A stretch of 32,313 bases of DNA from Planctomycetia bacterium (lineage in GTDB: Bacteria > Planctomycetota > Planctomycetia > Planctomycetales > Planctomycetaceae): assembly GCA_016200145.1 (NCBI GenBank), contig JACQFH010000536.1:1-32313 (forward strand). Direction: 5' to 3'. This document shows, piece after piece, positions 1-32,313 of the stretch (position 1 is the stretch's first letter; each line of letters begins with the position of its first letter). Both the position numbers and the translations under genes were made by a program. The notes beneath the pieces are model-generated. The model did no database searches. It was given only the letters and a program-made list of their open reading frames with translations, and was not told where the DNA came from.

Positions 1-467
1 CGCAGGTCTTTGCCTGTCACGGGAATGCCGTTGCCAGGCCGGCTGTCGTCGAGCTGGCCACGATACACGAGTTGCTTTTCCCGGTTGAACAGGAAGAAGT
101 CGGGCGTGCAGGCTGCCTGATACGCGCGGGCGACCGATTGCGATTCATCGTACAGGTAGGGAAACGTGTAACCGGCGTCTTTGGCCTCGATCGCCATCTT
201 CGCCGGGCTGTCGTCCGGATGCGTGCCGACGTCGTTCGAGCTGATGGCGACGATGGCGACCCCTTTGGGCTGGTAGTCTTTGCCCAGTTGGGCCAATCCT
301 GATCGAACGTGTTTCACGAACGGGCAATGGTTGCAGATGAACATCACCAGCAGTGCCGGCGCATTCTGGAAATCGGCGATCGCGACGGCCTTACCCGTCG
401 TGTCCGGAAGTGAAAAGACCGGGGCCCGCGTCCCCAGGGGCAACATTGTCGAAGGTGTCAGAGCCAT
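1..467 (-). CDS. Thioredoxin-like (AhpC/TSA, redoxin) family protein, 3' end outside window
   Basis: The minus-strand frame starts at ATG 467 and is still open at the left edge, so about 155 N-terminal residues are visible. They read as a thioredoxin-fold redoxin: a leading GTRAPVFSLPDTTGK segment, a redox motif C45-N-H-C48-P followed by FVKH, a VAIVAISSNDVGTHPDD strand and a downstream cis-Pro-type segment (CTPDFFLF). This CNHCPFVKH form is typical of a bacterial thioredoxin family protein of about 180-200 residues; the redox partner is unknown. No signal peptide is visible, so a cytoplasmic location is likely. A GGAG lies 8 bases before the ATG and supports this start. It follows coaD on the same strand after a 74-base gap. 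Family call is firm; the exact substrate is not. Confidence 0.85.
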   Translation of the reverse strand, partial: MALTPSTMLPLGTRAPVFSLPDTTGKAVAIADFQNAPALLVMFICNHCPFVKHVRSGLAQLGKDYQPKGVAIVAISSNDVGTHPDDSPAKMAIEAKDAGYTFPYLYDESQSVARAYQAACTPDFFLFNREKQLVYRGQLDDSRPGNGIPVTGKDL

Positions 468-489
468 GGTGCAGTCTCCGGCATGAACG

Positions 490-531
490 AGTCAAAAAGT
501 CGAAGGGGTCGAAGAGTCAAAGCGTCGAGGG
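490..531. repeat. Short degenerate direct repeat
   Basis: About five imperfect units of 8-9 bases built around GTCAAA or GTCGAA lie in the gap between coaD and the thioredoxin-like gene. The unit varies and no function is evident. It may be polymerase-slippage or a remnant of a dispersed intergenic repeat. Confidence 0.5.
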
Positions 532-541
532 GGCGTAAACA

Positions 542-1060
542 TCACCGTTGAAATTTGGCCCGCACGGCGGTGATGACCTCGCGCGGAACGAATGATTCCA
601 GCGGATCGTGATTGTCGTCCGTGCCGATCCCGAACATCGCCACCTGTTTGATCAGCGAGCTGGAAATATGCGAGTATTTTTCGCTCGCCATCAGGAAGAC
701 CGTTTCAATGTCCTGTGCCAGGGCCCGGTTGGCGAGCGTCATCGTGAATTCGGCCTCAATATCCGACAGTGTGCGCAGGCCGCGCAGCATGACGGCCGCC
801 TGGCGGCGGCGCAGAAAATCCACTGCCAGCCCTTCGAAGCACGCCACCTCGACGTTCGGGAACGGTTTCAGCACCCGCTGCAGCAGGTCGACCCGTTCCT
901 GAGGCGTGAACAGCGGGCGTTTTTCGGGATTGATCCCGACCCCCACCGTCAGCCGGTCGAACATCCGCGCTCCGCGCGTGATGATGTCCTGGTGCCCCAG
1001 CGATACCGGATCGAATGAGCCGGCATAGACGGCATGCCGGGGATTGAGCGAATTGGGCAT
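542..1060 (-). CDS. coaD: Phosphopantetheine adenylyltransferase
   Basis: CoaD transfers AMP from ATP to 4'-phosphopantetheine, giving dephospho-CoA, the penultimate step of coenzyme A synthesis in the cytoplasm. The 172-residue product has the nucleotidyltransferase signature GSFDPVSLGH at residues 14-23, where the GH pair corresponds to the HxGH-type ATP site. It also has RGLRTLSDIEAE at 93-104 and the ISSS motif at 132-135, which sits in the ATP-binding loop of this family. The length is slightly above the usual 160 because of short extensions at both ends. It lies 171 bases downstream of the AhpD-like gene, same strand, and may be transcribed with the gatCA block. Identification is secure. 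Confidence 0.97.
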   Translation of the reverse strand: MPNSLNPRHAVYAGSFDPVSLGHQDIITRGARMFDRLTVGVGINPEKRPLFTPQERVDLLQRVLKPFPNVEVACFEGLAVDFLRRRQAAVMLRGLRTLSDIEAEFTMTLANRALAQDIETVFLMASEKYSHISSSLIKQVAMFGIGTDDNHDPLESFVPREVITAVRAKFQR

Positions 1061-1231
1061 CGAGCAGCCTTGTCAGCGAATGAACTTCTGAAAACAATTC
1101 TCGTGCGACTCAATCGTAATCGCGACCGGGGTTCTGCGACAACTGTGCATTACGCGTTGTTTGTAGCGCTGGGAACGGGCGAGAAGAGGCAAGCCCGACG
1201 AATGTCGATCTACCAAATCCCGCGCTATCCT

Positions 1232-1852
1232 CTATCTTCCGTCCTCGCCCCTTTCCTCCCACGCCTTCTGCCCCGGCCGCGGTGGTTGCGACATCTGCTC
1301 ATAATGCGGGTCCTCCAGTCCGAAAGCGTCGGCCACCCGGTTGAAAAATGCAAACAGTGCCGCAATGTAAATCGCCTCGGCGATCTGCGGGTCGGACCAG
1401 CCGGCCTGGCGAGCTTTGTCGACGTCCTCGGCCCGGCAGCGGTACGCGTGTTCGGTGACGAGCTTCACGAGTTCGAGCAGCGCCCGCTCGGCAGCGGAAA
1501 TCGACGGATGAGTAAGCTCGGCCCGCCGAATCGCGTCGACCGATTCCTGGTTCTGTCCCTGCAACTGCAGAAACGACGCGTGCGAGCCGCGTCAATACGG
1601 GCACTGATTGAGGGCCGAAACGTACGTGGCGATCATCTCCTTGATCCGCCGCGTCAGGTGCCCCTCGGAAAAATGCAGACGGTACGAGAAACTCATGACG
1701 TCCGCCAGAAAGTCCGGGCGCTGGCTGAAGCACTTGAGAATGCCCGGAATTTCGGGCCGGCCGGGATTGTGATCGAACCATTTCCTGTACAGCTCGGCCA
1801 GTTCGCCCGACGCGTGCTGTTCGTCGATCCATCCGATGTGCGGCGCCGTCAT
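1232..1852 (-). CDS. AhpD/carboxymuconolactone decarboxylase-like protein, predicted selenoprotein (in-frame TGA at 1592-1594)
   Basis: A single frame of 207 codons runs from ATG 1852 to TAG 1232 and is broken only by one TGA at codon 87. Residues 1-86 (starting MTAPHIGWIDEQ and ending ALNQCPY) and residues 88-206 (starting RGSHASFLQLQG) are both good matches to the peroxidase-related AhpD/CMD family. The family active site is CxxC followed by a His three residues later; here it reads C84-P-Y-TGA-RGS-H91, so the TGA replaces exactly the second catalytic Cys. Selenocysteine there would give CPYU. AhpD-like proteins use this pair for thiol peroxidase or disulfide chemistry, and Sec-containing versions have been predicted before in bacteria. 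The C-terminal segment EAIYIAALFAFFNRVADAFGLED is also typical. AGGAG lies 10 bases before the chosen ATG. The gene sits between gatA (68-base gap) and coaD. Alternatives are a TGC-to-TGA error or a recent nonsense mutation. Confidence 0.85.
1550..1574 (-). promoter_or_regulatory. Candidate bacterial SECIS stem-loop after the in-frame TGA
   Basis: Counting from the U of the UGA, bases 21-45 can fold into a two-part hairpin. The lower stem is GUUU with GAAC, the upper stem is CUGC with GCAG, and the apical loop is AGUU with a G at its second position. The loop begins 25 bases after the UGA, inside the 16-37 range usual for bacterial SECIS elements, and the loop G resembles that of E. coli fdhF. 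A five-base asymmetric bulge lies on the 3' side. An alternative pairing UUCUG/CAGAA with a 12-base loop is possible. The fold was found by eye; no energy was computed. Confidence 0.55.
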
Positions 1853-1920
1853 GGTCCAGCGGCTCCTGGGCGAGGGTGAAAGAAACTTGTGACGCGTCGA
1901 AAGCCGCGCCGCCTGCAATC

Positions 1921-3390
1921 TCAACCGGGAGCGCTTGCAGGCCGGCGCCGGTGCCAGTCGGTCTCGCGCTCGAACATGCGGGCGGCTCGCAACAGTCGCT
2001 CTTCTTCGAACGGCGGCGCCAGAAGCTGAAGCCCGATCGGCAGGTTGGTCTGGCTGAATCCTGCGGGAATCGAAATGCCCGGCAGTCCGGCGAGGTTGGC
2101 GCTGATCGTATAAATATCCGAAAGGTACATCGCCAGCGGATCGTTGACGAGTTCCCCGATTTTGAAGGCAGGCGTGGGGGCTACCGGCGAGGCGATGACG
2201 TCGACTTCGCGAAAAGCCGCGTCGAAATCATTGCGGATCAGCCGCCGGACTTTGAGCGCTTTCAGGTAATAGGCATCATAGTAGCCTGCCGACAGCGCGT
2301 AAGTCCCCAGCATGATCCTGCGTTTCACCTCGGCGCCGAACCCTTCGGCACGGCTGGCGCAGTACATGTCGATCATGTTGTCGAAATGGGCGGCCCGATG
2401 GCCGTAGTGTACGCCGTCGTACCGCGCCAGGTTGCTCGACGCCTCGGACGGGGCCACGATGTAGTAAACGGCCACGGCGTATTTCGAATGCGGCAGCGAG
2501 ACCTCCTTAATCTCGGCGCCAAGCGAACGGTAGACCTCCAGGGCATTGCGGATCGCCGCTTCCACTTGCTGATCCAGCCCGCTCACGAAGTGCTCTTTGG
2601 CGATGCCGATGCGCAGACCGGTGAGCGGTTCTTCGACGGTGCGGCTGTATTCGGGAACCGCGGCCGCGACCGAAGTTGAATCGCGATGATCGTGCCCCGC
2701 GATTGTCTCCAGCAGCAGAGCCGCTCCGCCGACGTCGTTGGCGAACGGACCAATCTGATCGAGCGAGCTGGCATACGCGACGAGTCCATACCGCGAAACC
2801 CGGCCGTACGTCGGTTTCATTCCCACGACTCCGCAAAATCCGGCCGGCTGACGAATCGATCCGCCGGTATCGCTCCCCAGCGCGAGAGGCGCCATGCAGG
2901 CCGCAACGGCCGCCGCAGAACCGCCGCTCGAGCCGCCGGGCGTTCGAGTCAGGTCCCACGGGTTACTCGTCGTTTTGTAGGCCGAATTCTCGGTCGACGA
3001 ACCCATTGCGAATTCGTCCATATTGGTGCGGCCGATCAGCACGGCATCGGCCTCCCGCAGCCGCGAGATGACGTGTGCGTCATACGGAGGCACAAAGCGT
3101 TCGAGCATGCGGCTGCCACAGGTCGTTGGCTCGCCTTGAGTACAGATCACGTCTTTGATCGCCACCGGCAACCCGCCGAGCGCCCCGACGCACTGGCCCC
3201 GTCGGCGCTTCTCATCGATCGCCCTGGCCTGCTCGAGCGCTTTGTCGCGGTTGACGTGCAGGAACGCGTTCACTTTGCCATCGGCGGCGGCGATCGCCTC
3301 CAGGTAGGCCGTCGTCACATCAATGCTGGTGACGTCGCCCCGATCGAGCCGTTTGACGAGTTCGCCCGCAGTCGCCCCGAGAATTGACAT
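1921..3390 (-). CDS. gatA: Asp-tRNA(Asn)/Glu-tRNA(Gln) amidotransferase subunit A
   Basis: GatA is the amidase subunit of GatCAB. It releases ammonia from glutamine, which is used to convert mischarged Glu-tRNA(Gln) or Asp-tRNA(Asn) to the amidated form. The 489-residue product carries the amidase signature with the Ser-cisSer-Lys triad K79 (in VAIKD), S154 (in PGGSSGGS) and S178 (in [16 protein letters not shown]), the same numbering as well-studied GatA proteins. The length is normal. I chose ATG 3390 ([11 protein letters not shown]) because the alignment-like start of GatA falls here; the frame is open further upstream but that extension looks non-coding. A purine-rich AAAAGGGAA directly precedes the ATG. 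gatC lies upstream with a 204-base gap containing repeats; gatB is not in the window. Confidence 0.97.
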
Positions 3391-3490
3391 TTCCCTTTTG
3401 ATCCTGAATTTGCTGCCAGAAGCCAGACCCGAGCCATCCACCGCGCGTATTGTGGCTGAATCGCCCCCAGATTCCAACCCTGCCCCCCGC

Positions 3491-3587
3491 TCGTAGTACC
3501 GCCTTCAGGCGGGTGTTCGTGGTACCGCCTTCAGGCGGCAGTCTGCAGAAATGCATGCGACGGAGTCCGGGTGAAACCGGTACTACA
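3491..3587. repeat. Palindromic GTAGTACCGCC-type repeat, two direct copies plus a partial inverted copy
   Basis: Two near-identical 21-base units (3492-3512 and 3518-3538) share the core TACCGCCTTCAGGCGG. Each unit contains the self-complementary core CCGCCTTCAGGCGG. The matching inverted end GGTACTAC is at 3579-3586. A related single hairpin occurs at 9131-9162. The cluster lies between gatC and gatA and could form RNA hairpins in their shared transcript. It resembles REP-type extragenic palindromes; no transposase is nearby. Confidence 0.75.
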
Positions 3588-3594
3588 AATGCGA

Positions 3595-3894
3595 TTACTC
3601 GGCGTCGAGGATCTGCGGCACGAGGAAGAACTGCCCGTCGGTCTTGGGGGCGTTCGAGAGGGCCGCTTCGCGAGGGAGCGACGGGGTCGCTTCGTCGGTG
3701 CGGAAGACGTTGCTGAGCTCGACGGCGTGAACCATCGGCTCGATTTCGTCGGTATTCACTTCGCCGAGCGAATCGACGTACGCCAGAATGCCGCCGAGCT
3801 TTGCCGTGTAGTCGCCGACTTCCGCGTCGGACAACTTGAGGCGCGCCAGTTTCGCGACCTTCAGGACATCAGCGGGCGTCAATTGAGCTGCCAT
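3595..3894 (-). CDS. gatC: Asp-tRNA(Asn)/Glu-tRNA(Gln) amidotransferase subunit C
   Basis: GatC is the small subunit that wraps around and stabilises GatA in the GatCAB amidotransferase. The 99-residue product shows the family pattern: an N-terminal helical stretch (LTPADVLKVAKLARLKLSDAE), the middle LGGILAYVDSLGEVNTDEIEPMVHAVELSNVFR and the C-terminal FFLVPQILDAE, which normally reads F-x-VP-x-v. The length is standard. It is the first gene of a gatC-gatA pair. A 204-base gap with palindromic repeats separates the two genes, which is wider than usual for this pair. Identification is secure. Confidence 0.95.
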   Translation of the reverse strand: MAAQLTPADVLKVAKLARLKLSDAEVGDYTAKLGGILAYVDSLGEVNTDEIEPMVHAVELSNVFRTDEATPSLPREAALSNAPKTDGQFFLVPQILDAE

Positions 3895-3971
3895 CGCAAT
3901 GAGCGTCGGGCGTCAGCCTGACGGCGCAATCCGGGGAATTCAAGCCGACTCGCAATGTTGCGAATCCGGGA

Positions 3972-4232
3972 CTACGGCGTCGGCAGCGTGAACGGCTTGC
4001 GGACGACCGCTTTCACGACCTTGCCGCTGCGGATGCACCGGGTACAGACGCGTCGTATGACCGACCGTTCCCCTTCCTGCACGCGAATTCGCTGCAGGTT
4101 GGGGCGAAAGGCACGGCGGGAAATCCCTGTCGTTTTCCGGCCGTTTCCGCCGAGGTATTTCGCCTTTCCGCGCTGGGCCAACTGGTTCCCGCGGACCGGC
4201 TCTTTCTGACACATATCACATTGCTGAGGCAT
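3972..4232 (-). CDS. rpmB: 50S ribosomal protein L28, cysteine-containing (zinc-ribbon) form
   Basis: L28 is a small protein of the large ribosomal subunit. The 86-residue product reads MPQQCDMCQKEP at its start and has the L28 core KTTGISRRAFRPNLQRIRV and the segment VCTRCIRSGKVVKAV near its C-terminus. Two CxxC pairs (C5/C8 and the CTRC pair) suggest a zinc-binding form; many bacterial L28 proteins lack them. The frame also opens at a GTG two codons upstream, but AAGGA at 4241-4245 is spaced 8 bases from ATG 4232 and only 2 from the GTG, so ATG 4232 is preferred. It is transcribed away from csrA and probably starts the minus-strand block. Confidence 0.95.
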   Translation of the reverse strand: MPQQCDMCQKEPVRGNQLAQRGKAKYLGGNGRKTTGISRRAFRPNLQRIRVQEGERSVIRRVCTRCIRSGKVVKAVVRKPFTLPTP

Positions 4233-4637
4233 CGCCACTTTCCTTGCACGAACTCGACTTCAGACTTTTGGGAAAGATCCAAAGTATAGCCGTTTCAGGC
4301 ATTAACGCAACGGTTGTAGGGAATTCATCGCATCCGAAGGAATTCGCGAGCAGCGATTCAAGAGCTGCAATTGCATTGTAACTTCGCGTGTCCGTCGACG
4401 AACTCCGCAGTGAGCGCGCCAAACCCCGCAGTGCGGGCGCGCCGCTCGAAAAGTCGCGACACCAACTGGTTGCGGCAATTCAAGCGACGGCGCCAGTTAT
4501 TGGCACGGCCATTGCGTGATGCCTGTTTCGAACGACGCACGCGATACCGGTCAGCGTGCCGTGCACAGGGACAAAACTACAAAACAAAACGAATGGATCC
4601 AACCAGGGACTCCATTTTCAGCAATCAGGAGGGTGCC
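4233..4637. other. Intergenic region between divergent rpmB and csrA
   Basis: About 400 bases separate two divergent genes. The left end holds a good minus-strand promoter for rpmB (see entry). The right end is the csrA leader, with several GGA triplets. The middle (about 4320-4560) has no convincing coding potential. Confidence 0.6.
4283..4310 (-). promoter_or_regulatory. Putative sigma70-type promoter of rpmB
   Basis: On the minus strand TTGCGT (4310-4305) is followed after 16 bases by TATACT (4288-4283), a near-consensus -10 box. The predicted start near 4276 gives a leader of about 44 bases to the rpmB ATG. Confidence 0.55.
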
Positions 4638-4946
4638 ATGCTGGTTCTTACAAGGAAGCGTTCGGAAATGATTCAAATCGGCGACGACGTCATCATCAAG
4701 GTCATTGAAATGAGCCCACGCTGGGTCAAGATCGGAATCGAAGCCCCTGACGATGTGCGGGTCATTCGGGCTGAGTTGTTCGGAAAGCCGGGCCCCCGGC
4801 ATCCGCTGTCGGTCTTCCTGCAACGCCGTCGCGCCGAAAAAGAGTCGGCGAAGCACGGCGATGTCTTGCCACCGCAATCCGACGAGCGTCACGCGCGACT
4901 GGATTCGGCCCCGGCCAAATCGGTGCCGCACGTGCGGCGCGGCTAG
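4638..4946 (+). CDS. csrA: Carbon storage regulator CsrA (translational regulator), with C-terminal extension
   Basis: CsrA/RsmA is a homodimeric RNA-binding protein that blocks or promotes translation by binding GGA motifs in mRNA leaders. The first 50 or so residues are the full family domain: MLVLTRKRSEMIQIGDDVII, then VKIGIEAPDDVRVIRAEL. Standard CsrA is about 60-70 residues; this one is 102, with an extra basic tail of about 40 residues (QRRRAEKESAKHGD through the terminal HVRRG) of unknown role. AGGAGGG at 4627-4633 is an almost perfect ribosome site and itself contains the GGA motif CsrA binds. Other GGA triplets lie at about 4593 and 4607, so autoregulation is plausible. A strong hairpin follows 54 bases downstream. 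Confidence 0.95.
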   Translation: MLVLTRKRSEMIQIGDDVIIKVIEMSPRWVKIGIEAPDDVRVIRAELFGKPGPRHPLSVFLQRRRAEKESAKHGDVLPPQSDERHARLDSAPAKSVPHVRRG

Positions 4947-4999
4947 CACGGTGATTCATCCCCGCCGGGCGACGTTATCACCAGATCTTTCGACACAAA

Positions 5000-5033
5000 A
5001 GTGCCCCGGCCGCTCGAATGCGGCCGGGGCACT
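5000..5033. terminator. Strong 14-bp perfect hairpin after csrA
   Basis: Arms at 5000-5013 and 5020-5033 pair perfectly (AGTGCCCCGGCCGC and its complement) around the loop TCGAAT. There is no T-run on the plus side, but the minus strand reads TTTTGTG after the hairpin. It may end csrA transcription or act as a bidirectional block. Nearly the same 13-base arms recur at 21546-21578. Confidence 0.6.
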
Positions 5034-5179
5034 GCTCGTGAAAACTGGGACACGGCTCTCCTTCGGTTCGATTGGAAAATCAGACGACCTTTTGTGTATG
5101 CTTGTGTCCGGGGAAACCGCAGCAACGACCCTCGTTCCTGCAACCCCCGCTGCATTCATCCGCGGAAGGACTGTTTCAC

Positions 5180-6265
5180 GTGCCCGAACCTGGATTGCCC
5201 CTGGCCGAATTCGATCGCGCCCCCGCCGCCCCGCCGGGACGCTGGATCGAAGGCATGTCGGCCGACAGGCCGCTGCTGGACGCGCTGGCAGTCATCTTTC
5301 GGCAGCGATTCGAAGGGGTGCTGTATTACCTGCCGCTGGCTGCCGAGCATGCCGACGATGATATCGGGCACGTTCACAAACTGCGGGTGGCGTGCCGCCG
5401 CCTGGGGGCGGTGCTCGACGTTCTGGCCGAAGGCCTGCCCGAAGCCCCGCGCCAGGCGCTTCTGAAATATGTGAATTCGATCCGCAGAAGCTGCGGCAAG
5501 GCCCGCGATCTCGACGTCCGCAGGACGCATCTCGATTCGCTGCTGCGGATGGCGTCGGTGGACGAGACCGTCGTGCTTGAGCTCGTGTGCCAGACCATCG
5601 TCCGTGCGCGCAAGAAGGTGCAGCGCAAGTTGTCGCACAAGCTCCCCAGGCTGCAGGCCGGGCTCAATCAGGCCGGTGAAGACCTGTTTGCGGCGCTGCG
5701 CACCGTACAGCGCACCGCCGGTGAAGGTTACGCGTCGTTCGGACGAACGGGACGGCGGATTCTGATGAAGGAACTGGCCGCGCTGTGGGACATCGCGTCG
5801 GGCGGATTCGAAGACGCCGCCCCGCTGCATCAATTGCGAATCGCCTGCAAGCATCTGCGCTACGCGTTCGAGGTCTTCATGCCAGTGCTCCCCGGGGAAT
5901 TTCGCGAAGACTTTTACCCGCAGCTCGAGAACATCCAGGAACTGCTGGGAGAATTCCACGACGCGGCTGAAGCCACGCTGGCTTTCCGGCGGATGAAGAA
6001 AAAATGGAAGGGCTGGCGTGGAACCCGAAAATGGGTTCGGCACGGACTGTCGGATTACCACTGGCGCGAATTGCGCTCGGGGCTGGATTCCGTATTGCTG
6101 GCGTACGCCCAGCAGTCGGACCATGCCCGCACCGAATTCCTCGATCTCTGGCCCGGATTTTCCGGGGCCTCGTTCCGCCTGCCGGTGACCGAGCTGCTGG
6201 AGGCCGACTCTGAATCATCGCCGCCTCGCACACAGGCCGAAGGCGCCGCGGAGGATCGTTCATGA
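5180..6265 (+). CDS. CHAD domain protein
   Basis: CHAD domains are all-helical modules rich in conserved His and basic residues, and several bind inorganic polyphosphate. The 361-residue product contains both halves of the tandem helical domain. The first motif is VHKLRVACRRLGAVLDVL at residues 65-82, the second LHQLRIACKHLRYAFEVF at 216-233, and LGEFHDA at 256-262 follows; His 66, 217 and 260 are the expected conserved histidines. No CYTH phosphatase domain is attached. I chose GTG 5180 because GGAAGGA at 5164-5170 is placed 9 bases before it; the frame is open further upstream without a good ribosome site. Its last codons overlap the next gene (ATGA). Role in polyphosphate binding is family knowledge, not shown here. 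Confidence 0.88.
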   Translation: MPEPGLPLAEFDRAPAAPPGRWIEGMSADRPLLDALAVIFRQRFEGVLYYLPLAAEHADDDIGHVHKLRVACRRLGAVLDVLAEGLPEAPRQALLKYVNSIRRSCGKARDLDVRRTHLDSLLRMASVDETVVLELVCQTIVRARKKVQRKLSHKLPRLQAGLNQAGEDLFAALRTVQRTAGEGYASFGRTGRRILMKELAALWDIASGGFEDAAPLHQLRIACKHLRYAFEVFMPVLPGEFREDFYPQLENIQELLGEFHDAAEATLAFRRMKKKWKGWRGTRKWVRHGLSDYHWRELRSGLDSVLLAYAQQSDHARTEFLDLWPGFSGASFRLPVTELLEADSESSPPRTQAEGAAEDRS

Positions 6266-6474
6266 GCATTTTCTGCCGCATCGACGACAAAAACGTGCCA
6301 TTGTACCGCGTGTTGTGGGTTGCCGCGACGCCGCATTTCTGCGGTGATCCCGAATGTCAGTGCGAGGGCCTGCACGAAGTTGCACTGGAAGGGGGCGAAT
6401 CGGTCTGGGCCAAGTTCGACGAACGCGAGAACCTGCTGCAGATGATCGAAGACTGGCAATCCGGAGAGGCCTAG
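6262..6474 (+). CDS. Small conserved-looking protein coupled to the CHAD gene, function unknown
   Basis: The 70-residue frame begins at ATG 6262, overlapping the CHAD stop codon by four bases (ATGA), which suggests translational coupling. The sequence is acidic and protein-like: MSIFCRIDDKNVPLYRVLWV, then HFCGDPECQCEGLHEVALEGGESVWAKFDERENLLQ as a compact Cys-containing middle. C29, C34 and C36 of the FCGDPECQC segment could bind a metal, but no known zinc motif is complete. No signal peptide or membrane segment is seen. The stop codon shares the palindrome CTAG with the stop of the convergent cyanophycinase-like gene. I do not recognise the family. Confidence 0.7.
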   Translation: MSIFCRIDDKNVPLYRVLWVAATPHFCGDPECQCEGLHEVALEGGESVWAKFDERENLLQMIEDWQSGEA

Positions 6475-7376
6475 TCTCCGGCCGAATCGACTGCAGTACT
6501 ACGCAACACGGCCGACCGCTTCCGCGACTTGGTGGCATCATGGCTGAGCTGGAACAGGTTGGCCTGCTCACCGGGACGCAAAGTGGCAACCCTCGCCGGA
6601 CGACCTGACCCAGGCGACAGACACGCCACGACATCCGAATCGCCGACAACGCTCATGCAGCCCCCGCGTACGATGACGGCGGCGCCTTCGTCAATCCCCA
6701 GTCCCACCAGTCCGGGATGGCGTGCCAGGGCCCCCAGCAGCCGCTCCTGACGATTCCGTGCCAGGAAGTGCTGGTCGATGACTGTGCCCGGCAGCAATCC
6801 AAATCCGCGGCCGATCTCGGGGGAGTTCTGCCCGTTGCGAATCATCACCGATGACAGCACGGCCGCCCCCGCCGAAATCCCTCCCACGACACCGCCGCGG
6901 CGCATTACCCCATGGATCATCCGCTCGGAAACGGTCCCCAGATACGTGTCGGCGAGCCACGCCTGATTGCCCCCCACGAACCAGACGCCGGTCGCATCGG
7001 CCAGCGGACTGGCGAATTCCGGGTCGTCGGCCGTCTCTCGGGATCGCGTGTGCAGAATCGTCAGCCGAGACAGTTTCTGAGCCCGCCAGTATTCAAGCTC
7101 GTCGTCGATCTCATCCGAATCGGCCGTCTCGCTGGCTGTGGTGACCACGACCACCCGCGCGGCATCACCCCCGGCCGTAGCGACGAATTCATCCAGCACT
7201 TCATCCGAAATCTCGCCGCCACCGCAGATCACCAGCGTGCCGCGCGATAGCGAAACCATCAGCCGCACGGTGGGGGCGTCCGCATCGTCGTCGATGCCTT
7301 CCGGAAGGCAGATGATCAACCCGGCGAAGACGGCAGTCGTAAGAGCCCACCTGAACAACCGAATCGTCCTTTGCAT
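6471..7376 (-). CDS. Secreted cyanophycinase-like peptidase (family S51)
   Basis: Cyanophycinases are serine exopeptidases of family S51 that cut beta-Asp-Arg dipeptides from cyanophycin. The 301-residue product has the nucleophile motif GGVVGGISAGAAV with Ser168, and the family segment DQHFLARNRQERL downstream, both hallmarks of this group. GTLVICGGGEISDEVLDEFV is the usual N-terminal strand-loop. Residues 3-25 (RTIRLFRW then ALTTAVFAGLIICLPEG) form a signal peptide or membrane anchor, so the enzyme is probably extracytoplasmic, which implies a substrate outside the cytoplasm. ATG 7376 is chosen; a TTG lies two codons upstream. No cyanophycin synthetase is in the window, so the true substrate may be another peptide. 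The C-terminal 30 residues are poorly conserved-looking. Confidence 0.85.
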   Translation of the reverse strand: MQRTIRLFRWALTTAVFAGLIICLPEGIDDDADAPTVRLMVSLSRGTLVICGGGEISDEVLDEFVATAGGDAARVVVVTTASETADSDEIDDELEYWRAQKLSRLTILHTRSRETADDPEFASPLADATGVWFVGGNQAWLADTYLGTVSERMIHGVMRRGGVVGGISAGAAVLSSVMIRNGQNSPEIGRGFGLLPGTVIDQHFLARNRQERLLGALARHPGLVGLGIDEGAAVIVRGGCMSVVGDSDVVACLSPGSGRPARVATLRPGEQANLFQLSHDATKSRKRSAVLRSTAVDSAGD

Positions 7377-7740
7377 GAGCAAGTCAATCCATTGACGGCT
7401 GAAACTTCATACAACTCTAGGCCTTACAACGGGCCTCGGCAAGACCTTCTGTTCAAATGGTCAGGTAGCGAGCGGGTTCAGCTTGCACTCGCCGAAAACT
7501 AGCCGTTTTCTTCAATTTCGTCAATTAGTTCCTCGACCTGAAGCTAAGTATGGGAATATCATGCCAATTCAGGGTTTTATGGCATGGCCCCTGCTGCGCA
7601 ATCGGTTGCGGCGGGTGGCGGGCTTGCAGATTTGTAACTTTGAGCACAAGCACTTCAGGCTGTTGCCACGGTTCGATCGCGGTATCATTTCGGAAGTTTT
7701 GTTCCGCTGCAGAAGTCGCGTTGCCGGGGAGGCCAACGTT
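7377..7740. other. Intergenic region between divergent genes
   Basis: These 364 bases separate the cyanophycinase-like gene and the HEAT/VWA gene. The frame of the latter is open through most of it, but lacks a ribosome site and looks non-coding. No clear promoter, repeat or RNA was recognised. Confidence 0.5.
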
Positions 7741-9123
7741 ATGCCACGACAGGCGGGCCGAGTCGCGCTGTTGACTGCACTGTGGACTTTGCTGGGAACC
7801 ATCGGAACCGCGACGCCGGCACTCTCCAAAGAACCGGCTCGGCCGGCGGCGAAAGCCCCAACGGACAAGGCCTTCAAACTCGCCAAGAAAGACTTCCAGC
7901 AGAAAGTCCACGCCAAAAAGTCGGCCGATCGCGCCGCGGCATTGAGGCTGCTTGCCGACTTTCCTATCCCGGATTCGGCCGATCTCGTGTACGTGACGCT
8001 GCTCGACGATCGGGCCGAAGAAGTCCGCCGCCCGGCGATCGAATTCCTTTACTCGCTCCGCGATCGCAGCGATGTGACCGACAAGCTGCTGCAGCGCATG
8101 ACGGCCACGACCCGAAAAGACGGTATGGACGTGCGCGCCATCGGTACGCTGCAGGCCCTGGGGGGAACCGAAGATGATCAGTTGCAGTTCAAGGTGCTCG
8201 ATTACCTCAACGAGTTTCTCGGCACGCCCCAGGCCGACCAGTATCAGTTGCATGGAATGATCGACGAACTGTCGCGCGAGAAAGCCGACGCCGAGGTCAT
8301 GCGGATGCTGATGCTTTTCACTCGCACCGAGCTGTTCAACCGGCATTTTGGGTTCCGACGGTGCGTCGTGCAGGGGTTGTTCGAAATCAAGGAACGCGAA
8401 GCGATCACTCACCTGATCAATCTGCTGCCTCGTTTCAAGGGGCTGGTGCAGTTCGACGTCGTGACGCACCTGGTCGCCGCCACGGGCCAGGACTTCGGCG
8501 ACGACGCCGGAAAATGGAAACAGTGGTGGACCGAAAACCAGGGGAAGACGACCGCCGACGACAAACCGAAGATTCCACCGATGTCGCAATATGGGAAGTT
8601 CGGCGAGTATCACGGAATTCCGATTTGTGCCAAGCGCGTCGTGTTCGTTCTCGATACGTCGCTCAGCATGCGGGGCGCCAAGATCGACGCGGCGAAGGCC
8701 GAGCTGATCCGGGCGATCCGGGCCTTGCCAAAGGAAGTGAATTTCAGCGTGATTTCCTTCGATAACACCGTGCGGATCTGGCAGCGCGAACTGGTCTCGG
8801 CCACCGAGCAGATGAAGCACATTGCCGTCAACGTCGTGATCGAGCAGCCGCTGGGATCGAACACCGCCTCGTACGACGCGCTGGAAGCGGCCTTCAGCCT
8901 CGAACCGGAAGCGATTTTCTTTCTCTCGGACGGAGCGCCCATGGGGGGCAAGATCGACGACCCGAAGCAGATCGTGCACGACCTGTCGTCGCTCAACCGG
9001 GTGCGCCGCATCTCGGTGCATTCGATCGGCGTCGACACCAATCTCGCCGGCGCCGCCATTTTCGCCCGCTTCATGAAATCGCTGGCGGAGACCAATTGGG
9101 GCATCTACAAGGCGGTGAATTGA
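7741..9123 (+). CDS. Secreted HEAT-repeat / von Willebrand factor A domain protein
   Basis: The 460-residue product starts with a signal peptide (residues 4-28, a leucine/alanine-rich core ending ATPALSK). Residues about 60-270 are alpha-helical and repeat-like (for example LRLLADFPIPDSADLVYVTLLDD then RRPAIEFLYSLRDRSD), consistent with HEAT-type repeats. Residues 298-460 form a VWA domain with an intact MIDAS: D305-x-S307-x-S309, a Thr in GSNTASYDAL, and D397 in FLSDGAP. VWA domains bind protein ligands through a metal ion. GGGGAGG at 7726-7732 sits 8 bases before ATG 7741 and fixes the start; the longer upstream frame is rejected. A palindrome (9131-9162) follows the stop. The partner is unknown. 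Confidence 0.85.
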   Translation: MPRQAGRVALLTALWTLLGTIGTATPALSKEPARPAAKAPTDKAFKLAKKDFQQKVHAKKSADRAAALRLLADFPIPDSADLVYVTLLDDRAEEVRRPAIEFLYSLRDRSDVTDKLLQRMTATTRKDGMDVRAIGTLQALGGTEDDQLQFKVLDYLNEFLGTPQADQYQLHGMIDELSREKADAEVMRMLMLFTRTELFNRHFGFRRCVVQGLFEIKEREAITHLINLLPRFKGLVQFDVVTHLVAATGQDFGDDAGKWKQWWTENQGKTTADDKPKIPPMSQYGKFGEYHGIPICAKRVVFVLDTSLSMRGAKIDAAKAELIRAIRALPKEVNFSVISFDNTVRIWQRELVSATEQMKHIAVNVVIEQPLGSNTASYDALEAAFSLEPEAIFFLSDGAPMGGKIDDPKQIVHDLSSLNRVRRISVHSIGVDTNLAGAAIFARFMKSLAETNWGIYKAVN

Positions 9124-9130
9124 GCCCCTG

Positions 9131-9162
9131 CTCGTAGTACCGCCTGAAGGCGCTACTACGAG
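9131..9162. repeat. Palindromic repeat (GTAGTACCGCC family), possible terminator
   Basis: A 32-base hairpin lies 8 bases after the VWA gene stop. It has 9 outer pairs (CTCGTAGTA with its complement), one C-C mismatch, 4 inner pairs and the loop TGAA. It is the same family as the repeats at 3491-3587. No T-run follows. Confidence 0.75.
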
Positions 9163-9200
9163 TCGGGGAGACGACCCGCCGCTTCGGTCTGGCAGGGAAG

Positions 9201-9211
9201 TTTGCTAAGAT
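9201..9211 (+). promoter_or_regulatory. Possible extended -10 promoter of hisC
   Basis: TTTGC followed by TAAGAT forms an extended -10 element about 85 bases before hisC. No good -35 box is visible, so this is tentative. Confidence 0.3.
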
Positions 9212-9271
9212 CGGCGATTCCCGCGAACCGGCAGATTCGCACGGGCGTCAGATTTTCTTAGACATTTGAAT

Positions 9272-9292
9272 TTCGTCATTCGTCATTCGTCC
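9272..9292. repeat. Three tandem 7-base repeats directly before hisC
   Basis: TTCGTCA occurs three times in tandem (the last copy ends in C), ending 2 bases before the hisC ATG. It occupies the place where a ribosome site would be expected, and no Shine-Dalgarno-like sequence is seen there. Confidence 0.7.
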
Positions 9293-9294
9293 AA

Positions 9295-10371
9295 ATGAGC
9301 CTGTTTCGTCCTGCAATCGATCGCATTGAAGGTTACCTGCCGGGCGAGCAGCCGCAGGAGGCGGGCTGGGTTAAGCTGAACACGAACGAAAACCCATATC
9401 CCCCGTCGCCCCGCGTCGTGGACGCCATTCGAACGGCCGCCGGGGGCCGGCTCAATCTGTATCCCGATCCCCTGGCCACGAAGTTTCGCAAAACGGCCGC
9501 GCCGCTGTTCGGGGTCGAGCCCGACTGGCTGCTGCCGGCCAATGGCAGCGACGAAAACCTGACGATCGTGCTGCGATCGTTTGTCGACCCCGGCGACCTG
9601 GTCGTCTATCCCTACCCCAGCTACATCCTCTACGAAACGCTGGCCGACATTCAGGGAGGAAGCCGCGCGCGTCTGCCGCTGCAACCCGATTGGTCATGGG
9701 ACCTGGAGGCGTGTCGCCCGATCATCGAACGGGCGAAGCTCGCTCTTATCCCTAATCCGAATTCGCCTTCAGGTAACCGCTGGACCGACGACGAGATCCT
9801 GGCCCTCGTGCCGCCGCGGGGGCTCCTGGTGCTCGACGAAGCGTACGGCGATTTTTGCGACCGGCCCCACCGTGCCGAACTGCTGCGGCGACCTGGTGGC
9901 GAGCGGATCATCATCACGCGCTCGTTCAGCAAGTCGTACAGCCTGGCGGGCGTGCGGCTCGGGTTTGCAATCGCCCGCCCCGACCTCATTCAGGGCATGC
10001 TGAAAGTGAAAGACAGCTACAACTGCGACGCGATTTCTCTGGCGGCGGGTATTGTGGCGCTCGAAGACCAGGCGTGGATGGATGCCAACGCGGCGCGGGT
10101 GCGGGCGACTCGCATTCGCCTGTCAGCCGAACTGGACCGCCTCGGGTTCAACGTCGTCCCCAGCCAGGCAAACTTCGTGTGGTGCACTCACGAGAAGACG
10201 CCGCACCAGCCGATTTACGAAGCCCTCAAGCAGCGCAAGATTCTGGTCCGCTTCATGGGTTTCCCGGGGGTTGCCTGGGCCGAGGGAGGAACGGCAAACG
10301 GCCTGCGGATCAGCATCGGCACCGACGCCGAAATCGATGCGCTGCTTGCCGCCTTGCGTGAAGTACTCTGA
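9295..10371 (+). CDS. hisC: Histidinol-phosphate aminotransferase
   Basis: HisC is a PLP-dependent class I/II aminotransferase that converts imidazole acetol phosphate plus glutamate to histidinol phosphate in histidine synthesis. The 358-residue product has normal length. It shows the N-terminal LNTNENPYPPSP, NGSDE at 83-87, the PNPNSPSG segment at 153-160, DEAYGDF at 181-187 (Asp181 and Tyr184 contact PLP), and the Schiff-base lysine K213 in TRSFSKSYSLAGVRLGFA. ATG 9295 is the only sensible start, but no ribosome site precedes it. hisB follows 39 bases downstream on the same strand, so the two form a partial his operon. Confidence 0.95.
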   Translation: MSLFRPAIDRIEGYLPGEQPQEAGWVKLNTNENPYPPSPRVVDAIRTAAGGRLNLYPDPLATKFRKTAAPLFGVEPDWLLPANGSDENLTIVLRSFVDPGDLVVYPYPSYILYETLADIQGGSRARLPLQPDWSWDLEACRPIIERAKLALIPNPNSPSGNRWTDDEILALVPPRGLLVLDEAYGDFCDRPHRAELLRRPGGERIIITRSFSKSYSLAGVRLGFAIARPDLIQGMLKVKDSYNCDAISLAAGIVALEDQAWMDANAARVRATRIRLSAELDRLGFNVVPSQANFVWCTHEKTPHQPIYEALKQRKILVRFMGFPGVAWAEGGTANGLRISIGTDAEIDALLAALREVL

Positions 10372-10410
10372 TTCGTCGATTGCCATTTTAGAACTTCTTC
10401 AGGATGCCTC

Positions 10411-11001
10411 ATGTCGCGCACCGCCACGATCAATCGCCAGACCGCCGAGACCGATATTCAACTGACGCTCAATGTTGACGGCGGCGGCACGGCAAAAATC
10501 GAGACCGGGGTTGGTTTCTTCGATCACATGCTGACGTTGCTGGCGAAACATGCGCTGTTCGATCTGACGGTCTCGGCCAAGGGCGACCTGGCTGTCGATT
10601 TTCACCATACCGTCGAAGACGTCGGGATTTGCCTCGGAAAGGCCCTCGCCGAGGCCCTGGGAGACAAGCAGGGAATCGTGCGGTACGGCAGCAAAACGCT
10701 GCCGATGGAGGAGACCCTGGCGACCGCGGCCCTTGACCTTTCCGGACGGGCGTGGTTCGTGTACCGCGTGGCGTTTGCGACCGAAAAAATCGGCGATTTC
10801 GACACCGAGCTCGTCGAGACATTCTTTCAATCACTCGCGGCCAACGCCCTGATGAATCTGCACCTGGTGTTGCACCACGGCTCGAACAGCCACCACATTT
10901 CGGAATCGCTGTTCAAGTCGACCGCGCGGGCGCTGCGCGAAGCAGTGGCGATCGACCCGCGCCAGTCGGGCGTGCCTTCGTCAAAGGGTTCGCTGTCGTA
11001 A
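10411..11001 (+). CDS. hisB: Imidazoleglycerol-phosphate dehydratase
   Basis: HisB dehydrates imidazole glycerol phosphate to imidazole acetol phosphate, the substrate of HisC encoded just upstream. The 196-residue product is the single-domain form without a fused histidinol phosphatase. The metal-binding motifs are present: FFDHM with H39, FHHTVEDVG with H65, H66 and E69, and [10 protein letters not shown] with H161, H162 and E165. The length is standard. CAGG 7 bases before ATG 10411 is a modest ribosome site. A possible terminator lies just after the stop. Confidence 0.97.
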
Positions 11002-11020
11002 ATCACTCGCCGGAAAATTC

Positions 11021-11073
11021 GCGATGCCGTCGCCGTGCGACACGGGTTTCGCTCGTGCGCCATCGCACTTTTT
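11021..11073 (+). terminator. Candidate terminator after hisB
   Basis: GCGATG at 11021 can pair with CATCGC at 11061, enclosing an inner stem (GCG-A-CACG with CGTG-CGC), and a run of five T follows at 11069-11073. It lies 20 bases after the hisB stop. The outer stem is short and the fold was judged by eye. Confidence 0.4.
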
Positions 11074-11188
11074 CGCTCGCGCGGCGCGAATGACTCGTGA
11101 ATTCCCGCGTGCAAAAAAAAATGTTTGATTGTTGTTCGGGAATTTTCGCGAATTTGCGATTCGGTGAAAAAATCGTGAATTTTTTTTG

Positions 11189-11216
11189 TTGACAGTTTGG
11201 CGACAGCCGATACTCT
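11189..11216 (+). promoter_or_regulatory. Strong sigma70-type promoter candidate without a downstream gene
   Basis: TTGACA at 11189-11194 is a perfect -35 box; after 16 bases comes TACTCT at 11211-11216. The AT-rich stretch before it, with A-runs and an eight-T run, resembles an UP element. Transcription would start near 11223. Confidence 0.55.
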
Positions 11217-11222
11217 ATGACT

Positions 11223-11371
11223 TCGCCGCCGGCCGGAATTGCCGCGGCAGATGAAAGTTTTCGGAGCACGCGTTTGAATTCTATGTGATTGAAGCTGAAG
11301 ACTGGCGTTCGGAATTTCGCGACGGAAAAGTAACACGGCACTTCACAATCGGGCAGATTGTTTTTCTTTTT
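11223..11371 (+). ncRNA. Possible small RNA of about 150 bases
   Basis: The segment starts a few bases after a good promoter and ends in a hairpin (ACAATC, loop GGGCA, GATTGT) followed by TTTTTCTTTTT, a plausible intrinsic terminator though with a weak stem. The interior starts GC-rich with self-complementary GCC/GGC blocks. No known RNA family (6S, tmRNA, RNase P, SRP) was recognised, and short frames inside lack ribosome sites. Confidence 0.35.
11345..11371 (+). terminator. Intrinsic terminator-like hairpin with T-tract
   Basis: A six-pair stem (11345-11350 with 11356-11361) and a GGGCA loop are followed by ten T interrupted by one C. The stem is AT-rich, so termination strength is uncertain. 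Confidence 0.45.
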
Positions 11372-11668
11372 CGACAGGGGCCGCATGAAGATTTGCACGT
11401 TGCGTGCAGATCGACTTGTGGTTTCCTGCATCCTCCGCGTCGATGAGGGCAGCGGTGCGCGCCGAGGGCACGCTGGCTGGCGATTTGCGTTCGTCGTTTG
11501 AAACCGGGGAGACTCTCGGATCGGAGACCGTCACCGGCCAACAGGGAGGGCCGCCGATCTACCACGTGAGGCGCAGGGCGCGTCGGCTTCGGCTGCGTGT
11601 GTTGCCCGCACGTGGATGGGCAGGATTCTGGACGGAATCAACGTGCGGGTCGGGACATGCTCGACGCG

Positions 11669-11923
11669 TCATCGCGCTTGACGCGCCTGGTCCGGGAGTC
11701 CCCCTTCTTCCATCACGACGACGTTGCCGTGTTCGAATCGTCGCGGAGCGGCGCTTCCCGCCGCCGTTTCGCGGGGAAGCGGGTCCGGCACGGAAAACAG
11801 GGCATCGTTATTGTTGCGCATGTAATCCGGGCCTTGATTGAGCGACGCGCAGCTCGCCAAGGTCACGGGCAGCGACAACAGACACACGAGGCACAGAACC
11901 TTTCCGCAGGGACGCGATCGCAT
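11669..11923 (-). CDS. Small predicted lipoprotein, function unknown
   Basis: The 84-residue product opens MRSRPCGKVLCLVCLLSLPV and continues TLASCASLNQGPDYM. This is a type II signal peptide with lipobox L-A-S-C, so the mature protein would start at Cys25 and be lipid-anchored. The mature 60 residues are polar, proline-containing and without a recognisable domain (FSVPDPLPRETAAGSAAPRR and onward). GGAG sits 8 bases before ATG 11923, supporting a real gene. It is the last gene of the minus-strand run that starts with the response regulator, 110 bases after the dehydrogenase gene. Confidence 0.7.
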   Translation of the reverse strand: MRSRPCGKVLCLVCLLSLPVTLASCASLNQGPDYMRNNNDALFSVPDPLPRETAAGSAAPRRFEHGNVVVMEEGGLPDQARQAR

Positions 11924-12033
11924 GGCACGATCTCCGTGGGATTCAAACGCACTTCAAATTGTGCTTCGGGAAACGGCAAGGGAGGGTGAGAGGCGGGATC
12001 GTAGCACGATCCGCAAAACCCTGCTAGAGCGAA

Positions 12034-12816
12034 TTACCACAGCGTATAGCCGCCATCGATGACCAGTGTCGCCCCGGTCATATAGCGGGAGGCATCCGAC
12101 GCAAGGTATACGGCCAGGGGGCCCAGGTCCTCTGGTTTGCCGAAATCGCCCGCGGGAATCTGCGATTTGAACGTGGCGATCATCTCGGGACTGAGTTTCG
12201 CCCAGCGCTGGTTGGGCTCGGTCATGAATCCCCCGGGTGCGATGGCGTTGACCGTCACCCCGCAGGGCGCCCAGTCGGCGGCGGTCGCACGCGTAAAGTG
12301 AATCACCGCCGCTTTGCTGGTTTCGTAACTCCGGCCACCGATGCCCCGGTTGGCGATCATGCCCGAGACCGAAGCGACGTTGATCACCCGACCCGGTCCT
12401 CCCCGCGCGACCATCGCCCCGCCGATCAGCTTCGTGCATAGAAACGTGCTGGTCAGGTTCAGGTCGAGCATGGCCTGCCAGGTTTCGAGCGGAAGGTCGG
12501 CGGTGGGAATGTCGATCCGGCGGCCGCCGACGTTGTTGATGAGAATGTCGATTGGTCCGGCGCCGTCGAGTGCCTGCCGGCAGGCACGCTCGGCCTCGGC
12601 GGGAATTCCGACGTCGGCGACGATCGTCGTTGCATTGCGCCCGCGGGCCCGCACATCACTCGCCGTCGTTTCGAGACTCGCGGCGTCGCGCCCAACCAGG
12701 ATCACGTCGGCCCCAGCCTCGGCGAGGGCGAGGGCCATTTCCCGCCCCAGCCCGCGGCTGCCACCGGTGATGAACAGCCTTTTGCCGTCGAGCCGAAAAC
12801 GATCGAGTACCGGCAT
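12034..12816 (-). CDS. Short-chain dehydrogenase/reductase (classical SDR)
   Basis: The 260-residue product is a classical NAD(P)-dependent SDR. It has the cofactor motif TGGSRGLG at residues 17-24, NNVGG at 94-98, the catalytic serine region NVASVSGM near 146-153, and the catalytic pair Y164-x-x-x-K168 in SYETSK. The C-terminal VYLASDASRYMTGATLVIDGGY is the common SDR ending seen in 3-oxoacyl-ACP reductase and gluconate or glucose dehydrogenase types. Arg at the glycine-rich loop (GSRGLG) and R43 after the second strand fit NADP preference, but the substrate cannot be told. It lies 24 bases downstream of rsmD on the same strand. Confidence 0.92.
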   Translation of the reverse strand: MPVLDRFRLDGKRLFITGGSRGLGREMALALAEAGADVILVGRDAASLETTASDVRARGRNATTIVADVGIPAEAERACRQALDGAGPIDILINNVGGRRIDIPTADLPLETWQAMLDLNLTSTFLCTKLIGGAMVARGGPGRVINVASVSGMIANRGIGGRSYETSKAAVIHFTRATAADWAPCGVTVNAIAPGGFMTEPNQRWAKLSPEMIATFKSQIPAGDFGKPEDLGPLAVYLASDASRYMTGATLVIDGGYTLW

Positions 12817-12840
12817 GTCGGAGTTCCAGGGACGAGGATT

Positions 12841-13422
12841 CTAAGGAAGTTTCTTGCGAAACAAGTGGACGTCCATGCTCGAATAGTTGAGCATCCGCTC
12901 GGGCGCCCAGACGTCGGGCATGTCGAATGTGGCGCCGGCTGCGCAGCGGAAGACGAGCAGCGCCTCGGGGCTGGTGATCATCTCGCGGGCCAGGCGCTCC
13001 AGCGAGCGATACAGCATTGTGCCCGCCTTGAGACGCGTCGTGAAGAGATACGGTGGATCGAAGAACACGACGTCGTACGGCAGGAATCGTTCGCCGCCGC
13101 GCGGATGAAACGAGCACTTCGAGGCGTCGGTCTGCCAGCACAACGTCTCGTTTTCGGCATGCAGCGACGCCACGTTCCGCCGCAGCCTCTCGAACGCGCG
13201 GCGGTCGCTCTCGATGAAGACGACGCTGGCGGCGCCCCGGCTGAGGGCCTCCAGGCCGATTGTGCCGGTGCCTGAGAACACGTCGGCAATGCGCGCCCCC
13301 TGCAACTGGGGCTGGATCCGATCGAACAGCGCGACTTTGACGCGCGCCGTGATCGGCCGCGTCGTCTCGCCGGGATTCGATTCGAGTTTACGGTGCCGGT
13401 ATTTCCCCGCGACGATCTGCAC
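12841..13422 (-). CDS. rsmD: 16S rRNA (guanine(966)-N(2))-methyltransferase RsmD family
   Basis: RsmD methylates G966 of 16S rRNA on the 30S subunit using S-adenosylmethionine. The 193-residue product has the family start (IVAGKYRHRKLE), the SAM motif DVFSGTGTIGLEALSRGA at residues 47-64, and the catalytic FFDPPY at 120-125, typical of N2-guanine methyltransferases. TRPITARVKVALFDRI matches the RsmD pattern. The start is GTG 13422, immediately after the FHA gene stop (TGA then GTG with no gap); the AGGAG just upstream lies within the end of the FHA gene. The two genes are therefore probably translationally coupled. Confidence 0.93.
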   Translation of the reverse strand: MQIVAGKYRHRKLESNPGETTRPITARVKVALFDRIQPQLQGARIADVFSGTGTIGLEALSRGAASVVFIESDRRAFERLRRNVASLHAENETLCWQTDASKCSFHPRGGERFLPYDVVFFDPPYLFTTRLKAGTMLYRSLERLAREMITSPEALLVFRCAAGATFDMPDVWAPERMLNYSSMDVHLFRKKLP

Positions 13423-13932
13423 TCACTTCTCCTCCAGCGACTCGCGATGCCGCCGGATGATGTCGCGGGCTTCTTCGGCGATCGACTTGAACGTCGGCTT
13501 CTTTTCGGGCGGGGGCGCGGGGGCGGCCTGCGCGGCTTTCACGATCGTGGTGTCGGAGGCATTGGGGAACTCCGTCGCCGTGTCGCTTTCGGACAGCCAC
13601 CCGAAGATGTCGTCGTCGAGGCCCGGCGCGGTTTTCGACGGGCGGGCTCCGGCCAACTCGAAATGGATCGGGCCAATCTGCAGCTTGTCCCCCGGCTGCA
13701 ACAACGTTTCGGCTTCGATCTTCGCGTTGTTGACGATTGTTCCGTTCTGGCTTCCCAGGTCGCGCACAAGCAGTCCTTTGTCGGTGGGCGTCAGCGAGCA
13801 GTGCTGCCGGCTGACTTCCGACGAGGTCATGCGAATGAAGCTGGTTTCATCGCGGCCGATGATGATCTCTTTGTCGGGCAAGACGATCTTCTTGCCTTTA
13901 TGTTTGCCGGTGTTGACAATCAACGCGTGCAT
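13423..13932 (-). CDS. FHA domain protein
   Basis: Forkhead-associated domains bind phosphothreonine peptides, usually downstream of Ser/Thr kinases. The 169-residue product has the FHA core in residues 1-95: GRDETSFIR with G26-R27, SRQHC with S41, R42 and H44, and DLGSQNGTIVNN at 58-69. The remaining 75 residues are a Pro/Ala-rich linker (AAQAAPAPPPEKKP) and a charged helix ending in ARDIIRRHRESLEEK. GAGGAG is placed 5 bases before ATG 13932, so the longer frame is rejected. It sits 19 bases after the response regulator gene and directly abuts rsmD, suggesting one transcript. Confidence 0.92.
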   Translation of the reverse strand: MHALIVNTGKHKGKKIVLPDKEIIIGRDETSFIRMTSSEVSRQHCSLTPTDKGLLVRDLGSQNGTIVNNAKIEAETLLQPGDKLQIGPIHFELAGARPSKTAPGLDDDIFGWLSESDTATEFPNASDTTIVKAAQAAPAPPPEKKPTFKSIAEEARDIIRRHRESLEEK

Positions 13933-13951
13933 GGTTGCTCCTCGCACCCCT

Positions 13952-14521
13952 TCATTCGTGCCGGGGGACGAGCACTGGTTCGCCGCAATTGGGGCAGGTG
14001 AGCGTCTTCCCTCGGTGCTGGTGGGCGACTTTGAACCGCTTTCCGCACCGGCACGAAAAACGGACCGGTTTGATTTCGTCGCCCGTCGAATCTTCGGCCC
14101 GGCTTCGCAGCCAGACTTCCTGTGCCGTCTGCTTGATCCGCACAAGCAATTCGTCCGGATCGAAAGGCTTGGTGATGTACGCGTCGGCCCCCACGCGTAC
14201 GGCCAGGTTGCGCGAGTCTTCGAGCTCGATGGCCGAGAGAATGACGATCGGCATGTACTTTTCCAGCGTCTTAAGGCGCTCGCAGACTTCCCAGCCCGTC
14301 TCGCTCCCTGGCAGGATCAAATCGAGGATCACGAGGTCAGGCTTTCTCATGACGAACATCGAGTGCGCCTGGCCTCCGTCCTTGGCGATCGTCACTTCGT
14401 ACTTTTCGCGCTCGAGCAGCGTCTTCAGAAAGACTGCTTCGTCGGGGTCGTCTTCAACGACCAGAATGCGGTGAACGATGGCCGGCGCCAGGCGCGGGTC
14501 AATGTCGCCGTCGGTACTCAT
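13952..14521 (-). CDS. Response regulator receiver with C-terminal zinc ribbon
   Basis: Residues 18-130 form a CheY-type receiver: the acidic pocket E23-D24-D25, the phosphoacceptor D67 in LVILDLILPG, and the conserved lysine K118 in AYITKPF. No DNA-binding or enzyme output domain follows. Instead residues 150-189 form a small ribbon with C157, C159, C176 and C179 (FSCRCGKRFKV then TCPNCGEPV), likely zinc-binding. Such ribbons occur in many planctomycete proteins. It may act through protein contacts, perhaps with the FHA protein encoded next. GGAG lies 9 bases before ATG 14521; a TTG three codons upstream is less likely. No histidine kinase gene is adjacent. Confidence 0.9.
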   Translation of the reverse strand: MSTDGDIDPRLAPAIVHRILVVEDDPDEAVFLKTLLEREKYEVTIAKDGGQAHSMFVMRKPDLVILDLILPGSETGWEVCERLKTLEKYMPIVILSAIELEDSRNLAVRVGADAYITKPFDPDELLVRIKQTAQEVWLRSRAEDSTGDEIKPVRFSCRCGKRFKVAHQHRGKTLTCPNCGEPVLVPRHE

Positions 14522-14695
14522 CGAGCGCAACTCCGAGGCAGGAACGGCCTGGCCAGGACTAGTTCCGTCGAATGATGAACGTGCCGGCCCGCACGGATCA
14601 TGCTCGTGACCCGGGCGGTCAAACCCTGTTTGTGCCTATCTCCTTCCACAAATACCCGATCCGCCGAATGGTTGCAATCGGATTTCGCCGCTGGT

Positions 14696-14725
14696 TTGAC
14701 AAGCTTGCCGGCAGACCGTCAAGAT
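14696..14725 (+). promoter_or_regulatory. Possible promoter of moxR
   Basis: TTGACA at 14696-14701 is a perfect -35 box. The -10 candidate CAAGAT, 18 bases later, is weak. The predicted start would leave a leader of about 50 bases before moxR at 14780. Confidence 0.35.
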
Positions 14726-14779
14726 GAACAGATCGTTAGGAATCAGATCGTTCCGCCCCGCTTGTTTGTCTGGAGAAGG

Positions 14780-15859
<1,080 letters not shown>

Positions 15860-15877
15860 TCACCGGGCGTCTGTCAT

Positions 15878-16786
15878 TTGGAATCCTTCCAGAAATACCT
15901 GAACCCGCGTACGCTGGCCGAGTTGCAGGGGCTCGAGCTCAAGGCGCGGCTGATTGTCGAGGGGTACGTCTCGGGGCTCCACAAAAGCCCCTTTCACGGC
16001 TTCTCGATCGAGTTCGCCGAGCATCGCGAATACGTCCCGGGAGACGACTTGCGGTACGTCGATTGGAAAGTGTACGGCAAGAGCGATCGGTTCTATCTCA
16101 AGCAGTACGAAGAAGAGACGAATTTCGCGTGCTACGTGCTGCTCGATACGAGCGAGTCGATGCGGTACCGGTCTGCGCAGGCGCCCGTTTCGAAGCTCGA
16201 ATACGGCCAGTACGTCGCCGCCGCGTTGTCATATCTGATCCTCAAGCAGCAGGACGCGGTTGGCCTGGCGACGTTCGATAACTCAGTGCGCAACTTCATC
16301 CGCGCCGGAAGCCACCCTTCGCACCTGAAGCAACTCTGCCACGTGATGGACCTGGCCGGGGCCAAAGGCGAGACATCCATGGGACCGATCTTTCACGATC
16401 TGGCCGAGCGGATCAAAAAGCGCGGGCTGGTCGTGATCGTCAGCGACCTGTTTGATGACGTCGCGAGCCTGCTCCTGGGCCTTAAGCACCTGCGTCACCG
16501 ACGCCACGACGTGCTGGTGTTGCACGTGATCGACCCGGCCGAGCAGGACTTTCCGTTTCAGGACCCGACGCTGTTCAAGGGGCTGGAGGGGTTGCCGCAG
16601 CAGATGACCGAGCCCCGCTCGCTCCGCCGGGCGTACCAGCGCGAGTTCGAGACATTCCTGAAAGACATCCGCCGCGGCTGCCACGAGTTGCACATGGACT
16701 ACGCCCTGTTGCGCACCGACCACCCTCTTGACGCCGCGCTCCGCGCCCTGCTGGCCCAACGCGCCACGCGCTTGCACCGGGCGTGA
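15878..16786 (+). CDS. DUF58 domain protein (MoxR partner)
   Basis: The 302-residue product is a full DUF58 protein, with the signature HREYVPGDDLRYVDWKVYGKSD at residues 49-70 and a VWA-like fold whose strand LLDTSESM (D90-x-S92-x-S94) resembles a MIDAS. DUF58 proteins pair with MoxR ATPases; their detailed role is unknown. The start must be TTG 15878: it is the only common start codon between the upstream in-frame stop (the moxR TAG) and the conserved domain, and homologous proteins begin at about this point. The ribosome site is weak, which fits coupling to moxR 18 bases upstream. Confidence 0.92.
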   Translation: MESFQKYLNPRTLAELQGLELKARLIVEGYVSGLHKSPFHGFSIEFAEHREYVPGDDLRYVDWKVYGKSDRFYLKQYEEETNFACYVLLDTSESMRYRSAQAPVSKLEYGQYVAAALSYLILKQQDAVGLATFDNSVRNFIRAGSHPSHLKQLCHVMDLAGAKGETSMGPIFHDLAERIKKRGLVVIVSDLFDDVASLLLGLKHLRHRRHDVLVLHVIDPAEQDFPFQDPTLFKGLEGLPQQMTEPRSLRRAYQREFETFLKDIRRGCHELHMDYALLRTDHPLDAALRALLAQRATRLHRA

Positions 16787-16818
16787 ATTTCGATTGGAGG
16801 GCCCGCCCCCCTCCGTGG

Positions 16819-16837
16819 CCGACGCTGCCAGCGTCGG
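16819..16837. repeat. Perfect 9-bp palindrome in the gap before the WD40 gene
   Basis: CCGACGCTG and its exact complement flank a single C. As RNA it would fold with a slightly larger loop. It lies 33 bases after the DUF58 stop and may be a terminator or a dispersed extragenic palindrome. Confidence 0.6.
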
Positions 16838-16991
16838 AGCATAAAGATGCAGCATCGGTTCTCCAGAGCGGGGCACGGAGTCGAACTTGCCGACAGGATT
16901 TACCTGCCTGCGTGTCGACAGTACGCTCAGAGGAAGGTTGCTTCGTTTTGAGCAAGCATGTTGACATTCCTGCATTCGCAAAAGGACCGCC

Positions 16992-19196
16992 ATGCTCGGG
17001 CAACAAAAGCCGGTGTCTCTGATCATTATCGCTTTTGTTGGTTTGATCGCGCCGCTTGTCTCCGCGGCTGAAGGGCAGCCAGCGAAAAAGACTGCCGCGG
17101 GATCGCAAGCGCCGACGCTGTCGCTGCGGACTCTGGTGCAGTTTGGCACCGGTAATCTCCGCACGCGAGATTTCATCATGCACCTGGCCTTCTCGCCGAA
17201 CGGCAAACAGATTGCCGCCGTTGCCGCGAATGACGCATTTCCGATGGTTGTCATTTTCGATGTCAAGTCCGTCGTGCCGGTCATGGAGCTGAAGGTTCCC
17301 GACGCGGAGCTCAGCCGCACTTCGTGCGTGGCCTTCTCGCCCGACGGCAAGAAGCTGCTGTGGGGTGAAAGCGACGGCACTCTTGCGCTGTGGGACCTGG
17401 CCGAAGACAAACTGCTGTTCCGCGAAAAGCTGCATTCGGCGCAAGTCAACGATGCGATCTATTCTCCCCGCGGCGACGTGGTGGCCACCTGCAGCGCAAG
17501 CGGCGAGGTCGATTTGCGCGAGGCGAACGATCTGACCGAACCGGTTCGCCTGATCAACGTCGGCGAACCGAAACTCCGCGGCAAGGCTGCCGGACAAGAA
17601 AAGGCCGCTGCCGCATCCGACGGGCGCGGCGGAGGGGAATACGTGCTCGCCTTCACTCCGCAAGGCAAACAACTCGTGGTGGGTTCGAAAGGGGACGGGC
17701 AGATCTTCGTCTGGAACGTGGCTGACGGCGAATTCGATCGCAAGGTGGAACTGGCACACGGAACGGGCAGGGATTCCTTCAACCCCAGCCTGAACTCCCT
17801 GGCCATCACACCCGACGGCCGCCAGATCATGTCGGCCGGGCAGCGGACGGTGCCCCGTGAACAGACGAAGCTCAAGCACGTTCCCAAGAATGTCAACCTG
17901 TCACAGGTCCATTTCTGGGATTTCAAGTCGGGCAAACGGGCCTCGGTTCTGAATGGAGACGAAGACTACGGCTTTGGATACGCGGCCCTCTCGCCCAACG
18001 GCAAGACGGTCGCCATTGGCGACTTCAGCCGCCTGAATTTCCGGGAGGTTGGCAGCGGCAAACTCATCCGGTCGATCCCCCTGCCCGGCTGGTGGGGCCG
18101 CCAGCCTGTCTTTTCGCCCGATGGGGAGCTGGTCGCGATCGCCGATAATAACACCATCGGCCTGTTCGAAACGGCCACCGGCCGGCGGCTGCACCACGAC
18201 GACACGACGCCCATCGGTGGTGTGCGGGCAGCCGCGTGGTCCCCTGCCGGCGACCGCATCGTCACCGGCTACTACGACGGTTGCATTCGCGTCTGGGATG
18301 CGCAGTCCGGGGCGCTCGTCTGGCGGCGCGAACTGGCCCCCGTTATCAGCTTAAGCGGCTGGCACGCCGGGCCGGCGTTCGTCGGGTTTTCTCCTGACGG
18401 CAATTCCATCGTCGTCGCCGGGCGGCGCGACGAGCCGGTCGAGTTTCAGAACGGGATCATCGTCATCTACGACGCGCTCACGGGAAATCCGCGACGCGAA
18501 ATTCCGCTGATCGAAATCCGCAACGGCGCGTTGAGCGGCGACGGAAAGACAATCGTCGCGGCGACGAATCACGGGGGCATTCACGAGACGCATCTTCACG
18601 CCTTCGACGTCGCAACCGGAAAGTCGCTCTTTGTCACGCCTCCGAAAGAGCAGCGAGCCGGGCTCTGGGACGCCAAAGAGATGCGCTTCCGGCCCGACTC
18701 GCAAACGCTCGTCGTCGTGACGGGGGGCGGCGACATCTATCAGTTTGATGCGTCCACAGGTCAGCAACGCAATAAGGTGCTGGCCGACTACCGCACGCCG
18801 GAGCAGATCCAGGCGGGGCGCCCGCGCGAGCCGCAACTCTGGTGCGGCACGCTCAGCGCCGACGGCAAGACGCTCGTTTCCTCTTCGGCCGAATGGGTGT
18901 ACGTGTGGGACGTTGACACCGGGGCGATGCGAATTCAGATGCGGCATCCTCACGACCACGGCTGCCATCTGTGCCTCGCGCCCGACGGCAAGACTCTGGC
19001 CACGTCCGACCTCCAATACGCGGGCGATTATGGAACCGACACAATCCGCCTGTACGACATCGAAAACGGCGACGTGCTACTCACCTTGGAGCCGGTCGGC
19101 GACCGGGCCGGAATCATGTCGTTTTCACCGGACGGAAAGCGCCTGTTCACCGGGTTCAATCGCGGTTTGGCCATCGTCTGGAACGTGGAACGATAG
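16992..19196 (+). CDS. Secreted WD40-repeat protein
   Basis: The 734-residue product begins with a signal peptide (residues 8-26, core SLIIIAFVGLIAPLVSAAEG, likely cleavage after SAA). The rest is a long run of WD40-type blades, recognisable from recurrent SPNGK/SPDGK turns followed 20-30 residues later by an xxxWD or xVWN strand end, for example LALWDLAED, IFVWNVADG, IRVWDAQSG, VYVWDVDTG and IVWNVER. Around a dozen blades are hinted, enough for two propellers. WD40 propellers are protein-interaction platforms and no enzyme motif is seen. AAAGGA sits 5 bases before ATG 16992. It follows the MoxR/DUF58 pair after a 205-base gap, so a shared job is possible but unproven. Confidence 0.88.
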   Translation: MLGQQKPVSLIIIAFVGLIAPLVSAAEGQPAKKTAAGSQAPTLSLRTLVQFGTGNLRTRDFIMHLAFSPNGKQIAAVAANDAFPMVVIFDVKSVVPVMELKVPDAELSRTSCVAFSPDGKKLLWGESDGTLALWDLAEDKLLFREKLHSAQVNDAIYSPRGDVVATCSASGEVDLREANDLTEPVRLINVGEPKLRGKAAGQEKAAAASDGRGGGEYVLAFTPQGKQLVVGSKGDGQIFVWNVADGEFDRKVELAHGTGRDSFNPSLNSLAITPDGRQIMSAGQRTVPREQTKLKHVPKNVNLSQVHFWDFKSGKRASVLNGDEDYGFGYAALSPNGKTVAIGDFSRLNFREVGSGKLIRSIPLPGWWGRQPVFSPDGELVAIADNNTIGLFETATGRRLHHDDTTPIGGVRAAAWSPAGDRIVTGYYDGCIRVWDAQSGALVWRRELAPVISLSGWHAGPAFVGFSPDGNSIVVAGRRDEPVEFQNGIIVIYDALTGNPRREIPLIEIRNGALSGDGKTIVAATNHGGIHETHLHAFDVATGKSLFVTPPKEQRAGLWDAKEMRFRPDSQTLVVVTGGGDIYQFDASTGQQRNKVLADYRTPEQIQAGRPREPQLWCGTLSADGKTLVSSSAEWVYVWDVDTGAMRIQMRHPHDHGCHLCLAPDGKTLATSDLQYAGDYGTDTIRLYDIENGDVLLTLEPVGDRAGIMSFSPDGKRLFTGFNRGLAIVWNVER

Positions 19197-19197
19197 A

Positions 19198-19214
19198 GGT
19201 GGGCTCAGCCCACC
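19198..19214. terminator. Palindrome between convergent genes, likely bidirectional terminator
   Basis: GGTGGGC, loop TCA, then GCCCACC begins 2 bases after the WD40 gene stop and lies 16 bases from the stop of the convergent VOC gene. No T-run is present. Confidence 0.5.
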
Positions 19215-19229
19215 GTAGCAACGCTCGGC

Positions 19230-19583
19230 CTACTTCTTATACAACGGCTGGTAGAGCTGGACTTCGACATCGCCGGGCATCTTGAAATAGGTCACCAGAC
19301 CATAGCCGTGGTTTTCGATCGGCCGGGTGAACTCGACGCCCCGAGCCTTCAGCTCCGCGACCGACTGCTCGACGTTGTCGCAATAGAACGAAATGGCGTG
19401 AGTGCCGGCAGTCGAACCGGGGTTGGCATCCGCGGGATGGCAGCCCATGTCGGCCTCGGGCATGTCGAAGATCAACCAGCCGCCTCCCACATCGGTGTAC
19501 GGGAACTGCAATTTGTCCCGCAGAAATGCACGCAGGGCGTCGGCATCGGACGAATAGAACATCGTGTGTACGCCGCGGATCAT
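19230..19583 (-). CDS. VOC (glyoxalase/bleomycin resistance) superfamily protein
   Basis: The 117-residue product has the beta-alpha-beta-beta-beta pattern of one VOC module pair. It starts MIRGVHTMFYSSDADALRAFLRDK, includes GGGWLIFDMPEADMGCHP, then a second half starting GTHAISFYCDNVEQSVAELKARGVEF and ending GDVEVQLYQP. VOC proteins bind a metal with His/Glu residues and handle varied small molecules; candidate ligands here are H6, H79 and E111. The specific reaction cannot be predicted. GGAG lies 6 bases before ATG 19583, so the longer frame overlapping the upstream gene is rejected. It follows the double hydrolase after 31 bases on the same strand. Confidence 0.85.
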   Translation of the reverse strand: MIRGVHTMFYSSDADALRAFLRDKLQFPYTDVGGGWLIFDMPEADMGCHPADANPGSTAGTHAISFYCDNVEQSVAELKARGVEFTRPIENHGYGLVTYFKMPGDVEVQLYQPLYKK

Positions 19584-19614
19584 TTCGCGCTCCAGGTGAT
19601 CGTCTGAAATCAAA

Positions 19615-21438
19615 TCATTTCGTTCGGCTTTCCACGAATTCTCGGACGGCTTTCTCCAGGATCTCTTGATCGGTTTCGAGCACGTCGTTGTGATCGGCAT
19701 GCAGTAATTCGGCGAAGTGCTTGCGGGCGCCATTCGCGCTTTTATCCGGCGCGGCGTCGAACAGTTTGCGGCCCAGGGCGAACGGGACGATCGAGTCGCG
19801 CTGTCCGTGCAGCATGAGGATCGGGCAGGTCACATTCGGGATTTGCTCGATCGACGCATATCGCTCCTCGAGCAGCAGCTTGATGGGCAGCAGCGGATAA
19901 TGGTGTCGCGCGACGTCGGCCAGCGCAGTAAACGTCGAACGGAGGACAAGGCCGCCAGGCGGCGTTCCTTCGCGGCACAGTTCGGCTGCCAGACGCGTCG
20001 CGACGGCGCCTCCCAGCGATTCGCCGTACAGGATGATTCGCTCCCGCGCGACGTGCCGCTGTTCGGTGGCGTAGCGCCACGCGGCGTGGGCGTCGAGCTC
20101 CAGCGCCTGTTCCGTCGGAGCGCCGGGATTATCGCCGTAACCGCGGTAGTCGAACAGAAACACGTCGGCGCCGGCCTGCGACAGGATTTCAGCTTCGGGA
20201 ATCCGGTAAGCCCGATTGCCGCCGTTGCCCGAGAAGAACAGTACGAGGGGCCGACCCGCGCTCAGCTCGCGGTCGCACGCGGCCGCGTCGGCGGCCGACC
20301 GTCCTGCGCTCAGCAGGTGCCATCCGTTCAAGGTCAGGCCGTCGTCGCTTTGTAGCGCAATCGCATGGACGCGGTCGGCGGACAGGCGCAACTTCCGCGG
20401 CGACAGGTCATCAGCGCGTTCGGGAAAGTACGTCAGGTTTCGGACGAGTTCGGTGAACATCGGATTGGTCTGCGGATTCTTCTGCGTGACGATGCGGGGG
20501 TTGATTGTATCAAAGAATTCGCGAACACCCTTTGCCACCCGGTCGCCTTCCGTCCACAGGACGTCGTTGTGATTGGCCTTTTTCAGCGGAATCAGTCGCT
20601 TCGCGATGCCCTGCGAAGATTTTTGCGGCGCCGCCGCAAACAATTCTTCACCCAATGCGAAGGGTATGATTTCGTCCTGCTGCCCGTGGAAAATGAGAAT
20701 CGGACAGGTGACGTTTGGAATTCGGTCAGCCGAGGGAAACCGCTCGAACATCAGAATCCCCACCGGCAGCCACGGGAAATGGAATGCCGCTGCGTCGGTC
20801 AGCCGGCTGAACGTCGAACGCAGCACGAGCCCGCCGGGCGGAGTTCCCGCCGACGACATTTCCGCCGCGAGCCTCGTGGCGACGCCTCCCCCCAGTGATT
20901 CGCCGCAGATGATGATTCGCCTGGGATCAATGCTCTGTTTCTCGGCCACGAACTTCCAGATCTCACGGGCATCCGATGCAATTTTCTCTTCGCTGGGGCT
21001 GCCGAGATTGTCGCCGTATCCGCGGTAATCAAAGCAGACGACGTCGGCCCCGGCGTCTCTCAGCAGAATAAATTCGTCGATCCGCTCGGCGCGATTGTTG
21101 GCATTGCCACAAAAATACAGGACCACAGGTTTGCCGTCTTGGCGTGGGATCGCAATTTCTCCAGGCGTCGCCGAGGGGCCGTCGGTGATATGCCAGCCGT
21201 GCAGTTCGACGCCGTCGGCCGCTTTGAAACTGACTGGCTCCGTCACCGCGCCGCGGACCAGTAACGGACGAACGTTGAGGAATGCGTCCTGCTTCGGGTG
21301 GTAGATCAGCGACCGCTGCATGACCGTGGCGAGCAGGGCCACGGCCAGATACGGCGTCAGGCAAAACACCAGAATCACGCGCGCGATGCGGCGGAAGACC
21401 GACTTTTTCGGGCATTCCGATTGCGGCGCTGCGGCCAT
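19615..21438 (-). CDS. Membrane-anchored tandem alpha/beta hydrolase with two complete triads
   Basis: The 607-residue protein has an N-terminal membrane segment (residues 19-40, a signal anchor) and two homologous alpha/beta hydrolase domains, about 65-315 and 360-607. Both carry DYRGYGDN, a nucleophile elbow GESLGG (S181 and S474), the acid residue in HGQxD (D255 and D548), and the catalytic His in the NHND or DHNDV segment (H290 and H583). The halves share long stretches, such as GTPPGGLVLRSTF and IPNVTCPI, so they arose by duplication. Single-domain relatives of this family (BEM46/YfhR-like, DUF of alpha/beta type) normally have one domain of about 280 residues with one anchor. The substrate is unknown; a serine esterase or peptidase activity is inferred. 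The domains would face outside the cytoplasmic membrane. Confidence 0.9.
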   Translation of the reverse strand: MAAAPQSECPKKSVFRRIARVILVFCLTPYLAVALLATVMQRSLIYHPKQDAFLNVRPLLVRGAVTEPVSFKAADGVELHGWHITDGPSATPGEIAIPRQDGKPVVLYFCGNANNRAERIDEFILLRDAGADVVCFDYRGYGDNLGSPSEEKIASDAREIWKFVAEKQSIDPRRIIICGESLGGGVATRLAAEMSSAGTPPGGLVLRSTFSRLTDAAAFHFPWLPVGILMFERFPSADRIPNVTCPILIFHGQQDEIIPFALGEELFAAAPQKSSQGIAKRLIPLKKANHNDVLWTEGDRVAKGVREFFDTINPRIVTQKNPQTNPMFTELVRNLTYFPERADDLSPRKLRLSADRVHAIALQSDDGLTLNGWHLLSAGRSAADAAACDRELSAGRPLVLFFSGNGGNRAYRIPEAEILSQAGADVFLFDYRGYGDNPGAPTEQALELDAHAAWRYATEQRHVARERIILYGESLGGAVATRLAAELCREGTPPGGLVLRSTFTALADVARHHYPLLPIKLLLEERYASIEQIPNVTCPILMLHGQRDSIVPFALGRKLFDAAPDKSANGARKHFAELLHADHNDVLETDQEILEKAVREFVESRTK

Positions 21439-21821
21439 GGCGGCTGCGTTCGAGGGGCGAAGGACACCTGCGGCAATTGTATCGCTGCGCGGTCGAATCG
21501 GACCAGTGCGAATTCTTGATCAACCGCTAGTGTGGTGCATTCGATGTGCCCCGACCGCTTTTTCGGCGGCCGGGGCACTCGCGGAACAGTTAGAGTTCAG
21601 CCTTCAGCCTGGTCGATTCGAGGTCGTTCGCATGAATGCAGCCGTCGAGAGCGAATTGGCACTCCATGGATGCAATCCAGTGAATGCTGCCCAAACGGCG
21701 TAGCCTGAGGCCTGCACTCCAACTGGTGTGCACTCGATGATCGACCGTTCATGGCGTCGATTCAATTCATTCGATAAATTTGTGATTTGTCGCGGCGCTG
21801 AACGGACCACGAAAGATCCGA
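21439..21821. other. Intergenic region between divergent genes
   Basis: These 383 bases separate the double hydrolase and the WD40/membrane fusion gene. A hairpin at 21546-21578 is the only clear structure. Only very short frames exist and no good promoter was recognised. Confidence 0.5.
21546..21578. repeat. Hairpin repeat sharing arms with the one at 5000-5033
   Basis: Arms GTGCCCCGACCGC (21546-21558) and GCGGCCGGGGCAC (21566-21578) pair with one A-C mismatch (a G-U wobble on the minus strand) around TTTTTCG. The right arm is identical to that of the hairpin after csrA. Its position between divergent genes does not fit a simple terminator. Confidence 0.65.
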
Positions 21822-24149
21822 ATGACTCGAATCAGCAGTTCGCAGAATCGGTCGCGCCTCGCTGCCTTCGTACCGCTGGCGTTGCTCGCTACGACGTTAA
21901 TCGCCGGCCTGCCCAATCCGAATCCCCCCCGGATCAGGCCGACCGCGAGCCGCATTCGATCCCTGAAATTCCTGCCGCGCGAGAGCCGGTTTGTGACGGG
22001 CTCGGTCGACGGCGAGGTCCTGCTCTGGCCGGGCGACAGTTCCGATCCACCGGTCGCGCTCGCGCGATCGACGGCGCCGGTTTCCGATCTGGAATTCAGT
22101 CCCTCCGCAAACGTCCTTGCCGCGGCGTTCGAGGGAGTTCACGTAGAACTTCTCAGGCTGGACAGCAACCAGGTCGCGCTCCGCATTGATGTTCCCGCCG
22201 TGCGCGTGCTGGCGTTTTCGTCCGACGGCCGAGCACTGGCAACGGGGACGCGCACTGGAGAAATCGCCATCTGGGATGCCGCCACCGGGCAGCAGATCAC
22301 ACGACTTGAAGGGCACCGCGACATCGTGACCGATATCGCCTTCGCGCCGTCTTCCGACATCCTCGCGACGGGGAGCCAGGACGGGCGCATCCGTCTCTGG
22401 AACTGGAAATCGCGAGAACTGGTGCGCACCCTGGTCGAACCGCATTCGACCATTCTGTCGATTGCGCTGCCAGCCGATTCGACGACCCTGTCAGCCGTAC
22501 ATTTCGACCAGACCGTGACGACGTGGGATTGGGAGTCGGGCGCCAAGCTGCGGCAACGGGTCGGGCAAAGCCACTCGGTGGGCGCGACCGTCTCGAAGGA
22601 AACCGGACAGATCGCCGTCGCGGGTCGCCGGGGGCGGCTCGCAATTCTGCGCGACGACGACCGGTTGACCACCCTGCAATACTTCGGCCAGGAGTTTCGC
22701 AACCTGGCGTTTTCTCACGATTCGCGGCGGGTCATTGCGTCAGGCGCCGAATCCGGAATCGCCGGCTGGAGCCTGGACCGGCTCCGCGCGCCCGTCGGAA
22801 TCGGGTGGATCCCTCCGCTGTATTACTTGTGCCTGGCCGCCGCCATCGTCGTGGCGGTGTCCGACTGGCGTATGGCGGTCGTGCACCTCGTGCTGCTGGA
22901 TGGATTTCGCGATCTGGCGCGAAAGCTGAGCGCAGACGAACCCCGCCTGATGACCGTCGCGATACTGATTCCCTGGGGAGCGGTCGTGCTGTCGGCGATG
23001 CTGCGGAATCGCGATCGGGTCCGTCAGCTCGTCCGCGAACATCGCTCGATCCTGGTCGTTGGCGCGGCGACCGTCGCGATGCTGATTCCTGCCGCAGGCC
23101 ACAGCATGTTGCAGCGCCCGCAGGGGGCAAGTCTTGCCGCGCTGGGAGCCGTCTCGTACCTTTCGCCATTCTTCGGAATCATTCTGGGGTATCTGATCGC
23201 CGGCGAGGACGACGCGTTGCACAGGGCGGCGCGCTGTTACGCCGTCGTGTGCTGTGCATTCATGAGCGGGGCGCTGCTGGAATACGCGCGGGCCGATTTC
23301 CGGGGACTGGGGGGCATTCAATTCGACTGGATTCGATATTTCGCCGGATCGGCCCTGACCCTGGTTTCCGGGTTCTATCGCAGTCCCACAGGACTTGGTC
23401 TGCATGCTGGGCAGGCGACCGCCTGCTGCCTGCTGCTGGCCGCCCGGCGACCTGGCAGTCGATCGGCGCTGTGGATTGCGGCGACACTGTATTGTCTGCT
23501 GTGCCTGGTTCTTTCGGGCCGTCGCAAGATGCTGCTGCTGGCCGTCTGCGTCGGCGCGCTTCTCGGAATTCACTACTTCTGGGGACTGTTGCGCAAGCGC
23601 CGGCGGCTGTTGGCGGCCCTTGCTGTGCAGCTCGTCGCGGCGCTGGCGATTCTGGCGATCGTGCCCTCGCAATCGCTGCCGAACCAGTTGCAATACGCGC
23701 TCACGACATTTCGTGAAGGGATAGCACGGGTACCGCAGATCGGCAGAGACCTCCGCACGACGCTGGCCCAGGCAGGCCCGTTTGGCTACGGGCTGGGGAC
23801 AGTGACTCAGGGGGGCCAGTTCCTGGCGCCGCACGATCTGCACACCTGGCAGGAGGATGGAATCAGCCGTGTTGCGGCCGAGATGGGCGTGGGGGGACTC
23901 GCGCTGCTGCTGGCTGGATTCGGAATCGGCGCGTGGAAAATGATGCGTGTCTGGGCCACGACACCGCACGAATATCGGTTCGCGCAGGCCGTGCTCATCG
24001 GCGCGACGTGCGGACACGTCGCGTCGTACCTCGAGTCGCACCAGGCGTTCAGCGGCGATGCGTCGGCATCGATTCTGGCCGCCTGCTTCGTGGGGTTCAG
24101 CCTGCGGCTCAGCGAGACCCGCCAGGAATCGTCGTCGGCTCGCGTGTGA
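21822..24149 (+). CDS. WD40 propeller fused to an O-antigen ligase/Wzy-like membrane domain
   Basis: The 775-residue protein has a hydrophobic N-terminal segment (residues 12-30), then a WD40 propeller at about 45-325 with clear blades (RFVTGSVDGEVLLW, GRALATGTRTGEIAIWDAATG, DILATGSQDGRIRLWNW, and TTWDWESG). From residue 331 to the end it is polytopic, with roughly a dozen hydrophobic segments. The last third resembles the Wzy/WaaL polymerase or ligase family: LVLSGRRKMLLLAVCVGALLG, a large loop with GPFGYGLGTVTQGG and PHDLHTWQEDGI, then AEMGVGGLALLLAGFG. Such enzymes polymerise or ligate lipid-linked glycans at the outer face of the membrane. The fusion is unusual. The start ATG 21822 has only a weak GAAAGA upstream. 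A HisA-like gene follows 19 bases on. Confidence 0.75.
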   Translation: MTRISSSQNRSRLAAFVPLALLATTLIAGLPNPNPPRIRPTASRIRSLKFLPRESRFVTGSVDGEVLLWPGDSSDPPVALARSTAPVSDLEFSPSANVLAAAFEGVHVELLRLDSNQVALRIDVPAVRVLAFSSDGRALATGTRTGEIAIWDAATGQQITRLEGHRDIVTDIAFAPSSDILATGSQDGRIRLWNWKSRELVRTLVEPHSTILSIALPADSTTLSAVHFDQTVTTWDWESGAKLRQRVGQSHSVGATVSKETGQIAVAGRRGRLAILRDDDRLTTLQYFGQEFRNLAFSHDSRRVIASGAESGIAGWSLDRLRAPVGIGWIPPLYYLCLAAAIVVAVSDWRMAVVHLVLLDGFRDLARKLSADEPRLMTVAILIPWGAVVLSAMLRNRDRVRQLVREHRSILVVGAATVAMLIPAAGHSMLQRPQGASLAALGAVSYLSPFFGIILGYLIAGEDDALHRAARCYAVVCCAFMSGALLEYARADFRGLGGIQFDWIRYFAGSALTLVSGFYRSPTGLGLHAGQATACCLLLAARRPGSRSALWIAATLYCLLCLVLSGRRKMLLLAVCVGALLGIHYFWGLLRKRRRLLAALAVQLVAALAILAIVPSQSLPNQLQYALTTFREGIARVPQIGRDLRTTLAQAGPFGYGLGTVTQGGQFLAPHDLHTWQEDGISRVAAEMGVGGLALLLAGFGIGAWKMMRVWATTPHEYRFAQAVLIGATCGHVASYLESHQAFSGDASASILAACFVGFSLRLSETRQESSSARV

Positions 24150-24168
24150 GAAATTTGCAGGGCAGACC

Positions 24169-24912
24169 ATGCAGATCATTCCCGTACTCGACCTGCTGGA
24201 AGGCGTCGTCGTCCGCGGCGTCGCGGGGAAGCGCAGCGAATACCGGCCCGTCATCAGCCGCCTCACGCCGCGTGCCGACGCCCTTTCGGTCGCGCGGGCG
24301 TTTCGCGATCAGTTGGGACTGATGCGCCTGTACGTCGCCGACCTCGACGCGATTGTGCACCGCCGGCCGAACCTGAGGATCGTGCGGGCGCTGGCTGACG
24401 CCGGATTCGAATTGCTGGTGGACGCGGGGATTCGCGACGCCTCCGATTCCGAGGCCGTCATCCAGGCAGGCACCGCGAAGGTGATTGCAGGGTTGGAGAC
24501 GTGTCCTGGTCCGGACTCGCTGTCCGGATTGACCGCTCGTTACGGCGCCCCGCGAGTGATCTTCAGCCTTGACCTGAAGGACGGAAAGCCGGTGGGAAAC
24601 CTCGAACGGTGGGAGACCACGGATGCGTTTGAAATCGCTTGCCGTGCCATCCAGTGTGGCGTGACCCAAGTAATCGTCCTCGACGTGGCCCAAGTGGGTG
24701 TGGGGGCTGGCCTAACGACAGAAGCCCTGTGCCGGCGCCTGATTCATGGCTTTCCGGGTTTGGTGGTGATCACCGGGGGCGGCATCCGGGATGCAGCCGA
24801 TCTCCAACACATCAGGGAATCTGGAGTCCACGGGGTGCTCATTGCCAGCGCGCTGCACGACGGCCGGATTGGAAAATCGGATATTGCCCATGTGGCGTGG
24901 GAGGGGGGTTAG
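24169..24912 (+). CDS. HisA-related TIM-barrel protein (HisA/HisF-like family associated with tetrahydromethanopterin genes)
   Basis: The 247-residue product has the HisA-like barrel: a first strand MQIIPVLDLLEGVVVRGV with D8, a second catalytic-type Asp at D135 in VIFSLDLKDGK, and the phosphate-binding VVITGGGIRD near residue 200-208. It differs from true HisA in details such as GKRSEYRPVIS and LYVADLDAIVHRRPN. That version matches, from memory, the HisA/HisF-related family found in methanogens, methylotrophs and planctomycetes near tetrahydromethanopterin-pathway genes. A role in that cofactor's synthesis is inferred; ordinary HisA cannot be ruled out. AGGG lies 6 bases before ATG 24169. 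It is not next to hisC/hisB (14 kb away). Confidence 0.7.
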   Translation: MQIIPVLDLLEGVVVRGVAGKRSEYRPVISRLTPRADALSVARAFRDQLGLMRLYVADLDAIVHRRPNLRIVRALADAGFELLVDAGIRDASDSEAVIQAGTAKVIAGLETCPGPDSLSGLTARYGAPRVIFSLDLKDGKPVGNLERWETTDAFEIACRAIQCGVTQVIVLDVAQVGVGAGLTTEALCRRLIHGFPGLVVITGGGIRDAADLQHIRESGVHGVLIASALHDGRIGKSDIAHVAWEGG

Positions 24913-25015
24913 CAATCCACAGCCGAGGAGCATAGAATTCCCGTCAAGAAGTCGTCCCGGGGGACGAATTTCCAGGTGGAGACTGGTCAGATCGCCCGCG
25001 CGGGACCGGATGAAC

Positions 25016-25045
25016 TTGACCTGAGAATCGGCACTAAACTACACT
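25016..25045 (+). promoter_or_regulatory. Putative promoter of the metallophosphoesterase gene
   Basis: TTGACC at 25016-25021 and TACACT at 25040-25045 are separated by 18 bases. The predicted start near 25052 gives a leader of about 55 bases to TTG 25108. Confidence 0.5.
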
Positions 25046-25107
25046 CCAGTTTTGTCTTACGGCGGTACACCGGTCCCCCCTTTGCAGTTACAGAAGGCGC
25101 GCGGTCC

Positions 25108-25848
25108 TTGAAAGCTCTCATTAGCGATATTCACGGGAATCTTGAAGCGCTGGATGCCGTCCTGGCAGACATCAAGAAGAAGGGGATCACCGAGGTTTTT
25201 TGCCTGGGAGACATCATCGGGTACGGTCCGAACCCACGCGAATGCATCGATCGGATCATGTCGTGCCAGATGTGCCTGCTGGGTAACCACGACCAGGGGG
25301 CGCTGTTCGACCCCGAGGGGTTTAATCCCGGGGCCGAGCGGGCGATTTTCTGGACGCGCGAACAGCTTGAAAATGGAGATCCGGCAGGCAACGAGAAGCG
25401 GTGGGAATTTCTCGGCGAACTGCCCCGGCAGCAGCGGGATGGCGACTTCCTGTACGTGCATGGGTCGGCCCGCAATCCGTTGAACGAATACGTCTTTCCG
25501 GAGGATATTTACAACCAGCGAAAAATGGAGCGGATTTTTTCGCTGGTGCCCATGTATTGCTTCCAGGGACACACACACGTCCCCGGCGTTTTTACCGAGA
25601 GCCTGAAGTTCTTTCGCCCCGAGGATCTCGATTTCAAATATGACCTGGCGACAGAAAAGGTGCTTGTGAATGTGGGCTCGGTGGGGCAGCCGCGAAACGG
25701 CGACTGGCGGTGTTCGTATGTCATCCTGGACGACAAAAAAGTCCTGTTCCAGCGGGTGGAATACGATATCGATACGACCGTCAAGAAAATCTACGATATC
25801 GCAGACCTCGATAACTTTCTGGGCGATCGCCTGCGCGACGGGCGATGA
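25108..25848 (+). CDS. Calcineurin-like metallophosphoesterase
   Basis: The 246-residue product has all the dimetal motifs: SDIH at residues 6-9 (D7 and H9), GD at 34-35, GNHD at 59-62, H118 in YVHGS, and GHTH at 154-157. [12 protein letters not shown] is the C-terminal motif typical of the YfcE/diadenosine-tetraphosphatase-like cytoplasmic group. It hydrolyses phosphoesters; substrate unknown. The start is TTG 25108, giving [15 protein letters not shown] as the expected N-terminus; no ATG or GTG lies in frame between it and a stretch that no longer resembles the family, and AGAAGG sits 10 bases upstream. A good promoter precedes it. yidC follows after 133 bases. Confidence 0.9.
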
Positions 25849-25981
25849 CGGCTGCCCGCAACACGGGAACGAGCCGACGCAACGGAAGTCGGCTTCGCGC
25901 AGAGCTCCCTGACGAGGGCATGACCAGGGATCACAGCGGCTGCGAGTCGAGAGTCCCTCAACTTCAAAGCGGATTGGACTA

Positions 25982-28024
25982 ATGGATCAAAAGCGCTTCA
26001 TGGCGTTCATCGTGCTGTCGATGGCCATTCTCATCGGCTGGCAGCAGTTCATCGTGCCTCGGATCATCGGCAAGCAGAAGCCGAAGGCCGATCAGGCGCA
26101 AGCCGTAAAGGATGGCGAAAAGCAACCGCCTGACGACGGCCAACCTGACGACGGCAAACACGATGCCGAAAAGAAAGACGTTGCGATCGGCCCCGCGCCC
26201 GGCGACCAGGCCGAAAAGCCCGAAGCGGAAGCCGAACCCGCGGCCGAGCCGCGGCCGCGCAAGCGAGACGTCCCGCAGTTCCCAGAAAAAACGGTGTTGC
26301 TGGGATCCGACGATTTCAAGTCGGGCTTCCGCGAGCTGGTCGCGCTGACGACGCACGGCGCCGCGGTCAGCGAGATTCAACTCAACGATCCGCGGTATCT
26401 GACGCTCGAAAAACGGCATCATGAACCCTTAAAAATCATCGGCAAAGAGCTGGCCGGGCCCGCAACGCTCGAAATGTCGGTCCCGCAGGTCGGTGAAGAC
26501 CTCAATCATCTGAACTGGGCGCTGGTCGAGGTGCTTCCCGCCGAGGGGCCGCATACGACCGCCGTCTTCAAATTGACGCTCGACGATCTGGAAATCACGA
26601 AGCGCTACGAGTTGTCGAAAGTCGACGTCAAGGTTCCCAATCCGGAAGCCCAGGCCTATGCCCTGAAACTCGACCTGACATTTCGAAACCTGGGGAATAA
26701 AGAGCGTACGTTTGAGTACGTGCTGCAGGGGCCGACGGGCCTGCCGCTCGAAAACGTCGAGAACACTCAGAAGTATCGCGACATCGTGGCGGGTTTCGTC
26801 AAGGCCGGGGGCTCGATCGACAATCAGACGATGCCGGCGAAGTCGATTGCCGACGGCAAGGGAGAGGAATGGAAGAACCCGATGCGCTACATCGGGGTGG
26901 ACGTCCAGTTTTTCGCGGCCCTGCTCGTCCTGCCTGACGACCAGGTCCAGACACCGTACACGAAGTCGGCCAAGCAGCAGTTGATCGGTCAGAACCAGAA
27001 AGAAAGAAGCGACATCACCGTCGAGATCAGGTCGGTCGATCTGACGCTGGCCAAAGCCAAAGCTGCCGACGACGCCGACCAGGTGACCCACACCTATCAC
27101 CTGTTCGCCGGGCCGAAGCGCGACGACGTGCTTCCGGCGGGGGCCGAGCAGGTGATCGATTTCGGGTCATTCTTCGGGCTCTTTAAGGTCAGCTGGATCA
27201 GCCGCCGTCTGCTCGATGTACTCAATTTCATTCACCGGCTGACCGGCAGTTGGGGACTGGCAGTGATCTGCCTGACGATCGTCGTGCGCAGCGCGATGTT
27301 CCCGATCTCGATCAAGCAGGCGCGCAGCGCCGCCAAGATGCAGGCGATTCAGCCCGAGCTGGCGGCCCTCAAGGAAAAATACGGAAACGACAAAGAAAAG
27401 ATGGCGCGGGCGCAGATGGAGCTGTTCCGCAAGCACAACCACAACCCGTTCACCGGCTGCCTGCCGCTGTTCCTGCAATTGCCGATCTTCATGGGGCTGT
27501 ATTCGGCCCTGAATCACGCCGTCGACCTGCGCCTGGCGGGCTTCCTGTGGATCGACAACCTGGCCGCTCCCGACGCGCTGTTCCGCATGCCGTTCAATAT
27601 TCCGTTCCTGGGGAACGACTTTAACCTGCTGCCGATCATCACGATTGCGCTGTTCGTCGCGCAGCAGAAGATGTTCATGCCGCCGCCGGCCAACGACGAG
27701 CAGGCGATGCAGCAGAAGATCATGAACTACATGATGATCTTCATGGGGGTGATGTTCTACAAAGTTCCCGCGGGGTTGTGCGTGTACTTCATCGCCTCAA
27801 GCCTGTGGGGGATGGGGGAACGCAAGCTGCTTCCCAAGGCCAAGCCGGGCACGCCGCCGACTGCCGTAGCGGTGGGCCCCTCGGGCGGAGGCCGTCCGCC
27901 GCGAGGGGGTTCGGCGTTCGGAGACAAGCCGAAGCCTGAGACCGGCGGGGGGCTGTGGGCCATGCTGCTGAAGGCGGCCGAGAAAGATACTGCGGCCCGC
28001 CGCGCCGGCGACAATCGAAAATGA
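25982..28024 (+). CDS. yidC: Membrane protein insertase YidC
   Basis: YidC inserts and folds proteins in the cytoplasmic membrane, alone or with SecYEG. The 680-residue product has the first membrane segment at residues 5-28, a Lys/Glu/Pro-rich linker, a large periplasmic beta-rich domain (about 95-400) as in Gram-negative type YidC, and the conserved insertase core from about 420 to 650. The core includes LTIVVRSAMFPISIKQARSA with the conserved groove arginine, KMQAIQPELAALKEKY, NPFTGCLPLFLQLPIFMGLYSAL and the last membrane segments MNYMMIFMGVMFYKVPAGLCVYF. It ends in a Gly/Pro-rich basic tail. The stop overlaps the mnmE start (ATGA), and the yidC-mnmE order is common in bacteria. Confidence 0.97.
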   Translation: MDQKRFMAFIVLSMAILIGWQQFIVPRIIGKQKPKADQAQAVKDGEKQPPDDGQPDDGKHDAEKKDVAIGPAPGDQAEKPEAEAEPAAEPRPRKRDVPQFPEKTVLLGSDDFKSGFRELVALTTHGAAVSEIQLNDPRYLTLEKRHHEPLKIIGKELAGPATLEMSVPQVGEDLNHLNWALVEVLPAEGPHTTAVFKLTLDDLEITKRYELSKVDVKVPNPEAQAYALKLDLTFRNLGNKERTFEYVLQGPTGLPLENVENTQKYRDIVAGFVKAGGSIDNQTMPAKSIADGKGEEWKNPMRYIGVDVQFFAALLVLPDDQVQTPYTKSAKQQLIGQNQKERSDITVEIRSVDLTLAKAKAADDADQVTHTYHLFAGPKRDDVLPAGAEQVIDFGSFFGLFKVSWISRRLLDVLNFIHRLTGSWGLAVICLTIVVRSAMFPISIKQARSAAKMQAIQPELAALKEKYGNDKEKMARAQMELFRKHNHNPFTGCLPLFLQLPIFMGLYSALNHAVDLRLAGFLWIDNLAAPDALFRMPFNIPFLGNDFNLLPIITIALFVAQQKMFMPPPANDEQAMQQKIMNYMMIFMGVMFYKVPAGLCVYFIASSLWGMGERKLLPKAKPGTPPTAVAVGPSGGGRPPRGGSAFGDKPKPETGGGLWAMLLKAAEKDTAARRAGDNRK

Positions 28025-29355
28025 TCCGGCTCGATGAAACGATTGCCGCCCGTGCGTCGGCCGCTGGGCCGGCGGCGCGAGGCATCGTGCGCATCAGCGG
28101 GTTGGGTTCGCAGCGCGCCGTCGAATCGCTGTTCTCGCCGAAACCGCTTGCGAAGTCGGCCCCGCAGCGTTACGGCGGAGCGCTCGAGATCGCGGGGCTC
28201 GGCCGTCCCCTGGCCGCCGATCTCTACCTGTGGCCGAATTCCCGCAGTTTCACCGGCCAGCCGCTGGCCGAGCTGCACACTGTGGGTTCGCAACCGGTTC
28301 TCGACGCCGTTCTGTCGGCCCTGTTTGCCCACGGCGTGCGTCCGGCAGCGCCTGGTGAATTCACCCTCCGCGCGTTTCTGGCCGGCCGCATCGACTTGAC
28401 TCAGGCCGAGGCCGTGCTGGGGATCATCGACGCCCGCGGCGAACGCGAGCTGCAGACCGCGCTCGACCAGATGGCCGGTGGCCTGTCGTCGCAGATCCTG
28501 CGGCTGCGCGGCGACCTGATCGACTTGCTGGCCGACCTCGAAGCGGGCCTCGACTTCGCAGATGAAGCGATCGAATTCGTGTCTCACGCGTCGCTGGTGG
28601 GACGTCTCGGGCTCGCGCTCGACCGGGTCGTCGATCTGCTGTTACGGGCCGAAACTCGGATGCGGCCGCCGTCGCGGCCGCGCGTCGTCCTGGCCGGCCC
28701 CCCCAACACCGGCAAGAGCACGCTGTTCAATGCGCTGGCGGGAATGCACAGGGCGCTTGTCTCAGCAGACGCAGGCACAACGCGCGATTACCTCGCAACA
28801 GAAATCGCCGTCGGTGGTGTGACAGTCGAACTGTTCGACACCGCCGGCCGTGCGCCTGCGGTGGACGGCATTGAGTGCCAGGCGCAACAACTGGGCCAGG
28901 AACAGATCGAGCAGGCGGCGCTCGTCGTCTGGTGCCGCGCTGCCGATCACGAGACCGACGTGCGTCCGAATTCTGTAAAACCGGAATGCGTCCTGCCCAT
29001 TGTGACGAAAGGGGACCTCGCCGCGCGCGAATCCCTCGGCGACGATCTGGTGGTCAGCGCGCAGACCGGCGCCGGATTGTCGGACCTGGCGGCTGCCATT
29101 GCGTCGCGCCTGTCGCACGACGCGGCATCCGACTCGCCCCTGCTGGATATGACGGCGGCGCGCAGCCTCGACAGCCTGAACCGGGCGCGAGACGCCTTGA
29201 ATCGAGCCGTTGCGATCGCCCGCGAAGAGGTCGATCAGGAACTGCTGGCGATTGAAGTGCGAGAGACCCTCGACGAACTCGGCAAAATCGCCGGCGCCGT
29301 GTACACCGACGACATTCTCGACCGGATCTTCAGCAAGTTCTGCATCGGCAAGTAG
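28021..29355 (+). CDS. mnmE: tRNA uridine-5-carboxymethylaminomethyl(34) synthesis GTPase MnmE
   Basis: MnmE (TrmE) works with MnmG to modify the wobble uridine of tRNAs, using 5,10-methylene-tetrahydrofolate and GTP hydrolysis. The 444-residue product has the N-terminal folate-binding domain (ETIAARASAAGPAARGIVRISG and PAAPGEFTLRAFLAGRIDLTQAEAV), the G domain with G1 GPPNTGKST at 226-234, TTRDY, G3 DTAG at 273-276, G5-like SAQTG, and the invariant C-terminal CIGK at 441-444. G4 reads TKGD (329-332) where NKxD is usual. ATG 28021 overlaps the yidC stop by four bases, so the genes are coupled. A long palindrome with a T-run follows. Confidence 0.96.
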   Translation: MIRLDETIAARASAAGPAARGIVRISGLGSQRAVESLFSPKPLAKSAPQRYGGALEIAGLGRPLAADLYLWPNSRSFTGQPLAELHTVGSQPVLDAVLSALFAHGVRPAAPGEFTLRAFLAGRIDLTQAEAVLGIIDARGERELQTALDQMAGGLSSQILRLRGDLIDLLADLEAGLDFADEAIEFVSHASLVGRLGLALDRVVDLLLRAETRMRPPSRPRVVLAGPPNTGKSTLFNALAGMHRALVSADAGTTRDYLATEIAVGGVTVELFDTAGRAPAVDGIECQAQQLGQEQIEQAALVVWCRAADHETDVRPNSVKPECVLPIVTKGDLAARESLGDDLVVSAQTGAGLSDLAAAIASRLSHDAASDSPLLDMTAARSLDSLNRARDALNRAVAIAREEVDQELLAIEVRETLDELGKIAGAVYTDDILDRIFSKFCIGK

Positions 29356-29363
29356 CACAGAAG

Positions 29364-29465
29364 AATGAGTTCTGTGCCACGGATGGAACACGGATCAAAC
29401 ACGGATGAATGACGAGTCCCTCGTATCCGTGTTCACTCCGTATTTCATCCGTCACTCATTTTTTT
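29364..29465 (+). terminator. Long interrupted palindrome with T-run after mnmE
   Basis: Nested inverted arms surround a centre at 29417-29419: AATGAGT with ACTCATT, ACGGATG with CATCCGT, AACACGGAT with ATCCGTGTT (29398-29406 and 29425-29433) and ACGAG with CTCGT. Seven T in all end it (29459-29465). ACGGAT is also directly repeated three times. It probably ends the yidC-mnmE transcript and may be a small mobile palindrome. Confidence 0.65.
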
Positions 29466-29583
29466 CATTCCGGCACGGGGCCCTGGCAAGAGCCATCTGT
29501 GGCTGTCTGCTCGAAAATTGGTTACCTTGCGATTGAATTCGATGCCAAGGCTGTAAACCATTCTCAACCGGAGATTTGACCCG

Positions 29584-30474
29584 ATGCGTCATCCCGCTGC
29601 ATTGCCACTCGTGATTATGTCGGTCCTGCTGTCGGCCCCTGTTCTGAAGGCTGACGACCCGCCGCTGCCAGAGGGAGTGACCTTTGAGAAGGGAATCGAG
29701 TATTCGAATCCGGACGATCAGCACCTGCAGGTCAATCTGGCGCGGCCGAAATCGGGCGACGGGCCCTTCCCCGCGATTGTCTGTATTCACGGCGGCGGTT
29801 TTCGTGCCGGGCATCGTGACGGGTACAACGGCCTCTGCCTGAAACTGGCCCAGAACGGTTACGTGGCGATGACGATTAGCTATCGGCTGGCGCCGAAGTA
29901 TCAGTTTCCCGCGGCCGTTCACGACACCAAAGCGGCCGTGCGCTGGCTCCGGGCCCACGCGAAAGACTACAAAGTTGATCCCCATCGCATTGGGGTCACC
30001 GGCGGGTCGGCGGGGGGCCACCTCGCGCAGTTCCTGGGCGTCACCGCTGGCGTGCCCATGTTTGAAGGTGACGGCGGGAATCCGGAGCAGTCGAGCGCGG
30101 TGGCTTGTGTCGTCAACGTATACGGGCCGAGCGATTTCACCAAGTCGTACGGCAAGAGCGTCGACGCGGCCGAAGTGCTCCCCCTGTTTCTCGGGGGCGA
30201 TCTCAAAACCGCGCACCACAAACACATCATCTCCAGCCCGCTGTACTGGGTCACACCCAATGCGGCACCGACGCTGTGCATCCACGGGACTGAGGACAAG
30301 TACGTGGCCCACGAACAGGCCGTGTGGCTGATCGACAAACTCAAGGCGGCCGACGTCGAGGCCGAACTGCTGACGCTGCCCGGCGCGGGCCATGGGTTCA
30401 AGGGGGACGACGCCGCGAAGGCTGATCAGGCGCTGTTAGCTTATTTCGCAAAGCATTTGAAACCCGCGAAGTAA
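29584..30474 (+). CDS. Secreted alpha/beta hydrolase (esterase/lipase, hormone-sensitive-lipase-like)
   Basis: The 296-residue product begins with a signal peptide (residues 5-23, ending LKADD). It then has a BD-FAE/HSL-type alpha/beta hydrolase fold: the oxyanion HGGGF at 69-73, DTKAAVRWLRAHAKDY, the nucleophile elbow GGSAGGH with S142, the acid D238 in HGTEDKYV, and the catalytic H270 in GAGHGF. Enzymes with this pattern are carboxylesterases, often for acetylated sugars or polysaccharides. GGAG lies 10 bases before ATG 29584. The next gene, also a hydrolase, starts 6 bases after the stop, so both are probably co-transcribed. Substrate is inferred only from family. Confidence 0.9.
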   Translation: MRHPAALPLVIMSVLLSAPVLKADDPPLPEGVTFEKGIEYSNPDDQHLQVNLARPKSGDGPFPAIVCIHGGGFRAGHRDGYNGLCLKLAQNGYVAMTISYRLAPKYQFPAAVHDTKAAVRWLRAHAKDYKVDPHRIGVTGGSAGGHLAQFLGVTAGVPMFEGDGGNPEQSSAVACVVNVYGPSDFTKSYGKSVDAAEVLPLFLGGDLKTAHHKHIISSPLYWVTPNAAPTLCIHGTEDKYVAHEQAVWLIDKLKAADVEAELLTLPGAGHGFKGDDAAKADQALLAYFAKHLKPAK

Positions 30475-30480
30475 CGTAGC

Positions 30481-31227
30481 ATGGGGGAGTGGAGCCAGGT
30501 CGAGATCGGGGGCAAGGTCGCCGACGTGCTGCCTCCGCCGCAGGCGGCTGCGGAAAAACTCGCAGTGCTCTTTCTGCACGGCCATGCGCGCGTCACGCTC
30601 AAGGGCAACGCGACTTACACCTCGCACCTGGAGCGCCTCGGGATGGGCTGCATTTGCCCCCACGGCGAGCGGTCATGGTGGGGAGATCGCCTATGCCGCG
30701 AATTTGATCCGCACATCACGCCCGTCGCCTATCTTCGCAAGCAAGTGCTGCCGTGGCTGGCGGAGCACTGGGGAGTTTCTCCCCCGGGCATCGGGCTCCT
30801 GGGGGTGAGCATGGGGGGACAAGGTGCGCTGCGCCTGGCCTATCGCTATCCCGACGAATTCCCGGTCGTGGCGGCGCTGGCCCCGGCGGTGGACTTTCAG
30901 ATCTGGCACGGACGCGGATTGCCGCTCGACGAAATCTACCCCACGGCGGAAAGCGCGCGCCAGGATACGGCTACGCTGCTGCTGCACCCGCTGCACTGGC
31001 CGCGGCACCAGCTCCTGATGTGCGACCCGACCGATACGGATTGGTTCGAAGGGACTGAGCGCCTGGCCAGCAAGCTTTATTCGACGGGCATCCCGTTCGA
31101 GCAAGACCTGACCACGCGGCACGGCGGCCATAGTTGGGATTACTTCAATCACGTCGCGCCGCGCGTGATGGACTTTCTGCACGATCGGCTTCACGAGGAA
31201 CGGCGGCGCCTGCCAACGGTGCCCTAG
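30481..31227 (+). CDS. Esterase-family alpha/beta hydrolase (PF00756-like), cytoplasmic
   Basis: The 248-residue product has no signal peptide. It shows LFLHGHAR at 31-37, the nucleophile elbow GVSMGGQGALRLAYRYPDEF with S110, an acid in MCDPTDTDWF (D182 or nearby Asp) and the catalytic-type H217 in HGGHSWDYF. The elbow-plus-YPDEF pattern and the late GGHSWDYF match the esterase D / antigen 85 / FrmB-like family. The substrate is unknown. It starts 6 bases after the preceding hydrolase stop; no strong ribosome site is seen. Its stop codon TAG shares the palindrome CTAG with the stop of the convergent gene. Confidence 0.85.
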   Translation: MGEWSQVEIGGKVADVLPPPQAAAEKLAVLFLHGHARVTLKGNATYTSHLERLGMGCICPHGERSWWGDRLCREFDPHITPVAYLRKQVLPWLAEHWGVSPPGIGLLGVSMGGQGALRLAYRYPDEFPVVAALAPAVDFQIWHGRGLPLDEIYPTAESARQDTATLLLHPLHWPRHQLLMCDPTDTDWFEGTERLASKLYSTGIPFEQDLTTRHGGHSWDYFNHVAPRVMDFLHDRLHEERRRLPTVP

Positions 31228-32313
31228 CGCTGGCCTTCTCCGCCCGACACCCAGTCGGACTGCAATTCGTTCTTGGAGGGTCTGAACCGCATTCGCTGCG
31301 ACGACGACGACTGCGGGTTGAGCCCGCCGCCGAGGACCGTCTCGCGCCAGATCGTGGCGTCTCGCTTGCCGTCGCCGCTGAGAATGTACTGATCTTTGGA
31401 TTCGTCGAACGTCACCTGGTGGGCCAGCGCATGAAACGATCGGCCGTCAAGCACGACGTTTCCAACGGCTTTCAGGGTGACGTGCTCTTTGACGTCTTTC
31501 GACGCGGGCACCTGCTTCAGCTCCAATTCGCGACATTGCATCCAGCCCCCGTCCGGGGGCAGACGCTCTTCGTCGATCGTCTCGGTGGAATTGGCAATCG
31601 ACCCGTATACAACGCGCTCGACGTCGCGAAACTTCGTTCGGCGATCCTTGATGTTGCCGCTCATTTTCCCGTGGAAGATGATCCGTGTGTACTCCCAGTC
31701 AGACGCATTGACCTGGCGGGCGCGGTTGCCGGCCACCTGCGCGCCGGGTTTGGCCCCGTCGCGCTTCCCCGCGCGGCGCCACAGCTCGAGCGTGCCCGGC
31801 CCCTGCGACGTGATATCGCCCGTCGATTGATTCACCGAAAACTCGAAACCGCGAGCCTTCCGCACGCTCACGAGCCGGTTGTCCTGGTATTCGTAGCTCT
31901 TCAGATCGACTCCGTCGCGGCAGGTGACAGAATGAATGTCGGTCTGCGGCTGATTGCCGCCGCCATCGTCTGCGAAATTCACGCGTCGGTTGAACGTGAC
32001 GTACATTTCTTCGCACTTCAGCTCGCTGCCGTTCAATTGGGAACGGACATTGGCGAAGAACTTCGCGACGAGGCCGTCGAAGTCCATTTTTTCTTTCCAG
32101 AACACGTCGAGCAACTGCGGTTCGGGGAGGGGCTTGCCGTCCATCCCTCGCGGAACCGGCACGCGCAGCACGCCAGCACCATTCACAATGGCCCGGTTTT
32201 CGACGCGGTCGAAACGAATATCGGGCCCTTCGAGCTGCAGTTTGCGGTCCTGGACCTGTGCGGGCTTCCCGTACACCTGCAAAACCTGGTTCGTGTCGCC
32301 GTAGTTCCAGAGC
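31224..32313 (-). CDS. OstA/LptA-like envelope protein, N-terminus outside window
   Basis: The minus-strand frame is open from the right edge to TAG 31224, giving about 360 C-terminal residues. The sequence is beta-strand-rich and polar with repeated short motifs of the type LEGPDIRFDRVENRAIVNGAG, GFEFSVNQSTGDITSQGPGTLELW, VTLKAVGNVVLDGRSFHALAHQVTFDESKDQYILSGD. These resemble the LptA/OstA jellyroll strands in which ...A.G.V.L......A..v.yd...... recurs, used to carry or coat lipopolysaccharide. Assignment is by pattern, not a firm motif. No catalytic site is visible. The start and any signal peptide are beyond the window. It converges on the upstream esterase gene with a four-base overlap. 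Confidence 0.6.
   Translation of the reverse strand, partial: LWNYGDTNQVLQVYGKPAQVQDRKLQLEGPDIRFDRVENRAIVNGAGVLRVPVPRGMDGKPLPEPQLLDVFWKEKMDFDGLVAKFFANVRSQLNGSELKCEEMYVTFNRRVNFADDGGGNQPQTDIHSVTCRDGVDLKSYEYQDNRLVSVRKARGFEFSVNQSTGDITSQGPGTLELWRRAGKRDGAKPGAQVAGNRARQVNASDWEYTRIIFHGKMSGNIKDRRTKFRDVERVVYGSIANSTETIDEERLPPDGGWMQCRELELKQVPASKDVKEHVTLKAVGNVVLDGRSFHALAHQVTFDESKDQYILSGDGKRDATIWRETVLGGGLNPQSSSSQRMRFRPSKNELQSDWVSGGEGQR

Follow-up and report, generated by a model that had tools for sequence, protein, structure and literature searches.

A probable selenoprotein of the AhpD-like peroxidase-related family, encoded with an in-frame TGA in a planctomycete genome

The analysed stretch of DNA (hereafter the window, 32.3 kb in length) is contig C127 of a planctomycete assembly of 8.28 Mb, which consists of 742 contigs and has an estimated completeness of 95.9%. 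The gene under study is located on the minus strand, with gatC-gatA upstream and coaD downstream on the same strand (names assigned by reading the translations). The following features were assigned:

1232..1852, minus strand: gene of a predicted AhpD-like (peroxidase-related, TIGR01926/CMD) selenoprotein, ATG at 1852-1850, TAG at 1234-1232, 206 amino acids, Sec87
1863..1867, minus strand: AGGAG, possible Shine-Dalgarno site 10 nt 5' of the ATG, from direct reading of the upstream sequence
1601..1603, minus strand: Cys84, predicted to resolve Sec87 within the CxxU pair, conserved in all 24 aligned homologues
1592..1594, minus strand: TGA codon, predicted selenocysteine 87 as the second residue of the CxxC-type pair, placed by the homologue column
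1580..1582, minus strand: histidine 91 of the active-site motif C-x-x-U-x-x-x-H, without variation among 24 aligned homologues
1555..1574, minus strand: bacterial SECIS-like hairpin, GUUUCUGC-AGUU-GCAGGGAC, apical loop AGUU at 1566-1563, found by single-strand folding and as a conserved core

An earlier note on this DNA had described one frame with a single TGA at 1592-1594 and had given no strand. Read-through translation of the minus strand yields this frame: the coding part (1852-1235) comprises 206 codons followed by TAG, and the TGA at 1594-1592 is its sole in-frame stop. The predicted sequence across the TGA reads LNQCPY-U-RGSHASF, so that the motif proposed in that note, C84-P-Y-TGA with the histidine of RGSH intact, is present as C84-P-Y-U87-R-G-S-H91. 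As the note had expected, automated gene calling splits the gene, since translation table 11 gives two separate frames at 1924..1592 and 1564..1232. The plus strand of 1232-1852 contains an unrelated open frame, which was set aside.

The read-through protein exceeds the cut-offs of both TIGR01926 'peroxidase-related enzyme' (90.7 bits, cut-off 81.8) and the Pfam family CMD, PF02627 (58.5 bits, cut-off 23), in agreement with the suggested AhpD/CMD membership. The TIGR01926 match covers residues 35-179 and thus spans the TGA, which supports the claim that both sides belong to one family without a change of frame. Identity to the nearest relative is 75% before the TGA and 65% after it, with the frame unchanged. 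The score against NF041238, the model of the AhpD-related (seleno)protein with CFYUT motif ('hypothetical protein 1'), is 59.7 bits and does not reach the cut-off of 175 bits.

An AlphaFold2 model of the protein (mean pLDDT 90.6) is all-helical. Residues 85-97 form the active-site helix, with the CxxU pair at its start and the histidine four residues further on, the arrangement of the AhpD/CMD fold. The AhpD-like structures 6k40 (D. radiodurans), 2oyo, 2prr and 3c1l were identified by sequence comparison as well as by a Foldseek search with the model. These Cys-form peroxidase-related proteins have TM-scores of about 0.73-0.77 relative to the query and are 22-27% identical to it along almost the entire length. 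According to their records these proteins are not selenoproteins, whereas the window protein is predicted to carry Sec at position 87. AhpD of Mycobacterium tuberculosis (1knc, 1gu9) has the same all-helical fold and the same CxxC(U)xxxH core, but the fold match is weak (E about 0.1), and no ahpC lies adjacent to the window gene. In AhpD, the second Cys of a CxxC pair attacks the peroxide and the first one resolves it, with a His and a Glu close by. In the alignment of 24 homologues, E72, C84, Sec/Cys87 and H91 are among the invariant columns, which is consistent with an AhpD-type active site.

In 119 related genomes, searched with read-through, 20 close homologues were found, 15 with TGA and five with a Cys codon at position 87. 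A public genome collection added further members from other Planctomycetota, one from Abditibacteriales and one from Chloroflexota, all with TGA. Codon 87 is TGA in 22 of 22 distinct close Sec forms (window gene included) and TGC in all five Cys forms, and the Sec/Cys exchange among the close homologues is restricted to this codon. Since 22 distinct close homologues have TGA at exactly this position, its occurrence is not due to chance. Identity values within this clade to the window protein are about 50-69%, compared to about 29-42% for the other planctomycete TIGR01926-type sequences collected. The latter range includes a second, distant AhpD-like clade (L050, L051, L053, L056, L059), in which TGA likewise stands in place of the second CxxC cysteine (CFYU, CHYU); it has Cys-form sisters and includes the same-genus genome G001. 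No viral relatives were found. The genes coaD and gatA of the window were not found beside the homologues, and a conserved operon context is absent, so that the neighbourhood gives no functional hint. Some relatives have other neighbours in common, which on inspection by eye resemble CRTAC1 or PxpA.

In bacteria, a SECIS element is marked by a small apical loop bearing a G downstream of the UGA (PMC1088965). In the window gene the hairpin begins about 18 nt 3' of the UGA, within the coding sequence, and the single strand from 1552 to 1594 folds with a z-score of -2.7. The core (1572-1557 in the window) can form a six-pair stem in each of the 22 Sec forms, starting about 18-20 nt 3' of the UGA, with standard pairs at 132 of 132 positions; these sequences come from Planctomycetota, Abditibacteriales and Chloroflexota. 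The loop is AGUU (CUGC-AGUU-GCAG), or GGUC in two sequences, and its second base is G in 22/22. All 22 Sec forms therefore have a stem-loop just 3' of the UGA with a G in a small loop, as in the published description (PMC1088965). Changes in the stem are one-sided (U-A/U-G and C-G/U-G); they are compatible with pairing and do not constitute compensatory covariation.

The bases of the core encode FLQLQ (FLRSQ in two Sec forms). Leu97 is encoded by TTG in 20/20 Sec forms, a codon that accounts for about 21% of the Leu codons in these genes, and Leu95 by CTG in 21/22. At other conserved Leu columns the codon varies without such restriction. The Leu95 and Leu97 codons are thus fixed beyond the needs of the protein, and selection on the protein does not explain the TTG. 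The hairpin and its codon pattern are absent from the Cys forms (n = 5).

The earlier note had proposed to search the genome for selA, selB, selC and selD. The genes selA, selB and selD were found, all of them at contig edges, and selC was not found in the fragmented assembly. The selD gene (contig C21) has Cys in the active-site segment KRAGCAAK. The selB gene is in two parts: the end of contig C161 (L024) carries model positions up to 133, and the start of contig C726 (L023) carries positions 156-576. Jointly they cover the SelB model except for about 20 positions, and no sequence overlap was detected between the two contig ends. The selA gene (contig C251) ends after position 369 of the 455 positions of the model, about 85 C-terminal residues being missing. 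Its frame (L021:41-100) enters a palindromic repeat, which encodes PPLSKGGAGG, and ends 40 nt short of the edge of the contig. A gap, a misassembly or an insertion of the repeat may account for the missing end, and selA may not be intact. The closest SelA to that of the own genome is from G049, the genome which also has the nearest AhpD-like protein.

The tRNA-Sec gene was not found in the 742 contigs with a covariance model, a pattern search or blastn with the tRNA-Sec of the same genus, a query with which the tRNA-Sec genes of relatives examined share words of at least 11 bases. The region after htpG, the location of the tRNA-Sec gene (anticodon TCA) in the same-genus genome G001, lacks it in the own genome. 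Eight weak matches to RF01852 fell below the cut-off, and those checked by ARAGORN were ordinary Arg, Leu, Gly, Tyr, Thr and Ser tRNAs.

A recent loss of Sec decoding, which would leave the gene as a relic ending at codon 86, would account for the missing tRNA-Sec and for the selA frame that runs into a repeat. We regard this as highly improbable. The position of selA, selB and selD at contig edges is what assembly gaps would produce, and for this reason a gap is also the likelier explanation for the missing tRNA-Sec. Moreover, tRNA-Sec is present in the same genus, neither the hairpin nor the frame downstream is disrupted, and a second candidate selenoprotein gene of this genome (see below) is likewise intact.

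Comparison across 30 genomes (distant homologues included) showed selA in 20/20 genomes with a Sec form, but in only 1/10 with a Cys form (Fisher p 7e-7); the 20 include G073, whose selA is in two pieces, each under the single-match cut-off. Within the close clade, selA exceeded the cut-off in 15/15 Sec-form and 0/5 Cys-form genomes (p 6e-5). A tRNA-Sec match over 60 bits was obtained for 17/20 Sec-form and 1/10 Cys-form genomes. These counts are affected by relatedness among the genomes. Well-supported branches of the tree carry about four independent Sec/Cys switches, all or nearly all of which follow the direction of selA, but this number alone does not reach significance (sign test p 0.125). 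Four genomes of family f5 (G085, G093, G096, G111) encode a full-length SelA-like protein with 146-158 bits, well below the selA cut-off. As G096 has a Cys-form AhpD and no tRNA-Sec match, this protein may be a paralogue of SelA that serves a different function.

A TGA that arose from a Cys codon by nonsense mutation of the genome or by mis-sequencing would require a single base change from TGC or TGT and would fit the absence of tRNA-Sec from this assembly. Such an origin is very unlikely, because the TGA and the hairpin recur in a further 21 distinct genomes, some of them from other phyla, where the TGA tracks selA; the hairpin is under synonymous constraint, and residues past the TGA stay conserved. 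Genome-wide reassignment of TGA to an ordinary amino acid, for which the open frame alone would speak, can practically be dismissed because TGA ends 12 of the 26 window genes, and it would leave the hairpin and the selA association unexplained.

Taken together, based on the conserved TGA, the hairpin and the association with selA, the reading of the earlier note as an AhpD-like selenoprotein with CPYU motif is the best one, and we conclude with high confidence that the gene codes for an AhpD-like 'peroxidase-related' protein that contains selenocysteine. The computational evidence shows the frame, the family, the conserved TGA, the hairpin and the joint occurrence with selA, from which the insertion of Sec itself is inferred, whereas the substrate and the reductant are proposed. 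SelB with Sec-tRNA(Sec) would read the UGA at codon 87, guided by the hairpin in the coding sequence. Sec87 and Cys84 would act as a redox pair where the active-site helix begins, beside His91. By comparison with the AhpD family, Sec would take the place of the attacking second Cys and would be the faster nucleophile. The likely target of its selenolate is a hydroperoxide or some other oxidised substrate, hydroperoxide being suggested by the family; Cys84 would then resolve Sec as a selenenyl-sulfide, and a thiol reductant would restore the pair.

During examination of the region in which G001 has its tRNA-Sec, a 91-aa ORF was observed at L091:4734-5009 on the plus strand (about 34733-35008 of the own contig C556). 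It contains one in-frame TGA (ACGFV-U-GG) followed by a hairpin. Homologues with 61% and 37% identity (L093:1459-1767 and L107 around 1501-1765) have the TGA at the identical place and stem from two planctomycete genomes of different families. A hairpin 3' of the TGA is present in each of the three genomes, e.g. CCGUCACA-GGU-UGUGACGG. The protein matched no Pfam or NCBIfam family, and a Cys form was not seen in about 500 genomes. This CGF[V/T]U protein may represent an undescribed selenoprotein family with a CxxxU motif, for which three sequences are few.

A more far-reaching reading is that the mostly-Sec clade is a functionally distinct selenoenzyme with a role beyond that of a peroxidase. 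Its ancestral residue would be Sec, with Cys taking over each time selA was lost, and the genome would belong to a lineage with further undescribed selenoproteins such as CGF[V/T]U; we consider this reading rather improbable.

The selenocysteine-containing gene of the window is an additional member of a family already known, since AhpD-like CxxU selenoproteins have been published since 2005. They were reported with 27 sequences in the Sargasso Sea study of that year (PMC1088965), as 'AhpD-like 1' with 299 sequences in the 2008 GOS study (PMC2398784) and with TIGR01926 in the family table of a 2026 review (PMC13188914), in line with the statement of the earlier note that Sec-containing relatives had been predicted in other bacteria. 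The window protein has the family model (COG2128/TIGR01926) and the position of CxxU in common with them. In the window gene, too, a bacterial SECIS whose small loop bears a G follows closely on the UGA (PMC1088965, PMC2398784). Its clade in Planctomycetes is not mentioned in these three publications. Full Sec-insertion gene sets and several selenoproteins are described for the Porphyra-associated planctomycetes P1 and P2; AhpD-like proteins do not appear in the main text of that study (PMC4807772).

The present analysis restores a gene which automatic annotation would break in two, and adds a well-supported Sec-form AhpD-like clade in Planctomycetota, a phylum seldom covered by the selenoprotein surveys consulted. 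The hairpin within the coding sequence, kept across three phyla down to synonymous codons, is a good test case for SECIS recognition. The clade also offers a natural comparison of one enzyme, which has Sec where selA is present and Cys where selA is mostly absent.
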